From an uncultured Clostridia bacterium (GTDB taxonomy: Bacteria; Bacillota; Peptococcia; Peptococcales; Peptococcaceae), in contig CALXUG010000008.1 of NCBI GenBank assembly GCA_944391625.1, forward strand, positions 1-64,000: 64,000 nucleotides of DNA, given 5' to 3'. Within the stretch, counting starts at the first letter, position 1. Every line of letters begins with the position of its first letter. Below the pieces are notes generated by a model, which worked only from the letters and a program-made list of their open reading frames with translations, searched no databases and was not told where the DNA came from. Of the stretch, positions 1-64,000 are shown one piece after another. A program made the translations under genes and the position numbers.

Positions 1-881
1 ATCTGTTCTGCCAGTTCATCAACGGTTTTTCCCTGAGCCATGCCTTGTAATGTTTGCTGCAGAACCGATTCCAGAGCATCGCGATAATTTTTTAGTGTTT
101 CTTCAATTTGTGCCTGCCCCTGAATGGCATAACCGTGTCCGGGCAGCAGTACCTCCGGCTGGTGGGTGCGGATGCGGTCTAAACTGTCAATCCATGCGGC
201 TACGTCCCGGTATTGGCTGCCGCGGATCGCGGATAGATTTGGCCAGCAAGGGTAGAAGTTATCCCCGCAGCACAGTACCTTTTCCTGGGGAAGCCAGATA
301 AAAATCTGATCATCGGTTTCGCCTACTGCGGAAACCAGTTGCAACTGCACACCGTCAATTTCTCGGGTAACGATATCGTCGGTGTAAAGGGTAGTGGGTG
401 GCAAAAATGCGTAAGTACCTTCGCCGCAGCTATGGCCTTCTCTCGGCCCTAGGCCTTGGGTAATCAGCGCTTCGTCACTGAGCTGGTAGCCAAACTGCCG
501 GCTGCCGCGCAGCTGTAAAACCGGATTGATGATATTGGTGTGCTTTAAAACAGGATGCTTTGGTGCAAAGGCGATAACTTCTTCAGCAGTGTCGGCAAAA
601 GCCTGTCCGCCGCCGCGGTGGTCCGGGTGACTGTGGGTATAAATAATGGTTTTTATCGGTTTGGTGGTATAGGCAGAAATTGCTGCTTTTAATGCCTGCG
701 CTCTGACGTCGCTGTCTAAGGTGTCGATTAAGATGCAGGACTGGTTTCCTTCAATAAGGATTACATTGCTGTGCCCGTACCCGGTAAAATAGTGAATCCG
801 GTTGCCGATGGTCAGCACTTCTTTTTTGAAAGTGCGGGCAGCATAGTCTTTTAATGTTTGAGCGCCATTGGAAAGTAACAT
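1..881 (-). CDS. Metallo-beta-lactamase-fold hydrolase, alkyl sulfatase-like (3' end outside window)
   Basis: The minus-strand reading frame starts at ATG 881 behind an AGGAGGAGG ribosome site and runs off the left edge, giving about 293 residues without a stop. Residues near 70-80 hold the metal-binding signature THSHPDHRGG (HxHxDH), and later GEGT, VGETDDQ and PGHG resemble the remaining metal loops of the family. The fold is certain from these motifs. The alkyl- or aryl-sulfatase-like assignment rests on the spacing and the extended N-terminal sheet and is an inference. No signal peptide is visible, so it is probably cytoplasmic. It diverges from the MBOAT gene across a 188-bp gap. Confidence 0.8.
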   Translation of the reverse strand, partial: MLLSNGAQTLKDYAARTFKKEVLTIGNRIHYFTGYGHSNVILIEGNQSCILIDTLDSDVRAQALKAAISAYTTKPIKTIIYTHSHPDHRGGGQAFADTAEEVIAFAPKHPVLKHTNIINPVLQLRGSRQFGYQLSDEALITQGLGPREGHSCGEGTYAFLPPTTLYTDDIVTREIDGVQLQLVSAVGETDDQIFIWLPQEKVLCCGDNFYPCWPNLSAIRGSQYRDVAAWIDSLDRIRTHQPEVLLPGHGYAIQGQAQIEETLKNYRDALESVLQQTLQGMAQGKTVDELAEQ

Positions 882-981
882 GGGGCCTCCTCCTTTATTT
901 TCTAACTGATACTGTTATCATACCGACAAATAGTTTTGTTGTAAAGTAGGCACTTTTTGGTAACTACTTGTAAAATAAATC

Positions 982-1010
982 TTGCGCTTTAAATTTTTAT
1001 GATGTAGAAT
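982..1010 (+). promoter_or_regulatory. Putative promoter for the MBOAT/DHHW pair
   Basis: TTGCGC at 982-987 and TAGAAT at 1005-1010 are separated by 17 bp, about 60 bp before the MBOAT start. Found by eye; the match is moderate. Confidence 0.35.
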
Positions 1011-1069
1011 GTATTTAGTTCGAATATGTAGAATAAATTACGCAAGCTTTTGTTGGGAGTGAAAGCGGT

Positions 1070-2476
1070 ATGGTATTTTCCAATCTGATTTTTCTGGGAA
1101 TTTTTTTGCCGATTGTGTTGGGCAGTTATTATTTGGTTTATGCAGTCTGCAAAAACGTATCGGTGCTGAATGTTATTTTGTTGGCGGCATCGTTATTCTT
1201 TTATGCCTGGGGTGAGCCTGTTTGGGTGGTTGTGCTGGCTGCTACCGCTTTGCTGGATTATTGGAACGGACGGTGCATTGCGGTTTATAAAGGGACCTGG
1301 AAAGCCAAAGCTGCTTTGTTTACGTCCATTTTTATTGATTTGGGTATCTTGTTTTGCTTTAAGTATCTGGTTTTTGCAGTGGAAAGCATCAATCAATGCT
1401 TGTCCTTGGCGCTGCCGGTGCCTTCTCTGACATTGCCTATCGGAATCTCCTTTTATACGTTTCAGTCCTTATCGTATTTGCTGGATTTATATTGGGGCAA
1501 GGTGGCAGTGCAGACAAAGTACAGCAATTATCTGCTGTATTTGTCCATGTTTCCTCAACTGGTGGCAGGGCCTATTGTACGGTACAGTGATATTGCTGCC
1601 CAGCTGCAGCAGCGGGTGCTTACGCTGCATGGTTTTTGTTATGGCGCAGGTCGGTTTATGTGCGGATTGGGTAAGAAGGTTATTCTGGCCAACTATGCAG
1701 GAGAAGCGGCAGTATTGCTGCTGGACGGCAACATGGATCAGCTTTCGGTTGCGGGGGCTTGGCTGGGAATTTTGCTGTACGCCTTCCAAATTTATTTTGA
1801 TTTCTCCGGTTATTCGGATATGGCCATTGGTTTGGGGCGCATGTTTGGATTTATGTATCAGGAAAATTTCCGCTATCCTTATTTATCCTGCTCCATCACC
1901 GAATTTTGGCGGCGCTGGCATATTTCTCTGGGATTCTTTTTTCGGGATTATGTCTATATTCCCTTAGGCGGAAACCGCCGCTTTCAGCTGCGTAATATTA
2001 TGGTGGTGTGGGCGTTGACCGGATTATGGCACGGCGCCAGCTGGAATTTTGTTTGCTGGGGGCTTTATTATGGGTGCCTGCTTTTGCTGGAGAAAACCTG
2101 GCTGCTTTCTTTTTTTCGTCGGCATACCGGTTGGGGATGGTGCTGGACGGCGGTAGCCGTTTTAATTGGTTGGTCTGTTTTTTATTATACTGACCTTAGT
2201 CAATGGCTGCAATTTTTTTGCACATTGCTGGGGTTGGCGCCCGATAGTTCCTGGCTGGATTTACGTACACGCAGTGTATTGCAGCAGTATGCCCTGTTAT
2301 TGCCTGTATTGGCGCTGGCATCTACCCCTGTTCCGGCACAGTTAATGACCAGGCTGCAAAAAAGACAGCGATTGTTTTCTGCTGTACAGGCAGCAGGCGT
2401 TTTACTCTTGGGTGTATTGTGCTTGATTTTATTGGTGGGCCAAAGTTACAATCCTTTTTTATATTTTCGTTTTTAG
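1070..2476 (+). CDS. MBOAT-family membrane O-acyltransferase (AlgI/DltB-like)
   Basis: This 468-residue protein has about ten hydrophobic segments. It carries the MBOAT hallmarks FWRRWHISLGFFFRDYVYIP (near 285-304) and the invariant histidine in GLWHGASWNF (His321). Members move acyl groups, usually acetyl, across the membrane onto exported polysaccharides or wall polymers. The start ATG follows GGGAGTG by a normal distance. The DHHW-family gene begins 3 bp after its stop, the usual AlgI/AlgJ-like arrangement, so the two probably act together on a surface polymer. The polymer cannot be named from this window, because no biosynthesis cluster adjoins. Confidence 0.9.
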   Translation: MVFSNLIFLGIFLPIVLGSYYLVYAVCKNVSVLNVILLAASLFFYAWGEPVWVVVLAATALLDYWNGRCIAVYKGTWKAKAALFTSIFIDLGILFCFKYLVFAVESINQCLSLALPVPSLTLPIGISFYTFQSLSYLLDLYWGKVAVQTKYSNYLLYLSMFPQLVAGPIVRYSDIAAQLQQRVLTLHGFCYGAGRFMCGLGKKVILANYAGEAAVLLLDGNMDQLSVAGAWLGILLYAFQIYFDFSGYSDMAIGLGRMFGFMYQENFRYPYLSCSITEFWRRWHISLGFFFRDYVYIPLGGNRRFQLRNIMVVWALTGLWHGASWNFVCWGLYYGCLLLLEKTWLLSFFRRHTGWGWCWTAVAVLIGWSVFYYTDLSQWLQFFCTLLGLAPDSSWLDLRTRSVLQQYALLLPVLALASTPVPAQLMTRLQKRQRLFSAVQAAGVLLLGVLCLILLVGQSYNPFLYFRF

Positions 2477-2479
2477 CAG

Positions 2480-3733
2480 GTGAATACAATGAGGCAAAAA
2501 AATCAGTATGGTGTGCTTGTCAGTTTTTTGATATTTATAGTTTGCTGTGTGTTATTGGCAGCGGGAGCTATGCAAAACCCGCAGACAGTGTCACAGCAGG
2601 AGAATCGGTTATTACAATCGAAACCGATATTCTCGGCAGAATCTTATTTGTCCGGCGCATATTTTCGGCAATGGGAATCCTATATCAGCGATCATATTTT
2701 GCACAGGGATAAGCTGCTGCAGCTGTCGGCGCAAATTGAACAGGGGATGGGCTGCTCTTTTGGCAATGCTGCGCAGATTATTGAAACCAGTGCGGATATA
2801 GGCGTTTCGGAGGATAAGGATGGAGCGGAGTCAGCGCCGCAGGCAAGAGAGCAGTTGCTGGTGCTGGAAGACCGATTGTTGGAGCTGTATACCCATGATA
2901 CCCAGCAATGTGCTGCTTATGCTGCCGTTTTAAATGGGTATGCCCGCTGGCTGCCGGAACAAATTGAATTTTATCACATGTTGATTCCTATGGCGGTGGC
3001 TTTTTCTGAGGAAACCTATCAGCAAGTATCGGACGATCAGCAGCAGGCCATTGCCGAAGTCTATCAGCAATTGGATGAACGCATTGGGACGGTAGATGTG
3101 TATCATGCGCTGGAACAGCATCAAACAGAAGATATTTATTTTCGCACCGACCATCATTGGACAGCGCTGGGAGCTTATTACGGCGCAGAGGCTTTTGCTG
3201 AACAAGCGGGCTGGACATTGCCGGCATTGGAAAGCTATGAGATGTATACTATGGATTCCTATCTGGGACAACTGGCGCTGAATCATCTTACACCGCAGCT
3301 GCAGCAGCATCCGGAATCTTTAACTTATTATCTGCGCCCCGGACATAATCAAAAAAGTACCATGTATTTCTATGAAAACGGGCAAACCAAATCTTTTACA
3401 GCACCGATGATTAATATTGACTTTAATCAGAAGAAGGCGGATTACGGGATTTTTATCAGCGGTGATTATCCTTATACGGTGATTGAGGGGGAGGCCAAGA
3501 ACGGAAGGGTGCTGGCGGTGGTGAAAGATTCCTACGGCAATGCATTGATTCCTTGGCTGACAACCGGTTATGAGCGGATTTTGGCCATTGATCCGCGTAC
3601 CTGTCAGGAGAATTTGCAGCAGCTGTTAACCCAGTATCAGGTTACTGATTTTCTATTGTTGGATTATGTAAAAGTAACAATGACAGCGGCCTACGGGCAG
3701 CAATTAAAAGCATTATTGGATGCGGCGGGCTGA
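2480..3733 (+). CDS. DHHW-family (AlgJ/AlgX-like) secreted acetylation partner
   Basis: A 417-residue protein with one N-terminal membrane anchor (about residues 10-30, FLIFIVCCVLLAAGA) and an extracytoplasmic domain. The family-defining motif TDHHWTALGAYYGAEAF has Asp224-His-His-Trp227, part of an SGNH-hydrolase-like catalytic site. A second block, VVKDSYGNALIPWL near 350, supplies the DSYGN serine element. Family knowledge says such proteins pair with an MBOAT enzyme to acetylate an exported polysaccharide, and the MBOAT gene lies directly upstream with a 3-bp gap. A bidirectional hairpin follows the stop. Confidence 0.88.
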   Translation: MNTMRQKNQYGVLVSFLIFIVCCVLLAAGAMQNPQTVSQQENRLLQSKPIFSAESYLSGAYFRQWESYISDHILHRDKLLQLSAQIEQGMGCSFGNAAQIIETSADIGVSEDKDGAESAPQAREQLLVLEDRLLELYTHDTQQCAAYAAVLNGYARWLPEQIEFYHMLIPMAVAFSEETYQQVSDDQQQAIAEVYQQLDERIGTVDVYHALEQHQTEDIYFRTDHHWTALGAYYGAEAFAEQAGWTLPALESYEMYTMDSYLGQLALNHLTPQLQQHPESLTYYLRPGHNQKSTMYFYENGQTKSFTAPMINIDFNQKKADYGIFISGDYPYTVIEGEAKNGRVLAVVKDSYGNALIPWLTTGYERILAIDPRTCQENLQQLLTQYQVTDFLLLDYVKVTMTAAYGQQLKALLDAAG

Positions 3734-3760
3734 TAGGTGTATGGCATTATGATAAAAAGA

Positions 3761-3803
3761 AAGCGGGATGGTTCTCTGATTGCGTAGGAGAATCATCCCG
3801 CTT
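3761..3803. terminator. Bidirectional terminator between converging genes
   Basis: The 16-bp stem AAGCGGGATGGTTCTC / GAGAATCATCCCGCTT has one G-U pair, an 11-nt loop and A/T tracts on both sides. It serves the DHHW gene and the minus-strand DUF881 gene. Confidence 0.85.
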
Positions 3804-3814
3804 TTGCGGTAGTA

Positions 3815-4510
3815 CTATTCTTTGTCCGGTATTTTCCCGTAGCGTAGCTGCGGCTGCGTCGGCAGAGCTTCCAGCTGCATTTCTTCTTGCAGTTCCATGT
3901 GCAGATAAATCTGATATAAGCTGAGGTTATCGGCAATACCGCCGGGCATGGTTAAGCTTTTTTCTAAAATGGGGCCGTTGCCGATGGCCTTAATTGTAAT
4001 GGGTTCATGCAATACATTTCCATCGCAGGTAAGATAGGTTTTATCTAACGTTTCGATATAACCGATGCCTGAGGTAGGCGTAACGCGAAAATCATTAATG
4101 GTAACAGCTTCTGCGCTGGCTGCCCATAATTCATTAATCAGCAGAACCAAATCAGAAGAAAGTAAATTGCCCTGCACGGTAATTGAGATACCGGAGCCGA
4201 CTGCCTCAATGGTTCCGTTGATTAATTGCAGACGTTCCAATTCACTGTCGATTCGGCTCATCAATTCGGAATCATCTTTGTAATCGTCCTGAGAATGGAT
4301 CAGATTATTTTCGGCTTCTTCGATTTCTTCACTGAGCTGCCAGCGTTTATCAGTTAAATTTTTCAGCATGATACTTAAATCGCTGGTGGACTGCAGGCTT
4401 AAGTCGGACATCAGTCTGTTTTGTGTTTGAATCTGGGTAGAAATCATGATGCCCAGTAAAATAAATGTAATGGCCAGATAAATCTGCCAGCCATGAATGT
4501 GTTTTTTCAC
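3815..4510 (-). CDS. DUF881-family membrane-anchored protein (YlxW/YlxX-like)
   Basis: This 231-residue protein has an N-terminal transmembrane segment (IYLAITFILLGIMIS), a coiled-coil stretch with LTDKRWQLSEEIEEAENNL, and the DUF881 core that includes GSGISITVQGN, LVLLINELWAASAEAVTINDFRV and CDGNVL. The chosen start is GTG 4510, seven bases after AAGGAG; an upstream TTG at 4516 touches the ribosome site. In Bacillus subtilis ylxW, ylxX and sbp sit beside the division genes ftsA-ftsZ. Here the same trio stands as a minus-strand set of three. The molecular function of the family is not established. Confidence 0.85.
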   Translation of the reverse strand: MKKHIHGWQIYLAITFILLGIMISTQIQTQNRLMSDLSLQSTSDLSIMLKNLTDKRWQLSEEIEEAENNLIHSQDDYKDDSELMSRIDSELERLQLINGTIEAVGSGISITVQGNLLSSDLVLLINELWAASAEAVTINDFRVTPTSGIGYIETLDKTYLTCDGNVLHEPITIKAIGNGPILEKSLTMPGGIADNLSLYQIYLHMELQEEMQLEALPTQPQLRYGKIPDKE

Positions 4511-4567
4511 AGCCAAGCTCCTTTCTCAAAAAATGAATTGATAAAACGGGGGAATCGCAGATTGCAT

Positions 4568-4945
4568 TTAATCTTTACGCTGGGTTGCGTGCAGGTTATG
4601 TTTTTTTAAGAAACTTGACAGTACATAGTGACGGATGGCAGATAGATTTTGAAAAATGCGGACACCGAATACAAATACGGCGGCCATATACAAATCTACA
4701 TTCAGCTGGTCGCCCAAAAACGCCAGAAAGGCTGCCAACAGTGCATTGGAGATAAATCCGGATAATAAAATCAGTCCGTTAAAATTATTTTCATAAATGC
4801 AGCGAACACCGCCCAATACCGAATCCAGAGCCGCTAATACTGCGATTGATAAATATTTAGCCATGGTTAAAGGTATTTGCAAGGATATGATAGACCCTAA
4901 CAGAATACCGGCTAACAGGCCGAGAACAGGAATAAGCCAGACCAT
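4568..4945 (-). CDS. sbp: Small basic protein Sbp (DUF1290)
   Basis: A 125-residue, highly hydrophobic protein with four likely transmembrane segments, starting MVWLIPVLGLLAGILLG. The conserved element LSIAVLAALDSVLGGVRCIYE is typical of DUF1290 small basic proteins found beside division genes in Bacillota. It starts at ATG 4945, four bases after the upstream DUF881 stop, with GGAGG formed by the end of that gene, so translation is probably coupled. It sits between two DUF881 genes, the ylxX-sbp style arrangement. Its exact role is unknown. Confidence 0.87.
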   Translation of the reverse strand: MVWLIPVLGLLAGILLGSIISLQIPLTMAKYLSIAVLAALDSVLGGVRCIYENNFNGLILLSGFISNALLAAFLAFLGDQLNVDLYMAAVFVFGVRIFQNLSAIRHYVLSSFLKKHNLHATQRKD

Positions 4946-4948
4946 TGA

Positions 4949-5701
4949 TTATGATGCCTCCTCATGTGCAGCTGATGTCAAATTTTTTGTAGAAAAACTG
5001 CCGGTATATGCCGGTAAAGAAATGTTGTTGCTATGGCTGCCGGTTGTTTTGTAACTGACAGGAAATCCGCTCAAACTTAGCTGTTGATAGGTGGTGCTGC
5101 TTGCAAGTGCCTCTTCCAATGCTTTGGGATCGCCAATGGCGGAAATCTCAAAAGGCGGTGCCAAACGGGTGGTATTAACTAAAATTACGTTACCCACGCA
5201 ACGAATTTCGGAGGATACCACAATGCGCTGACCATTGATACTGATTCCTTCTGCGCCGGCGTTGCGCAAATCATTTACCAGATAAAGCAGATTTTCATAA
5301 TGAATGATATACCGATTGGGATCATCGGCGGGCGAACTGGTTAATCCGCTGTTGTTATCATCAAGCTGAATGGTGATACCCGGTCCTTCCAGCGCGGTAA
5401 TGCCAGCCTGGATCTGCGCCTGCGTCAACTGATTTTGCAGCTCGGTCAACTGGCTTTCTCCGGTGGCAGCCTGCCCGATCAGCGCTTCTGTTTCCTGGCG
5501 GATAGAAGCCAGCCGATCTTCTAAAGCGGCGGTTTCTGCTTCTAAATTGGTAATCAGAGAGATCAGGACTTCTGTTTTTGGGTCGGCGCTGGCAGTTACA
5601 ATGGCGCTCTGAATTTTTAATTCCTGTACAAAAAACAAACCGATTAATAATAACAAAAAAGTCAGCCAGGGTACCCAATTGGGCAACATTGATTTTTTCA
5701 A
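4949..5701 (-). CDS. DUF881-family membrane-anchored protein, second copy
   Basis: This 250-residue protein has a transmembrane anchor (WLTFLLLLIGLFFVQEL), a coiled coil from about 40 to 95 (LEAETAALEDRLASIRQETE), then the DUF881 core with GPGITIQLDDN, LLYLVNDLRNAGAEGISINGQRI and RCVGNVILVN. I choose TTG 5701 because AAAGGAGAG lies just upstream and a well-spaced minus-strand promoter at 5736-5764 places the transcript start near 5728. An ATG at 5794 would lie upstream of that promoter. It is the first gene of the DUF881-Sbp-DUF881 operon. Confidence 0.85.
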   Translation of the reverse strand: MKKSMLPNWVPWLTFLLLLIGLFFVQELKIQSAIVTASADPKTEVLISLITNLEAETAALEDRLASIRQETEALIGQAATGESQLTELQNQLTQAQIQAGITALEGPGITIQLDDNNSGLTSSPADDPNRYIIHYENLLYLVNDLRNAGAEGISINGQRIVVSSEIRCVGNVILVNTTRLAPPFEISAIGDPKALEEALASSTTYQQLSLSGFPVSYKTTGSHSNNISLPAYTGSFSTKNLTSAAHEEAS

Positions 5702-5735
5702 ACGAATCTCTCCTTTCCAAACAGAATACAGTTCT

Positions 5736-5764
5736 ATTTTATTCTGAATAAAGCAGGTGTACAA
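5736..5764 (-). promoter_or_regulatory. Promoter of the DUF881-sbp-DUF881 operon
   Basis: On the minus strand, TTGTAC (5764-5759) and TAAAAT (5741-5736) are 17 bp apart and the TTG start lies 35 bp downstream. The position argues against the longer ATG 5794 reading. Confidence 0.55.
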
Positions 5765-5832
5765 CCATGTTTCAGTAAAACTGTCAGAAAACATTGTATA
5801 AAGATATTTACTTGCAAATATGGAAAATAGTT

Positions 5833-5861
5833 TTGTTGCTTGCTATAAAATGAGCTATAAT
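5833..5861 (+). promoter_or_regulatory. Promoter upstream of cdaA
   Basis: TTGTTG (5833-5838), a 17-bp spacer and a perfect TATAAT (5856-5861). It leaves a leader of about 205 nt before the cdaA GTG start. In that leader I see a purine-rich tract but no riboswitch I recognise. Confidence 0.6.
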
Positions 5862-6075
5862 AGTAACTGAATATAAAATATGATAAGCGTATTGCTTATG
5901 AGACATACAATTAGGATACACATATTATAGCAGAGTTAAAAAGAAATGAAAGAGGATTTCTATAGGAAAATGAAATTTTATTTGAGTTTTTTTGCAGGTG
6001 CAGAAAGAAATTTTACCAGAGAGAGCGAATACTTAAAATATAGATGATTGCTAAACTGGAAGGAGATGATGCGAA

Positions 6076-6927
6076 GTGGCAGATCTGACACAATTGTTGA
6101 ATCCTGTCAACATTTTGGATATTGCCATCGTTGCAATTTTTATTTATAAACTGATTTCTATGATGAAAGGCACACGGGCGGTACAGTTGATAAAAGGTTT
6201 GCTGTTGCTGTTGTTTCTGAGCGCTATCAGCAGCAGTAATGTGCTGGGGCTTACAACTGTAAACTGGATATTGGAACAGATTAAAACGATGATGCTGATT
6301 GCCATTCCCATTGTGTTTCAGCCGGAGCTGCGGCGTATGCTGGAACAGTTGGGCAATAGCTCTTTGATTCCTGATATTCCGGGGAGCAAAAAGAATCGGA
6401 ACGACACAGAGGTGGAGCATGTAGTTAATCAGCTGGTTCCTTTTTTGATAGATTCCAGCCGTTCCCATACCGGTGTGCTGATTGCTTTGCAGCGAGAGGT
6501 TGGCTTGAATGAGTATGTCAATACAGGAATTAAAATTCATGGGCATTTGACCAGTCAGCTGCTGGGAAATATTTTTATCGTCAATACGCCGCTGCATGAT
6601 GGCGCGGTGATTATTGAAAACGATACCATTCTGGCGGCCAGCTGTTATTTGCCATTGTCGGAAAATAAACAGATCAACAAAGCGCTGGGCACCCGTCATA
6701 GAGCAGCCATTGGGTTATCAGAAGTAAGCGACGCTATCGTTTGTATTGTTTCTGAAGAAACCGGTGCTGTATCTATTGCGGAAGGCGGCAAGCTGCATCA
6801 TAATATCACAGAAGAAGCTTTGCGGCGCATCCTGACTGATCGGCTGCATACCGATGAGCCAAAAACAATCTTTCAGAAATGGAGGGATGGGCATGGCAGA
6901 AAAGACAGCGGAAAAAAAGAAAAATGA
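6076..6927 (+). CDS. cdaA: Diadenylate cyclase CdaA
   Basis: CdaA condenses two ATP molecules to cyclic di-AMP at the membrane. The 283-residue protein has three N-terminal transmembrane segments (to about residue 80) and a DAC domain with the catalytic DGA motif (LHDGAVII, Asp175) and the RHR motif (GTRHRAAIG, Arg207-Arg209). The start is GTG 6076 behind GGAAGGAGATG. The gene heads the conserved cdaA-cdaR-glmM cluster and overlaps cdaR by 35 bp. In relatives CdaR and GlmM bind CdaA and adjust its activity, linking c-di-AMP to wall precursor supply. Confidence 0.97.
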   Translation: MADLTQLLNPVNILDIAIVAIFIYKLISMMKGTRAVQLIKGLLLLLFLSAISSSNVLGLTTVNWILEQIKTMMLIAIPIVFQPELRRMLEQLGNSSLIPDIPGSKKNRNDTEVEHVVNQLVPFLIDSSRSHTGVLIALQREVGLNEYVNTGIKIHGHLTSQLLGNIFIVNTPLHDGAVIIENDTILAASCYLPLSENKQINKALGTRHRAAIGLSEVSDAIVCIVSEETGAVSIAEGGKLHHNITEEALRRILTDRLHTDEPKTIFQKWRDGHGRKDSGKKEK

Positions 6928-7897
6928 TTGGGTTTTAAAATTGCTGGCGCTTGTTTTTGCTGTCATTCTGTGGTTTTATGCAGATGCAGAGCAAAATCCC
7001 ATTACCAATAAACAGTTCGATATTCCGGTGCAGTATATTAACCAGGCAGAAGGGTATGTGGTATCTGATGGGGTTCCTACTGTGCGGGTGACAGTACGCG
7101 GCAAGGGCACCGATTTAAGCAGTCTGCGCAGTGATGATTTCACTGCAACCGTAGATTTGAGCGGGGCGATGCCTGGCGATAATGAATATGATATCGTGAT
7201 AGAGGCGCCTAATGTGATGGAACGATTCAGCTATCAGCCAACCAAAACAAGACTGGTGGTGGATCGGATGCAAACCAAACAGGTTCCGGTACATGTTCAG
7301 ACAACAGGAACGTTGCCGACAGGCTATGAACTGATCAGTACTGATGTGGCACCGGAGCAGGTGACAATTTCCGGTTTGGAAAAAGATTTGTCAGCCATTT
7401 CTTTTGTGGAGACCGAGGAAATTGACATTAGCCGTATGGTAGAAGAAACGACCAGGGAAGTTGCTTTAAAGCTTCCCGAATCAGTTGTGGTTCAGGGCGA
7501 GCAGCGGATTGCTGTGCATTTTGTGATTCAGGAACAGCAGGCGCACGGCAATTATGAAACAACCATCGAGCAGGAGAATGTGGCTGAAGGGATGACTGTT
7601 TCTCTGGAGAGACAGACCGCTACTTTGCTGTTGAGCGGCAATCAGAATTTACTTACCAATCAAAATGAACTTGCCAAAATTTATGTTTATGTAGATTGTG
7701 CAGGATTAGAGGCTGGTCAGTATCAGCTTCCGCTGCAGGTTCGTTACACAGGGAGTCTGCAAGTGGCGCAGATTACACCGGTTACAGTAACTGTAAACGT
7801 GGAAAACAACAGCGATACGGTGGTAACTGAGCCGGAAGAACCGACAGATGGGGAATTTACAGGACTGGATACAAATACAGAGGGGGAACTAAATTGA
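6893..7897 (+). CDS. cdaR: CdaA regulator CdaR (YbbR-domain protein)
   Basis: A 334-residue protein with one N-terminal transmembrane segment (LLALVFAVILWFYAD) and extracytoplasmic YbbR repeats. Repeat signatures are FDIPVQYINQAEGYVV, PVHVQTTGTLPTGYEL and LPLQVRYTGSLQ. The start ATG 6893 lies seven bases after GGAGG, inside the end of cdaA; a longer in-frame ATG at 6854 has no ribosome site. CdaR homologues bind the membrane part of CdaA and modulate c-di-AMP synthesis. It overlaps glmM by TTGA. Confidence 0.94.
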   Translation: MAEKTAEKKKNDWVLKLLALVFAVILWFYADAEQNPITNKQFDIPVQYINQAEGYVVSDGVPTVRVTVRGKGTDLSSLRSDDFTATVDLSGAMPGDNEYDIVIEAPNVMERFSYQPTKTRLVVDRMQTKQVPVHVQTTGTLPTGYELISTDVAPEQVTISGLEKDLSAISFVETEEIDISRMVEETTREVALKLPESVVVQGEQRIAVHFVIQEQQAHGNYETTIEQENVAEGMTVSLERQTATLLLSGNQNLLTNQNELAKIYVYVDCAGLEAGQYQLPLQVRYTGSLQVAQITPVTVTVNVENNSDTVVTEPEEPTDGEFTGLDTNTEGELN

Positions 7898-9240
7898 AAT
7901 TATTTGGAACAGATGGTGTGCGTGGCGAAGCCAATACCGTATTAACTGCCGAATTGGCTTATCAGCTGGGGCGAGCGGCGGCGTTTGTCTTAAAGCGGGA
8001 TGGTTTGCCCGATAAAGAACTGGCGTTTGTAATTGGGAAAGATACCCGTATTTCCGGCGATATGCTGGAGGCAAGTTTAATTGCCGGAATTTGCTCCACC
8101 GGAGTGAATGTGTATCAGGCTGGTGTGATTCCAACACCGGCAGTAGCAGTTTTGACCCGTATGTTGAATTGTATGGCAGGTGTAGTCATCTCTGCTTCTC
8201 ATAATCCATATCAGGATAACGGCATCAAATTTTTCAGTCCGTTGGGCACCAAATTGCCTGATGAAATGGAAGCAGCCATAGAAGAAGTCATTGCGGCGGA
8301 CCTGGCAGGAATCCCAACGCCGTCCGGCGCTGCGGTGGGACGGGTGATTGCTTACCCAGAGGGTGCTGAACGATACAGCAGCTTTATCAAAGGCAAGGTA
8401 GATGGTGATTTATCCGGTTTACGGGTGGTGGCAGACTGCGCCAACGGCGCTGCCAGCTATATTGCGCCGAGGTTGCTGCGGGCATTGGGTGCTGATGTTA
8501 CCGTTATCTGCAATCAGCCCGATGGTATCAATATCAATGATCATTGCGGATCTACCCATTTGCAGCAGCTGCAGAGTGCAGTTGTTGCGCAGCAGGCTGA
8601 TTTGGGCATTGCCTATGATGGCGATGCAGACCGTTTGCTGGCGGTGGATGAACAAGGCAATGTGGTAGACGGCGACAGACTGCTGCTGATTTTTGGCAGT
8701 TATCTGAAGGAGCAGGGTCTGCTGGCGGAAGATACGGTTGTGATTACAGTCATGAGCAATATGGGGTTAAAGATAGCCCTTAAGGAACGGGGCATTCAAA
8801 CTTTGGATACCAAAGTGGGCGACCGTTATGTAATAGAAGGCATGAAAAACAGCGGCGCCGTATTAGGCGGCGAACAGTCCGGCCATATTGTATTTGGTTT
8901 GGACAATACCACAGGAGACGGCATTTTAAGCAGTGTAAAATTGCTGCAGATTCTGAAATACCGCAAGCAAAGTCTGTCTGTTCTGGCTGGAGAAATGGAG
9001 CAGTATCCGCAGATTTTGATCAATGTGAAAGTAAAGCAAAAAAATGGCTGGCAGGATCAAGCGGAAATTCAACAGGCCATTGCCGCGGCGCAGCAGCAAT
9101 TAGGCGATACCGGCCGTATTCTGGTGCGGGCTTCCGGTACGGAAAATCTGCTGCGTGTTATGGTGGAAGGTAAGGATCAGACACAGATTGAACAGCTTGC
9201 TGAACAAATTGCCGATGTGGTAAAAGTGGTGATGAATTGA
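7894..9240 (+). CDS. glmM: Phosphoglucosamine mutase GlmM
   Basis: GlmM converts glucosamine-6-phosphate to glucosamine-1-phosphate for UDP-GlcNAc and peptidoglycan synthesis. The 448-residue length is standard. It begins MKLFGTDGVRGEAN, has the phosphoserine loop ISASHNPYQDNGIK with Ser102, the metal loop AYDGDADR, the sugar loop GGEQSGH, and the C-terminal phosphate-binding RASGTENLLRVMVEG. The start is TTG 7894, overlapping the cdaR stop as TTGA behind AGGGGGAA. Its own stop overlaps the acpS start in the same way, so the operon is tightly coupled. Confidence 0.97.
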   Translation: MKLFGTDGVRGEANTVLTAELAYQLGRAAAFVLKRDGLPDKELAFVIGKDTRISGDMLEASLIAGICSTGVNVYQAGVIPTPAVAVLTRMLNCMAGVVISASHNPYQDNGIKFFSPLGTKLPDEMEAAIEEVIAADLAGIPTPSGAAVGRVIAYPEGAERYSSFIKGKVDGDLSGLRVVADCANGAASYIAPRLLRALGADVTVICNQPDGININDHCGSTHLQQLQSAVVAQQADLGIAYDGDADRLLAVDEQGNVVDGDRLLLIFGSYLKEQGLLAEDTVVITVMSNMGLKIALKERGIQTLDTKVGDRYVIEGMKNSGAVLGGEQSGHIVFGLDNTTGDGILSSVKLLQILKYRKQSLSVLAGEMEQYPQILINVKVKQKNGWQDQAEIQQAIAAAQQQLGDTGRILVRASGTENLLRVMVEGKDQTQIEQLAEQIADVVKVVMN

Positions 9241-9611
9241 TACTGGGCATTGGAACAGATATGGTTGAGATTGACAGAATTCAAAGTGCCATCGAAAAAA
9301 ATCCTCGTTTTTTACAGCGGGTATATACCATGCAGGAAATTGAAAGCTGCCAGCGAAAATCTAATTGCTGGCAATCCTTTGCGGCTCGTTTTGCCGCAAA
9401 GGAAGCTGTCAGTAAGGCTTTTGGCACTGGAATTGGTCAAATTGGATTTACGGAGATAGAAATTAAAAATATGGCTGGAGGGCAGCCACAGGTGCTGCTG
9501 CATGGCGCAGCGCAGGCATTGGCCAGAGAACGAAATGTACGATGTGTACATATTAGTTTAAGTCATTCAAAGGCTTATGCTATTGCGACAGCTGTATTGG
9601 AGGGGGAATAG
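9237..9611 (+). CDS. acpS: Holo-[acyl-carrier-protein] synthase AcpS
   Basis: AcpS transfers 4'-phosphopantetheine from CoA to apo-ACP. The 124-residue protein has the family motifs GIGTDMVEIDRI at the N-terminus with the metal-binding Asp, and FAARFAAKEAVSKAFGTGIG (residues about 48-67). The C-terminal HISLSHSKAYAIATAVLE is also typical. It starts at TTG 9237, overlapping the glmM stop as TTGA. The next gene, nnr, starts 1 bp after its stop. The acpS-nnr-alr order is common in Bacillota. Confidence 0.96.
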   Translation: MILGIGTDMVEIDRIQSAIEKNPRFLQRVYTMQEIESCQRKSNCWQSFAARFAAKEAVSKAFGTGIGQIGFTEIEIKNMAGGQPQVLLHGAAQALARERNVRCVHISLSHSKAYAIATAVLEGE

Positions 9612-9612
9612 T

Positions 9613-11151
9613 ATGTATCTGGTAACAGCGGAACAGATGCGGCAGGTGGATCGCAAAACGATTGAGGAATTGGGCATTCCGGAGATGGTGCTGATGGAGA
9701 ATGCCGGTAAAGCAGTGGTGGAATTTTTGCAGGAGCAATTTACGGATCTGCAGTCTAAAAATGTTACCATTGTAGCCGGTACAGGCAATAATGGCGGAGA
9801 TGGTTTGGTTGCCGCCCGTTATTTACATAAGCTGGGTGTTCCGGTAAAAGTGTTTTTGTTGGGTGAAAAAGAACTTTCACCCAGTGCCAAGCAAAACTAT
9901 GAAATTTTGTCAAAACTGCCGGTCAAATTTTATTGGTTGGACAGCGAGAACAGTATGCATCTGTTAAAAGTAACTGTAAATTATAGTGATATTTTGCTGG
10001 ATTGTGTGCTGGGAACCGGTATTAGCCGCGATGTATCCGGCCGTGTTGAACAGATTATTGATATTGCCAATCGCCGCAGCTGCATAAAAGTGGCGGTGGA
10101 TGTGCCTTCGGGGTTAAACAGTGATACCGGCGAAATCTGGGGACGTTGTTTAAAAGCAGATTATACAGTTGCATTGGCGCAGCCCAAACGCGGTTGTTTT
10201 TTAAATAAGGGATTGAAATATTGCGGGCAGATTGTGATAAAAGATATCGGTATTCCGGAAGAAATTTATCAGGATGCAGATTTGAATTTGAATTGTCAGA
10301 TTATTGATGACTCTTTTTTGAAGCTTTGTAAAGAACCGCGCGGTAAAGCCAGTCATAAAGGAACCTACGGCCATCTTTTGGCTGTGGGAGGATCTATGGG
10401 AATGAGCGGCGCCATTACGCTGACTGCCCGTTCAGCGCTGCGCGCCGGTGTAGGAATTTTGACATGCGCTGTTCCGCAAGCAGTGCAGATGCATGTGGCG
10501 GTGAATGTACCGGAAGCCATGGTGCAGCCGTTGCCCGGCGGCAATCAATTCCATGCGGACAGTTTGGCAGTGCTGCGGGAACTGCTGCGGGGGAAAAAGG
10601 CAGTGGTAGCCGGTCCGGGTATGGGCGATAATGAGGCGACCGGAGCTATGATTAATGAAATACTGCAATCGGGCCGCTGTGCAGCTGTAATAGATGCTGA
10701 TGGTTTGAATACAGCGGAATATTGGCTGGAGCATGTACAGGAAGCCAGAGGGCCAGTGATGTTAACGCCTCATCCAGGAGAAATGGCGCGGTTGACCGGA
10801 CTGGAGACCGGATATATACAAAGCAACCGGTTGTCAGTAGCGCAGGAATTTGCTGAAAAATATAAAGTATGGCTGGTTTTAAAGGGTGCCAATACCATTG
10901 TTGCAACACCAAACGGAAAGTTATATATGAACATTACAGATAGTCCTGCTTTAGCTGTAGCTGGCAGCGGCGATGTGCTGGCCGGTATGCTTGGCGCATT
11001 TTTAGCGCAGGGGATGCAGCCTGACGAGGCTTGCTGCAGCGCGGTATATTTGCATGGGCTGGCCGGACAGGCTGTGGCGCAGAAAATAGGAGAGGTCAGC
11101 AGCAAAGCAGGAGACATTATAGATATAATACCAACAATTTTAACGAGGTGA
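9613..11151 (+). CDS. nnr: Bifunctional NAD(P)H-hydrate epimerase / ADP-dependent dehydratase
   Basis: This 512-residue enzyme repairs hydrated NADH and NADPH. The N-terminal epimerase half (YjeF_N, about 1-215) includes MENAGKAVVEFL and GTGNNGGDGLVAARYL. The C-terminal dehydratase half (about 230-510) includes GKASHKGTYGHLLAVGGSMGMSGA, TPHPGEMARLTG and the nucleotide-binding AGSGDVLAGMLGAFLAQG. ATG 9613 lies one base after the acpS stop, with AGGGGGAA inside the acpS end; the longer frame from 9577 lacks a ribosome site. It is followed 7 bp later by alr. Confidence 0.96.
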   Translation: MYLVTAEQMRQVDRKTIEELGIPEMVLMENAGKAVVEFLQEQFTDLQSKNVTIVAGTGNNGGDGLVAARYLHKLGVPVKVFLLGEKELSPSAKQNYEILSKLPVKFYWLDSENSMHLLKVTVNYSDILLDCVLGTGISRDVSGRVEQIIDIANRRSCIKVAVDVPSGLNSDTGEIWGRCLKADYTVALAQPKRGCFLNKGLKYCGQIVIKDIGIPEEIYQDADLNLNCQIIDDSFLKLCKEPRGKASHKGTYGHLLAVGGSMGMSGAITLTARSALRAGVGILTCAVPQAVQMHVAVNVPEAMVQPLPGGNQFHADSLAVLRELLRGKKAVVAGPGMGDNEATGAMINEILQSGRCAAVIDADGLNTAEYWLEHVQEARGPVMLTPHPGEMARLTGLETGYIQSNRLSVAQEFAEKYKVWLVLKGANTIVATPNGKLYMNITDSPALAVAGSGDVLAGMLGAFLAQGMQPDEACCSAVYLHGLAGQAVAQKIGEVSSKAGDIIDIIPTILTR

Positions 11152-11158
11152 GTGAGGG

Positions 11159-12289
11159 ATGAACGCATACCGTCCGTCATGGCTGGAAATCAGTCCAGCC
11201 AATTTGCAATATAACTGTGAAACTGTAAAAAAATTAGTAGGAGATTCTGTTAAGGTGTGTGCTGTGGTAAAAGCCAACGGCTATGGCCATGGCGCAGTGG
11301 AAGTCAGCAAGGCCTGTCTGGCTGCCGGTGCCGATTTTTTGGCAGTGGCTATGTTGTCGGAAGCCATGGAGTTGCGGGAAGCCGGTTTTACCTGCCCTAT
11401 TTTAATTTTGGGCTGGACACCGGAAGAAGGTTATGCATCAGCCATTGCCAATGAAATTCGTCTGGCGCTGTTTGATCAGGAGGAAGCAGCCAGATTGAAT
11501 GCCCAGGCAATCTCTATGGGTAAAAAAGCAATGGTGCATTTGAAATTGGATACCGGAATGTCTCGTATTGGTTTGCAGACCAACGAAGCAGGTTTGCAGG
11601 CTGCAGAGGCGATTCTGGGTATGGAAGGTCTGGAAGTGGAAGGTATTTTCAGTCATTTTTCCAAAGGCGATGAATATGACAAAACCTTTGCTTATCATCA
11701 ACTGGAAGCGTTCAATGGTTTTTATGAACAGCTGGTGCAGCGGACCGGTATCCGGATTCCGATTCGCCATATGGCTGCCAGTTCTGCTATTATTGATATT
11801 CCGGAAGGGTATCTGGATATGGTACGGCCGGGCATTATGCTGTATGGATTTCAGCCATCTACAGAAATGCACAATGTTGCCGATATTAAACCGGCCCTGG
11901 TGTGGAAAGCGCGGCTGGCCCGTGTTGTCAAACTGCCTGCCGGTCGTTTGATTGGCTATAACGGTACGTATGAGTTAAAACAGGATACGCTGGTGGCTAC
12001 GGTGCCGGTAGGCTATGCGGACGGTTATAACCGTCTTTTGAGCAATTATGGCTATGTGGTGTGCCGCGGTAAAAAGCTGCCGATTATTGGCAAAGTATGT
12101 ATGGATCAATTTATGATAGACGTTTCACAGCTGCCTGATCTGAAAGCCGGAGATGAAGTGATTTTGCTGGGGGAAGAACAGGGCGCTTCTATCACAGTAG
12201 ATGAGATGGCAGCTATGCTGAAAACCATTCAGCACGAAGTTGTATGTGGCATAGCGCCTCGGGTGCCTAAATTTTATTTAGAAAAATAA
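11159..12289 (+). CDS. alr: Alanine racemase
   Basis: A PLP enzyme that interconverts L- and D-alanine for peptidoglycan. The 376-residue sequence has the PLP lysine in VVKANGYGHG (Lys38), the helix HLKLDTGMSRIG, the motif RHMAASSAII, and the catalytic tyrosine region VPVGYADGYNR near 270. C-terminal KVCMDQFMIDVS and GIAPRVPKFY complete the fold. It starts at ATG 11159 behind GAGGTGAGTGAGGG, 7 bp after nnr. The protein is cytoplasmic and the assignment is firm. Confidence 0.97.
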   Translation: MNAYRPSWLEISPANLQYNCETVKKLVGDSVKVCAVVKANGYGHGAVEVSKACLAAGADFLAVAMLSEAMELREAGFTCPILILGWTPEEGYASAIANEIRLALFDQEEAARLNAQAISMGKKAMVHLKLDTGMSRIGLQTNEAGLQAAEAILGMEGLEVEGIFSHFSKGDEYDKTFAYHQLEAFNGFYEQLVQRTGIRIPIRHMAASSAIIDIPEGYLDMVRPGIMLYGFQPSTEMHNVADIKPALVWKARLARVVKLPAGRLIGYNGTYELKQDTLVATVPVGYADGYNRLLSNYGYVVCRGKKLPIIGKVCMDQFMIDVSQLPDLKAGDEVILLGEEQGASITVDEMAAMLKTIQHEVVCGIAPRVPKFYLEK

Positions 12290-12454
12290 AAGGATTTTAC
12301 AAAGAAATATATAATTTTGTATCATGGTCATCCTGACAGTATATGGAGGGATGGCCATGATAGCAATCCCGATTATTTACTGCATAAAAATAGTCAGGAT
12401 TGTTTGAAACACAATCGAACGAATGTGGGATAATAGAGTGTTGGAGAGAGGGCT

Positions 12455-12868
12455 ATGACAAAAATTAGACGAGGGGATGTATTTTTTGCCGAATTGGACC
12501 CGGTCGTTGGCTCTGAGCAAGGTGGTGTGAGGCCGGTTTTGGTGATACAGAATGATATTGGCAATCAGCACAGTCCTACCACGATCGTGGCGGCTATTAC
12601 AGGGCAAATGTGCAAAGCCAAACTGCCCACTCATGTGGATTTGGCAGGCAGAGAAAATGGGTTATCCAAAAATTCGGTAGTTTTAGTGGAACAAATACGC
12701 ACCATTGATAAGCAGCGTTTGCGAGAGCGTATTTGCAGCTTGGATCGCGCTATTATGGAACAGGTGGATCAGGCGCTGCAGATCAGCATGGGTTTGCGTT
12801 CACCATTTGTACGAGAGGAGGAAGAGATTCATGGCAGAGCAGTTGAAACGGTTGGCAAAAGAGCTTGA
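12455..12868 (+). CDS. ndoA: MazF/PemK-type endoribonuclease toxin (NdoA-like)
   Basis: MazF toxins cut mRNA at short sequences. The 137-residue protein has the family motifs [39 protein letters not shown] and [21 protein letters not shown]. It starts at ATG 12455 after GGAGAGAGGG. The usual partner is a small CopG/MazE-like antitoxin immediately upstream, but the 165 bp after alr contain no credible antitoxin frame. The C-terminus extends about 20 residues beyond the normal 116 and overlaps tex by 38 bp. The alr-ndoA order is as in Bacillus. Confidence 0.93.
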
Positions 12869-14996
12869 ACAGCCGTTGCATCGGGTAGAAAAGGCAGTAG
12901 AACTTTTAGATGCAGGAAATACCATTCCATTTATTGCCCGTTATCGAAAAGAGATGACAGGAGAAATGGATGAGGTGGTACTGCGGCAGTTGGCAGAACG
13001 GCTGCAATATCTGCGCAATCTGGAACAGCGCAAGGAGGATGTGCTTGCCAATATTACCGAACAGGGCAAATTAACAGAAGAATTAGAGCAAAAAATCAGA
13101 GCTGCGGAACTATTACAGGAAGTAGAGGATTTATACCTGCCGTATAAACAAAAACGGAAAACCAGAGCCAGCGTTGCCAGGGAAAAAGGCTTGGAACCTT
13201 TGGCAATGATGATTTTAGAAGGGACCCATACAAAATCCGCAGTAGAAACAGCCAAATTATACATAGAAGAAGCGATAGGAATTCATACAGCAGAAGATGC
13301 GCTGCAGGGCGCAATGGATATTATTGCCGAAATTTTGGCCGATGATGCCGATTTGCGAAAACTGGCCAGGGAATTGGCCTGGAAGGATGGAAAACTGGAA
13401 ACCAAACTGCGTAAAACGCTGACAGAAGAAGAAAGTACGCCATATGAGATGTACTATGCCTATGAAGAAGCTGTAAAAAAAATACCGCCTCATCGTATTT
13501 TAGCAGTAAACAGAGGTGAAAAAGATGAGGTATTATCCGTTAAGATTGTGCAACCGGAGGAACCGGTCCTTGCAGCGATTATCAAGCAATATCAGCGTAA
13601 ACGGCCTGCTGACGGACAAGAACTGTTTGTTGAAGCAGTTAAAGATAGCTGGAAACGTCTGATTGGTCCGGCTATTGAACGGGAAATCCGTAATAGTTTG
13701 ACAGAACAGGGGGAATCCCAGGCTATTAAAGTATTTGCGGCGAATCTGCACAGCCTGTTATTGCAGGCGCCGGTCAAAGGCCGCACCGTATTGGGTGTAG
13801 ACCCCGGTTTCCGCACAGGATGTAAGCTGGCGGTGGTAGATGATACCGGAAAAGTTTTGGAAGTGGGTGTAATGTATCCCCATCCGCCGCAAAAAAAATA
13901 TAATGAGGCTGTGGAACTGATGAAAGCCATGATTGCCCGCTGGCAAGTTGACATTATTGCCATTGGCAATGGCACAGCGTCCCGCGAATCGGAAGCATTG
14001 GCGGCTGATGTCATTCGCCAATGTCCGCAGGTGCAGTATATAATTGTGTCTGAGGCAGGGGCTTCTGTGTATTCGGCATCGCCATTGGCAAAGGAAGAAT
14101 TTCCTGAGTATGATCTATCTTTGCGCAGTGCCGTATCTATTGCCCGCCGTCTGCAGGACCCATTGGCGGAGCTTGTAAAAATAGAACCCAAGGCAGTGGG
14201 TGTAGGACAATATCAGCATGATGTTGCGCCTAAAAAGCTGGATGAAGCTTTGGGGGCGGTGGTAGAGGATTGTGTAAACGGCGTAGGGGTAGAAGTGAAT
14301 ACAGCTTCCAGTGCGTTGCTGCAATATGTGGCGGGCTTAACCCGCGCAACTGCCGACGGTATTGTTAAGCTGCGCAATGAGCAGGGCAAGCTGGTAAACC
14401 GCAAACAATTGCTGAAAGTGCCCCGATTGGGGCCAAAAGCCTATGAACAGTGCGCAGGCTTTATTCGGATTGCTGATGGAGAAAATCCGCTGGACAATAC
14501 ATCGGTGCATCCAGAATCTTACGCCGGGGCAGAAGCATTGCTGCAGCAGTTGGGATATGGTACAGCCGATTTGACAACGGAACGGATTGGAGAAATACGG
14601 CAGCGGCTGCAGCAGGTGAACAGCTCGGAAATGGCGCAGCAGTTGCAGATTGGCGAACCTACACTGCGGGACATTATTGCGGCGCTGCAAAAGCCGGGCC
14701 GTGACCCGCGGGAAGAATTGGAGCCGCCTCTTCTGCGCAGCGATGTGCTTTCCATGGAAGATTTAAAACCGGGCATGGAATTAATGGGCACTGTGCGTAA
14801 TGTGGTAGACTTTGGAGCTTTTGTAGATATTGGTGTGAAACAGGACGGACTGATTCATATATCCCAATTTGGCAGCCGTTTTATCAAGCATCCCATGGAA
14901 GTGGTATCCGTGGGGGACATTATAAAAGTAACAGTATTGGATGTAGATTTGCGCCGCGGGCGAATTGCATTAACCAGAAAGACAGGAGATAAATAA
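12831..14996 (+). CDS. tex: Tex family RNA-binding transcription accessory protein
   Basis: A 721-residue, multi-domain nucleic acid-binding protein. It has an N-terminal helical Tex region, the YqgF/RuvX-like RNase H-fold core ([23 protein letters not shown], near 335), a helix-hairpin-helix segment and a C-terminal S1 domain ([27 protein letters not shown]) from about 645. ATG 12831 follows GAGGAGGAAGAG, inside mazF; the longer upstream frame is a mazF shadow. Tex homologues act in transcription and ribosome-related processes; the precise reaction is unsettled. Confidence 0.95.
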
Positions 14997-14998
14997 AC

Positions 14999-16132
14999 AT
15001 GATTGCATTGACCAACGGAACCATTTATACAATGGAAGAAGAAATTATCAAACAAGGAACCATTTTGATTGACAATGGAAAGATTGCCGCAGTAGGAGCA
15101 GAGATAGAGATTCCTGCTGATGCGCAGGTGATTGATGTGGCAGGGCGTATGATTACCCCTGGTTTTATTGATGCCCATACCCATATGGGGATTGATGAAG
15201 AAATTCATCAGCCCATCGGAGATGACTGCAATGAGATGACAGAGCCTAATACTGCTGAATTGCGCGCTATGGATGCCATTAATTACCGTGACCTGTCTTT
15301 TCAGGATGCGCTCCAGGCAGGTATTACTACAGTGATGATCACACCGGGCAGCGCCAATGTGTTTGGCGGCTTGATTACTGTGATGAAAACAGCAGGAAAA
15401 ACCTATAAAGAAATGCTCATTGATGGCGAAGCCGGTTTAAAAATGGCCTTTGGCGAAAACCCAAAACGGGTTTACGGTGAAAAGGATAAATCTCCATCTA
15501 CACGGATGGCGACCATGGCCATTGCCCGGCAAGGATTTTATGAAGCAAAAGAATATTTGAAAAAAAGTGATGAGGATAAAGAATTCAGTTTGCAGACAGA
15601 GCATATTGCCAAAGCCTTGGACGGCGGCATTCCGGTGCGGGCTCATGCGCACAGAGCAGATGATATTATGACAGCCATTCGTTTGCGGGATGAATTCCAT
15701 CTGGATTTGGTGATTGAGCACTGTACCGATGGACATCTGATTGCCGATGAGTTGAAAGAAGCAGGCGTGCCGGTTACTGTGGGCCCCAGCTTGAGCAATC
15801 GGGCCAAGGTGGAGATGGAGCATGTAACATTCCGCACACCTGGTATCTTAGCCAATGCAGGCATTGATGTGGCCATCATTACCGATCATCCTTGCACACC
15901 GATTCAGTATCTTCCTATTTGCGCCGGTATTGCTGTGCGGGAGGGTATGAAAGAATATGATGCGCTGAAAGCGCTGACCATCAATCCTGCTAAAATTTTA
16001 AAAATTGCCCATCGCACCGGCAGCTTAAAAGTGGGGAAAGATGCGGATTTGGTTGTGTGGGAGCATCATCCGCTGGAAATCAAAGGAAAACCATGGCAGG
16101 TGTATGTGAACGGCTGCCTGCAGGTTGGCTGA
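14999..16132 (+). CDS. Amidohydrolase-superfamily metal-dependent hydrolase
   Basis: A 377-residue cytoplasmic hydrolase. The metal site is visible as FIDAHTHMG (HxH near 60), HAHRADD, EHCTDGH and the catalytic aspartate in ITDHPCTPIQ. The N- and C-terminal strands (LTNGTIYTMEEE and VGKDADLVVWEHHPLEIKGKP) form the small beta domain of imidazolonepropionase-like amidohydrolases. It starts 2 bp after the tex stop, behind AGGAGATAAAT, so it belongs to the same operon. The substrate cannot be read from the sequence. Confidence 0.88.
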   Translation: MIALTNGTIYTMEEEIIKQGTILIDNGKIAAVGAEIEIPADAQVIDVAGRMITPGFIDAHTHMGIDEEIHQPIGDDCNEMTEPNTAELRAMDAINYRDLSFQDALQAGITTVMITPGSANVFGGLITVMKTAGKTYKEMLIDGEAGLKMAFGENPKRVYGEKDKSPSTRMATMAIARQGFYEAKEYLKKSDEDKEFSLQTEHIAKALDGGIPVRAHAHRADDIMTAIRLRDEFHLDLVIEHCTDGHLIADELKEAGVPVTVGPSLSNRAKVEMEHVTFRTPGILANAGIDVAIITDHPCTPIQYLPICAGIAVREGMKEYDALKALTINPAKILKIAHRTGSLKVGKDADLVVWEHHPLEIKGKPWQVYVNGCLQVG

Positions 16133-16309
16133 GGCTATGTAATGGAACTGGAGAAGCAGTCAAAAGATATTGTCTGTTTGTACCGTGCTGCGATTGAGCA
16201 GAACATTTGAAAACCATATAGACTATCCGGTCATATCTTTTGTTAATTGATATGGGTATACCGGGCAATGTCGATTTTCAAAGTGATTTTCTGTTGGAAC
16301 ATGAAAAAA

Positions 16310-16350
16310 GGAGTTATGCGTCAGCGATTATAATGCTGATACATAACTCC
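16310..16350. terminator. Bidirectional terminator between amidohydrolase and thioredoxin-like genes
   Basis: The 16-bp arms 16310-16325 and 16335-16350 (GGAGTTATG... / ...CATAACTCC) have one mismatch, one G-U and a 9-nt loop. They are flanked by A5 and T5 tracts. The 180 bp before it hold no gene I can support. Confidence 0.85.
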
Positions 16351-16374
16351 TTTTTGATTACTTGGTTTGTTTGC

Positions 16375-16701
16375 CTATTTTCCAGCCAAAGTGCGATCAA
16401 TTAAAAATTCTATTTCTTCATATTCTCGCAGGCCGGTAAATTTTTGTGTCTGCTGGCCGCCGCGATAGAAAATAACAGTGGGCGTTCCCTGTAATTTCAT
16501 ACTTTTGTATAATTCGTCTTCTGCGATGGCATCTACATAGTAAAATCCGAATGGTTTTTCTGTATATCCCTGTTCAATTTCTTCAATGAGAGGATGTAAT
16601 TCCTGACAGATTGGGCAGCCATCTTTTAAAAATAATACCAGCCCTGTCTGCTGTTCCTCCAGTAGTTTTTGATGAAATGTGTCTAGTGTCAAAGCTTCCA
16701 T
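16375..16701 (-). CDS. Thioredoxin-like protein
   Basis: A 108-residue thioredoxin fold with a CPIC active site at residues 29-32 in place of CGPC, and the cis-proline loop GTPTVIFYRGG near 76. CPIC keeps both redox cysteines, but the altered dipeptide suggests a shifted redox potential. ATG 16701 lies about nine bases after GAGG; the in-frame GTG at 16710 overlaps that ribosome site. It is monocistronic and converges on the amidohydrolase operon. Confidence 0.85.
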   Translation of the reverse strand: MEALTLDTFHQKLLEEQQTGLVLFLKDGCPICQELHPLIEEIEQGYTEKPFGFYYVDAIAEDELYKSMKLQGTPTVIFYRGGQQTQKFTGLREYEEIEFLIDRTLAGK

Positions 16702-16799
16702 AATCGTCACCTCGTAAAAATCAAATTATTAAATATGGATTTGTCTTTTATGATAGCATGATTTTATCATAAAACACAAGTATTCTATATATTTTACTT

Positions 16800-16827
16800 T
16801 TGTTTTTTCAAAGTTTTTTGCTATAAT
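16800..16827 (+). promoter_or_regulatory. Promoter for the DUF5662 gene
   Basis: TTGTTT (16800-16805), a 16-bp spacer and a perfect TATAAT (16822-16827), 30 bp before the TTG start. Confidence 0.6.
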
Positions 16828-16857
16828 AAACATACCGAAAAAAGTGGGGGGATTTCT

Positions 16858-17415
16858 TTGAAGTGGCTAAAGCATTTAAAAACCATTACCCATCACAAAA
16901 AACTTGTTATGCAGCATTGTTTTAAAGTGGGCCTGTATTATCAGGGATTGATGCATGATTTGTCCAAGTATGCACCGGTGGAGTTTTTGTCCGGCGCTCG
17001 TTTTTATCAGGGTGATCGCAGCCCCAATGATGCCGAGCGCAAAGCCAGAGGCTACAGCAAAGCCTGGCTGCATCACAAAGGCCGCAATAAGCATCATTTG
17101 GAGTATTGGATTGACTACAGCGCTACAGGAGATCATCAGCTGGAAGGGATTCGGATGCCGGAAAAATATGTGGCAGAAATGTTTTGCGACCGTCTTGCAG
17201 CCAGCAAAACCTATCGTGGGGAGCAATATGTGGACAGCGATCCCTATGCCTATTATGAGCATTCTAAGCAGGCATATTTGATGCATCCAGAATCGCAGGC
17301 GCTGCTGGAACAGATGTTGCTGATTTTAAAAGAAAAAGGGGAGGAGGAAGCGTTTTCATATATCCGGAATAATATTTTACGAAGAAAATGGCGAAATCGT
17401 TGGAAGAGGCATTGA
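16858..17415 (+). CDS. DUF5662 family protein
   Basis: A 185-residue protein with many conserved histidines: HCFKVGLYYQGLMHDLSKY, WLHHKGRNKHHLEYW and MPEKYVAEMFCDRLAASK. This HxxD-rich pattern resembles an HD-like metal site and is the DUF5662 signature; the function is not known. It starts at TTG 16858 behind GTGGGGGGA. No partner gene adjoins; the next unit is a BlaI/M56 pair with its own gap of 83 bp. Confidence 0.82.
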   Translation: MKWLKHLKTITHHKKLVMQHCFKVGLYYQGLMHDLSKYAPVEFLSGARFYQGDRSPNDAERKARGYSKAWLHHKGRNKHHLEYWIDYSATGDHQLEGIRMPEKYVAEMFCDRLAASKTYRGEQYVDSDPYAYYEHSKQAYLMHPESQALLEQMLLILKEKGEEEAFSYIRNNILRRKWRNRWKRH

Positions 17416-17438
17416 CTATAGCGTTTTGATGTTATAGA

Positions 17439-17463
17439 ATTATACCAGAAATTATGATATAAT
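17439..17463 (+). promoter_or_regulatory. Possible operator/-10 region of BlaI/M56 pair 1
   Basis: ATTATA (17439-17444) and TATAAT (17458-17463) form an inverted repeat around a 13-bp centre. The second arm is also a perfect -10 box. I see no well-spaced -35. Weak evidence. Confidence 0.3.
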
Positions 17464-17498
17464 ATGAAAATAAAACAAAATAAAAGGAGAAATGTATT

Positions 17499-17888
17499 AT
17501 GGAAACTATGAAACGTTTGCCGGACAGTGAATTAAAACTTATGATGATTATTTGGGATGCTGGTGAACCAGTTGCTTCCCCTTATATTCTGGAACAGTTG
17601 GTGGGCGAAAAAACCTGGGCAAAAACAACTGTACTGAACTTTTTATCCCGCTTGGTAGACCGGGGATTCCTGACAACAGAAAAAAGAGGTCGGTTCCATT
17701 ATTTTTCCCCGCTGATTTCCAAGGAAGACTATTTACAGATGGAAAGTCGTTCTTTCTTGCAGAGAGTGCATAAAAACTCACTGAAAAGTCTGGTGGCTTC
17801 TCTTTATGACGGAAAAGGTATCGACAACAATGATTTACAGGAGCTGCGTCAATATGTAGATCAGATTTCTGGTCAGGAAGAGAACTAG
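17499..17888 (+). CDS. BlaI/MecI-family transcriptional repressor (pair 1)
   Basis: A 129-residue winged-helix repressor. The recognition region KTTVLNFLSRLVDRGFLTTEKRGRFHYFSP and the start LPDSELKLMMIIWDAGEPV match the BlaI/MecI family. The C-terminal dimerisation helix contains SLKSLVASLYDGKGIDNNDLQELRQYV. BlaI repressors dimerise on dyads at their own promoter and lose repression on cleavage. The M56 gene follows 26 bp later. The promoter region has the inverted ATTATA...TATAAT pattern at 17439-17463, a possible operator. It is 50-60% similar by eye to the second copy at 27410. Confidence 0.93.
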   Translation: METMKRLPDSELKLMMIIWDAGEPVASPYILEQLVGEKTWAKTTVLNFLSRLVDRGFLTTEKRGRFHYFSPLISKEDYLQMESRSFLQRVHKNSLKSLVASLYDGKGIDNNDLQELRQYVDQISGQEEN

Positions 17889-17914
17889 GCACAGCGGCTT
17901 CGGAAAGGAGCTTT

Positions 17915-18994
17915 ATGCAAACCGTTTTTTTATCAGTGGTATCGATTTCTTTTGGCGTTATTCTACCCATTTTTTTGCTGCTGATGGTGCAAAAATCTAT
18001 TAAGCGGCAGTTTGGCGCTAAATGGATTCGTTTGGTGTGGATTGCAGTATTGGTTCGTTTACTGTGTCCGTTTTCTTTCACAGGCATATCTTTGCTCAGT
18101 CCTGATTTATTTGGTGCTGGCTCTGTCGATGTTGCTGCAGGTGCCGAGGCTGGTTCTTTTTGGCAAAATGTTTCTTTGTTGAATTTGTTGACGTTGATTT
18201 GGTTGGCAGTGGCGGGTGTGCTGTTATTGTATCACTTATTGGATTATATTTTGTTCCGCCGCCATTTGCTGCGCTGGAGCCGTGAACCGGAGCAGATGGC
18301 AGTTCTGGAAATGGCAGAACTTGTGCGGCGATTTTGGAAATTGCCGCGGTCATTAAAGATATTGATTTGTCCGGAACTGAAAACACCGGCTGCAGTTGGA
18401 TTCTTTTCCCCTGTGATTTTGCTCCCTACCGAGCATTTTGATGATACAGATTTAGAATTGATTCTTCATCATGAAGCAGCCCATCTGCGCCGAGGCGATA
18501 TTATCATAAAATGGTGTTCAATGGCAGTCAAATGTATTTACTGGTTTCATCCTTTGGTATATTTGCTGTGCAGCCAGTTGGAAAACGATCTGGAAGCGGC
18601 TTGCGATGCAGCTGTTATGGATAAAATCGGGCAAGAGCAGGAGATGCAGAAATATTACAGCTATTTGATTTTGGACATTGCAGCAGGAAAAAGCGGACGG
18701 TTTTATCCCTTTACAACCTGTTTGCAGGATACAAAAGAATGTCTGCGTGCGCGGATTGACAATATTTTTGATACCCGGCCAAAACGATCCGGTTTGCCGG
18801 TATTGGTACTCTGCAGTATCTGTCTTGTTATGAGCAGCGGATTGGTTCAGCTGCAATATCAGGATGGAACCATGACACAGCTTCCGGCTGCAGAGCCGGA
18901 AACGACTGTAGTGACAGAAAATTCTGGAGATCAGTCGGTTGTAACCATTGACTTGTATCAATTGGAACAGCAGCTGGAAGAACAGGAAAGCTGA
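17915..18994 (+). CDS. BlaR1/MecR1-like M56 membrane metallopeptidase (pair 1)
   Basis: A 359-residue protein with N-terminal transmembrane helices, then the M56 zinc site HEAAH (His186-His190) in LILHHEAAHLRRGD, the downstream YWFHPLVYLLCSQLENDLEAACD, and one last membrane segment near 300. The penicillin-binding sensor domain of true BlaR1 is missing; only a short extracytoplasmic tail (about 40 residues) remains. It likely senses an unknown envelope signal and inactivates the BlaI protein encoded just upstream. It starts at ATG 17915 behind GGAAAGGAG. Confidence 0.9.
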   Translation: MQTVFLSVVSISFGVILPIFLLLMVQKSIKRQFGAKWIRLVWIAVLVRLLCPFSFTGISLLSPDLFGAGSVDVAAGAEAGSFWQNVSLLNLLTLIWLAVAGVLLLYHLLDYILFRRHLLRWSREPEQMAVLEMAELVRRFWKLPRSLKILICPELKTPAAVGFFSPVILLPTEHFDDTDLELILHHEAAHLRRGDIIIKWCSMAVKCIYWFHPLVYLLCSQLENDLEAACDAAVMDKIGQEQEMQKYYSYLILDIAAGKSGRFYPFTTCLQDTKECLRARIDNIFDTRPKRSGLPVLVLCSICLVMSSGLVQLQYQDGTMTQLPAAEPETTVVTENSGDQSVVTIDLYQLEQQLEEQES

Positions 18995-19042
18995 GTATTT
19001 TGAGGACAATTATTGTAATATAGTATTAAAATAAAATATAAG

Positions 19043-19086
19043 AAAACTGTCTGTAACATATTTTGGTGTTGCAGGCAGTTTTTTAT
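19043..19086 (+). terminator. Terminator after M56 pair 1
   Basis: The 16-bp stem (19043-19058 / 19067-19082) has two G-U pairs, AAAACTGTCTGTAACA with TGTTGCAGGCAGTTTT, an 8-nt loop and a T6 run. Confidence 0.85.
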
Positions 19087-19488
19087 TCGCTAGGGAGAAC
19101 AAGGAGAGTCTGTAAAAATTGTTTCTTGCTCAAGCAAGTGTGCGGTCGGCTGTCCTACCTTTGCCTATCCTTCAGTGCAGCGGACAGCAACTTGTTTGTT
19201 TCTTTCGCTATGGACTACGTCCAGCTCAATGAAAACAAACAAGTTGCTGACCGCCGCAATTCAGAATTTTGGCAAAGGATAGGCCAGCCTTATGCGCAAG
19301 TCAGGGAGATGTTTTGTTGCCGTTGTCGAGATTGAAACGGACAGATGCGCAGTCTGTCTGGCCGAACTGGACGCAGTCTAAAGTGAGGCTGACCGACAAG
19401 CAGGTGTCCGGTGCCCGACGCTTTTCTGGTCGGGTACGAGGGCAGGCAACAAACAGTCTCTCGACAATGGGGCATCGCAAAACAAAAA
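19083..19488. other. Gene-free, highly structured region (candidate ncRNA or DNA structure)
   Basis: No frame here has a ribosome site or family resemblance. Many long complementary arms exist: 19185-19201 with 19233-19249 (17 bp perfect, loop holding TGGAC/GTCCA), 19163-19172 with 19275-19284 (10 bp), 19149-19155 with 19182-19188, 19142-19150 with 19246-19254 (one G-U), 19314-19321 with 19445-19452, 19323-19331 with 19459-19467, 19340-19345 with 19353-19358, and 19411-19419 with 19429-19437 (one G-U). Some arms cross or compete. A terminator stands about 230 bp past the last arm at 19718. I see no clear promoter. It does not match RNase P, tmRNA or 6S landmarks known to me. Confidence 0.45.
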
Positions 19489-19504
19489 TGTTTCACGTGA
19501 AACA
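19489..19504. promoter_or_regulatory. parS: parS chromosome-partition site
   Basis: TGTTTCACGTGAAACA is a perfect 16-bp palindrome identical to the conserved Bacillota/Gram-positive parS consensus bound by ParB/Spo0J (and close to Noc-type sites). It lies outside genes. Known parS sites cluster around the replication origin, which suggests an origin-proximal location for this window. No parA or parB lies here. Confidence 0.92.
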
Positions 19505-19717
19505 TAGTTATTAACCAAATAAAATTGCAAAAAGCAAGATTTTATTCATGGCGGTAGGCGTTGTGTACTCTAAATAACTGATTTATCACATTCGATAGAT
19601 AAACCATTTAGAGCGCGACGATCTCAAAGTTGGACAGATTATGGAAACTCTACGGCAGAAAGATGTGCGTTTAAGCGAAACATTGAAATCCCCATCGTCC
19701 ATCGGCTCTGATTTTTC
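19505..19717. other. Intergenic region between parS and terminator
   Basis: The main structure is an imperfect hairpin of 19568-19587 with 19598-19613 (CTCTAAAT outer arm, GATTTATC inner arm). A 35-codon frame from 19641 has no ribosome site and no family look. Nothing else is supported. Confidence 0.3.
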
Positions 19718-19765
19718 AAAAAGGACTATCGGCGGCCTTCTCAGGTGATGCGGATAGTCCTTTTT
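19718..19765. terminator. Terminator at the gpr 3' side
   Basis: AAAAAGGACTATC (19718-19730) and GATAGTCCTTTTT (19753-19765) form a 13-bp perfect stem with a 22-nt loop. It can work for gpr (minus) and for any plus-strand transcript from the structured region. Confidence 0.75.
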
Positions 19766-19780
19766 GTCGGTCGTATAAAA

Positions 19781-20836
19781 TTAAAAAGCGCTGTCAGCAA
19801 AATCCTGATTCATATCCGGATGCAATGTCTGTGTGATGGCGTTGGCCAAAATGGCAGTGCAATTTTGGATTAAATCATCAATCTCTTTTGGTGTGACTTC
19901 CAAATTATCCTGGCAGGACTTTAGCGCTGTTTCCATGATATTATGCATCAATGGTTGGGGCAGCTCTTCCAGCAATTTACCCACCTGCGGGCGGTGGTGT
20001 AATTGCTCCCAAAAAGATTCCAACACGTTATGGGCGATAATTCTGGCCTTTACCACGGTGGGGATGCCAATGGAGAGTACTGGTACGCCCATTGTTTCAG
20101 CGCAAATGCCGGTGCGTTTATTGCCAATGCCGGCGCCGGGAGCAATGCCGGTATCACTGATTTGGATGGTGGTGCCGATTCGGCTGGTATCACCGGCAGC
20201 CAATGCATCGACCACAATAATAAGTTTGGGACGGATGCGGTTTACAACACCGCGGATAATCTCTGCCGATTCAATTCCGGTCATACCCAGCACACCGGGA
20301 GCAATGGTGGCCACCGGGCGGACTCCTTCCAGAATTTCCTCCGGGACATTGCCGTGTAAGTGACGGGTGGCGGTCAGCGCATTAATCAGCCGCGGCCCTA
20401 AAGAATCCGGTGTGGAATTCCAGTTTCCCAGCCCCACCACCAGCACGCAGTCAGACAGTGCGGGCAGTTGAATAAAAGGCTGCAAATATCGGCACAGGAT
20501 TTGGGTCAATTCCTGCTGAATGCCGCGGTGATTGGTTGCCAGTTCTTTAGAATAAATGGTGATATAAGTACCTTCCGGTTTTTGCATGATACGGCTGCCT
20601 TGGGCATTTAAAATTTTTACGGTGTGGATGGTAGCCAGCCGCTCCACTTGTTCGGTCAGTTCCACACCGGGAATTTCTCCGCCGTGGTCGCCGCGCAGCA
20701 AGTCATGGGCCTCTAAAGCAAGTTCCGGCATCATATCCCAGCGGCGGTACAATTCAAATTTTCCGGCAGGTAAGGATGCCAGCGTGGGGGCAGATGGTGT
20801 TTTTCCTTTTTTTTGTTTTTTCTTTTCTTTGGACAT
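19781..20836 (-). CDS. gpr: Spore germination endopeptidase Gpr
   Basis: Gpr starts degradation of small acid-soluble spore proteins at germination and is made in the forespore as a zymogen. The 351-residue protein contains the family blocks LVVGLGNWNSTPDSLGPR, VRPVATIAPGVLGMTGIES, LIIVVDALAAGDTSRIGTTIQ and IAPGAGIGNKRTGI, with the acidic catalytic residues of the A25 family. The N-terminal 20 residues are lysine-rich (KKKQKKGK), before the region that would be the propeptide. ATG 20836 follows AAGGAGCGAATTGC. It is the clearest evidence that the organism forms spores. Confidence 0.96.
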   Translation of the reverse strand: MSKEKKKQKKGKTPSAPTLASLPAGKFELYRRWDMMPELALEAHDLLRGDHGGEIPGVELTEQVERLATIHTVKILNAQGSRIMQKPEGTYITIYSKELATNHRGIQQELTQILCRYLQPFIQLPALSDCVLVVGLGNWNSTPDSLGPRLINALTATRHLHGNVPEEILEGVRPVATIAPGVLGMTGIESAEIIRGVVNRIRPKLIIVVDALAAGDTSRIGTTIQISDTGIAPGAGIGNKRTGICAETMGVPVLSIGIPTVVKARIIAHNVLESFWEQLHHRPQVGKLLEELPQPLMHNIMETALKSCQDNLEVTPKEIDDLIQNCTAILANAITQTLHPDMNQDFADSAF

Positions 20837-20981
20837 GCAATTCGCTCCTTACATAGTTATATTTTTTTCGGACTGAGAAAAACGATACAAACACAGCAGG
20901 ATTTTTTGTGATTGCCCTGAAACATAAAAATAGATACTGCCAATCAGTCCGTATGATTTATATTTGTTCCCCATACAAAGA

Positions 20982-21034
20982 GGCCGCCGGCCGCAGCAGA
21001 CTGAGGGGGAAATCTGCTGTAACTGCCGACGGCC
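20982..21034. other. GC-rich hairpin between divergent gpr and rsmD
   Basis: Arms 20982-21000 and 21013-21034 form about 17 bp (a 10-position outer stem with one mismatch, an internal loop and a 7-bp inner stem AGCAGA/TCTGCT). CTTTT follows on the plus strand. It is upstream of both genes, so its role as terminator or leader element is unclear. Confidence 0.4.
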
Positions 21035-21134
21035 CTTTTGCGGAAGGGGGAGCATAAGATTTTGTCTTACAAATCTAGTATGGTAAAAAAAATCTAATTT
21101 ATGCCCGATAAATTCTGTGTTTTTTAGCAATTTA

Positions 21135-21143
21135 TGCTATAAT
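21135..21143 (+). promoter_or_regulatory. Extended -10 promoter of rsmD
   Basis: TGCTATAAT (TG-N-TATAAT) about 37 bp before the rsmD start; the -35 position is poor (CTGTGT), as is usual for extended -10 promoters. Confidence 0.5.
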
Positions 21144-21179
21144 AAATGCAAGATTGTTTAACATTGAGGTGAATGATGC

Positions 21180-21752
21180 ATGCGAATTATTGCAGGGCAG
21201 AATCGAGGTAAAAAACTGAAAAGTGTTCCTGGCATGAAAACACGGCCCACAGCAGACAGAGTAAAAGAGGCAGTGTTCAGTTCTATTGATCCGGTGTTGT
21301 ACGGCAGTCGGTTTCTGGATGTGTTCAGCGGCACTGGCAGTATTGCCTTAGAAGCAGTCAGCCGCGGTGCGGCAGAAGCTGTATTGCTGGAGAAGGACGG
21401 ACAGGCGCTGCAGGTGATACAGGATAACGTAGCGGCTTGCGGACAGCAGCAGCGCTGCACCATTCTGCGGGGCGATTCGCTGGCTTTGCTGGATGGGTTG
21501 AGCAAGCAGGGCAGACAGTTTGATCTCATCTATGTAGATCCGCCTTATCAGAGCGGATTGTATGAATTGGTGCTGCAGCAGATTGCAGCCAAACAATTAT
21601 TGAGCGAACATGGTATGATTCTGCTGGAATGTGCAAAAAATGCTTCCCTTTCTGTGGAAAATAGTATATTCTTTATATGGAAAGAAAAAATTTATGGCGA
21701 TACCCGTATCGTCTATATCAAACATAAATTAAATGAGGGGGATAAGCTGTGA
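21180..21752 (+). CDS. rsmD: 16S rRNA (guanine966-N2)-methyltransferase RsmD
   Basis: A 190-residue SAM-dependent methyltransferase for the small-subunit rRNA. Visible are the RNA-binding start MRIIAGQNRGKKL, TRPTADRVKEAVFSSI, the SAM motif FLDVFSGTGSIALEAVSRGA and the catalytic YVDPPYQSG. ATG 21180 follows GAGGTGAATG. It overlaps the next gene by GTGA. In many Bacillota coaD follows rsmD; here a coiled-coil gene does. Confidence 0.95.
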   Translation: MRIIAGQNRGKKLKSVPGMKTRPTADRVKEAVFSSIDPVLYGSRFLDVFSGTGSIALEAVSRGAAEAVLLEKDGQALQVIQDNVAACGQQQRCTILRGDSLALLDGLSKQGRQFDLIYVDPPYQSGLYELVLQQIAAKQLLSEHGMILLECAKNASLSVENSIFFIWKEKIYGDTRIVYIKHKLNEGDKL

Positions 21753-22216
21753 GTATTTATAATTTGTTGGATCAGCTGGAAAGCACCATTGAAGGCAGTA
21801 AACGGGCGTTTATGCAAAATGATAAAGTGATCATTAATCCGGAAGAACTGTATCAGATTATTGATCAGATTCGTTCCAGTGTACCGGATGATATAAAGGA
21901 TGCTCAATGGGTGAAAAAAGAAGAAGAACAGATTAAGAAAAAAGCCCAGGAAGATTATGAGCGTATCATTGAAGAAGCTCATATCCGCGCCCAGGAGCTG
22001 ACTACAGAAACAGAAATTCATCGTCTGGCAGAAGCGCGCGCCAGAGAAATGCTGGAAGAAGCCCATCAGGCTGCCCATGATATTACCTTGGGCGCATTTA
22101 ACTATGCAGATGATATTATGGAAAAAATCGAAAAGCAGCTGCAAATTTATTATGATGTGGTGCAGGACGGCAAAGAAGAGATTCAGCGGTCGTTGGATGC
22201 TCTGAAAAGCGAATAA
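21749..22216 (+). CDS. Coiled-coil protein of unknown function (often labelled ATPase-like or DivIVA-like)
   Basis: A 155-residue soluble protein, strongly helical and charged. A coiled coil covers about residues 50-110 (KKEEEQIKKKAQEDYERII, then RAQELTTETEIHRLAEARAREM). There is no Walker motif and no membrane segment. Similar short coiled-coil proteins occur next to rsmD/coaD in Clostridia. It begins at GTG 21749, overlapping the rsmD stop, so the two are co-translated. A terminator follows. Confidence 0.75.
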   Translation: MSIYNLLDQLESTIEGSKRAFMQNDKVIINPEELYQIIDQIRSSVPDDIKDAQWVKKEEEQIKKKAQEDYERIIEEAHIRAQELTTETEIHRLAEARAREMLEEAHQAAHDITLGAFNYADDIMEKIEKQLQIYYDVVQDGKEEIQRSLDALKSE

Positions 22217-22235
22217 ATAGTAAATGGATAATTGG

Positions 22236-22266
22236 AAAGGTGCAGTTTTTACAGCTGCATCTTTTT
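22236..22266 (+). terminator. Terminator after the rsmD operon
   Basis: AAAGGTGCAG (22236-22245) pairs with CTGCATCTTT (22255-22264), one G-U, followed by a T run. The remaining 300 bp to ftsE are AT-rich and hold no gene I can support; a TATACT near 22526 may be an ftsE -10. Confidence 0.7.
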
Positions 22267-22574
22267 ATATTGTCTGTTTATAGTGTCTGCAAAATTGCAA
22301 TGCTGCATTCATGTAATCCCTTCTAATCATACAGAAAATCGGCAAAGACAAATGAATGGCGAACCATAAAAACATTGTTATATGTTTGCGTTTTGTGCTG
22401 AATTTTGGTGCAGCGAAGATTACATCAGTTATTTTTATCTGTTTTACAGAAAAGAATAAGAATTTTTATAAAAAATGTTGTAAATAAATTGATAGATTTT
22501 CACCAAATACACACATTTTTCTGTTATACTATAAAAGATAATGAGATTTTAGCAAGTATGGAATGGAGTGAACA

Positions 22575-23270
22575 TTGCACATGATTCAATTTATCAATGT
22601 TTCCAAAGAGTTTCAGAACGGAACTGTAGGATTGAAACATATTGATGTGAAAATAGAAGAAGGCGAATTTGTATTTTTGGTAGGCGCCAGCGGAGCGGGC
22701 AAATCTACTTTTACCAAGTTGTTGATTCGGGAAATGCTGCCGACAGAAGGCAATATTTTGGTAAACGGAAAGAGTATCAATCGTTTAAAAAGCCGGGCCA
22801 TTCCTCATTTTCGCCGCAATATTGGTTTTATTTTTCAGAATTATCGTCTGTTGGGTGACCGCACTGCCTTTGAAAATGTGGCGTTTGCAGTTGAAGTATT
22901 AGGTGTCAGCCGTCGTGAAGTGGAACGAAAAGTAGACTATGCGTTGCGTTTGGTGGGACTGGAAGATCGGAAATCTCACTTTCCTGATGAGCTGTCCGGC
23001 GGGGAGCAGCAGCGTGTTGCCATTGCGCGGGCGATTGTAAATAATCCGCAGATTATCATTGCCGATGAACCGACAGGCAATCTGGACCCGGAAACAGCCA
23101 AAGGCATCATGGACATCTTAAATGACATTAACATCAAAGGGACAACCATTGTGATGGCCACCCATGACAGCGGTATTGTCAATCGGGCCAGTCACAGAGT
23201 TATGGAATTATCTCATGGCGAATTGGTTCGAGATGATAAGCAGGGAGGGTATAAGATTGATCTTGTTTAG
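22575..23270 (+). CDS. ftsE: Cell-division ABC ATPase FtsE
   Basis: FtsE powers FtsX, which activates peptidoglycan hydrolases. The 231-residue ATPase has Walker [10 protein letters not shown], the Q-loop FIFQNYRLL, the signature [15 protein letters not shown], Walker [10 protein letters not shown] and the H-loop ATHDS. TTG 22575 is six bases after GGAG; an ATG two codons later (22581) is the other possible start and would give [11 protein letters not shown]. It overlaps ftsX by 14 bp. Confidence 0.96.
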
Positions 23271-24153
23271 ATATCTGCGCTATGGATTTCGGGATACCAT
23301 GCGCTCTTTATGGCGGCACAAAGGTATGGTGCTGGTTTCTGTCTTGACTGTGGCTACCATGTTGGTTGTGCTGGGCGCTACTACCTTATTGGCAGCAAAC
23401 AGTGAATATATGGCGCAAAATATGGAAGATGAACTGGAAATTATTGTGTTTTTAAACAGTGATGTCAGCAGAGAGGATGCGTTGGCTTTGGAGCCGTCGC
23501 TGCAAGCGTTGGAAGGATTCAAGGAAGCAACCTTTGTGCCAAAAGAAGATGCGCTGGAGGAAATGGGCGCTAAGTTTGACTCTACCCAGCTGGCGGAAGC
23601 CACCGGCGGTGTTAATCCGCTGCCCGATGCCTATCGCATTAAGATGGAGCAGACCGAGCAAATTAAAGCGGCTGTTGCTGTGTTAGGTAATCCGGAACAA
23701 TTTCCGCAAATTGAACTGGTGCGTTATGGTGAAGATATTGTTGAAAACACCATTGCGCTGACCAACACACTGGAAATCGTCTGCATTGCTGTAGTGATAG
23801 GTATGCTGTTTATTGCGCTGTTTTTGGTAAACAGTACCATTCGTCTGACTGTTGCCGCGCGGGGCGAAGAAATTAATATTATGAAATATGTGGGTGCAAC
23901 CAACTTTTATGTGCGGATTCCGTTCTTTTTGGAAGGGCTGATTATCGGCATTGTGGGCGCTGTGCTGGCAGATTTGATATTGTATTTTGGTTATGATGCG
24001 GTGGTAGGATATATTTCAGAAAGTCTGACCTTTATCACATTACTGAACGATCCGATTTTGATGGTAAAAATTATGCTGGCATTGTTGATCGGCGGCACTT
24101 TGTTGGGTGCGTTGGGCAGTAATATTGCCATCAGAAGATATCTGAAAGTGTAA
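23257..24153 (+). CDS. ftsX: Cell-division membrane protein FtsX
   Basis: The 298-residue membrane partner of FtsE has an N-terminal cytoplasmic part (YGFRDTMRSLWRHKGM), TM1 near residue 30, an extracytoplasmic domain, and three C-terminal helices with ARGEEINIMKYVGATNFYVRIPF between them. I choose TTG 23257, seven bases after GGGAGGG and inside ftsE; this gives the usual FtsX length. In Bacillus FtsEX controls the hydrolase CwlO and sporulation entry. The next genes match the Bacillus ftsEX-ctpB-minJ neighbourhood. Confidence 0.95.
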   Translation: MILFRYLRYGFRDTMRSLWRHKGMVLVSVLTVATMLVVLGATTLLAANSEYMAQNMEDELEIIVFLNSDVSREDALALEPSLQALEGFKEATFVPKEDALEEMGAKFDSTQLAEATGGVNPLPDAYRIKMEQTEQIKAAVAVLGNPEQFPQIELVRYGEDIVENTIALTNTLEIVCIAVVIGMLFIALFLVNSTIRLTVAARGEEINIMKYVGATNFYVRIPFFLEGLIIGIVGAVLADLILYFGYDAVVGYISESLTFITLLNDPILMVKIMLALLIGGTLLGALGSNIAIRRYLKV

Positions 24154-24193
24154 AATAAGTCAGAGCTGCTTTTTGACAGCTGCTGATGTATGG

Positions 24194-24243
24194 AAAACAG
24201 AACGCATCTTGTTTGAAAAAATAAAGATGCGTTCTGTTTTTTG
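24194..24243. terminator. Strong terminator after ftsEX
   Basis: A 17-bp perfect stem (24194-24210 / 24224-24240, AAAACAGAACGCATCTT and its complement) with a 13-nt loop and T6. Confidence 0.9.
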
Positions 24244-24301
24244 GCATAGATTGCAAAAGAATTCGTATAATAAATGAGACAGACAACGGGAGGATGACAG
24301 A

Positions 24302-25438
24302 ATGGATAAAGTGTGGAAGGTTTTGCGGGATGTAGTGATAACCATCTGTTGCTTGACGACACTTTTTGTGGGGATTGGTCTGGTTGTTAATTTTGATCAT
24401 GTACAGAAAATTACACGCACTTTGTATTTGATCAACGAAAAATATTTAGGTGAAACAGACGGAGATACGCTGACAGATGGCGCTGTCAAAGGGATGCTGG
24501 ACAGCTTGGGCGATAAGTATACAACTTACATTGATGAAGAGCTTATGGCAGGGTTTATGCAGCAGGTTAGCGGCGATGTTTACGGCATTGGTATTTATAT
24601 TGCCGAAGATGAAACCGGGCAGTATGTCATTTTATCCCCCATGGAGGAAAGTCCTGCGCAAAAAGCCGGTATTCAGGCCGGAGATATATTGAAGGCAGTA
24701 GAAGGTGAACGCTGCGACACTATGTCTTTAGATGGTGCGGTCAGTAAAATGCGCGGTTTGGAAGGTACTTCTGTTGAAATTACCATTGAACGGGACGGCG
24801 CAGAACATACGTATACCATAGAACGATATAAATTAGGGCAGACAAAAACGGTATATGGTGAGATTTTGGAAGAAAACTCCGATATTGCCTATCTACGAAT
24901 TAGTGAATTTTCGTTGCAGACAGCGACAGAGTTTGCCAAACAGATTAACACTTTGCTGGAAGATGGGTTCCAGGGTGTGATATTGGATTTGCGGGATAAC
25001 GGCGGCGGCGAGGTGAACTCTGCTGTAGAGATTGCCCGGATTTTTGTGCCGGAAGGGCCTATTGTACATGTGGTTTCCGCTGATGGCAGTGTGGATACCA
25101 GAAATGCCACCGAAGCGCAGCTGGATGTGCCAATAGTTGTGTTGGTCAATGAAAATACTGCCAGCGCTTCCGAAATTCTGGCAGGGGCTTTAAAGGACAG
25201 CGATACAGCCAAACTGGTGGGCACCCAAACCTTTGGCAAAGGATTGGTGCAGGGTGTGTATCAATATGCAGATGGTACGGCGATGAAAATTACAGAGGCC
25301 AAATATTTAACGCCGAATAAAAATGATATTAACGGTGTGGGAATCAAGCCTGATGTAACAGTGGATTTGACAGAGGATGCTGTTACCGATACCCAACTGG
25401 AAAAAGCAATTCAGGTATTAGAATCTGAAATGAGGTGA
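24302..25438 (+). CDS. ctpB: Carboxyl-terminal processing protease (S41, CtpB-like)
   Basis: A 378-residue secreted or membrane-anchored serine protease. Order: N-terminal membrane segment (VVITICCLTTLFVGIGLVV), GDKYTTYIDEE, PDZ domain (about 95-170, ESPAQKAGIQAGDIL), then the S41 core with the catalytic serine in NENTASASEILAGAL and the lysine in TQTFGKGLVQ. In Bacillus subtilis CtpB activates SpoIVFB-dependent signalling in sporulation. ATG 24302 follows GGGAGGATGACAG. The location after ftsEX and before a MinJ-like gene supports CtpB. Confidence 0.92.
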   Translation: MDKVWKVLRDVVITICCLTTLFVGIGLVVNFDHVQKITRTLYLINEKYLGETDGDTLTDGAVKGMLDSLGDKYTTYIDEELMAGFMQQVSGDVYGIGIYIAEDETGQYVILSPMEESPAQKAGIQAGDILKAVEGERCDTMSLDGAVSKMRGLEGTSVEITIERDGAEHTYTIERYKLGQTKTVYGEILEENSDIAYLRISEFSLQTATEFAKQINTLLEDGFQGVILDLRDNGGGEVNSAVEIARIFVPEGPIVHVVSADGSVDTRNATEAQLDVPIVVLVNENTASASEILAGALKDSDTAKLVGTQTFGKGLVQGVYQYADGTAMKITEAKYLTPNKNDINGVGIKPDVTVDLTEDAVTDTQLEKAIQVLESEMR

Positions 25439-25442
25439 CAAT

Positions 25443-26687
25443 ATGCTGGCGATACAAATGATGCAGCAAATGATTTGGCAAATAGCCGCACTTTTGTATT
25501 CGCCAGTATTTTGGCTGGCTGTATTGCTGGTTTATCTGCAGGCGCGGCAGCGAGCGCGCATGAAGCAGGATTTTTTTCAGCTGCGGCGGGAACCTGTGGG
25601 TAAAACTGTGTTGCTGACCACCATCGCCGGTTTGGCCGGCGGTGTGCTGGCCAGCGGGCTATTGTTGCTGCTGGGTGTTTCTGTGGACCGGATTGGTTTA
25701 GAATATTTGTGGATGATTGCGTTGCTGTTGATGTTGGTTCGGCAGCGCTTTCTTTGTTTTGGTTATTCGGGCGGCGTTTTAGCTGTTTTGCATTATGTGA
25801 TTGGCTGGCCCGACATGGATAGCAGTCAATTGTTGGCGATGGTAGCGGTACTGCATTTTACCGAAGCATTTTTGGTGCTGACCACTGGTCATTTGAATGC
25901 GTTGCCAATATATTTACAGAATGACAGACAGAATGTGGTGGGCGGTTTTGTACTGCAAATGATCTGGCCGCTGCCCTTGGTCATGCTGTCTGCTTTGTAT
26001 TCTGGCACCACTGTACCGCAGGCTGGATTTTTGTTATTGCCGGATTGGTGGCCTGTGCTGCATCATCCTCAGTCTGCTTACGCCGCTGCCGGAGTTTTTA
26101 TGCTGTTGCCTGTGTTGGCAGCTTTGGGGTATAGTGATTTGGCTGTCAGTGGTAGTATCAAACAAAAGACCAGACAATCTGCTGTGCTGTTGTTGTTGTA
26201 CAGTACAGTTTTGTTGCTGTTGGTATTATTGACCCAATCTGCACCTGCGCTGCAGATTCTTCCCGCTGTTTTTGCGCCCCTTGGCCATGAAGCGGTAATC
26301 TGGTACGGCAAACGGCAGGAGCTACGGGGGCAATGCCATTTTGCAGGACCGGATAGGGGGCTTCTGGTGTTGGATGTGCAGCAGGGATCACCGGCGGCTA
26401 AGGCTGGATTGCGCAGTGAGGACTGGATTTTTTTATTGGATGGACAGCCGGTTGCTAATCGGCAGGACTTTTTGCGTAAACAATATTTGTTGTCCGGCAC
26501 GATTAGGGTTAAATATTTGCGTAAGGGAAAATCCCGGCAATGTCGCATGTCTATGGGCAGATGGAGTCAGCCCGGCATTATTTCGGCGCCGGATGGGCAG
26601 TGCCGTATTTATTGGACGTTGGGTAAAGATGAAGGAATTATGAAATTCCTATATAAAAAATTGGGAAAGAGATTGAAAAAAATATAA
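25443..26687 (+). CDS. Polytopic PDZ-domain membrane protein (MinJ-like)
   Basis: A 414-residue protein with about eight hydrophobic segments (residues 1-300), followed by a cytoplasmic PDZ-like domain (LDVQQGSPAAKAGLRSEDWIFLLDGQPV, about 315-380). In Bacillus, MinJ bridges DivIVA and MinD at division sites and lies in the ftsEX-ctpB-minJ region. The same layout here, with 4 bp between ctpB and this gene, supports a MinJ-like topological role. Sequence identity to MinJ was not measured. Confidence 0.75.
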   Translation: MLAIQMMQQMIWQIAALLYSPVFWLAVLLVYLQARQRARMKQDFFQLRREPVGKTVLLTTIAGLAGGVLASGLLLLLGVSVDRIGLEYLWMIALLLMLVRQRFLCFGYSGGVLAVLHYVIGWPDMDSSQLLAMVAVLHFTEAFLVLTTGHLNALPIYLQNDRQNVVGGFVLQMIWPLPLVMLSALYSGTTVPQAGFLLLPDWWPVLHHPQSAYAAAGVFMLLPVLAALGYSDLAVSGSIKQKTRQSAVLLLLYSTVLLLLVLLTQSAPALQILPAVFAPLGHEAVIWYGKRQELRGQCHFAGPDRGLLVLDVQQGSPAAKAGLRSEDWIFLLDGQPVANRQDFLRKQYLLSGTIRVKYLRKGKSRQCRMSMGRWSQPGIISAPDGQCRIYWTLGKDEGIMKFLYKKLGKRLKKI

Positions 26688-26808
26688 TCTTGTGTTTTAA
26701 TAAGATAGTGTTGTTTTCCTGCGGGAAGCGGCACTTAACAGAATGAAATCCTTGTCGGTTTTGCCGACTGAGGTTTTTAGAAATAAGCTTGTGGAGGTGG
26801 AACAAAAA

Positions 26809-27207
26809 ATGGCAGAAGCAGTAAAATTTACTGAAAAAACAATCGACTATGCAAAAAATCCACGCAATCAGGGCGATATGGCTGATCCAACAGCGATTGG
26901 TGAAGTAAGCAATCCAGATTGCGGCGATTCTACCATCATCTATTTAAAAGTGGAAGATGATATTATCAAAGATGTTACTTTTGAAACCTTTGGTTGCGCA
27001 GCAGCAGTAGCAAGCAGCAGCATCTTGACAGAGATGATCAAAGGCAAAACAGTAGAAGAAGCATATAAAATGACAGAAGAAGCCGTTGCGGAAGAACTGG
27101 GCGGCCTGCCAGAAAAGAAAATGCACTGTTCTGTAATCGGTGTAGAAGCAATGCGTAAGGCCATTGAAAATTATCGCAATGGCGTAGTCAACAGTGACGA
27201 AAACTAA
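26809..27207 (+). CDS. IscU/NifU-type iron-sulfur cluster scaffold
   Basis: A 132-residue protein with the three cluster-binding cysteines Cys38 (NPDCGD), Cys63 (FGCAAAV) and Cys107 (HCSVIG), and the LEKK-like contact LPEKK. It assembles Fe-S clusters with a cysteine desulfurase and passes them on. ATG 26809 follows GGAGG by 11 bases; the upstream frame from 26743 has no ribosome site. No desulfurase gene is adjacent, which is unusual for Clostridia, where nifS normally lies next door. A strong terminator follows. Confidence 0.92.
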   Translation: MAEAVKFTEKTIDYAKNPRNQGDMADPTAIGEVSNPDCGDSTIIYLKVEDDIIKDVTFETFGCAAAVASSSILTEMIKGKTVEEAYKMTEEAVAEELGGLPEKKMHCSVIGVEAMRKAIENYRNGVVNSDEN

Positions 27208-27223
27208 ACATGAGCGTTGCATT

Positions 27224-27268
27224 AAAATAGCAACCGGACAAGACCTGCTTGTCCGGCTGCTATTTTTT
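27224..27268. terminator. Strong terminator after the scaffold gene
   Basis: Arms 27224-27242 and 27248-27266 (core CCGGACAAG / CTTGTCCGG) form a 19-position stem with a 5-nt loop and T7. Confidence 0.9.
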
Positions 27269-27314
27269 TATTTGTTTTTTATTTGTATTGATAAAAATAA
27301 AGTGGAAATAAGGC

Positions 27315-27370
27315 TTGACTTTTTGTTAGACAAATGTCAAAATATAAATAACATATGTTAGACAATTGTC
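27315..27370 (+). promoter_or_regulatory. Operator/promoter of BlaI/M56 pair 2
   Basis: TTGACT (27315-27320) starts a promoter whose spacer contains GACAAATGTC (27329-27338), preceded by TTA. The perfect palindrome GACAATTGTC (27361-27370) repeats it 32 bp later, again preceded by TTA; ACATATGT lies between. Such paired dyads at a blaI promoter are expected operators for autorepression. The -10 (CAAAAT or TATAAA, 27338-27348) is weak. Confidence 0.6.
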
Positions 27371-27409
27371 GAGAATAAAAATATTGTAAGCAGTAAAAGG
27401 AGTTTGATT

Positions 27410-27796
27410 ATGATGCGCACAACAAAAAAATTACCTGAGGCAGAGTTGGAAATTATGTTGGTTATTTGGGAAGCCGATGGTTCGGTAACATCGGATTATA
27501 TTATGGAACGATTGGATAAGGATTGGACAAAGCCTACATTGCTCAATTTGTTAACCCGTTTGTGCAGTCGTGGATTTTTGCAATGTACCAAGGATGGACG
27601 GCATAATCTTTATACGGTGTTGATTCCAAGAGAGGATTATGTGCGGGAGGCCAGCGGCACATTGCTGCAAAAGCTGCATCATAATTCGCTGACCAGCCTG
27701 GTGGCTTCTTTGTATGATGGACAGAAGGTGTCTAAGGCGGATTTGGAGGAGTTAAAGCGATTTATTGAGGATGCAGAAGAAGATACAATAAAATAA
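27410..27796 (+). CDS. BlaI/MecI-family repressor (pair 2)
   Basis: A 128-residue winged-helix repressor: LPEAELEIMLVIWEADGSVTSD, DKDWTKPTLLNLLTRLCSRGFLQCTKDGRHNLYTVL, then the dimerisation part HHNSLTSLVASLYDGQKV. ATG 27410 lies seven bases after AAAAGGAG. It is clearly a paralogue of the 17499 gene, sharing the SLVASLYDG block. The dyads at 27329-27370 are its probable operators. Confidence 0.93.
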   Translation: MMRTTKKLPEAELEIMLVIWEADGSVTSDYIMERLDKDWTKPTLLNLLTRLCSRGFLQCTKDGRHNLYTVLIPREDYVREASGTLLQKLHHNSLTSLVASLYDGQKVSKADLEELKRFIEDAEEDTIK

Positions 27797-27805
27797 GGCG
27801 GCTAT

Positions 27806-27877
27806 CGTCTGCCGCGATGGGGGCAAGAGCCAAGCAGTCCATCCCAAGTGGGAAAGCTAGACCAATGATAACCGTTG
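27806..27877 (+). repeat. 72-bp leader repeat, copy 1
   Basis: About 61 of 72 bases match 30305-30376 without gaps. The last 48 positions differ at only two, and contain AGTCCATCCCAAGTGGGAAA. It is the leader directly before the M56 gene of pair 2. Confidence 0.85.
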
Positions 27878-27900
27878 ATGCAGTGAGGGGGTATCGATTT

Positions 27901-30207
27901 ATGGAAAAGTTGTTGGAAATAGTCTTACAAATCAGTTTGAGTACGGCGGCCGTGATAGGTGTTTTACTGCTGTTGGTGCCATTGTGGCAAAAACGATACA
28001 GCGCTAAATGGCGCAAGGCGATCTGGCTATTGCTTGCAGTGCGGTTGTTGATTCCTTTTTCACCGGAGTTGTCTGTTACGCCGGTGCAGATGGATATGAA
28101 CTGGCAGGCTGTGCCTGTGTGGCAATCTGCTGCGATGGATAATGCTATACCGGATGCAGCAGATGTGGCAGTAACCGGTGATACAGTACAAACAGTGAGT
28201 AATGCTGCGCAGGGCAATGTAGCAGCTGTAACGGATACGGCAGAGGCAACGGGACTGCAGGTATCCCGTGGAGAAGTATGGGCGCTGATATGGTTGATTG
28301 GCGGTATGATATTCTTGCTGATTCATGGAATACAGTATGTCATTTTTCATCGCAAGGTATTGAAGAATACGTTGTCTTTACCGGAGCAGGATAATTTGCT
28401 GCGGCAGGCGGGAGAGGGACTCAAGCTGCGCAGTTATCCTGATGTGATGGTCAGTAGTGAGGCGCAGGGGCCGATGCTGATTGGTTTTATGAAACCGATG
28501 ATTGTTTTGCCGGAGCGGATTTACAGCCAGCAGGAATTATTGCTGATACTGCGTCATGAGTTGGTGCATCATCAGCAGCACGATTTGTGGTATAAGCTGG
28601 TATTGCTGGCTGCTAATGCGGTTCACTGGTTTAATCCGTTGGTGTATTTGTTAATTGGTCAGGCCAATCGTGATGTGGAGCAGGTATGTGATGAAAAGGT
28701 AGTAGCCAATCAGGATATGGCGTATCGTAAGGCGTACAGCATGACTATCCTGCAGGCAATGAGTAATAGCAGAGGGATTGCGTTGTCCACCTATTTGAGC
28801 AAAGAAGCGCAGAATGGTAAAAAGAGGTTTGCAGCTATTTTATATCCGCAGCAGCATAAAAAGGGATTGCTGTTGCTGTGTATAGTCCTTGTTGTTGCGA
28901 TTGGTATCAGTGGCTGTTTGCAGGTAGGTACAGATGCCGTTGTGGAAATTGACGAGGAAGCTTTGAAAGGTATGGGCGCGGAGTTATATAAGCAGGTAGC
29001 ACCGTGGTTACCGGAACGTGCAATACAGAATACAGGAGACTATACGTTTCAAATTGGTAATAATGATTCACAGCGATATTATACTTGGAAGGAACTTCCG
29101 GTGGAAGTTTCGGAAATAGAAGGTGGTACTTGGCCAGCTGCCTATGTTCAGACAGATGATAAACTGTATCGTTATCAGCATATGTTAGAAGTATGGATTG
29201 ATGCTGACACACAAGAGATTACGGGTTTTACTTATTATCAGGATGGTTGGGTATATTATGATGAAGAACTGCTGGCGGCATCGTCGTTTTTCCAAACGGA
29301 AGAGAGTAAGCAGCATTATGTAGAGCAGTTTGCAGAAAACTTTATTCCTGATGGCAGTCGGTTGGTATTTCAAAGGGATTTAAATATTTCTGGTAATTAT
29401 ACTGCTATGGATGAAAAAAATCATATGGAGTATCTTATAAATTTGGATCCTGTAACAGGGCGTATACATTCTTATCAGAAGCGGTTCTTTCATCTGGCAT
29501 GGCAAAATGAGTTGGAAAATTGGGCAGTAGATCAATATCGGAAAAATATGGGCGATGTAATAGAGTTTCCGCTGGATATAGAAGCGAAAGAGTATAATTT
29601 TCAATGGAAGAAGGACGGACAGTATATTCTTGCGTATCCGTCAGACAGATTTTACTGGCGGCCGAAGCTGACAACGCAGATGGAACAGAAGCTGGAACGA
29701 TTGCGCCAGATAGATGCGCAGCAGTATGAAGTGGTGTATCGCAGCTATCAAGGCACATTTTTAAAAAGGTTTAGTAGTTATATTGTGGCAGATATAGCGG
29801 GAAAAAATAAATTGGATCTATCAACAGCACAGCTTTATTACTATGATGAAACAAACAGCGCTTGGAAGCCTTGGGATGGGGAGCGTTGGCAGTGGGAAAA
29901 AAATCGGATGCAAATCGAATGGACTGCTGCCAGCTATGCCAGAGCTTATTGTGAAAAACAGCGGGAAGCGATGTCGTTATTTGGAGTCGTGGATGGCATT
30001 GTGTTTTCTGAACAAACCTATCGGTATGTATACAACTCGGTATTGATGGATCACTGTAAAATTGCAACAACCAATCTTGATGGCAGTGAATTGGTTGCAT
30101 TGCAAGTGGAGTTAACGGCAGAGGATGATTCTGTAGATTATTTGACTATGGAGTTGGAAAAGGTAAACGATGAATGGCAGGTAACAGATGCCCGATTGGA
30201 AAAATAA
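27901..30207 (+). CDS. BlaR1-like M56 metallopeptidase with large extracytoplasmic domain (pair 2)
   Basis: At 768 residues this is the largest of the three M56 proteins. Transmembrane helices surround the zinc site HELVH (His219-His223, LILRHELVHHQQHDLW), then VHWFNPLVYLLIGQANRDVEQVCDEK. A last helix near 325 (LLLLCIVLVVAIGISGC) is followed by about 440 extracytoplasmic residues. That part has repeated YTWKELP/ITGFTYYQDGW/GRIHSYQKRF blocks resembling PepSY/YcdB-type domains and is not a penicillin-binding domain. It probably senses an envelope ligand. ATG 27901 follows GTGAGGGGG; the longer frame from 27817 reads through the duplicated leader. Confidence 0.88.
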   Translation: MEKLLEIVLQISLSTAAVIGVLLLLVPLWQKRYSAKWRKAIWLLLAVRLLIPFSPELSVTPVQMDMNWQAVPVWQSAAMDNAIPDAADVAVTGDTVQTVSNAAQGNVAAVTDTAEATGLQVSRGEVWALIWLIGGMIFLLIHGIQYVIFHRKVLKNTLSLPEQDNLLRQAGEGLKLRSYPDVMVSSEAQGPMLIGFMKPMIVLPERIYSQQELLLILRHELVHHQQHDLWYKLVLLAANAVHWFNPLVYLLIGQANRDVEQVCDEKVVANQDMAYRKAYSMTILQAMSNSRGIALSTYLSKEAQNGKKRFAAILYPQQHKKGLLLLCIVLVVAIGISGCLQVGTDAVVEIDEEALKGMGAELYKQVAPWLPERAIQNTGDYTFQIGNNDSQRYYTWKELPVEVSEIEGGTWPAAYVQTDDKLYRYQHMLEVWIDADTQEITGFTYYQDGWVYYDEELLAASSFFQTEESKQHYVEQFAENFIPDGSRLVFQRDLNISGNYTAMDEKNHMEYLINLDPVTGRIHSYQKRFFHLAWQNELENWAVDQYRKNMGDVIEFPLDIEAKEYNFQWKKDGQYILAYPSDRFYWRPKLTTQMEQKLERLRQIDAQQYEVVYRSYQGTFLKRFSSYIVADIAGKNKLDLSTAQLYYYDETNSAWKPWDGERWQWEKNRMQIEWTAASYARAYCEKQREAMSLFGVVDGIVFSEQTYRYVYNSVLMDHCKIATTNLDGSELVALQVELTAEDDSVDYLTMELEKVNDEWQVTDARLEK

Positions 30208-30304
30208 ACATCCATCATATCGTGGTGTCATTCAACGGTTATCTTGGTTTGCTTTTTCCGCGGTTCTGGACAGCTTTAGCCCCTTGTCCATCTTAGTCAG
30301 ACTG

Positions 30305-30376
30305 CGTCTGTCATGATTAGGACAAGCACCAAGCAGTCCATCCCAAGTGGGAAAGTTAGACCAATGATAACTGTTG
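30305..30376 (+). repeat. 72-bp leader repeat, copy 2
   Basis: Ungapped match to 27806-27877. It follows the M56 gene instead of preceding one. Confidence 0.85.
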
Positions 30377-30449
30377 GTATGGAGGAAGACAGATGCAAAT
30401 ATAGCGATTGATGTAGTGCTAGGAATTAGTGTAGCAATCGGCACCAATA
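30377..30449 (+). pseudogene. Possible truncated 5' remnant of an M56 gene
   Basis: At 30407 a plus-strand frame reads IDVVLGISVAIGT, resembling LEIVLQISLSTAAV at residues 5-18 of the pair-2 M56 protein, at nearly the same distance from the leader repeat. No intact start is visible in that frame and the terminator at 30450 follows directly. This is a short match, so the call is tentative. Confidence 0.35.
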
Positions 30450-30482
30450 AAAAACCAGTAGATCGCAGCTACTGGTTTTTTG
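30450..30482 (+). terminator. Terminator after leader repeat copy 2
   Basis: AAAAACCAGTAG (30450-30461) pairs with CTACTGGTTTTT (30469-30480), 7-nt loop, then TTG. The rest of 30208-30583 holds no gene I support. Confidence 0.8.
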
Positions 30483-30583
30483 TGTTGCCATTAAATAACC
30501 GTTTCCTTAATTGATAAGATCTTTTATTGATGACTTGTTAAGTGCAGGTGTTAAGGTATTTATCGTTTCGCATCATGATTGCA

Positions 30584-31309
30584 TTACACATGAATTTGTC
30601 CCAGCACTTCTCCGATTTTGCCGTTGATGGTCAGTGATGCTTTGCTGTCATAGCTGGTGACATTGAGATTGATCAGTGCCAGTCGATCGCCCTGATAAAA
30701 ATCAAGAAAGCTGGCTGCCGGATAGACGGTCAGTGATGTACCGCCCACAATCAATAAATCGGCCTGACTGATAGCCTGAATGGTTTTGCTGATGATGCTT
30801 TCATCCAGTGGTTCTTCGTACAGTACCACATCAGGCCGAATAATGCCGCCGCACTGGCAGCGAGGAATGCCCTGCGCCTGGCTGACTGTTTCCAGCGGAT
30901 ATTTTTTGCCGCAGCTGGCGCAGTAGTTGCGGTGAATGCTGCCGTGCAGTTCCAGCACGTTTTTACTACCTGCCATTTGGTGCAGACCGTCGATGTTTTG
31001 TGTAATGACAGCGGTTAGTTTGCCGACCTGTTCCAGTTGGGCTAGTTTGTGATGAGCGGTATTGGGCTGCGCCTGCAAGGTAGGCTGTACGATTTTATCC
31101 TGATAAAATTCAAAAAATTCTTCCGGGTGCTGTTGAAAAAAGCTGCGGCTCAGAATGGTTTCCGGATTATATTTATATTTGAGATGGTACAAGCCGTCCA
31201 CGCCGCGAAAATCTTTGATGCCGCTTTCGGTAGATACGCCGGCGCCGCCAAAAAATACAATGCGGCTGCTCTGGTCTACATATTGTTGTAATGTTTCGAT
31301 TGTTTCCAC
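30584..31309 (-). CDS. cobB: Sir2-family NAD-dependent protein deacylase
   Basis: A 241-residue sirtuin. It has [31 protein letters not shown], the catalytic histidine in VLELHGSIH, a four-cysteine zinc ribbon (CASCGKKY...CQCGG) and [14 protein letters not shown], all expected for class III/U bacterial deacylases. I choose GTG 31309, six bases after GGAGGG; the upstream in-frame ATGs (31408 and an internal one) lack a ribosome site or overlap the divergent promoter region. It diverges from dinB across a palindromic promoter region. Confidence 0.93.
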
Positions 31310-31343
31310 AAAAATCCCTCCGTTTATATCAATCATTGATTTT

Positions 31344-31377
31344 ATTATAGCACAGAACTGCTGCTCTGTGTTATACT
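31344..31377. promoter_or_regulatory. Divergent sir2/dinB promoter core with palindrome
   Basis: A minus-strand TATAAT (plus 31344-31349) and a plus-strand TATACT (31372-31377) flank CACAGA-N8-TCTGTG (31351-31356 / 31365-31370). The dyad sits where both spacers would lie. It does not match the Gram-positive LexA box GAAC-N4-GTTC. Confidence 0.5.
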
Positions 31378-31407
31378 GATTCCAATCATGGGAAAGGAGA
31401 CGGTGCA

Positions 31408-32613
31408 ATGAAACCTGCGATTATGCATATTGATATGGATGCTTTTTTTGCTGCGGTGGAGCAGCGGGATCGCCCTGAATTGCAGGGTAAGCCTGTTATT
31501 GTGGGCGGCAGCAAGGAAAGCCGCGGCGTTGTTTCTACAGCGTCTTACGAAGCGCGCAAGTTTGGCGTTCATTCTGCTATGCCTATGGCAGAGGCGGTAC
31601 GCCGTTGTCCCCAAGGGGTTTATCTGCCTGTGGATATGCAAAAATATCGATCTGTTTCGCAGCAGATTATGCAAATTTTTCAGCAGTTTACGCCGGAGGT
31701 GGAAGCACTGTCTTTGGATGAAGCGTTTCTGGATTTGACTGGCAGTCAAAAATTGTTTGGTCCTGCCCGGCAAATTGGACAAACCATCAAGGCGCAAATT
31801 AAACAGCAGTTGCATTTGACGGCATCGGTGGGATTGTCGTATAATAAATTTTTAGCCAAACTGGCTTCTGATTTGGATAAGCCGGACGGTTTTTATTGTA
31901 TTTTGCCGGAAGATTTAGAGCAAAAGGTATGGCCGCTGTCCATTCGCCGTATGATGGGTGTGGGCAGCAAAACGGCGCAGATGCTGGAGCAGATGGGTGT
32001 GGATACCATTGGTAAGCTGGCCCATATGGATGTGGGTTTGCTGGAACATTTGCTGGGTAAGCAGGGTATCCAGATGCATGAGCTGGCCAATGGCATTGAT
32101 GGGCGTAACGTGGAGCCGGTGCGGGAGAGCAAATCGGTGGGACGGGAAACAACCTTTCCGCAGGATATCCGAGAGCAATATTTATTGGAAACCATTTTAT
32201 TTACGCTGACTGATGATGTTTGTCACACTTTGCGCAGCAGTGGACTAAAAGGCAGAACGGTGTCTATTAAGATTCGTTATCCTGATTTTCACAGCATTAC
32301 GCGGGCGGTTACGCTGGATAGCTATACTTCCAGTTTTGAACCGGTATTTGACGCAGTACGCAGCTTGATGGCGCAGCATTATAAAGATGGAACTGCAGTG
32401 CGGCTGATTGGTGTAACCGTGTCCCATCTGAAACCGGAAGGGCAGATTATTGAACAGCAGGACTTGTTTGCTGACAGAACTGCCGCCAAAAAATATGAGC
32501 AGCTGAATAAGGTGATGGATACCATCAATGATAAGTATGGCGGCGATATGGTGCGGCGTGCCAGAAAAATAACAAAACAGAAGAAAAACGGGGAACTTTC
32601 TCAGGAAGAATAA
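31408..32613 (+). CDS. dinB: DNA polymerase IV (Y-family)
   Basis: A 401-residue translesion polymerase. The N-terminal palm has the metal motif MHIDMDAFFAAVEQ and the second site LSLDEAFLDLTGS near 100. YNKFLAKLASDLDKPDG and the thumb HhH VGSKTAQMLEQMG follow, then the little-finger domain (RETTFPQDI onward). ATG 31408 follows GGGAAAGGAGACGG. It ends 34 bp before the sigma-factor gene and may be co-transcribed with it. The palindrome upstream suggests damage- or stress-linked control, not proven. Confidence 0.95.
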   Translation: MKPAIMHIDMDAFFAAVEQRDRPELQGKPVIVGGSKESRGVVSTASYEARKFGVHSAMPMAEAVRRCPQGVYLPVDMQKYRSVSQQIMQIFQQFTPEVEALSLDEAFLDLTGSQKLFGPARQIGQTIKAQIKQQLHLTASVGLSYNKFLAKLASDLDKPDGFYCILPEDLEQKVWPLSIRRMMGVGSKTAQMLEQMGVDTIGKLAHMDVGLLEHLLGKQGIQMHELANGIDGRNVEPVRESKSVGRETTFPQDIREQYLLETILFTLTDDVCHTLRSSGLKGRTVSIKIRYPDFHSITRAVTLDSYTSSFEPVFDAVRSLMAQHYKDGTAVRLIGVTVSHLKPEGQIIEQQDLFADRTAAKKYEQLNKVMDTINDKYGGDMVRRARKITKQKKNGELSQEE

Positions 32614-32647
32614 CGTCTATGAATTACCGGATAAAGGAGGAGCCGGC

Positions 32648-33253
32648 GTGGATGAAACAGTACTGATTCAAAAAAGTCAGCAAGGTGATATGGATGCATT
32701 TGAGCAGCTGGTTTTGCTGTACGAAAAGAAAGTATACACCATTGCATATAAATATATGGGCAATCATGAAGATGCCAGCGATATGGCGCAGGAGGCGCTG
32801 ATCAAAGCCTATCAGTCCATCGGCAGTTTTCGCGGAGAAGCGGCTTTTGGCACCTGGCTTGGGCGGATTACCGCCAATAAGTGTCTGGATGTGCTGCGAA
32901 AGCGGCAGCGGGTGCAGGTAACCTCTTTGGATGATGAAGTGGAGCTGGAGGAAGGCAGTGTAAAAAAAGAGCTTGCATCTGAAGCGGCCACACCGGAGGA
33001 ACATACTGTACAGCAGGAAACGGTGCAGTATGTGCAGGACATGATTGGGCAAATGCGGGAGGAATATCGCATTGTTTTGGTTTTGCGGGAATTAGAAGGC
33101 CACAGCTATGAGGAGATTGCTTCTATGCTGTCTTGTTCGCTGGGCACGGTAAAATCCCGCATATCACGAGCGAGGAATTATTTAAAAGAGCAGATTTTAG
33201 CAGATAAAAAAATGGAAGGGAGCAGGAACAGTGCCAGAAGAAAAAAAGAATAA
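32648..33253 (+). CDS. ECF-type RNA polymerase sigma factor (SigW-like)
   Basis: A 201-residue sigma factor with region 2 (DMDAFEQLVLLYEKKVYTIAYKYMGNHEDASDMAQEALIKAYQSI) and region 4 (MREEYRIVLVLRELEGHSYEEIASMLSCSLGTVKSRISRAR). A charged linker of about 40 residues joins them. GTG 32648 lies seven bases after AAAGGAGG. The following gene overlaps by 23 bp and encodes a membrane protein with anti-sigma features, the usual ECF arrangement. The regulon is unknown. Confidence 0.93.
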   Translation: MDETVLIQKSQQGDMDAFEQLVLLYEKKVYTIAYKYMGNHEDASDMAQEALIKAYQSIGSFRGEAAFGTWLGRITANKCLDVLRKRQRVQVTSLDDEVELEEGSVKKELASEAATPEEHTVQQETVQYVQDMIGQMREEYRIVLVLRELEGHSYEEIASMLSCSLGTVKSRISRARNYLKEQILADKKMEGSRNSARRKKE

Positions 33254-34157
33254 CCTTGGTCAGATTTCTGATGAAGCACTGGATGCGTTGCTGGCCCAGT
33301 GGGCAGAGGCTGAAATTACGCCGCCTGCCGGATTCCACGAAAAAACAATGGAACGGCTGCGCAGCTTGGAAACAACAGAGAAAAAACAGAATGGCAAATT
33401 GATTTCTCTTTTTGCCGGAAGAAAAAAATGGATGTCAGCCGCAGCGGCAGCTGTGCTGGTATTGTGCTGTATCCCGGTGGTGCAGGGACAGTTAGGCGGA
33501 ACGGGCGATCAGCCTGTGATTGATACATTACCAGGGCAGACAACGATGGTAGAGCAAAAAGCGGCAGAGGAAGCAACGGAAACAGAAGCGCAGCAGGATG
33601 TGTCTGTTCCAAACCAAGCGGTAACGCAGGCAAAACAGCAAGCGCCGCAGATAACCAATACAGATACCAGTGCAAATACCAATCAGGTGCAGGAGCAGCC
33701 GGTTCAGCAGCCAGCAGCGGAAAACACTGCATCGGTTCAAAACCAGCAGCCGCAGAATATGATTGTTGAAGATACCGATGCTGTTGCCAATGATGCTGAT
33801 GCCAGCGCCCAGCCTATTGCTGCCTACAGCATGGACGAAGAGCAGCCAGTTGTAAGCGGAGTGTTGCAAACTACCAAAACAGAACGGGGCGTAATAGCTA
33901 CGGCAGAGCAGCTGCAGGAAGATTTGACCTGTTATGAAGATGCCATTGCTGTACTTACTGACAATATAGAAACGTTGCAGCAAAAAATTGCGGAATATGA
34001 TGCCCAATTACAGAACGAGCCGGATAATATCGAATTGCAGAAAGAACTGGATGCCTTAAAAGAGGAATTGAAAGTACATCAGAAAGAAATAGAAAATTTA
34101 GAAGGGCTTGTGAAAGAAGTCAAAGAAAAATTGCAGCAGGCCGATACAGCTGAGTAA
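33231..34157 (+). CDS. Putative membrane anti-sigma factor
   Basis: A 308-residue, single-pass protein. The cytoplasmic N-terminus (about 1-65) has the ALDALLAQWAEAEITPPAGFHEKTMERL pattern common in zinc-less anti-sigma domains. A transmembrane helix (WMSAAAAAVLVLCCIPVV) follows, then a Gln/Ala/Thr-rich low-complexity stretch (about 95-200) and a C-terminal coiled coil (LQQKIAEYDAQLQNE onward to the end). It starts at GTG 33231 inside the sigma gene. Pairing and topology suggest it holds the sigma factor at the membrane; binding was not tested. Confidence 0.75.
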   Translation: MPEEKKNNLGQISDEALDALLAQWAEAEITPPAGFHEKTMERLRSLETTEKKQNGKLISLFAGRKKWMSAAAAAVLVLCCIPVVQGQLGGTGDQPVIDTLPGQTTMVEQKAAEEATETEAQQDVSVPNQAVTQAKQQAPQITNTDTSANTNQVQEQPVQQPAAENTASVQNQQPQNMIVEDTDAVANDADASAQPIAAYSMDEEQPVVSGVLQTTKTERGVIATAEQLQEDLTCYEDAIAVLTDNIETLQQKIAEYDAQLQNEPDNIELQKELDALKEELKVHQKEIENLEGLVKEVKEKLQQADTAE

Positions 34158-34178
34158 AGATTTTTAATATGTTAAAAC

Positions 34179-34229
34179 AAAAAGCAGAAGGACGGGAGTT
34201 ATGCATGATTCCCGTCCTTCTGCTTTTTA
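34179..34229. terminator. Bidirectional terminator, anti-sigma / gap
   Basis: A 19-bp perfect stem (34179-34197 / 34210-34228) with core GCAGAAGGACGGGA, a 12-nt loop, and A/T tracts both sides. Confidence 0.92.
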
Positions 34230-34274
34230 TCGTTTGTAATTTATTTTATGATATGGCATAAAATGCGCCGACTC

Positions 34275-35276
34275 TTACATGTTTTTGCCTACATAAGCAG
34301 CCAGGTCTACTACACGGCAAGAATAACCCCATTCGTTATCGTACCATGCCATGATTTTCAGCATGGTGTCGCCCATTACCATGGTGGACAGACCATCTAC
34401 GATGCTGGAGCGGCTGTCGCCGTTGTAGTCGATGGATACCAGCGGTTTATCAGAGTATCCCAGAATGCCTTTCATTTCGTTTTCACTGGCTTTTTTCAGC
34501 AATGCGTTAATTTCTTCTACGGTTACGGTTTCTTCTAATTCAAATACCACGTCAACCAGAGATACGTTTGGTGTTGGCACACGCAGAGCCAGACCGTTCA
34601 TTTTGCCTTTCATGGAAGGAATTACTTCCCCTACCGATTTGGCAGCGCCGGTGGTGGTAGGAATGATAGACTGAACGCAGCCTCTTGCACGGCGATAATC
34701 TTTATGACGATTGTCCAGGTTTTTCTGGTCGTTGGTAAAGGAATGCACTGTTGTCATGGAACCGTGTTTGATGGTGTAGTTGTCATTGATAACTTTTACT
34801 ACAGGCGCCAGGCAGTTGGTGGTGCAGGATGCATTGGAAATTACCTGGCAGTCTGGTGTGTAAACTTCTTCATTTACACCCAGTACGATGGTAGCGTCCA
34901 CATTTTTGCCCGGAGCGGTGATGATAACTTTTTTAGCGCCATTGTCCAAATGTACCTGACAATCTTCTTTGCTTTTGAATTTACCAGTGCTGTCGATTAC
35001 AATGTCAACGCCCAGTTCACCCCATGGCAGATTTTTTGGATCACGGTCGGACAGTAAACGGATTTTTTTGCCGTCTACTACCAGGCTGTCTTCTGTGTAG
35101 GATACATCGCCTCTGTAGGTGCCGTGGGTGGAATCATACTGGAACAGATGGGCAGTACCTTCCGGATTGGATGTACTGTTGATGGCCACGATTTCCACAT
35201 CGTCATGCTGCAGCGCAGCCCGTACACACAGACGGCCGATACGGCCAAAACCATTGATTGCAATTTTAACTGTCAT
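34275..35276 (-). CDS. gap: Glyceraldehyde-3-phosphate dehydrogenase (type I)
   Basis: A 333-residue glycolytic enzyme. It has the Rossmann start KIAINGFGRIGRL, the catalytic SNASCTTNCLAP (Cys near 150), the histidine region MTTVHSFTNDQ, TGAAKSVG, LNGLALRVPTPNVS-like contacts and WYDNEWGYSCRVVDL at the end. ATG 35276 has nine bases to GGAGG; the in-frame ATG 35282 lies only three bases from it. A possible minus-strand -10 TATAAT lies at plus 35354-35359. It converges on the anti-sigma gene. Confidence 0.97.
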   Translation of the reverse strand: MTVKIAINGFGRIGRLCVRAALQHDDVEIVAINSTSNPEGTAHLFQYDSTHGTYRGDVSYTEDSLVVDGKKIRLLSDRDPKNLPWGELGVDIVIDSTGKFKSKEDCQVHLDNGAKKVIITAPGKNVDATIVLGVNEEVYTPDCQVISNASCTTNCLAPVVKVINDNYTIKHGSMTTVHSFTNDQKNLDNRHKDYRRARGCVQSIIPTTTGAAKSVGEVIPSMKGKMNGLALRVPTPNVSLVDVVFELEETVTVEEINALLKKASENEMKGILGYSDKPLVSIDYNGDSRSSIVDGLSTMVMGDTMLKIMAWYDNEWGYSCRVVDLAAYVGKNM

Positions 35277-35386
35277 AATCATAAACCTCCATAATTTATA
35301 TGATGTAATAATAAAAATAGAATCAAAAACAGAATCTACAAAAATACAATTCTATTATAATACGAAAACAAGGGCAAATAAAGACC

Positions 35387-35415
35387 TTGACAAAAAGAAA
35401 AACCATATCTATAAT
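35387..35415 (+). promoter_or_regulatory. Strong promoter of greA-lysS
   Basis: Perfect TTGACA (35387-35392), 17-bp spacer, perfect TATAAT (35410-35415). Confidence 0.9.
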
Positions 35416-35463
35416 CAAAAGATATGCTAGTTACTTTATTTGAATATTAAGGAGCGTTATACA

Positions 35464-37466
<2,003 letters not shown>

Positions 37467-37564
37467 GATCTTTGTAGTACAGATAAGTAAACGCAGCACA
37501 GATATGGCTTGATTGTAGTGCAGAAGAAATTGTGCTGAATGAATTGATATATAGTTAAATAGTA

Positions 37565-37607
37565 AGAGCTGAGTGAAACGATAAAGTTTCACTCAGCTCT
37601 ATTTTTT
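37565..37607 (+). terminator. Strong terminator after lysS
   Basis: A 15-bp perfect stem, AGAGCTGAGTGAAAC (37565-37579) with GTTTCACTCAGCTCT (37586-37600), 6-nt loop, then ATTTTTTT. Confidence 0.9.
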
Positions 37608-37801
37608 TATGTCTTTTATTTTTGTGGTTTGGGAATCTTTTATACGGTTTTGTTTTTTTGAGTATATTATTTGTAACTTTATTGTGAAATATTCCAGATG
37701 AAGAATACTGAAAATAATTCAAGTATCGATAATTATTTCAAAAATTATTGAAGTATCAACATCTATCAAAAGGTTTTGATATTGTTGAGTAAAAAATAAA
37801 A

Positions 37802-37835
37802 ATATGTCCCAATATTGACAGATATGTCCCAGTAT
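37802..37835 (+). promoter_or_regulatory. Paired direct-repeat operator at the AAA/S8 promoter
   Basis: ATATGTCCCAATAT (37802-37815) and ATATGTCCCAGTAT (37822-37835) are 14-bp copies with one mismatch, exactly 20 bp apart. They cover the region just before the -35 and nearly the whole spacer, the position expected for repressor binding. Confidence 0.7.
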
Positions 37836-37843
37836 GATATAAA
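37815..37843 (+). promoter_or_regulatory. Promoter of the AAA ATPase / S8 protease module
   Basis: Perfect TTGACA (37815-37820), 17-bp spacer, TATAAA (37838-37843), about 30 bp before the GTG start. Confidence 0.8.
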
Positions 37844-37873
37844 GAGTATAGTAGAATAAAAGGGGGGCGTATC

Positions 37874-38923
37874 GTGAAAAAGAAAAATGTTATAAGTTTA
37901 ATAAAATATTATACAGAAAAAAATGATGTGAGTTTTCGCAATGAAGCTTATGAAATTGCGAAGGAATTTGATGCATCGGGAGATTATCAGCTTGCGGAGT
38001 ATGTTATGTCGTTATTATCCAATGTGAACACATTTGTACCACAGGTAGCAGAAAATGTGTCTCCTTTTTTTGAAAAAATTGATTCTACTGTTGATATGTT
38101 GTTACTTCCTGATGAAATTACAAATGACTTGATAGGAGTGGTAAATGCAATTGAACATCACATTGGAATTAATAAGTTCCTTTTTCAAGGAGCTCCAGGA
38201 ACTGGAAAAACGGAAGCGGTAAAGCAATTGGCACGAATCTTAAACAGAGAGATTTTTATGGTAGACTTTTCTGCTGTTATAGATAGTAAACTTGGCCAGA
38301 CACAAAAAAATTTGTCTATGTTATTTAAAGAAATAAATCAATTTGTTCAACCCCATAAAGTAATAGTGATGTTTGATGAGATTGATGCATTAGCATTGGA
38401 TCGTACAAATCAAAATGATTTGAGAGAAATGGGGCGAGTAACCTCGGCAATGTTAAAAGAGTTTGATAGAATGAATGAAAATGTTGTTTTGGTTGCAACA
38501 ACGAATCTTTATCAGTATTTTGATAAAGCGTTGATAAGAAGATTCGATTCTGTTATTGATTTTAACCGTTATTCGCAGGAAGATCTTCTTTCTATCGCCG
38601 AAAAAATGCTGGATAGATATCTTGATAAGCTGAAACTTGCGAATAGGGACATTAGATTGTTCAGAAAAATAATGAAATTAATGCCACAACTACCATATCC
38701 GGGAGAACTAAAAAATTTGATTAAGACGTCAGTTGCTTTTAGTAATCCAAATGATGGCATGGATTATTTTAGAAGATTATACTATGCAGTATGTAATGAA
38801 AAGCCGGAAGACTTGAAAAAATTGAAGAACCAAAAATTTACAATTAGGGAAATGGAAATATTGGTAGGAAGATCTAAAAGTAGTGTGGCTCGTGATTTGA
38901 AAGAAGGTGTAAATGATGAATAA
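37874..38923 (+). CDS. AAA+ ATPase of an ATPase/subtilase module
   Basis: A 349-residue single-domain AAA+ ATPase. An N-terminal helical part (about 1-75) precedes Walker A GAPGTGKT (106-113), Walker B VIVMFDEIDALAL, sensor 1 VLVATTNL and the arginine-finger region KALIRRFDSVIDF. The C-terminus has a helical lid and ends in a helix-turn-helix-like VGRSKSSVARDLKEG. It starts at GTG 37874 behind AGGGGGGCG and overlaps the protease gene by 11 bp. Base use is much more AT-rich than in neighbouring genes, pointing to transfer. The likely role is to unfold or deliver substrates to, or regulate, the partner protease; this is inference. Confidence 0.88.
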   Translation: MKKKNVISLIKYYTEKNDVSFRNEAYEIAKEFDASGDYQLAEYVMSLLSNVNTFVPQVAENVSPFFEKIDSTVDMLLLPDEITNDLIGVVNAIEHHIGINKFLFQGAPGTGKTEAVKQLARILNREIFMVDFSAVIDSKLGQTQKNLSMLFKEINQFVQPHKVIVMFDEIDALALDRTNQNDLREMGRVTSAMLKEFDRMNENVVLVATTNLYQYFDKALIRRFDSVIDFNRYSQEDLLSIAEKMLDRYLDKLKLANRDIRLFRKIMKLMPQLPYPGELKNLIKTSVAFSNPNDGMDYFRRLYYAVCNEKPEDLKKLKNQKFTIREMEILVGRSKSSVARDLKEGVNDE

Positions 38924-41186
38924 TGTCTTACAGCTTAAGGGAAGATTTGAGCAACGACCAAATAGTTCAAGACCAGGCCTTCCGAAACTTCCAAAAGGGA
39001 AAAGTGTTTCGGCAGCACATCTTTGTGAATTAGCAGAGCAGCTGAATAGAATTCTTGACTATTGGACAAAAAATACAGATATTGGTGGTGCTTTAGTAAG
39101 TGTCCATTATAAGCATATAGTTGCGAAAAGTAATCGACTGAAAATTCTTCTGGCGGAAAATGGAAAATCACCAACAGACTCTATTCGAGGTGTTAAATTT
39201 GCTTGGGAGCCGGATGATGCAGACAGAGAAGTGCAAAAGCATGTTTTTACTCATTTTGTTTCACTAAAAGCAATAGAAAAATCAATTGAAGTTCTAAATA
39301 ATACGGCAACGATTATTAAAAAACATTACAATGGGTCTATTGATAGTAAGATTATAGAGGCATTGGATAAAAAAGCAAAATATAGTTTTAATGAAGTATC
39401 CAAAACCAATTTTTTTAAAACAGTGGTTGATGGATTTTATGTTGAAAGATTTGATATTGATAGAGCCGCTGAAGAAATAACGGAAGAAGCAATTATCACT
39501 ATCTATCAAACAGGAGTTGATACAAAAAAACTTCTTTCAAAGTTCGGAATTAATATAGTTGATGAGCGTATCATTGATGGAACTACATTAAGGCTGAATC
39601 CTGATGAAGTTAAGTTGTTATACAATAATGCCTCGTATTTGATAGCTATGGGGGTTACAGATTTTTCTGAGATTTCAAGAGAAGATATGTTAGATGTATA
39701 TGAGGATGTAGAAGACGATTTTGGAGTGTCAATTCCGCATCCGAAAAATGAACCAATAATAGGTGTTATAGATACTCAGTTCAATGAAAAAGTGTATTTT
39801 AACAAGTGGGTTGAATATAAAAATTTGTTGGATCCTAATATCCCTTTGACAAAAGAGGACTATGAACATGGAACAGGAGTAAGTTATATTATAGTGGATG
39901 GTCCTCATGGAAATCCAGAACTTGACGATGGTTGTGGTAGATTTCGAGTAAGGCATTTTGGAGTGGCAACACAGAATGGATTTAGTTCTTTTACTGTTTT
40001 AAAAATGATTAGAAATATTGTTGCATCCAATAGGGACATTAAAGTTTGGAATTTATCATTAGGTTCAAAGCTTGAAATTAAGCCGAACTTTATTTCACCA
40101 GAAGCGGCGGAACTTGATCGTATCCAAAGCGAATACGATGTTATTTTTGTAGTAGCGGGTACAAATGTTCCTGTAGGAGTTAGCAAAAAGGATATGAGAA
40201 TTGGTTCTCCAGCAGATTCACTTAATTCCATGGTGGTTAATGCTGTGGACTTTAAGGGAAATTCTGCTTCCTATACTAGGGTTGGTCCAGTTTTATCATT
40301 TTTCCATAAACCGGATGTTAGTTATTATGGCGGCGATGGAGTGGTATATACTGATAAAATGGTTGTATGTAGAGATGACATGGGGGCGGCGTATGTAAAG
40401 GGAACTTCATTTGCTGCACCTTGGATTTCACGTAAGCTAGCATATTTGATCCACATTATGGGATTAAGTCGAGAAGTGGCTAAAGCTCTATTAATTGATG
40501 CAGCAGCTGGATGGAATCGAAAAGATGATGTTTCACATAGAATAGGATACGGTGTTGTACCTAAGCACATTAATGATATTATAAAAACATCTAGTGACGA
40601 AATACGTTTTATTATAACAGGTGTATCGGAGGAATACGAAACTTACACATATAATCTGCCGGTGCCTATTGTAGATAATGCGCATCCATTTTATGCAAGA
40701 GCGACATTGGCATATTTTCCACATTGTGATCGCAATCAAGGTGTAGATTATACGAGTACGGAAATGGACATTCATTTTGGCAGGGTCATTGCCCAAAAAG
40801 GGTCAACAAAGATTAAAGCTATTGATAACAATCAACAATCCGAGGATAAATTGCTTATCCTATATGAGGAAGATGCAAGAAAGATGTATCGTAAATGGGA
40901 TAATATCAAGCATATTAGTGAGGAAATAAAAAACACTAGGATACCACGAAAAGCTTATGATTCTGGTTTGTGGGGGCTTAAGATTAATACAAAAGAGCGC
41001 CTACAGAAAAGAAAAGAACCGCTTCAATTTGGTGTGGTTGTAACATTAAAAGAAATGAATGGTGTAAATCGTATTGATGATTTTGTGAAAATGTGCCTTG
41101 CACGAGGCTGGTTGGTTAATAGGCTTGATATTGAAAACCAATTGGATATATATGCTAAGGCTGAAGAAGAAATTGAATTTGAATAA
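38913..41186 (+). CDS. Subtilisin-like S8 serine protease of an ATPase/subtilase module
   Basis: A 757-residue cytoplasmic protease without signal peptide. The N-terminal 280 residues form an uncharacterised alpha/beta region. The catalytic triad is intact: Asp287 in IIGVIDTQF, His319 in YEHGTGVSY and Ser499 in KGTSFAAPW; the oxyanion region around VVAGTN is present. About 200 residues follow, with EEYETYTYNLPVPI and DFVKMCLARGWLVN. ATG 38913 follows AAGGTGTAA inside the ATPase gene. Two-gene AAA ATPase plus subtilase operons are reported in defence islands (from memory, the names IteA and IteS have been used); homology was not checked. Confidence 0.88.
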   Translation: MMNNVLQLKGRFEQRPNSSRPGLPKLPKGKSVSAAHLCELAEQLNRILDYWTKNTDIGGALVSVHYKHIVAKSNRLKILLAENGKSPTDSIRGVKFAWEPDDADREVQKHVFTHFVSLKAIEKSIEVLNNTATIIKKHYNGSIDSKIIEALDKKAKYSFNEVSKTNFFKTVVDGFYVERFDIDRAAEEITEEAIITIYQTGVDTKKLLSKFGINIVDERIIDGTTLRLNPDEVKLLYNNASYLIAMGVTDFSEISREDMLDVYEDVEDDFGVSIPHPKNEPIIGVIDTQFNEKVYFNKWVEYKNLLDPNIPLTKEDYEHGTGVSYIIVDGPHGNPELDDGCGRFRVRHFGVATQNGFSSFTVLKMIRNIVASNRDIKVWNLSLGSKLEIKPNFISPEAAELDRIQSEYDVIFVVAGTNVPVGVSKKDMRIGSPADSLNSMVVNAVDFKGNSASYTRVGPVLSFFHKPDVSYYGGDGVVYTDKMVVCRDDMGAAYVKGTSFAAPWISRKLAYLIHIMGLSREVAKALLIDAAAGWNRKDDVSHRIGYGVVPKHINDIIKTSSDEIRFIITGVSEEYETYTYNLPVPIVDNAHPFYARATLAYFPHCDRNQGVDYTSTEMDIHFGRVIAQKGSTKIKAIDNNQQSEDKLLILYEEDARKMYRKWDNIKHISEEIKNTRIPRKAYDSGLWGLKINTKERLQKRKEPLQFGVVVTLKEMNGVNRIDDFVKMCLARGWLVNRLDIENQLDIYAKAEEEIEFE

Positions 41187-41198
41187 AAAGGAATTGGG

Positions 41199-41224
41199 CC
41201 TAATGTAATTTCAATTACATTAGG
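41199..41224. other. 12-bp palindromic hairpin after the S8 gene
   Basis: CCTAATGTAATT (41199-41210) and AATTACATTAGG (41213-41224) pair perfectly. No T run follows, so it may be a weak terminator, an element end or a protein site. Confidence 0.45.
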
Positions 41225-41541
41225 TGTTCACTTAGCGCTATTTTTAGGGTTTCACAGTAAAGTGTGTAAATTTTTTTTAGGGCGGGGTTTGTCAAGTAAA
41301 CATTCATGCCGCTTTAGGCTCCACCATAAATGAAACCATGTGATTGCGCAAGTTGCACAAAAATCTTCTTTGGCGTATGATTTAGGTAACGGCAATGGTC
41401 GATTCTATTATGAGCTTGCAGCTCGTCAAGTAAACTGATTTTGTGGCTTCCTCATTTGCACCACCACCTGTCCAGCCGCTTGCGGCAAAAGGACGTACAG
41501 TAAAATAACAACAGACAGAAAGCCGTGCCGTAACTTTTTTT
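41225..41541 (+). other. Structured non-coding region upstream of the IS110 relic
   Basis: No gene is visible. There are an exact direct repeat GTCAAGTAAAC at 41291-41301 and 41425-41435, and hairpins GAGCT-tgc-AGCTC (41412-41424) and GCCGC-tt-GCGGC (about 41476-41487). In IS110-group elements the non-coding end upstream of the transposase encodes the bridge RNA, so this may be a decayed one. Confidence 0.4.
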
Positions 41542-41913
41542 ATGGAGGGAACCCTCTTGGAAAAAATTTACGACAATTGTTGTGGTATTGATGTACACAA
41601 AAAACTTATGGTTGCTTGTTTCCTACATGGAAGGGAACTGGAAATCCGAGAGTTTGGTGCAACAACGCGAGAACTACTTGAACTCGCACAGTGGCTTTTT
41701 GATGGTAATTGAGAAATGGTTGCGATGGAAAGTACCGCTTCTTACTGGAAACCTTTATATAATGTACTTGAATCCTCAGACATTCCTGCGATGGTCGTCA
41801 ATGCCAGAGATATGAAAAATGTACCGGGTAGAAAAACCGATGTGCAGGATGCGGTGGAATTGTCAATAATGGTTGGCTCTACTTTTATTGTAACACTCCA
41901 GTTTATCCATTAG
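41542..41913 (+). pseudogene. IS110-family transposase, N-terminal fragment with an internal stop
   Basis: From ATG 41542 (behind TTTTTTTATGGAGGG-like sequence) the frame reads CCGIDVHKKLMVACFLHGRE, the DEDD RuvC-like start of IS110 transposases. It is interrupted by TGA at 41710-41712 where the family normally has Cys or similar (DGN-stop-EMVAMESTASYW). Then VVNARDMKNVPGRKTDVQDA follows. After about residue 110 the family sequence is lost, so the central part and the Ser-containing C-terminal domain are missing. The relic is inactive. It marks insertion at the edge of the AAA/S8 region. Confidence 0.85.
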
Positions 41914-41956
41914 ATTTATAATATAATCATTTTTAGGTTGTCTTGACATAGGATAT

Positions 41957-42004
41957 AAAGTGCTTTTGAGCAGAATGAATTGTTCTGTTCAAGGGCACTT
42001 TTTT
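41957..42004 (+). terminator. Terminator between the IS110 relic and the deacetylase gene
   Basis: Outer arms AAAGTGC (41957-41963) and GCACTTT (41995-42001) with inner arms TTGA and CAGAA/TTCTG form an interrupted stem followed by T5. Confidence 0.7.
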
Positions 42005-42090
42005 GTTTTGCAAAACAGTTGAATAAAAAGACAGTAATAAAGCTATGGATTTTACATATAATGTTTCAGGCTTGTTTGTAAGGAGCGGCA

Positions 42091-42126
42091 ATGAGCAAAT
42101 GTAAGGTTGTTGCCAATGATTACTAG
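42091..42126 (+). CDS. Possible 11-residue leader peptide
   Basis: ATG 42091 has a good ribosome site (TAAGGAGCGGCA) and encodes MSKCKVVANDY. Its stop TAG lies in the AGGAGGG ribosome site of the deacetylase gene, so its translation could control initiation there. Short frames with ribosome sites also arise by chance. Confidence 0.35.
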   Translation: MSKCKVVANDY

Positions 42127-42138
42127 GAGGGAGAATGT

Positions 42139-42849
42139 ATGCGGGTTTATTTTTTTTCAAAACGGCTGATTCAGACGGTTTTGATTGGCATCTGCTGTCT
42201 GATTGCCTTTGGAGTGGTCTGGTCATTTCTGAATGGTGATGAAGCGACTGTGATGGCTGATCCGGTTTACCAGGGACAGACCACAGAGCAAAAGGTTGCG
42301 CTGGCCATCAATGTAGATTGGGGAGAAGACATCGTGCCGCAAATGCTGGATGTGTTAAAAGCCAATGATGTGAAGGCTACATTTTTTGTGACAGGGCGGT
42401 TTGCGGAAAAGTTTCCGGAGGTGGTGCAGCAGATTTCGGAAGCAGGTCATGAAATTGGCAATCACGGGTATAAGCATCCCCATCCCGATCAGCTCAGTGT
42501 AGCGCAGAATCAAAAGGATATTACAGACAGTGAAGTGATTTTAGAAAAATTGACAGGAACAAAGCCCAAGTTATATGCACCGCCTTATGGCGAACACGGA
42601 CAGACCTGTCTGCAGGCAGCAGAACAATGCGGTTATACCACCATACTTTGGACAGCGGATACGGTAGACTGGGAAGAACCGGCTCCTTCCCATGATACAC
42701 TGGTACAGCGGGTGACCGGCGATAAATTGACCAATGGAGCCATTTTGCTCATGCATCCCAAAGCCCATACTGCGGAAGCGCTGCCGGATATTATCGGCAC
42801 CATTAAGGCTAAAGGTTATCAATGCGTGAAAGTGTCAGAGGTGCTATGA
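42139..42849 (+). CDS. Polysaccharide deacetylase (NodB domain, PdaB/YlxY-like)
   Basis: A 236-residue protein with an N-terminal membrane anchor (VLIGICCLIAFGVVWSFL) and a NodB domain. Motif 1 is ALAINVDWGEDIV, the PdaB-like form in place of TFDDG. Motif 2 is HEIGNHGYKHPHP with the metal histidines, then YAPPYGEHG, and the late LLMHPKAHTAEALPDII. It probably modifies peptidoglycan outside the membrane. It overlaps dacF by ATGA, and an M16 peptidase gene follows, comparable to the ylxY-mlpA neighbourhood of Bacillus. Substrate and sporulation role are inferred. Confidence 0.88.
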   Translation: MRVYFFSKRLIQTVLIGICCLIAFGVVWSFLNGDEATVMADPVYQGQTTEQKVALAINVDWGEDIVPQMLDVLKANDVKATFFVTGRFAEKFPEVVQQISEAGHEIGNHGYKHPHPDQLSVAQNQKDITDSEVILEKLTGTKPKLYAPPYGEHGQTCLQAAEQCGYTTILWTADTVDWEEPAPSHDTLVQRVTGDKLTNGAILLMHPKAHTAEALPDIIGTIKAKGYQCVKVSEVL

Positions 42850-43706
42850 AAAAGAAGTTGCGAACTCTGATTTGCCTGGTGCTTATCTGGCTGCTGGCGG
42901 TTCCTGCATGGGGGGAAGTGGTTCCGGCAGTGACGGCAGAGGCAGCAGTGGTGATGGATATGGATACCGGTCAGGTTTTATACGGAAAACGGGAGCATGA
43001 GCGTCGGCCGCCGGCCAGTTTGACCAAGGTGATGACCGGTTATCTGGCGGTAAAACAAAAAGAGCTGCAGCAAGTTGTAACGGTGACAGAAACAGCTGCA
43101 GAAACGGGAGAATCGTCATTAAATTTAAAAGCAGGTGATCAGCTGACCTTTGCCAATTTATTGCATGGCGCATTGATGAAATCGGCCAATGATGCCTGTG
43201 TGGCTTTGGCTGAGCATATGGCAGGCAGCGAGGAGGTTTTTGTGCAAAATATGAATTTGCAGGCATGTTTGCTGGGCTGCGCCAATACCAACTTTAAAAA
43301 CTCCAATGGATTGCCTGCCGAGGATCATTATTCCTCTGCCTATGACTTGGCTGTGATGACCCGCGCCGCCATGCAGAATGAAATCTTTGCAGAAATCGTA
43401 CAGAAACAGCAGCATATGGTGCGCTGGACAGATGGCCGCCAGTTGCTGGTGCGCAACACCAATCGGCTGCTGCGGGAATATCCCGGCGCCATTGGGGTAA
43501 AAACAGGCACTACCAATGAAGCGGGACAATGTTTGATTGCCGTTGCCGAAAAAGAAGGGAAACGAATCATTGTTGTAGTATTGAAAAGTAAGAACCGCTT
43601 TTTGGATGCGGTGAATTTATTGGATTATGGCTTGTCTTCTCAGCGCAAGTCGGGTATACTGAGCAATAGAATACAACATCAGCCGCAGCTGTCGGGGATT
43701 GCCTGA
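42846..43706 (+). CDS. dacF: D-alanyl-D-alanine carboxypeptidase (DacF-like)
   Basis: A 286-residue S11-family penicillin-binding protein that trims the pentapeptide D-Ala. It has a signal peptide (LICLVLIWLLAVPAWG), the SxxK motif SLTK (Ser58-Lys61), SAN in LMKSANDACVALAEHM, and KTG in IGVKTGTTNEAG. The length is short: the C-terminal beta domain of most DacA/DacF enzymes is absent. ATG 42846 overlaps the upstream stop as ATGA; the longer frame from 42822 is not preceded by a ribosome site. Confidence 0.92.
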   Translation: MKKKLRTLICLVLIWLLAVPAWGEVVPAVTAEAAVVMDMDTGQVLYGKREHERRPPASLTKVMTGYLAVKQKELQQVVTVTETAAETGESSLNLKAGDQLTFANLLHGALMKSANDACVALAEHMAGSEEVFVQNMNLQACLLGCANTNFKNSNGLPAEDHYSSAYDLAVMTRAAMQNEIFAEIVQKQQHMVRWTDGRQLLVRNTNRLLREYPGAIGVKTGTTNEAGQCLIAVAEKEGKRIIVVVLKSKNRFLDAVNLLDYGLSSQRKSGILSNRIQHQPQLSGIA

Positions 43707-43745
43707 CAGCTGTTCTTAAATCCAGAAGAATTGGAGTGTGCAGCC

Positions 43746-44993
43746 ATGCAAAGTTTAAATTATAAAGTTACCACGTTGGAAAACGGTATTCGGGTGATAA
43801 CCGAAACAGTCAACCATGTGCAGTTTATGTCGCTGGGCATCTGGGTGGGCGTGGGTTCCCGCTATGAATCAGAACAGGAATGGGGAATCACCCATTTTAT
43901 AGAGCATATGCTGTTTAAAGGGACTGAAAAGCGTACAGCAGAACAGATTTCCGGCACCATTGATGCCGTGGGCGGTCAGCTAAATGCCTTTACCAGCAAA
44001 GAGAATACCTGCTATTATGTAAAAACATTGACAGAACATTTTCCGCTGGCAGTAGATGTGTTGTCGGATATGTTCCTGCACAGCAAATTTGACAATGAAG
44101 AAATTGCCAAAGAGCGGGAAGTCATCATCGAAGAAATTAAAATGTATGAGGATACACCGGATGATCAGGTGCATGATATGCTTTCTGCCAATCTGTGGCC
44201 CGCTCATCCACTGGGACGAGCCATTTTAGGCACAGAAGAAAGTATTGCCGCCTTTGATCATGATGCACTCAAAGCATATATGAAACGGTATTATACAGGC
44301 AGCAATATTGTAGTATCTGCGGTGGGTAATATCACCCATGAGCAGGTTGTGGCAGCCATTCGGCAAACCCTGGGGCAGATTCCGAAAGGGGAAAAAAATC
44401 AATGCTTGCGGGCAGGTACAACTGCAGCCGGTTTGCATTGTAATTATAAAGAAATTGCCCAGAGCCAAATTTGTGTGGCTATGCCAGGGGTGGCCAAAGA
44501 AGATGCACGCCTGTTCCCGCTGAGTATTTTGAATACCTATCTGGGCGGCGGTATGAGTGCGCGGTTGGTAAAGAAAATTCGGGAAGAGGAAGGACTGGCT
44601 TATTCGGTATATTCCTATAACGGTTCCTACAGTGATACCGGCGCATTTGTCATTGCCGTGGGCACCAGACCGGAAAACTGCCAGCAAGTGGTGGATATCA
44701 TATTAGAAGAGCTGGAAGATATCCGCCAAAAGGGCATCACCCAGCAGGAGCTGGAAAAAGCATTTTCACAGCTCAAAGGCAGCCTATTCATGGGGCTGGA
44801 AACGGTCAATAGCCGCATGAATAAGCTGGGCCGTTCTTTGCTGGCCTATGACAGGGTAATCACGCCGGAAGAAAATGTGGCAGAGTTGGCAAAGGTGACC
44901 GTGGCCGACGTCAAACAGCTGGCCGAAGAAATTTTTGCCAAGGATAAGCTGGAAATCACTGTTTTGGGTACAGTAAAAATGCTTCAAGTATAG
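43746..44993 (+). CDS. M16-family zinc peptidase (MlpA/YmxG-like)
   Basis: A 415-residue pitrilysin/processing-peptidase family protein with the inverted zinc motif HFIEH (His50-His54, in WGITHFIEHMLFKGTEKR) and the distal glutamate in EVIIEEIKMYEDTP. The C-terminal domain has GGGMSARLVKKIREEEGLAYSVYSY. ATG 43746 follows GGAGTGTGCAGCC; an upstream in-frame TTG at 43731 is inside the ribosome site region. It is cytoplasmic. Its position after deacetylase and dacF supports the MlpA-like neighbourhood. Confidence 0.92.
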   Translation: MQSLNYKVTTLENGIRVITETVNHVQFMSLGIWVGVGSRYESEQEWGITHFIEHMLFKGTEKRTAEQISGTIDAVGGQLNAFTSKENTCYYVKTLTEHFPLAVDVLSDMFLHSKFDNEEIAKEREVIIEEIKMYEDTPDDQVHDMLSANLWPAHPLGRAILGTEESIAAFDHDALKAYMKRYYTGSNIVVSAVGNITHEQVVAAIRQTLGQIPKGEKNQCLRAGTTAAGLHCNYKEIAQSQICVAMPGVAKEDARLFPLSILNTYLGGGMSARLVKKIREEEGLAYSVYSYNGSYSDTGAFVIAVGTRPENCQQVVDIILEELEDIRQKGITQQELEKAFSQLKGSLFMGLETVNSRMNKLGRSLLAYDRVITPEENVAELAKVTVADVKQLAEEIFAKDKLEITVLGTVKMLQV

Positions 44994-45022
44994 TTGTCAA
45001 ATATGGTTGTTAAAAGGCGCAA

Positions 45023-45547
45023 TCAGCGTGGAGTTCCCTGCAAAAAGTTGTTCAGCAGATTTTTGACCAGCGGGTTTTCCAGCAGCTGTTGAATATCCTC
45101 TGGTTTGGGTACAGGCGGCGCTGATGCCACAGCGGCATTGGGCATTGTTGGTGCTGCCGGACGCATCGTGGGTTGTTCGGTATGGGATGATGCGGCTACG
45201 TCAATGGGCGGTTCAGCCATAACAGGCTGTTCGGACGGCATACTGCGGGCCTGCAGGGCAGTCAGATAGGTGGTGAGCAGCGGCAGTATGCTTTCTACAG
45301 AGCCGATTAAATTATTCAAATCCACAGTGATGCTTTGCACATTATTGCAAAATTCCCGCACAGAACTGCAGCCGGTGCTGATCAGCGCTGGGGTGTCGCT
45401 GAGCCGGAATTTGCTGATAGTTCCCCTTCTGGGACGCACACGGCAGGGCGGCGGTGTGGGCCGCATAACCGGATGGGATAAATTTTGGTTTATGACTCTT
45501 TCTCGCTGTGTTATATCCATCACAGGAATCTGGCGCATTCTGGACAT
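45023..45547 (-). CDS. Hypothetical protein with Pro/Ala-rich tail
   Basis: A 174-residue protein I do not recognise. The N-terminus (MSRMRQIPVMDITQRE) is basic, a middle helix contains CNNVQSITVDLNNLIGSVESILPLLTTYLTALQ, then a Pro/Ala/Met-rich linker and the end IQQLLENPLVKNLLNNFLQ. There is no signal peptide. ATG 45547 is six bases after AAAGGAGG, which argues against the longer frame to 45730. The composition, a helix plus a low-complexity tail, would suit a spore or surface-structure protein, but nothing proves this. Confidence 0.6.
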   Translation of the reverse strand: MSRMRQIPVMDITQRERVINQNLSHPVMRPTPPPCRVRPRRGTISKFRLSDTPALISTGCSSVREFCNNVQSITVDLNNLIGSVESILPLLTTYLTALQARSMPSEQPVMAEPPIDVAASSHTEQPTMRPAAPTMPNAAVASAPPVPKPEDIQQLLENPLVKNLLNNFLQGTPR

Positions 45548-45694
45548 AAACATCCTCCTTTGAGCTGCCTGAAGGGCAGAACAGTAATTGTATGTAATAC
45601 TATATGCAGCACAGTGGAAGATGGTGCAGCAGTATTGTGAAAAAACAGTCAGTACCATGAAATATTTAATATAGAGAAATAAAATCATAACGGA

Positions 45695-45736
45695 ATGCTT
45701 CTGTTTGATCTGCGGATCGGACAGAGGCATTTTTTA
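45695..45736 (+). terminator. Orphan plus-strand terminator
   Basis: AATGCTTCTGTTTGAT (45695-45710) pairs with ATCGGACAGAGGCATT (45717-45732) with G-U pairs, then T6. No plus-strand gene lies just upstream. Confidence 0.6.
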
Positions 45737-45818
45737 TTGTGGGAATAGATTGGTGGGCAGGTAATATGCAATCAAAAAACTGTATTCTAACCTGTATGAA
45801 TTTATTACTAAAAACAAC

Positions 45819-45847
45819 TTGATTATTACTAAATGATATAGTAGAAT
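45819..45847 (+). promoter_or_regulatory. Promoter and operator of BlaI/M56 pair 3
   Basis: TTGATT (45819-45824), 17-bp spacer, TAGAAT (45842-45847). The inverted repeat TACTA-N7-TAGTA (45827-45843) fills the spacer and reaches the -10, and another TTATTACTAAA half-site lies at about 45802-45812. This is the expected place for BlaI binding. Confidence 0.65.
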
Positions 45848-45882
45848 AACTATATAAAATAAATATAATAGGAGTGAAAAAC

Positions 45883-46266
45883 ATGATAAAAATTCAAAAG
45901 ATGTCTGAAACAGAAAAAAAACTGATGGAATTAATCTGGAATGCGGAAGATTTGCCGGTAACTGCTTCTGAAGTGCAGCAGTTGGCCGGCTCCATAAAGG
46001 ATTGGAAGCATACCACAATTGCAACTTTTTTGCAAAACCTTTGTCAGAAAGGAATTTTGCGGGTGGTAAAAAAGGGTAATACCAATTTGTATTATCCGCA
46101 AATTACAAAGAATGAGTATTTACATTTTGAGACAATCTCCTTTTTTCAAGAGGTGCATAATGGCTCGGTGCAAAGTTTCCTGAGTGCTTTGTGTGCGCAA
46201 GAAGGAGAACTGGCATTGGATGAAACCCAGATTGCTGAGTTGAAAGATATGATTCATCGTTTATAG
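45883..46266 (+). CDS. BlaI/MecI-family repressor (pair 3)
   Basis: A 127-residue winged-helix repressor: MSETEKKLMELIWNAEDLPVTASEVQQL, WKHTTIATFLQNLCQKGILRVVKKGNTNLYYPQI, then the dimerisation block HNGSVQSFLSALCAQEGELALDETQIAELKDMI. ATG 45883 lies eight bases after GGAG. It is more divergent than pairs 1 and 2 (SFLSALC in place of SLVASLYDG) and its operator differs (TACTA half-sites). The M56 gene follows 43 bp later. Confidence 0.93.
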   Translation: MIKIQKMSETEKKLMELIWNAEDLPVTASEVQQLAGSIKDWKHTTIATFLQNLCQKGILRVVKKGNTNLYYPQITKNEYLHFETISFFQEVHNGSVQSFLSALCAQEGELALDETQIAELKDMIHRL

Positions 46267-46309
46267 GAATTTTTGGAGTTATTTTGGGAGCAAGAGAGGG
46301 GTGTGCAGA

Positions 46310-47557
46310 ATGACCGCATTATTGGGAACGATCGGCATATTATCGTTGGTTGGTACAATCACATTTTTATTATTATTGTTGATGCAGGCTGTGCTGAAAA
46401 AATATCTTCACGCTTCATGGTTCTATGGGAGTATACTTTTTCTCTCTTTATTTTGGATTTTGCCTTTATGGAAATTTGTTCCCCAAGTTTCAACTGCTGC
46501 CTATACCTTCTTTGCCATAGATGCCATGCAATCAATTATAGTGCCGGATACTGGCACAACTGCACCGGCAAAAACATACACGTATCTGGTTTGGCTTGGA
46601 GGGCTCTATTGCCTGGTTGTGTGCATTCTGGTTATGCGCTTTATCTGCCAGTACAAAAAGCAGCAGGACATGCTGTTGCAAAACAGTTGGTTTATTACTG
46701 ACTGTGCGGATATAGAATGTCTGAAATCGTTACTATCTCAATATCGGATAAATAATACAGTTCAGTTAAAATCCAGTCCGCTCACTAATACACCGCTTTT
46801 ATTGGGATTTTTTCGCTATACCATCATTTTACCAAACTGTACCTTACAGCCTGAGCAGCTGCGGCTTGTACTGCAGCATGAGCTGATTCATTTAAAACGG
46901 CGCGATAACTGGTGGAAGATATACATGAAATTGCTTTCTTGCATTTATTGGTTTAACCCTATTATTTACCTGCAAAGCAGCCTGTTTGATAATTTTTGTG
47001 AATTATCCTGCGATGAAAAAGTGGTACGCCATTTAGATTTATCACAGCGAAAACAATATGGTTTATTGATTTTGGAGTTTGTTCAGCAAGGCTCCGTTAT
47101 CCCTAAAAATTGCAGCGCATTGCAGCAGAATATGGATTTGTTAAAAAAACGATTGCTGCATATTGTGCAATATAAAAAAAGCAGAAAAGAAATTGGTTGC
47201 CTATTTATTATTTTATTAGGAATGACGTTTCAAGTTGGTTGTAGTTTATCAACTGGACTTCACACTCCTGAACCAATACAGCAAGAAAATTTAGTAAATC
47301 GGAATTCCGTTAGCATAAATGAAAATAAGGTTTTTGAGCAAAAACCAATTGAAAGTTTTTTCTGGCAAGAAAAAGAAGGCGAAGATAGTATTATATTGTT
47401 TATCAATTCAGAAAAATATGAAATATCAGGTTCTCAGGTTGGTACATTTTCTGCAGGGCCGAAAGAAATACAGCAATATTGGGAAGCACTGGCAAGATTA
47501 CCTGAGAAAGATTTACCAAGTAATTTGAATTCTTTTTTAGATGAAACTTACAGATAG
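46310..47557 (+). CDS. BlaR1-like M56 metallopeptidase (pair 3)
   Basis: A 415-residue membrane protein with several N-terminal helices, the zinc site HELIH (His190-His194 in QHELIHLKRRDNW), IYWFNPIIYLQSSLFDNFCELSCDEKVVRH, and a last membrane segment near 300 (GCLFIILLGMTFQVGCS). The extracytoplasmic tail is about 105 residues and has no penicillin-binding domain. ATG 46310 follows AGAGGGGTGTGCAG. A T6 tract (47533-47538) just before the stop and a 44-codon overlapping frame (47541-47675) leave open a recent C-terminal frameshift. Confidence 0.88.
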   Translation: MTALLGTIGILSLVGTITFLLLLLMQAVLKKYLHASWFYGSILFLSLFWILPLWKFVPQVSTAAYTFFAIDAMQSIIVPDTGTTAPAKTYTYLVWLGGLYCLVVCILVMRFICQYKKQQDMLLQNSWFITDCADIECLKSLLSQYRINNTVQLKSSPLTNTPLLLGFFRYTIILPNCTLQPEQLRLVLQHELIHLKRRDNWWKIYMKLLSCIYWFNPIIYLQSSLFDNFCELSCDEKVVRHLDLSQRKQYGLLILEFVQQGSVIPKNCSALQQNMDLLKKRLLHIVQYKKSRKEIGCLFIILLGMTFQVGCSLSTGLHTPEPIQQENLVNRNSVSINENKVFEQKPIESFFWQEKEGEDSIILFINSEKYEISGSQVGTFSAGPKEIQQYWEALARLPEKDLPSNLNSFLDETYR

Positions 47558-47685
47558 GGTTATATTTCATATAATTGATTATATATGCTTTGGAGAGGAT
47601 GAAGTTTTCTTAACAAGGAAGCATCTCTATGCCTATGTAAAGGAAAATTGTGAAATACTTTCTTCGCAAAAATGAATTACCAAAC

Positions 47686-47737
47686 AAAAAGAGATACTGT
47701 CAGCAAAACTGTGATTTTGCTGACAGTATCTCTTTTT
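47686..47737. terminator. Strong bidirectional terminator
   Basis: A 23-bp perfect stem (47686-47708 / 47715-47737; core GAGATACTGTCAGC) with a 6-nt loop and flanking A5/T5, between M56 pair 3 and the PHP gene. Confidence 0.95.
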
Positions 47738-47755
47738 AATTACAGTGTATTTTTA

Positions 47756-48559
47756 TTACAGTGCAACGGGATGTTCATGGCGCAGGCCGAAGGTGGAGAT
47801 GGTTTGAAATCCCAGCTGTTTTAATACGGCTGTTGTTTCGGCAATTTGGTAGCCCACATATTCGGTGCGGTGACTGTCCGACCCTGTGGTGATGATGGTG
47901 CCGCCCAGCTGTCGGTAATGGCGCAGGATATCAAAATGGGGCAGGCACATGGCCGAACTGTGACGGAATCCTGATGTATTCACTTCCAGCCCTTTGCCGC
48001 GGCCAATCAGCTCCTGCAATAATTGGGTGACAAGGTCTAAACAGAGCAGATGATCGCCTGCTTGGTAGGGCGCAGGATTGTAGCGCTTGCAGTAGTCCAG
48101 ATGGCCGATGACATCAAAGTGATCAAATTGTTGGATGCAGTCCAGTATGGCCGAATAATACTGCTGATACACCTGCAGTTTGCTTTTACCCTGAAAGAAT
48201 GCTTTTTGGCTGACAGCTACGCCGTTGATTTCGTGTACTGAGCCGATGATAAAATCAAAGGGATAGCTGTTGATAATTTTTTCGTATTGTTTAAGCCGAT
48301 GCCGTTCCAGCCCGATTTCCAAACCAACCCGAATACGCAGCTGGCCGCTGTAGCGTTGCTGATACTGGGCGATGGTGGCAAAATAATGCTCCAGATCATG
48401 GATATAATGATTTTCATACTGATGGGGATAGGTGAGATCCATATGGTCTGTAAAGGCAATTTCGGTCAGACCGGCGTTTAAGGCTGCCTGGCAGATTTGC
48501 TCCATATTGGTGCGGCTGTCACAGGAAAATTGTGAGTGCAGATGATAATCAATCAGCAT
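47756..48559 (-). CDS. PHP-domain phosphatase, histidinol-phosphatase (HisJ) family
   Basis: A 267-residue PHP protein. The metal motifs are DYHLHSQFSCDSR (HxH near 6-8), FTDHMDL, GLEIG, IGSVHEI, HLDYCKRYNP and the C-terminal GSDSHRTEYVG. HisJ-type enzymes dephosphorylate histidinol phosphate, but no his genes adjoin, so the substrate stays open. ATG 48559 follows AAGAAGGTATTTC. A minus-strand promoter is likely at 48630-48600. Confidence 0.9.
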   Translation of the reverse strand: MLIDYHLHSQFSCDSRTNMEQICQAALNAGLTEIAFTDHMDLTYPHQYENHYIHDLEHYFATIAQYQQRYSGQLRIRVGLEIGLERHRLKQYEKIINSYPFDFIIGSVHEINGVAVSQKAFFQGKSKLQVYQQYYSAILDCIQQFDHFDVIGHLDYCKRYNPAPYQAGDHLLCLDLVTQLLQELIGRGKGLEVNTSGFRHSSAMCLPHFDILRHYRQLGGTIITTGSDSHRTEYVGYQIAETTAVLKQLGFQTISTFGLRHEHPVAL

Positions 48560-48599
48560 GAAATACCTTCTTTCGTTAAGTTGATAAATCTAATTATCT

Positions 48600-48630
48600 A
48601 TTATATTAACAGATGGATAGCGCTTGTCAA
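48600..48630 (-). promoter_or_regulatory. Possible promoter of the PHP gene
   Basis: Minus-strand TTGACA (plus 48625-48630) and TATAAT (plus 48600-48605) are perfect boxes but 19 bp apart, longer than optimal. Confidence 0.45.
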
Positions 48631-48944
48631 GCAATAACCGGTATTTCACAGAATAACTCCGTAAAAAACGGAGTTCTGTTTATGGATAAGCATAAAAGCC
48701 AACCATTTGGGCAATGACTGGCTGCTGTTAGCTATTTGTTGGCTGTCAAAAGTGGCTTAATCAATAAGGTGGATACTGTATAAATGGTTGTTTTTTGATT
48801 GACTGTTTGTTGGCTTTTGGTGACAGCGGGACTATTTGCTGAAAAACACTGGCAAGCGGAGAAGGGCTGTGATACAATAAACAACAAAAATATGTTCTGT
48901 TTGCTTCATTGGAGCAGAACTGGATTAGAAAGGCAGGTGCAGCC
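48631..48944 (+). other. Intergenic region before recG
   Basis: It holds a hairpin, CAGAATAACTCCG (48649-48661) with CGGAGTTCTG (48669-48678), and a weak recG promoter TGGCAA-17-TACAAT (48850-48878). No gene is supported. Confidence 0.35.
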
Positions 48945-50996
48945 ATGCTGCAAGTAACAGACGCGGTTACAGAGTTGAAAGGCATCGGGAGGCAGCGCGC
49001 TGCTGATTTGTGCAAATTGGGGATCAGCACCATTGAAGATTTACTGCATCATTATCCTTATCGTTATGAAGATCGTTCCTGCTTGAAGCCGCTGCGGGAT
49101 ATGCAGGAGGGCGACACCGAAACGCTGTGGGGCACCATTGTGCAGGCGCAGGATATCTATCCCCGCCGCGGTTTAAAAATGCTGCGGGTGACGGTGCGCT
49201 GCGCAGATGGCAATGCAGTGCTGGTATGGTTTAATCAAAACCATTTAAAAAGCAAATTGCAGCCTGGTCTGCAAATTGTAGCCACCGGAAAGGTAGGCAA
49301 GGGTCATGTGCGGCAAATTTCGGTGACGGATTTTGAACTGCTGGAAGATGAGGACGATTTGTCCAACTTTCAGCGGATTGTGCCAATTTATCGGGGAACG
49401 GAAAAAAACAGCAGCAAGGCCATTCGCCGTTTGATTCAGCAGGTGTTTGAAACAGGTGTGGAGTCTATGACCGAATATTTGCCCGATGCCCATCTGCAGC
49501 AGTATCATTTGCTGGAGTATGGACAGGCTGTACGGCAGATTCATTTTCCCGATGACTGGCAGCAGCTCAACTGGGCCAGACACCGGCTGGTGCTGGATGA
49601 ATTTCTGATTTTGCTACTGGGTATGCAGCTGCACAGTCTGATTGAAAAAAAGCAAGGGATAGCCCATGCTGCAACGGAGCAGTTGGCTGCCCGGTTTTTT
49701 GCTCAGCTGCCTTTTTCGCTGACCAATGCGCAGAAAAAAGTGATTTTGGAAATCAAAAAGGATATGGAGCAGGAGCAGGCCATGAAACGGTTGGTGCAGG
49801 GCGATGTAGGCAGCGGAAAGACCATGGTGGCGGTGTACACGCTGCTGAAGGCTGTATCGGGGGGCTATCAGGCGGTATTGATGGCGCCTACGGAAATTCT
49901 GGCAGAGCAGCATTATCTGAATCTGAAAAAGATGCTGGAACCATTGGGTATTGCACCTATGCTGCTGACCGGCAGTTTAACGAAAAAAGAACGGGAGAGC
50001 GTTTATGCAGCCATTGCTGACGGTTCCTGTCCCATTGCCATCGGCACCCATGCGCTGATTCAAAAGCAGGTGCAGTTTGCCAATTTGGGGGCAGTGGTGA
50101 TTGATGAGCAGCATCGCTTTGGTGTGCGGCAGCGTCTGGCTCTGGAAAACAAAGGGCGGGCGCCGGATGTGCTGGTGATGACAGCCACCCCCATTCCCCG
50201 CTCCTTGGCGCTGACACTGTATGGCGATATGGATTTGTCCATCATTGATGAATTGCCGCCCGGTCGGCAGACAATAAAAACCTATTGCATCGGAGAATCA
50301 AAGCGGCAGGGGCTGTATGGCTTTTTGGATGAACAAATTAGAGCCGGATATCAGGTGTATATAGTTTGCCCGCTGGTGGAGGAATCGGAAAAGATGGATT
50401 TGGAAAATGCCACCCATCTGGCGGATCATCTGGCAGTAAATGTGTATCCCCAGTATACGGTGGGATTGCTGCACGGCAAGATGAAGCCAAAGGAAAAAGC
50501 GGAGATTATGGAGCAGTTTCGTTCCGGCGCTATACAGATTCTGGTATCCACAACGGTAATCGAGGTGGGGGTTGATGTGCCTAACGCCAATGTGATGGTG
50601 ATTGAGAATGCAGAACGGTTTGGGCTGGCGCAGCTGCATCAGCTGCGGGGCCGTGTGGGGCGTGGTGCCAGTCAGGCCCATTGTTTTCTGGTGGCAGAGC
50701 CGAAAACAGAGGAAGGCAAGCGGCGTATGGCGGTTATGGTAAAAAGCAGTGACGGCTTTGTGATTGCCGAGGAAGATTTGCTGCTGCGGGGAGCCGGTGA
50801 GGTGCTGGGCACTCGTCAGCATGGGCTGCCCGATTTGAAAATTGCCGATTTGGTTCATGATATCAAAATATTGGAGCAGAGTAAGCAGTTAGCCGCGCAG
50901 ATTTGCCAGAGTGGTTTGGAGCAGCCCCAGTATCGGCAGCTGCGGGAAAAGGCAGAAGCAGTTTATCAGCGCAGACTTCTTTTGCAGGAGGAATGA
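48945..50996 (+). CDS. recG: ATP-dependent DNA helicase RecG
   Basis: A 683-residue helicase that remodels stalled forks and branched DNA. It has the N-terminal wedge/OB domain (ELKGIGRQRAADLCKLGI, HHYPYRYEDRS), Walker A in VQGDVGSGKTMVA, DEQHRFGVRQR (motif II), MTATPIPRSLALTLYGDMD (III), STTVIEVGVDVPNANVMVIENAERFGLAQLHQLRGRVGRG (V-VI) and the C-terminal LRGAGEVLGTRQHG. ATG 48945 follows AAAGGCAGGTG and gives MLQVTDAVTELKG; the longer frame from TTG 48909 is less well supported. Confidence 0.97.
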   Translation: MLQVTDAVTELKGIGRQRAADLCKLGISTIEDLLHHYPYRYEDRSCLKPLRDMQEGDTETLWGTIVQAQDIYPRRGLKMLRVTVRCADGNAVLVWFNQNHLKSKLQPGLQIVATGKVGKGHVRQISVTDFELLEDEDDLSNFQRIVPIYRGTEKNSSKAIRRLIQQVFETGVESMTEYLPDAHLQQYHLLEYGQAVRQIHFPDDWQQLNWARHRLVLDEFLILLLGMQLHSLIEKKQGIAHAATEQLAARFFAQLPFSLTNAQKKVILEIKKDMEQEQAMKRLVQGDVGSGKTMVAVYTLLKAVSGGYQAVLMAPTEILAEQHYLNLKKMLEPLGIAPMLLTGSLTKKERESVYAAIADGSCPIAIGTHALIQKQVQFANLGAVVIDEQHRFGVRQRLALENKGRAPDVLVMTATPIPRSLALTLYGDMDLSIIDELPPGRQTIKTYCIGESKRQGLYGFLDEQIRAGYQVYIVCPLVEESEKMDLENATHLADHLAVNVYPQYTVGLLHGKMKPKEKAEIMEQFRSGAIQILVSTTVIEVGVDVPNANVMVIENAERFGLAQLHQLRGRVGRGASQAHCFLVAEPKTEEGKRRMAVMVKSSDGFVIAEEDLLLRGAGEVLGTRQHGLPDLKIADLVHDIKILEQSKQLAAQICQSGLEQPQYRQLREKAEAVYQRRLLLQEE

Positions 50997-51303
50997 TTTG
51001 CGCTGTAAAAGATTTGAAGCTTTGCGGCAGAGGATAAAAATAGGCAGAACTGCAGTAGCACTTAATGGTTGGAGTATACAAGGGTGTGTTTGCAGAAGTG
51101 TAAAAACTTCATGTCCAGACATGTAAAAAATACACTTCTTGATGTGTAAAAAGTACAATGTAATAAGACTGAGAAGAATAAGACTGAGTATAAGATTTAT
51201 AGAGGAGGGGGAGGGCGTTTGCCGTTACGGCATTTCTGCATATGGAATCGGGTAACACAATAACGTTGAAGTAACAAATTTAGAGAAAAAGGATGTGGCA
51301 TTG
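50997..51303 (+). other. Repeat-rich leader before the isochorismatase-like gene
   Basis: TGTAAAAA occurs at 51099, 51122 and 51145, spaced exactly 23 bp. A perfect 12-bp direct repeat AATAAGACTGAG follows at 51162-51173 and 51177-51188. No coding frame is supported here. Confidence 0.5.
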
Positions 51304-51969
51304 ATGACGGAAAATCAAACAAAGTCGGCTATGATTGTCATTGATATGGAAAAAGGATTTGTGGAGCCGGAGTCGGCTCATTGTATTTGCACTGCCAAAG
51401 CTACCGTGCCCGCCTGCAGCAGGGCGATAGCCCTTGCCAGAGAAAAAGGGATTCCAGTATTTTTTGTTAATCGTATTTATCGCGCCAATGGCAGTGATGT
51501 GGAAGCTACCCGCTATCACAGCTGGGTACAGGGCGGCAGAGCCATGACGCCGGGAAGTACAGGTCCATGCAGCTATGAGATGCCCGAGGGCATGGAGCCA
51601 AAGCCAGGTGATTATACACTGATTAAGCCCCGTTGGAGCGGCTTTTTTCAGACCGAGCTGGATTTGATTTTGCGTAGGCTGCGCATTGAAACGGTTATTT
51701 TGATTGGCACCACCACGCCTAATTGTGTGCGCACCACTTGCTATGATGCTATATCGTTGGATTATAATGTGATTGTGCTGCCGGAGTGCTGTTCTTCTCA
51801 GACAGAAGAAATCCAGCGGGTTAATCTGGCCGATATGGAACGTGTGGGCGCGCAGATGATGCCGTTGGAACAGTTTGCACTATATCAGCCCCAGTCTGCG
51901 CCGCAGCTGGTGCAGCAGGTACAGCAGGCGGTGATGAACGACACAGCAGCGCCGGAAGCCAATCTTTAA
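51304..51969 (+). CDS. Isochorismatase-family cysteine hydrolase
   Basis: A 221-residue cytoplasmic hydrolase. The catalytic Asp is in MIVIDMEKGF, the Lys in LIKPRWSGFFQTELDLIL, and the nucleophile Cys141 in IGTTTPNCVRTTCYDAISLDYNVIVL. This triad hydrolyses isochorismate, nicotinamide or related amides; the substrate is not evident. ATG 51304 lies ten bases after AAAAGGA; GTG 51295 is too close to that site. The upstream leader has unusual regular repeats. Confidence 0.88.
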   Translation: MTENQTKSAMIVIDMEKGFVEPESAHCICTAKATVPACSRAIALAREKGIPVFFVNRIYRANGSDVEATRYHSWVQGGRAMTPGSTGPCSYEMPEGMEPKPGDYTLIKPRWSGFFQTELDLILRRLRIETVILIGTTTPNCVRTTCYDAISLDYNVIVLPECCSSQTEEIQRVNLADMERVGAQMMPLEQFALYQPQSAPQLVQQVQQAVMNDTAAPEANL

Positions 51970-52058
51970 TGGTTGATGTGTGCGGCTCACTTGAAAATAG
52001 AATTATGTTGGGTTTGCTTGGTTTTGCAAGCCGATTAGGGAATGCTTGGAGATATAAG

Positions 52059-52097
52059 AAAAAGGGGTTTGTCGCTGTAATGGACAAGCCCCTTTTT
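52059..52097. terminator. Bidirectional terminator, isochorismatase / methyltransferase
   Basis: AAAAAGGGGTTTGTC (52059-52073) pairs with GACAAGCCCCTTTTT (52083-52097), one G-U, 9-nt loop. Confidence 0.88.
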
Positions 52098-52144
52098 GAA
52101 ATTGTGATTTAAAATTATGATTGATAAAATCAACCGGAAACTGC

Positions 52145-52897
52145 CTAAACCATACATTCAAACAGGAAGGATTCACATTGATCATCAACGGCCAGCTCTT
52201 TTTGAAAGGAGGAATAAGTTGTGATTTTGGTAAAGCCAATTTCTTTTAGCATGGCCTCCATCTCGCCGAACTGGTAAAGATGGGTCTGAAAATCCATGGG
52301 TTCATTTTGTAATAATTCTGCGCCGTTGTATAGCTGATAAATGCCAGGTGAAAATTGTGTCTGACTTTGGGCATCGTAAAAATTTTTGCTTTTTAAAATC
52401 AGATCAAAGCCTTCTTTGGTTTTTACGGAAACCGAAACCTGGTATTCCTGGTCATCCGCACAGATGTTGGCAACGGTATCAACTGCAAAGACAAATTTAC
52501 CGGTTGGTGTCAGCCAATTTTTTAATTGCTGTAAGATACGTTTACAGAGAGTCATATCGGTAAATAAAGATACAGAACCGGATGAAATGAAAATATAATC
52601 GAATGGTTCTTCTGGTTGGTACTCTATAATGTCACTGTGTATGACATGGGCTTGTGAGGCTTTTTGTTTCAGTTTTTGCAGCATTTCCTGTGATAAGTCC
52701 ATTCCGCTGATTTGAAATCCCCGATCCAGAAAGGGAACAAGAAAGCGACCGCTGCCGCATAATGGTTCCAAAATACGCATGTCTTTTTCTGCATAGGAGA
52801 GATAAAAATCCAATTCATCCTGCGGCGCTTTTGGGTGTAAAATTTCATACAGCTCGGTACAAAGACTGCCGTAATAGTTTTGTGTTATCTGATTCAT
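52145..52897 (-). CDS. Class I SAM-dependent methyltransferase
   Basis: A 250-residue protein with the SAM motif ILEPLCGSGRFLVPFLDRGFQISGMDLSQEML (residues about 45-75), then HSDIIEYQPEEPFDYIFISSGSVSLF and LTPTGKFVFAVDTV. It belongs to the broad class I fold; the substrate is unknown. ATG 52897 is preceded by TTGGAGGTACTCA; the longer frame to 52918 includes that site. It is monocistronic and converges on the isochorismatase gene. Confidence 0.88.
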   Translation of the reverse strand: MNQITQNYYGSLCTELYEILHPKAPQDELDFYLSYAEKDMRILEPLCGSGRFLVPFLDRGFQISGMDLSQEMLQKLKQKASQAHVIHSDIIEYQPEEPFDYIFISSGSVSLFTDMTLCKRILQQLKNWLTPTGKFVFAVDTVANICADDQEYQVSVSVKTKEGFDLILKSKNFYDAQSQTQFSPGIYQLYNGAELLQNEPMDFQTHLYQFGEMEAMLKEIGFTKITTYSSFQKELAVDDQCESFLFECMV

Positions 52898-53130
52898 TGA
52901 GTACCTCCAATTTAACATGGTTCTGCTGGTGATGATTTTGATTATAGCATGTTCTGCCAGGTATCACAATGAGAATTCGGTTGATGTTATGTAGGAAAAA
53001 GAAGGCTGTGGAAGCCAAAAGATAGGGTCAAAAAAATGAAACCAAAAAGATACAACCAAGCAGGATTGAATTGTCAGGAATTGTGGTAAACTAACATAGG
53101 AACGTAAAAACACAAGGAGGTATTTTGGTA

Positions 53131-53997
53131 ATGAAGCAAAAACGATTGTATGTTAAGCATGAAAACAGAAATTGGACATGGATGGTATTGGCTGTATTGC
53201 TGTGCGGATTGCTGCTGGCAGGCTGCAGTGCAGAGCCAAATCAGAGCCAGTCGGCGGATAATGCCGAAAAACAGATGCCAAAGCAAACTATGGAGAAGAA
53301 TTCTGCCGTTGATGATGCAGTGATTGGTCATATGAAAGCATTGCAGCTGGCTTATGCAGAAGTGGATGCCGATGAAAATAAAGTAGAAGATTTTTCTGTA
53401 GAATTGGAACAAGATGATGGGCAGGTTTACTATGAGGTTGATTTTGAATGGGATGGTTCTGCCTATGAATATGAGCTGGATGGAGTGAATGGCGTTGTTC
53501 TGGCGCAGAAAAAAGAACCGCTTTATAGAAGTAACATAGAGCAGCAGGCGAAACTCAGCCATTCGGAAGCGGCGGAGCTTGCTCTTCAACAGGCCAAAAT
53601 CAGTAAAGAGCAGGCAGAGCTGCGAGAAACCCATCTGCATGAAGAAGATGGCGCTCCGGTATATGATATTGTGTTTGCCGTTGATGATCAGGAATATTTT
53701 TATCGAATACATGCCATAGATGGCAGTGTGGTGCTGCAGCGGCAGCAACAGCAAAAACCGATTACAGGCAGTAAAGCGCAGGATGAAAGCGGGATAACGG
53801 TTTCTATGGAGCAGGCCAAAGAGATTGCTTTACAGGATGCAGGGATAAAGGAAACCGATACGCAGGAACTGGAAATCAAAAGAGAACGGGATCATGGAAT
53901 GGTCGTGTATGAAATTGATTTTGAGGTAGAACGTGTGGAGTATGGGTATTTGATTGATGCTGCTACCGGTGATATTCTTGAAAAACAAAAGGACTGA
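53131..53997 (+). CDS. PepSY-domain lipoprotein
   Basis: A 288-residue secreted protein. The signal peptide WMVLAVLLCGLLLAGC ends in a lipobox (LLAGC), so it is probably lipid-anchored. Three PepSY repeats follow: ALQLAYAEVDADENKVEDFSVEL with YYEVDFEWDG, HSEAAELALQQAKISKEQ with YDIVFAVDDQEY, and MEQAKEIALQDAGIKETD with YEIDFEVERVEYGYLIDAATGDIL. PepSY domains are thought to inhibit proteases or bind envelope partners. ATG 53131 is ten bases after AAGGAGG; TTG 53125 is the alternative start. Confidence 0.88.
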   Translation: MKQKRLYVKHENRNWTWMVLAVLLCGLLLAGCSAEPNQSQSADNAEKQMPKQTMEKNSAVDDAVIGHMKALQLAYAEVDADENKVEDFSVELEQDDGQVYYEVDFEWDGSAYEYELDGVNGVVLAQKKEPLYRSNIEQQAKLSHSEAAELALQQAKISKEQAELRETHLHEEDGAPVYDIVFAVDDQEYFYRIHAIDGSVVLQRQQQQKPITGSKAQDESGITVSMEQAKEIALQDAGIKETDTQELEIKRERDHGMVVYEIDFEVERVEYGYLIDAATGDILEKQKD

Positions 53998-54022
53998 CGC
54001 TGGCCTGTGGCAACAAAGTTTG

Positions 54023-54057
54023 CTTGGAAAGTCCTTGTGATGCAGGGGCTTTCCAAG
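54023..54057 (+). other. Hairpin after the PepSY gene
   Basis: CTTGGAAAG (54023-54031) pairs with CTTTCCAAG (54049-54057). No T run follows, so it is a poor terminator. Confidence 0.4.
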
Positions 54058-54198
54058 TCAAATGGGAATAAAAAAGAAATGATTTCTTATACAGTGTAAA
54101 ATTGCAGAAGTTATGACAGCATTTGGTTGAGAACTGCTTTCGGCTATGTTAAAATAAACAGATATGATGATGTAATTATTTTACTGGGAGGAAAGCAA

Positions 54199-55770
54199 AT
54201 GAGCCGCATGATACACACCACAATTTCAGAAAAAGTATACCGTTTTTTAGCTGCAGCGTTTGCTGTTTTTTTGTTGGGCTTTTTGGTGTGCAGGCCAGCA
54301 ATCGTTCCTGCCCTGTGGCCCGGCAATGAGGAGAGCGGACAAGTATATTGGCTGTTGCTGATATGGCTGGCAGTGGCTTCTTTGTATAGTTTTTTGCTCA
54401 GCCGCCTGGAGCATCGCTGCTCGGTGATGCTGTTTTCTTTTGTGCTGTTTTTATTGTGCGCACTGCCCCGTTTGGCAGTGCTGCAATTTCAGTATTATAT
54501 TCCTACCAATGATTTTGCCAACTATCTGTTGTACGGGCAGTGTTTTGTGCAGGGTGATTATGCGCCAGCAGCGGATTTGATTGCCAATTATTATCAGATG
54601 CCCAAAATGGGCGGCATTGTAGTTTTTAACGGATTGCTGATGCTGTTATTCGGCGATATGCTGTTGGGGATGCAGATGGCTAATATTGCGCTGACCGGCG
54701 GGATTTGTGTAATTTTGTATCATTTGATCAGGCCGATTCATGGTCAGGCCGCATGGATAACAGCGCTGCTTTGGATGCTGTATCCTTCTAATATTATTTC
54801 TACACAAATTCCGACCAATCATCACGGTGCAACGCTGTTTTTTCTGCTAGGGCTGTTGCTGTATAGCTATTTGCTGCGGCAAAAGCAATGGAGCCGCATT
54901 GTGCTGTTGGCCATTGCAACAGGAATTTGTCTGGCAATTAGCAATTTTATTCATCCTTCGGTAATTGTGATTCAACTGTCCATTTTGTGTTTTACATTGT
55001 TGACAGTGGTGCAGTATGCCTGTCGGGAAAGAAAGCTGCTGGGCGTGCCTGCGCAGAAATTACTGGCTGCCTGTCTGTTGATTTTTATAACCGGCGCAGG
55101 TTGTCAGCAAATAGGACTGCAGCAGCTGCAGCAGCATCAGGTGATTACTGACAGACAGGAGATTTCGGTGTTGTTTAAGCTGGTTTTGGGATTTAATCAG
55201 GACAGCAACGGTTCATTCAGCGAAATTGATTACAATCAGATTCGGCAGCTGCCCCAGGAGCAGCAGGCAGAGGCTTGCCTGACCTTATTGCAGCAGCGGC
55301 TGCAGGACCCGTTGTCGGCTGCGTTGTTTATGCTGCAAAAAACAGATACTGCCTGGTTTCAGCGGGACGGTTATTTTTATTGGTATCGGGAAGGCGCTTT
55401 GCTGGAATACAGCCAGCAGGAGCAGAACGGCACCTTAACGGAAGAACAGAAACAGCAATATTGGCAAGCTGTCGATTGGATTCAGGGTGCGCAGACGCTG
55501 GATATTATTTTTGTGCGTGTGGTGTATTGGCTGGCGGTGATTGGTTTGCTTTGTGGCAGTTTCTTTAAAGGCGATATTGAAAATGTACTGTTTTTTGTGC
55601 CCTTGGGCTGGATTGCTGTGATTATGCTGACCGAAATGCAGTCCCGTTATCGTTACCCCGCTATGCCGGCCTTTTTTCTGCTGGCTGCCTTGGGTGTTTG
55701 TACGTTATGGCAATGGAGCAGGAAAAAAGAACCTAGGCATGGGAAAGTAGAGAAAAGGTTGGTGAAATAA
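54199..55770 (+). CDS. Polytopic GT-C-type glycosyltransferase (GT39/ArnT-like)
   Basis: A 523-residue membrane protein with about eleven hydrophobic segments. An acidic loop after the first helices holds YIPTNDFANYLLYGQCFVQGDY, similar to the Asp-containing loop of GT-C/ArnT enzymes, which take sugars from polyprenyl-phosphate donors. Late YRYPAMPAFFLLAALGV matches their conserved YRY/P end. ATG 54199 follows GGGAGGAAAGCAA. The next two genes encode a GT2 synthase and a GtrA flippase, so the three form a complete three-component envelope glycosylation cassette. Confidence 0.82.
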   Translation: MSRMIHTTISEKVYRFLAAAFAVFLLGFLVCRPAIVPALWPGNEESGQVYWLLLIWLAVASLYSFLLSRLEHRCSVMLFSFVLFLLCALPRLAVLQFQYYIPTNDFANYLLYGQCFVQGDYAPAADLIANYYQMPKMGGIVVFNGLLMLLFGDMLLGMQMANIALTGGICVILYHLIRPIHGQAAWITALLWMLYPSNIISTQIPTNHHGATLFFLLGLLLYSYLLRQKQWSRIVLLAIATGICLAISNFIHPSVIVIQLSILCFTLLTVVQYACRERKLLGVPAQKLLAACLLIFITGAGCQQIGLQQLQQHQVITDRQEISVLFKLVLGFNQDSNGSFSEIDYNQIRQLPQEQQAEACLTLLQQRLQDPLSAALFMLQKTDTAWFQRDGYFYWYREGALLEYSQQEQNGTLTEEQKQQYWQAVDWIQGAQTLDIIFVRVVYWLAVIGLLCGSFFKGDIENVLFFVPLGWIAVIMLTEMQSRYRYPAMPAFFLLAALGVCTLWQWSRKKEPRHGKVEKRLVK

Positions 55771-56769
55771 GTGGATAAATTATATATTGTGGTGCCCTGT
55801 TATAAGGAACAGGAAGTTTTGCCGGAAACGGCGCGGCGTTTGCAGCAGAAAATAGAAACACTGCAGCAGGCCAAGCTGATTCACAGGGACAGCAGAGTAG
55901 TATTTGTCAACGATGGCTCTACTGATGGCACCTGGTCTTTGATTACACAGCTGCATGAGCAAAATCCGCTGTTTGAAGGCATTAATCTCAGCTGTAACCG
56001 CGGTCATCAAAATGCGCTGTTGGCAGGGCTGATGACTGTAAAAGAGTATGCCGATGTGACCATCTCGATGGATGCGGATTTGCAGGATGATATTGATGCA
56101 GTGGATGAAATGCTGCGAAAATATTATGATGGCTGCGATATTGTGTACGGGGTTCGCAGCAGCCGAACCTCCGATACCTGGTTTAAACGCACCACAGCAG
56201 AAGCTTTTTATCATGTTATGGAAAGCTTGGGCGCTAAGGTTGTGTTTAATCATGCCGATTACCGTCTGATGAGTCGGCGGGCGTTGGAAGGGCTGGCGCA
56301 GTTTAAAGAGGTCAATCTGTTTTTGCGGGGGCTGGTGCCTCTGGTGGGCTATCCTTCCGATGTGGTTTATTATGAGCGGCATGAGCGGTTTGCCGGAGAG
56401 AGCAAATATCCGCTGCGGAAAATGCTGTCCTTTGCCTTTGAAGGCATCACTTCGCTGACAACGCGGCCCATTCGGATGATTATGATGCTGGGCTTTTTGA
56501 TTTTTGCGGTCAGCTTGGGTATGATGCTGTATTTTATTGCCCAGTTTTTCCTGGGAAATACGGTGCAGGGCTGGGCCAGTCTGGCAGTTTCTATTTGGGC
56601 TTTGGGCGGTATTCAGCTGTTTGCTATCGGCATTATTGGAGAATACATCGGAAAAATATATTTGGAGACAAAAGGACGGCCGCGGTTTTTGGTAGAACAA
56701 TATTTACATACAAAACCGGAAGAAAACGCCGCTGGGAAAGAGGACTGCTATGGACAAGACAACCATTAA
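55771..56769 (+). CDS. Polyprenyl-phosphate glycosyltransferase (GT2, GtrB-like)
   Basis: A 332-residue enzyme that loads a sugar on undecaprenyl phosphate. The GT2 domain has YIVVPCYKEQEVLPE, VFVNDGSTDGTW, ISMDADLQDD (the DxD metal motif), FNHADYRLMSRRAL and ERFAGESKYPLRKM. Two C-terminal membrane helices begin at about 235. GTG 55771 starts directly after the GT-C stop. It overlaps gtrA by 20 bp. The sugar is not determined by sequence. Confidence 0.93.
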   Translation: MDKLYIVVPCYKEQEVLPETARRLQQKIETLQQAKLIHRDSRVVFVNDGSTDGTWSLITQLHEQNPLFEGINLSCNRGHQNALLAGLMTVKEYADVTISMDADLQDDIDAVDEMLRKYYDGCDIVYGVRSSRTSDTWFKRTTAEAFYHVMESLGAKVVFNHADYRLMSRRALEGLAQFKEVNLFLRGLVPLVGYPSDVVYYERHERFAGESKYPLRKMLSFAFEGITSLTTRPIRMIMMLGFLIFAVSLGMMLYFIAQFFLGNTVQGWASLAVSIWALGGIQLFAIGIIGEYIGKIYLETKGRPRFLVEQYLHTKPEENAAGKEDCYGQDNH

Positions 56770-57136
56770 GTTTATTTTGGTTGGGATTATAAATACCCTG
56801 TTTGGTACAGCCATTATGTTTGGTCTTTATAACTTAGCTGGGTGCAGCTATTGGTTGTCGTCGGCAGCCAATTATTTTTTTGGCAGTATTCTCAGCTTTC
56901 TTTTGAATAAACGGTTTACATTTGAAAATCATGATTCTGTCAGAAATACCGCGCCAAAATTTGTGATTAATATTCTGGTTTGCTATTTGCTGGCTTATGG
57001 TATGGCCAAGCCGCTGACCTTATGGATTTTCAGCGGATTTTCGGTACAGCTGGCGGAAAATATAGCCATGCTGTTGGGTATGGTGCTGTTTACAGCATTG
57101 AATTATATTGGACAGCGTTTTTTTGCTTTTCGCTGA
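56750..57136 (+). CDS. GtrA-family membrane protein (putative flippase)
   Basis: A 128-residue protein with four transmembrane helices. The family block FILVGIINTLFGTAIMFGLYN opens it, followed by ANYFFGSILSFLLNKRFTFE and NYIGQRFFAFR at the end. GtrA proteins are proposed to flip polyprenyl-phosphate-linked sugars outwards. ATG 56750 overlaps the GT2 gene. It completes the GT-C/GT2/GtrA unit. Confidence 0.93.
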   Translation: MDKTTIKFILVGIINTLFGTAIMFGLYNLAGCSYWLSSAANYFFGSILSFLLNKRFTFENHDSVRNTAPKFVINILVCYLLAYGMAKPLTLWIFSGFSVQLAENIAMLLGMVLFTALNYIGQRFFAFR

Positions 57137-57227
57137 TGAGGATGATTTACGATATGGTTTTTAAGCAGTTGTTTCCGCTGGAAACTAAGGATTGAAGCGG
57201 ATATGACTGAACTGGGAGGTGAGACAG

Positions 57228-59099
57228 TTGGATTTACAGACAAAATTAGAAAATTTGCCCACCAATCCGGGTGTGTATTTGATGAAAAATGATCAGGGAG
57301 AAATTATTTATGTAGGAAAAGCGGTCAATCTGCGCAATCGGGTGCGATCTTATTTTCGGGAGTTAAAGCCGGAGCAGGCCAAGACCAAAGCATTGGTAAA
57401 GCATATTGCCGATTTGGAATACATTTTGGCGGATAATGAGTTGGAAGCGCTGGTATTGGAATGCAACCTGATAAAAAAATATAAACCAAAATACAATATC
57501 AGTTTAAAGGATGATAAGACCTATCCCTATTTGAAAATTACCAATGAGGATTATCCGCAGGTGCTGGTGACTCGTAAGGTGCTGCGGGACGGCGCCCGTT
57601 ATTTTGGTCCTTATCCCAGCGTCAATGAGCTGCGCAATTCGCTGGAACTGATCCGAAAAATTTTTCCTTTTCGCAGCTGTCGGCAAAAGGTATTCACCAA
57701 TGACCGTCCTTGTTTAAATGCACATATTCAAATGTGTTATGCGCCATGCATCGGGCGTATCAGCAAAGAAGAATATAATGCTATGATTGATCAGATTGCG
57801 TTATTTTTTGAAGGCAAGCAGGATGGTTTGGTAAAACGGCTGCGGCAGGAAATGGAACAAGCGGCGGAAAATCTGGAATTTGAACAGGCTGCCCGTCTGC
57901 GGGATCAGCTGCAGGGCATTGAGCAGATTATGACGCAGCAAAAGGCAGTATTGGGCAGTGATGGCGATGAAGATGTGATTGCTATGGCGCGGGGAATCAA
58001 CCAGTGCTGTGTGCAGATATTTTTTATCCGCAATGGTAAAATTGTGGGGCGGGAGAATTATTTTCTGCGGGGGACTGATGACAGCAGCCGTGGAGAAGTG
58101 ATTACGTCCTTTATGAAGCAGTTTTATCTGAACTGTCAGTTTATTCCCCGTAATATTTTGTTAGAAACCGAGTTGGAAGAACAGGATATTTTAGAGCAAT
58201 GGCTGACAGAAAAAAAAGAGAGCCGCGTTTATCTGAAAGTGCCAAAGCGGGGCCAAGCCAAAGAATTGGTGGAATTGGTAGGGAGAAATGCGCTGGAAGC
58301 GCTGACCAAACAAGAACTGGAAGACTCCTATCAGCAGCAGCGCACTACAGGAGCGCTGGAACAGCTGCAGCAAATATTGGGGTTGCCCCAGCTGCCTCAA
58401 CGGATGGAGTGTTATGATATTTCCAATACCCAGGGGACAGAAAGTGTGGCGTCTATGGTGGTGTTTGTGGATGGCAAGCCCAAAAAAGATCAGTATCGCC
58501 GTTTTAAAATAAAAACAGTGGAAGGCGCTAACGATTATGCCAGCCTGCGGGAAGTGTTGCTGCGCCGGTTTCGCCGCGGACTGGAAGAACAGGCCGATGA
58601 AAATACAGAAGGAAAGTTCCACATTTTGCCCGATATGATTATGATGGACGGCGGACGGGGGCAGGTCAATATTGCTCTGCAGGTGCTGCAGGAACTGGGG
58701 TTGGATATTCCTGTCTGCGGTATGGTCAAAGATAATCATCACCGCACCAGGGGATTATATTATCAAAATGAGGAAATTTCTATAGATACACAGTCTGAGC
58801 CTTTTTTATTGATTACCCGGATGCAGGATGAAGCCCATCGGTTTGCCATTACGTATCATCGCAGTTTGCGGGGAAAACGGAATCTGACCAGCATTTTAGA
58901 TGATATTCCCGGTGTGGGAGAAAAACGAAAAAAGAATTTGCTGAAGCATTTCGGTTCGTTTACAAAAATCAGAGAAGCATCTGTAGAACAGCTGGCGGAA
59001 GCAGATGGCATCAGCAAAGCGGTTGCAGAAGAAATTTACACCTATCTGCGCACCCATCAGGATTTACAGGCCAGATTAAACGGACGCAAGAAGGGATAA
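57228..59099 (+). CDS. uvrC: Excinuclease ABC subunit C
   Basis: A 623-residue nucleotide-excision nuclease. The GIY-YIG domain is NPGVYLMKNDQGEIIYVGKAVNLRNRVRSYF, the Cys-rich CRQKVFTNDRPCLNAHIQMCYAPCIG follows, the UVR motif (ENLEFEQAARLRDQLQGIE) is near 200-220, the RNase H-like endonuclease domain holds CYDISNTQGTESVASMVVFVDGKP and MMDGGRGQ, and helix-hairpin-helix motifs end the protein. TTG 57228 is nine bases after GGGAGG; GTG 57219 lies inside that site. Confidence 0.96.
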   Translation: MDLQTKLENLPTNPGVYLMKNDQGEIIYVGKAVNLRNRVRSYFRELKPEQAKTKALVKHIADLEYILADNELEALVLECNLIKKYKPKYNISLKDDKTYPYLKITNEDYPQVLVTRKVLRDGARYFGPYPSVNELRNSLELIRKIFPFRSCRQKVFTNDRPCLNAHIQMCYAPCIGRISKEEYNAMIDQIALFFEGKQDGLVKRLRQEMEQAAENLEFEQAARLRDQLQGIEQIMTQQKAVLGSDGDEDVIAMARGINQCCVQIFFIRNGKIVGRENYFLRGTDDSSRGEVITSFMKQFYLNCQFIPRNILLETELEEQDILEQWLTEKKESRVYLKVPKRGQAKELVELVGRNALEALTKQELEDSYQQQRTTGALEQLQQILGLPQLPQRMECYDISNTQGTESVASMVVFVDGKPKKDQYRRFKIKTVEGANDYASLREVLLRRFRRGLEEQADENTEGKFHILPDMIMMDGGRGQVNIALQVLQELGLDIPVCGMVKDNHHRTRGLYYQNEEISIDTQSEPFLLITRMQDEAHRFAITYHRSLRGKRNLTSILDDIPGVGEKRKKNLLKHFGSFTKIREASVEQLAEADGISKAVAEEIYTYLRTHQDLQARLNGRKKG

Positions 59100-59203
59100 A
59101 ATAAGTGGGTATCGCCATTGGATAGAATTATTTAGAGATGGATTCACTGACAAGGATAATTTGCCGGAAAGGCAGAAACAATTTATGAAGGAGTGAGATA
59201 AAA

Positions 59204-59542
59204 ATGAAGCACTTGATAGTAAAAGTTTTAATCAATGCAGCGGCATTGATGTTTACTTCTAATCTGATTGACGGGATTTATGTAGACGGCTTTGGTTCGG
59301 TATTGGTTGCAGCCATTATCTTGGGGATTGTCAATGCCATTATTCGGCCGCTGTTATTGATTTTAACATTGCCGTTAAATGTATTGACCTTGGGATTATT
59401 GACCTTTGTCATCAATGGATTTATGTTGAAGCTGGCGGCAGCCGTTGTGGGCGGATTTGATGTTGTGGGGATGTGGCCTGCCATTGTCGGCGCGCTTGTA
59501 TTGTCGGTAGTCAGCACTGTGCTGAACTGGTTGGTGGATTAG
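59204..59542 (+). CDS. Phage holin family 4 / YvlD-type membrane protein
   Basis: A 112-residue protein with four transmembrane segments. Conserved LGIVNAIIRPLLLILTLPLNVLTLGLLTFVINGFMLKLAA identifies the YvlD/phage_holin_4 family. Despite the name, such proteins are chromosomal in many Bacillota and are linked to envelope stress more than to lysis. No phage genes surround it. ATG 59204 follows GAAGGAGTGAGA. Confidence 0.88.
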   Translation: MKHLIVKVLINAAALMFTSNLIDGIYVDGFGSVLVAAIILGIVNAIIRPLLLILTLPLNVLTLGLLTFVINGFMLKLAAAVVGGFDVVGMWPAIVGALVLSVVSTVLNWLVD

Positions 59543-59543
59543 T

Positions 59544-60332
59544 ATGGGCTATCGACTGATTGCAGCCGATTTGGATCGGACGTTGCTGCAAAGTGACGGA
59601 ACCCTTTCCCCATTTACCCAGGATGTGATAAGGCAGTGCATGAAGGCCGGTGTTGGGTTTACCTTTGCAACAGGGCGTATGTATTGCTCTGCGCTGCCCT
59701 TTGCCCGTAAGTTGCAGCTACAGTTGCCGCTGATTACCTATCAGGGCGCATTGTTAAAAGATGTGTCAGGCAATGTGATGCATGCGCTGCATTTGCCCCA
59801 GGAAATTGCCCAATCTGTGGAAGAAATTTTACGTAAAAGCGGCTTGCATTATAATATTTATGCCGATGAGAATATGTATTTTTCTACATTTGCGCCTCAG
59901 TTTTTGGATTATGCCCGTCATATTGGTGTAAAGCCCATAGCGGTGCCCAAAGTATTGGGGGATATGGCAGTCACTCAGTTTGGTGTATTTGCGGACCCGG
60001 AGCCCATTGCCCAGCTACAGCAATTGATTCAGCAGCAATTTGGCAATGAGCTGCATACTGTTGTGACCAACGGCCGCTTTTTAGAAATCTGTCATCCCAT
60101 GGCCTGTAAAAGCTATGGGTTGGATCAGTTAGCCAGGCATTTGGGCATTGATCCATCGGATGTGGTGGCTGTCGGCGATAATCATAACGATTTGGATATG
60201 CTGCGGTATGCCGGATTGGGTGTGGCTGTGGAAAATGCCATACCGGCTGCTAAGGCCGCTGCGGATCGACTGACCGCTTCTAACGATGAAGATGGTGTAG
60301 CAAAGCTGATTCAGGAGCTTGTATTATGGTGA
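59544..60332 (+). CDS. Cof-type HAD-superfamily sugar-phosphate phosphatase
   Basis: A 262-residue HAD IIB hydrolase: motif I AADLDRTLLQSDGTLS (nucleophile Asp), motif II FATGRMY, and motif IV VAVGDNHNDLDMLRYAGLGVAVENA. The cap of about 100 residues between them matches Cof/YidA enzymes, which dephosphorylate sugar phosphates or cofactors. It starts 1 bp after the YvlD-type gene, so the two share a transcript. Confidence 0.9.
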   Translation: MGYRLIAADLDRTLLQSDGTLSPFTQDVIRQCMKAGVGFTFATGRMYCSALPFARKLQLQLPLITYQGALLKDVSGNVMHALHLPQEIAQSVEEILRKSGLHYNIYADENMYFSTFAPQFLDYARHIGVKPIAVPKVLGDMAVTQFGVFADPEPIAQLQQLIQQQFGNELHTVVTNGRFLEICHPMACKSYGLDQLARHLGIDPSDVVAVGDNHNDLDMLRYAGLGVAVENAIPAAKAAADRLTASNDEDGVAKLIQELVLW

Positions 60333-60397
60333 AGGGACTATAAAAGTAATTTGCGGTATTTTGAGATAAATAAAAAATAAACTGGCATAAAAGCGGA

Positions 60398-60450
60398 GAG
60401 CCGACGTTAAGGTCATAACAAATGCACCTTGATAGTCGGCTCAATTTTTT
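60398..60450. terminator. Terminator between the Cof and EamA genes
   Basis: GAGCCGAC (60398-60405) pairs with GTCGGCTC (60435-60442), inner AAGGT pairs with ACCTT, and a T7 run follows. Confidence 0.8.
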
Positions 60451-60493
60451 TGTTTTGATACGAAACTTTATATCGTATAGGGAAACAATAAGC

Positions 60494-61414
60494 TCATAGC
60501 AGTTTGTTGTTTTTTGCATGCCGTTTATGCTGCAGCAGCTGCCACAGTGTTCCTTCTGAAATAATCAGACCCAGCAATGTAAGCCCCATGCCGCACAGTG
60601 CGATGGGAGTAATCTGTTCCTGCAAAATAAGTGCGGATGTAATGACGGTGATTACAGGAATGAGATAAATATAAATGGCAGTTTTGACTGCGCCCAGCAT
60701 TGCCACGGCTGCGTTCCAACTGGCAAAGCAGCAGGCAGAAGCGCCTACGCCTAAAAATAAAATATTCATCAAATTCTGCGGCAGGATGATTTGCTGCCAT
60801 TGGGGATGGAAGTCCATAAAAAACAGAGCAGGCACCATAAAAATCAGACCGTATAAAAATATATGACGGGTGGTTTGCAGCACCGAATGACCGTAACTGC
60901 CGATTTTTCTTGTTAAAATGGTATACAGTGACCAGACAATGGCGGCAGCCGCTGCCAGCAAATCCCCGGCAGGATTAAACTGTAAGGCCTGTCCGTTAAA
61001 ACTGATGCAGGCAATGCCGCCGATGGCCAGTAAAAAGCCGAGAAAAAAACGGGGCTGCAGTGGCTGTCCCGGATTGACTACACGACTGAACAGAGCGGTA
61101 AAAAAGGGACTGATGGCTACGATCACGCCGACATTGGAAGCCATGGTGAGCGTTAAAGTAATATTTTCAAATAAAAAGTACAGGGTAACGCCGCAAATCC
61201 CTGCCAGCATAAAATAAATTTCCTGTTTTTTGTGCTTTAAACGCAGAGGGCGGGGGCAGACGATAGACAAACACACAAAACCCAGTAAAAAACGGATAAA
61301 AAGAATTTCAATGGGGCTGAAGCTTTCCAGTAAAATTTTTGTGGAAATAAATGTAGTGCCCCAGATGGCGACGGTAATCAAAGCAATCAAATGACCGATG
61401 GATTGTTGCTTCAT
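60494..61414 (-). CDS. EamA/DMT-superfamily transporter
   Basis: A 306-residue protein with ten transmembrane segments in two EamA halves. WGTTFISTKILLESFSPIEILFIRFLLGF is the first half signature and ASACCFASWNAAVAML with LIPVITVITSALIL the second. Members export amino acids, purines or other metabolites; the substrate is not evident. ATG 61414 follows AAGGAG by ten bases. Confidence 0.9.
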   Translation of the reverse strand: MKQQSIGHLIALITVAIWGTTFISTKILLESFSPIEILFIRFLLGFVCLSIVCPRPLRLKHKKQEIYFMLAGICGVTLYFLFENITLTLTMASNVGVIVAISPFFTALFSRVVNPGQPLQPRFFLGFLLAIGGIACISFNGQALQFNPAGDLLAAAAAIVWSLYTILTRKIGSYGHSVLQTTRHIFLYGLIFMVPALFFMDFHPQWQQIILPQNLMNILFLGVGASACCFASWNAAVAMLGAVKTAIYIYLIPVITVITSALILQEQITPIALCGMGLTLLGLIISEGTLWQLLQHKRHAKNNKLL

Positions 61415-61633
61415 AGCTGCAAGACTCCTTGTAAAAAATATTCATAGATAGTTTAACACAAATCAGAAAAAATAGTGGGACAAAATATTGAAATATTTTT
61501 TATGCATGGGGAGTGCTGCTGCAGAAGAATGGTTTTGTCATAGGAAGCTTGCAGATTATTGCTGGAAATGTGCCTGTATGTATGAATGGTTGTATTTGGT
61601 TTTTGTGTATTTTTATTATAGCGTAGGCAAATA

Positions 61634-61670
61634 AAAAAACAGACTTGCAGAAATTGCAGGTCTGTTTTTT
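61634..61670. terminator. Bidirectional terminator near the copper-amine-oxidase-domain gene
   Basis: AAAAAACAGACTTGCA (61634-61649) pairs with TGCAGGTCTGTTTTTT (61655-61670), one G-U, with A6/T6. It ends the minus-strand gene at 61699. Confidence 0.88.
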
Positions 61671-61698
61671 GTTTTCTATCATCTTTTAGAAACATTTT

Positions 61699-62763
61699 TT
61701 AAAATGTGAGTTTAAATGCATCTGTCTGGCTGAATGGCAGTGTATATTCCTGGAATCCAGAGGAATAAGGTGCGATCTCATATTTTTGGAAATAGAAGGT
61801 TAAGCCTTCTTCGCTGAGATAATAACCGTATGCCTTATTGGCAATGGCTTCTTGCAGATAGGTTTTTGCTTCTGGATAAAAGGTATCCGGTTCTGCTTTG
61901 ATACGGGCAGAGAAACCATCAAAGATGATTTGCTCGATTTGTTTTTGATCGCCGTTCAGGATATCGGACAGCGTTAAAGATTTGCCGGTGGTCATATCAT
62001 AAACAGCAGAATCCCGTAATGTATTGGGATGAGCGCCGCCGGTATTCATCGTATTTTCAAACAATACAGAAAAATATTTGTCCTGATTGTAGGTGACAGC
62101 AAACCGTTCTTCTGTTGTGTAGAAACGATTGTTTTCTTCGGTAACGTCAGCCAGTAAGCCTTTTGCTTCGGTTTGGAACGCAACTGCGCGGGCATGGGCG
62201 GCTGCTTCCCATTGTTTATTTAAACTGGAGAAGATGGTGCTGTCGGCATCGGCCCGGTAAATCAGCTGCGGATAGGCCATATCCACTGAGATGCGGTCTT
62301 TGGATTCTTTAAAATGCTTTGTTGTATATTTATAATCTCCCTGGGTTGGCGCTGTGATAGAAATGAGTTGTTTATCTGCATTCCAGACTGCCTGTGCATC
62401 CAGCGCTTCGGATACGGAGCGTAATGGAACCATAATGTGTCCGTTTACGATTTGCGCAGGTACATCCAGCTGTATGGTTTTGTCATTGCTGTACAGGGTA
62501 TCATCGCCAATGGCAAGGGAAACATAATCCAGCTCTTTGCGGGCAAGTACGCTTTGATCGTCGGCATTCCATGTTACGTCGCAGCCCAATGCTTCAAAAA
62601 TAGCGCGCATCGGCACCAGCGTACGGGATTCCACGATAACAGGCGGTTGTTCCAGCTGCAGCGTTTGCCCATTGACAGATACGGCCGGTGCTGCAAAAGC
62701 ACTGCCTGCACTGGCAGCTAAAACTGCTGCTGTTGTAATTCCAATGATGAGATTCTTTTTCAT
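61699..62763 (-). CDS. Secreted protein with copper-amine-oxidase-like N-terminal domain and RsiV/DUF3298 domain
   Basis: A 354-residue secreted protein. After a signal peptide (NLIIGITTAAVLAASAGSAFAA) come two copper-amine-oxidase N-like repeats (about 30-140): SRTLVPMRAIFEALGCDVTWNADDQ and IMVPLRSVSEALDAQAVWNADKQ. These are wall-associated modules without copper catalysis. The C-terminal 200 residues contain NTGGAHPNTLRDSAVYDMTTGKSLTLSDIL and FYFQKYEIAPYSSGFQEYTLP, typical of DUF3298/RsiV-like domains. ATG 62763 has AAAGGA at a fair distance; ATG 62772 is too close to it. Confidence 0.88.
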   Translation of the reverse strand: MKKNLIIGITTAAVLAASAGSAFAAPAVSVNGQTLQLEQPPVIVESRTLVPMRAIFEALGCDVTWNADDQSVLARKELDYVSLAIGDDTLYSNDKTIQLDVPAQIVNGHIMVPLRSVSEALDAQAVWNADKQLISITAPTQGDYKYTTKHFKESKDRISVDMAYPQLIYRADADSTIFSSLNKQWEAAAHARAVAFQTEAKGLLADVTEENNRFYTTEERFAVTYNQDKYFSVLFENTMNTGGAHPNTLRDSAVYDMTTGKSLTLSDILNGDQKQIEQIIFDGFSARIKAEPDTFYPEAKTYLQEAIANKAYGYYLSEEGLTFYFQKYEIAPYSSGFQEYTLPFSQTDAFKLTF

Positions 62764-63141
62764 AGTAAACATCCTTTCTTTATTACATGATACTTTGTTG
62801 TCAACATGCTTCTTATTACATTAGACGAGACAAGACAGAAAAAGTTTAAGAAAAGAAAAAAATTTTTAGAAAATTTTTGACAGTTTTTATCGAATCTTTT
62901 TGTTTGGGAACCGCACCCCTGTAAAGGGCCGGATTTGCCGCTGCTTTTATGATTTGAAAAAGCATGCTCAATTTTGAAAAAATTTTATAAAAGTTGTTGT
63001 ACGCAACATCTAACGATAGGAATACAGCTTATAATAGCAATATCGAAAGGAGCTCTAAAGAAGATAAAGTAAGGACAGATATCTGCTATAAGAATTAAAA
63101 ACGAAAATGATAAAAGATGAACAAGAAAAGGGGATTGGATT
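62764..63141. other. Divergent intergenic region
   Basis: It holds TATAAT at 63030-63035 for the permease gene with a poor -35, preceded by the small dyad GTTG-TACG-CAAC (about 62997-63008). A CCC/GGG hairpin lies near 62924-62938. No gene is supported. Confidence 0.35.
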
Positions 63142-64000
63142 ATGGGCGGAAAGGTAAAATCACAGACCGTATGCTGGATTCACTCGTTAATCATGGTACT
63201 GCTGATGTGTAGCGGCTGGTTTTTGCCGGAGGGTGAGATTATTACAGAATACGGTATCCGTATTGCAATGATTTTTTTAGGTAGTGTTTGGGGTTGGATT
63301 TTTGTAGGGCTTGTCTGGCCTAGTTTACTCTCAATGCTGTTCTTAGTGTTGGCAGGTATGGGAACGGCTAAAGAGGTTGTAGGGCAAGGTTTTGGCAGTG
63401 AAATTATTTTGTTGGTTATCTTTTTCTCCATTTTCACCAAATGGCTGGAAGATATCGGTTTAACAAACACAATGGCCAAATGGCTGCTCAGTAGAAAATT
63501 TTTAGTAGGAAAACCGTATGTATTCATTTTCATGTTATTTTTAGTCACGTTTATCTGCGGTTTCTTTGTAGGTATTTATGCAACCATTTTCCTGATGTGG
63601 GGGATCTGTTATCGACTGCTGGTTAGTTTGGGTTATGAAAAGAGAAGTAAAGAAACAACCTTCATTTTGTTGGGTGTTGCTTATGTGAGCATCATGGGTA
63701 TGACAGTGAAACCTTGGTCACCATGGTCGCTGATGGGTGTAAAAGGATTGGTGACTGCTACCGGCATTAACGTAGAATTTTTACCATACAGCTCTTTTAT
63801 GATACTTATATCTTTGGTTAGTACGTTATTGTTTATGTTGTTTGGTAAGTTTATTGTAAGAATTGATGTCAGCAAGCTGAAAAATGCAAATCAAACTGCT
63901 TTAGCAAAAGATATTCAAGTAACTAAAGAACAAAAATTAGGAGCAGTATTATTAGCATTTTTGTTGGTTGCATTATATATCCCAACTGTTTTGCCGGATG
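63142..64000 (+). CDS. Anion permease (SLC13/ArsB-like), 3' end outside window
   Basis: The frame begins at ATG 63142 behind AAAAGGGG and continues to the window edge, giving 286 residues. At least seven hydrophobic helices are visible, with ITEYGIRIAMIFLGSVWGWIFVGLVWP and FFSIFTKWLEDIGLTNTMAKWL resembling the ion-transporter fold of SLC13 and ArsB-type carriers. Such proteins move dicarboxylates, sulfate or related anions. The substrate and the C-terminal half are outside view. Confidence 0.78.
   Translation, partial: MGGKVKSQTVCWIHSLIMVLLMCSGWFLPEGEIITEYGIRIAMIFLGSVWGWIFVGLVWPSLLSMLFLVLAGMGTAKEVVGQGFGSEIILLVIFFSIFTKWLEDIGLTNTMAKWLLSRKFLVGKPYVFIFMLFLVTFICGFFVGIYATIFLMWGICYRLLVSLGYEKRSKETTFILLGVAYVSIMGMTVKPWSPWSLMGVKGLVTATGINVEFLPYSSFMILISLVSTLLFMLFGKFIVRIDVSKLKNANQTALAKDIQVTKEQKLGAVLLAFLLVALYIPTVLPD

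What the first reader, a model, noticed from the sequence alone, without database searches (positions are those of the whole stretch)
37601..41240. AAA+ ATPase / subtilisin-like protease module on an AT-rich island
The two genes overlap by 11 bp, share one strong promoter, are far more AT-rich than their neighbours and lie between lysS and a decayed IS110 element. All catalytic residues are intact (Walker A 106-113; Asp287, His319, Ser499). The protease has no signal peptide, so it acts inside the cell, and its N-terminal 280 residues are unassigned. The layout fits a defence or abortive-infection system, with the ATPase controlling a toxic protease.
Basis: partly seen in the sequence, partly recalled or inferred. 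Interest (0 to 1): 0.75.

Follow-up and report, generated by a model that had tools for sequence, protein, structure and literature searches.

The report
Mobile IetAS-type protease toxin–antitoxin module
A small mobile pair of genes, a probably toxic protein-cutting enzyme and the ATP-driven protein that probably restrains it, has inserted next to a housekeeping gene; the pair is a distant member of a known phage-defence and toxin–antitoxin family (IetAS), and it carries an apparently undescribed, strictly conserved DNA switch that the restraining protein may bind to control its own production.

Summary
An AAA+ ATPase gene (37874-38923) and an S8 subtilase gene (38913-41186), overlapping by 11 bp and with intact motifs, form an AT-rich (34.6% vs 44.9% GC) insertion between lysS and an IS110 fragment. 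It is not a new system: PADLOC matches are IetA (8e-39) and IetS (2e-62), a pair already listed as anti-phage, and homologous pairs (SGI1 SgiAT, Mycoplasma mycoides TA132/3) are proven toxin–antitoxin modules. The window belongs to a divergent mobile clade, mostly gut Clostridia (79 loci, 46-90% identity), far below NCBI's curated IteA/IteS cut-offs. The new part is regulatory. IetA ends in a conserved, modelled helix-turn-helix. In 64 of 72 relatives, and in 6 of 6 further genomes from a separate search, two TGTCCC boxes 20-21 bp apart precede ietA; in the window they straddle the promoter. DNA homology between loci begins at this operator and ends at the ietS stop, so operator+ietA+ietS moves as one unit. 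Relatives with altered helices (M. hyorhinis, two Macrococcoides) lack the boxes. I infer that the AAA+ antitoxin also represses its own operon. Toxicity, DNA binding and phage defence were not testable here.

The parts
37565..37600 (+). Terminator-like hairpin behind lysS; separates ietAS from the lysS transcription unit
   Evidence: 15-bp stem, 6-nt loop, T-run
37805..37811 (+). Operator box 1, TGTCCCA, just upstream of the -35
   Evidence: Tandem GTCCC boxes 20 or 21 bp apart in 64 of 72 relatives and in 6 of 6 further genomes from a separate search; the exactly spaced pair occurs once in the own genome
37815..37843 (+). Promoter: TTGACA (37815-37820), 17-nt spacer, TATAAA (37838-37843)
   Evidence: Sequence; conserved positions in the 58-locus column count
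37825..37831 (+). Operator box 2, TGTCCCA, inside the promoter spacer
   Evidence: As box 1; 20 bp start-to-start
37874..38923 (+). ietA-like AAA+ ATPase (349 aa, GTG start), predicted antitoxin/regulator
   Evidence: PADLOC IetA PDLC02196 E=8e-39; Pfam AAA E=3e-26
38189..38212 (+). Walker A GAPGTGKT (IetA 106-113)
   Evidence: invariant among 45 relatives except A107
38813..38911 (+). C-terminal helix-turn-helix of IetA (residues 314-346; predicted recognition helix 335-346)
   Evidence: AlphaFold2 three helices, block pLDDT about 86-92; F322, T323, R325, E326, I327, L330, S334, K335, S336, R340, L342 invariant or at least 90% conserved; weak Pfam HTH matches
38913..41186 (+). ietS-like S8 subtilase (757 aa), predicted toxin/effector
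   Evidence: PADLOC IetS PDLC02197 E=2e-62; Pfam Peptidase_S8 E=4e-30
39489..39659 (+). Prodomain (I9-like) fold in IetS, residues about 193-249, order b-a-b-b-a-b
   Evidence: AlphaFold2 secondary structure; top Foldseek hit is a pro-subtilisin, 3afg; no Pfam hit
39747..40553 (+). S8 catalytic domain (residues 279-547): D287, H319, N418, S499
40599..41054 (+). C-terminal beta-rich domain of IetS (residues about 563-714)
   Evidence: AlphaFold2; Foldseek hits to the longer subtilases KP-43 (1wmd) and SubHal (5fax)
41560..41912 (+). Decayed IS110 transposase fragment downstream, not part of the module
   Evidence: DEDD_Tnp_IS110 E=2.5e-9; frame broken

Best explanation
A horizontally acquired, self-contained IetAS-family toxin-antitoxin/defence module. 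IetS is an intracellular subtilase that is harmful when free. IetA is an AAA+ ATPase that keeps it in check and, through its C-terminal helix-turn-helix, binds the tandem TGTCCCA operator over its own promoter to repress the operon. When IetA is lost, diluted or diverted (most plausibly by phage infection, or by loss of the carrying element), repression and restraint are both lifted and IetS cuts cellular or phage proteins, stopping growth. Shown here: gene anatomy, family assignment, horizontal spread, the conserved helix-turn-helix model and operator, and the unit of transfer. Inferred from homologues: toxicity of IetS and neutralisation by IetA. Inferred only: IetA as the protein that binds the operator, repression rather than activation, the trigger, and the protease targets.
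For: PADLOC: IetA 8e-39 over residues 4-344 and IetS 2e-62; all 45 aligned relatives of each protein also match. The pair is conserved, overlapping or adjacent, in all complete loci. Homologous pairs are proven toxin-antitoxin systems: SgiT is toxic within 30 min and SgiA rescues (PMC5006074); M. mycoides T133 (757 aa) lowers E. coli counts by 5 logs and A132 (353 aa) fully neutralises it in a dual-expression test (PMC8562856). Mobility: absent from 6 of 7 same-genus genomes, with only a 27-30% homologue in the seventh; found in 8 of 399 phylum genomes; nests among Clostridia/Lachnospiraceae with 100/99 support; full-length relatives on plasmids. DNA homology to 11 of 12 relatives starts at 37790-37805 and ends at 41182-41197. 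Operator: GTCCC pairs spaced 20 (56 loci) or 21 bp (8 loci) in 64 of 72; GTCCCA 124 times in 10.8 kb upstream against 273 in 1.73 Mb of background; independent check 6 of 6, five of them only 48-49% identical in IetS. Helix and operator vary together: Carnobacterium keeps both; M. hyorhinis and two Macrococcoides have altered helices and no TGTCCC.
Against: No experiment on this clade. NCBIfam equivalog cut-offs for IteA/IteS are not met (110 vs 510 bits, 154 vs 900) and identity to a named IteS is about 24%, so phage defence cannot be assumed. The helix-turn-helix is short and weak by Pfam (E 0.005-0.1 for the consensus). The operator could be read by another protein or act positively; the SgiAT authors suggested that their operon needs activation (PMC5006074). 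No identified phage carries this clade, so the link to phages is indirect.
Confidence: 0.72

Rival explanations
1. A pure stability (addiction) toxin-antitoxin module that maintains mobile DNA, with no role against phage.
For: SgiAT promotes SGI1 maintenance (PMC5006074), and relatives sit on plasmids of Carnobacterium and Macrococcoides. In one relative (L164) ietS has four in-frame stops while ietA is intact, the decay pattern of a toxin-antitoxin pair.
Against: Most relatives are chromosomal copies among varied, often housekeeping genes, where nothing obvious is being stabilised. The family is listed as anti-phage in PADLOC and NCBIfam, and some relatives lie beside restriction or other defence genes.
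Confidence: 0.3
2. The TGTCCCA pair is the site of a host regulator, and IetA's C-terminal helices serve protein contacts, not DNA binding.
For: The helix-turn-helix is short and only modelled; no DNA contact has been tested.
Against: The boxes travel with the module across many families while the DNA upstream is unrelated. Motif pairs elsewhere in 399 genomes are no commoner than the reversed control, about 37 against about 39. Boxes are missing where the helix is altered.
Confidence: 0.12
3. AAA+ unfoldase and protease forming a two-part quality-control machine (like PAN/FtsH/Lon) with a housekeeping role.
For: Foldseek and sequence hits of IetA are to proteasomal ATPases, Vps4 and Cdc48.
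Against: Patchy distribution (8 of 399; absent from most of its genus), mobile behaviour, and proven toxicity of homologous subtilases.
Confidence: 0.05

Closest known systems
IetAS / IteAS anti-phage system (PADLOC IetA/IetS; NCBIfam NF042959, NF042956)
   Same: Two-gene operon, AAA+ first, S8 subtilase second; profile matches to both. An Acidovorax IteA and an Agrobacterium homologue also end in helix-turn-helix-like stretches by eye.
   Different: Only 24% (IetS) and 34% over the AAA core (IetA) identity to Acidovorax IteAS; the N-terminal ~245 residues of IetS do not align; far below NCBIfam cut-offs; the TGTCCCA pair is absent upstream of the Acidovorax and Agrobacterium pairs.
Mycoplasma mycoides subsp. 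capri TA132/3 (PMC8562856)
   Same: AAA-ATPase (353 aa) antitoxin and subtilisin-like toxin (757 aa), nearly the sizes found here (349/757); spread by horizontal transfer. A mycoplasma homologue held here (M. hyorhinis) is 41.5% identical along the whole IetS.
   Different: TA132/3 itself was not aligned here. The paper's main text contains neither 'helix' nor 'DNA-binding'. The M. hyorhinis homologue lacks the helix-turn-helix consensus and the boxes.
SgiAT (S026-S025) of Salmonella genomic island 1 (PMC5006074)
   Same: AAA-ATPase antitoxin and subtilisin-like toxin, operon order A then T, proven toxicity and rescue.
   Different: Genes separated by 20 bp rather than overlapping; its closest kin is the Ti-plasmid IetAS pair according to the paper; SgiAT was not aligned here.

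Membership tests
IetAS (PADLOC sense) | Adjacent AAA+ ATPase and S8 peptidase genes in one operon | tested here: met
   (co-transcription itself not tested)
IetAS (PADLOC sense) | IetA profile match | tested here: met
   PDLC02196 E=8e-39 over nearly the whole protein; 45 of 45 relatives
IetAS (PADLOC sense) | IetS profile match | tested here: met
   PDLC02197 E=2e-62 over residues 246-744; 45 of 45 relatives. The N-terminal third is not covered.
IteA/IteS anti-phage equivalogs (NCBIfam) | Score above the curated cut-off | tested here: not met
   110 of 510 bits and 154 of 900 bits: not that equivalog subfamily
IetAS | Intact Walker A/B and Asp-His-Ser triad | tested here: met
AAA-ATPase/subtilase toxin-antitoxin (SgiAT, TA132/3) | Subtilase toxic alone, neutralised by the ATPase | not testable with these tools
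   Known only for homologues
IetAS | Protects against phage | not testable with these tools
   None for this clade
Type II-like autoregulated antitoxin | DNA-binding domain on the antitoxin and an operator at its own promoter | tested here: inconclusive
   Helix-turn-helix modelled; operator strongly conserved and lost together with the helix; binding itself not shown

The most novel reading that the evidence does not exclude
IetA is a bifunctional AAA+ antitoxin: its assembly restrains the IetS protease and, through its C-terminal helix-turn-helix, binds two TGTCCCA boxes two helical turns apart on its own promoter. One event that alters IetA's assembly or nucleotide state (for example phage takeover) would then release both the protease and transcription of more of it.
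Probability: 0.4. Interest if true: 0.55.

Novelty: new member of a known kind. Interest (0 to 1): 0.4.

Why it matters
Papers read here call the IetAS mechanism unknown (PMC11878078, PMC9958689). A large gut-Clostridia clade of the system, the exact boundaries of its mobile unit, and a strictly conserved operator matched to a helix-turn-helix on the ATPase give a concrete, cheap test of how the module is kept off and what could switch it on.

Tried and rejected
Empty-site comparison at lysS: relatives have lysS and the downstream deacetylase gene on different contigs, and homology stops at about 37451 and resumes at 42125, so a clean empty site could not be shown. Viral contigs: no relative. 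Phage records: two UNVERIFIED faecal scaffolds carry this clade; the rest are distant subtilases. Pfam on the IetS N-terminus: nothing significant. Solved structures by sequence: none for IetS. Consensus promoter scan: no better than shuffles. Neighbour genes of 55 relatives: some restriction and other defence genes but mostly varied other genes; no control set was run, so no defence-island claim is made. Literature searches found no paper describing an IetA helix-turn-helix or operator, but the original Ti-plasmid paper and the 2020 defence-system paper were not retrieved, so priority is not certain.

Full report
What is there. Two genes on the + strand, 37874-38923 (AAA+ ATPase, 349 aa) and 38913-41186 (S8 subtilase, 757 aa), overlap by 11 bp. 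The Walker motifs and the D287/H319/S499 triad with N418 are intact and conserved among relatives. The pair is 34.6% GC in a 44.9% GC window; in 59 of 66 relatives it is likewise more AT-rich than its flanks. Upstream lies the lysS terminator (37565-37600); downstream lies an IS110 fragment. The other neighbours are ordinary (GAPDH, GreA, LysS, polysaccharide deacetylase, D-Ala-D-Ala carboxypeptidase, M16 peptidase), and none of ten tested matches a defence profile.

What it is. PADLOC assigns the two proteins to IetA and IetS, the AAA+/subtilase pair listed among anti-phage systems. NCBIfam also picks IteA/IteS but far below the curated cut-offs, and Acidovorax IteS is 24% identical: this is a divergent branch. 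One scan of genome contigs gave 79 loci encoding the branch at 46-90% identity, mostly gut and rumen Clostridia, with single bins from other phyla that may be binning errors. Every locus complete on its contig has both genes in the same order. Homologous pairs have been tested: SgiAT of SGI1 (PMC5006074) and TA132/3 of M. mycoides (PMC8562856) are toxin-antitoxin modules with the subtilase as toxin and the ATPase as antitoxin.

It is mobile. Six of seven same-genus genomes lack it, and the seventh has only a different, 27-30% identical subtilase with a canonical-type ATPase; several of those genomes are incomplete. In the phylum, 8 of 399 sampled genomes carry the branch. The tree places the window with L018 (89%) inside a Clostridia/Lachnospiraceae group. 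Between the window and 11 of 12 compared relatives, DNA homology begins at 37790-37805 and ends at 41182-41197; for the twelfth it begins at the ietA start codon. The conserved unit is thus operator + ietA + ietS.

The operator. In 64 of 72 relatives with an upstream stretch, two GTCCC boxes lie 20 bp (56) or 21 bp (8) apart upstream of ietA. GTCCCA occurs 124 times in 10.8 kb upstream against 273 in 1.73 Mb elsewhere in the same loci, roughly 70-fold enrichment; the loci are related, so this is not 72 independent events. In the window the boxes are 37805-37811 and 37825-37831; the second lies inside the 17-nt spacer of TTGACA/TATAAA, a typical repressor position. A separate search supplied seven other genomes; one (G085) repeats L041 and is set aside. 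The remaining six, five of them only 48-49% identical in IetS, all have the pair at 20-21 bp, and L161, L162, L164 and L165 keep it although the TTGACA between the boxes is not kept, so the boxes are not conserved merely as part of the promoter. Across 399 genomes the bare 14-letter pattern is no commoner than its reversed control, and among the loci examined only the window and G085 hits lie before ietA.

The likely reader. IetA ends in GFTVREIEILTG.SKS.V.RELK. AlphaFold2 models three helices (314-319, 324-331, 335-346) at block pLDDT about 86-92. Carnobacterium (53% IetA identity) keeps this helix and the boxes. M. hyorhinis has a degenerate end (KNKHQGITQQ) and no boxes. Two Macrococcoides have SISTLSREVKK and no TGTCCC; one of them has a different 10-mer repeated at 20 bp. 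This joint change of helix and boxes is my main reason for naming IetA as the binding protein; it rests on three exceptions, two of them close relatives.

IetS architecture. The model (mean pLDDT 79.6) shows an N-terminal alpha/beta region, a b-a-b-b-a-b unit at about 193-249 like subtilisin prodomains, the S8 domain, and a C-terminal beta-rich domain. The best solved match is pro-Tk-SP (3afg), followed by KP-43 and SubHal. An internal prodomain suggests that IetS is made as a zymogen; that is inference.

Mechanism and confidence. Shown: anatomy, family, mobility, operator conservation, helix-turn-helix model. Inferred from homologues: IetS toxicity and IetA neutralisation. Inferred only: autorepression, trigger, targets. 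Phage defence is the family's label, not a result for this clade; an addiction role fits part of the evidence, including one relative with broken ietS and intact ietA (L164).

Verdict. Ordinary in kind (a new member of IetAS), with an apparently undescribed and directly testable regulatory feature. Neither of the two functional papers read here mentions it in the passages searched, but the founding papers could not be read.

Noticed in passing
window 45874-47557: A BlaI-type repressor (Penicillinase_R) and BlaR1-like M56 peptidase pair on a second AT-rich segment (GC about 0.32-0.41).
   Followed up: partly
L164 (G192:C1:2140130-2142235): A relative in which ietS has four in-frame stops while ietA and the operator are intact, as expected when a toxin is lost first.
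   Followed up: partly
L002 (G008:C39): A same-genus genome carries a different, canonical-type IetAS (27-30% identical subtilase) whose ATPase also ends in a helix-turn-helix-like stretch.
   Followed up: partly
L017:8586-10394 and L033:8288-10152: Two distant relatives have similar-looking gene pairs directly behind ietS; DUF6414 (PF19952) was found in two of the neighbour proteins.
   Followed up: no
L155, upstream of 1944 (Macrococcoides caseolyticum plasmid): TTTTTCATTA repeated at 20 bp where other relatives have TGTCCCA, possibly a re-tuned operator matching its altered helix; not seen clearly in the M. canis relative.
   Followed up: partly
L157 (MT838181.1): An UNVERIFIED faecal 'Bacteriophage sp.' scaffold holds a complete pair of this clade; it could be bacterial DNA.
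   Followed up: partly
window 37451 and 42125: Synteny with same-genus genomes breaks on both sides of the insertion: lysS and the deacetylase gene are on different contigs there, suggesting a rearrangement as well as an insertion.
   Followed up: partly
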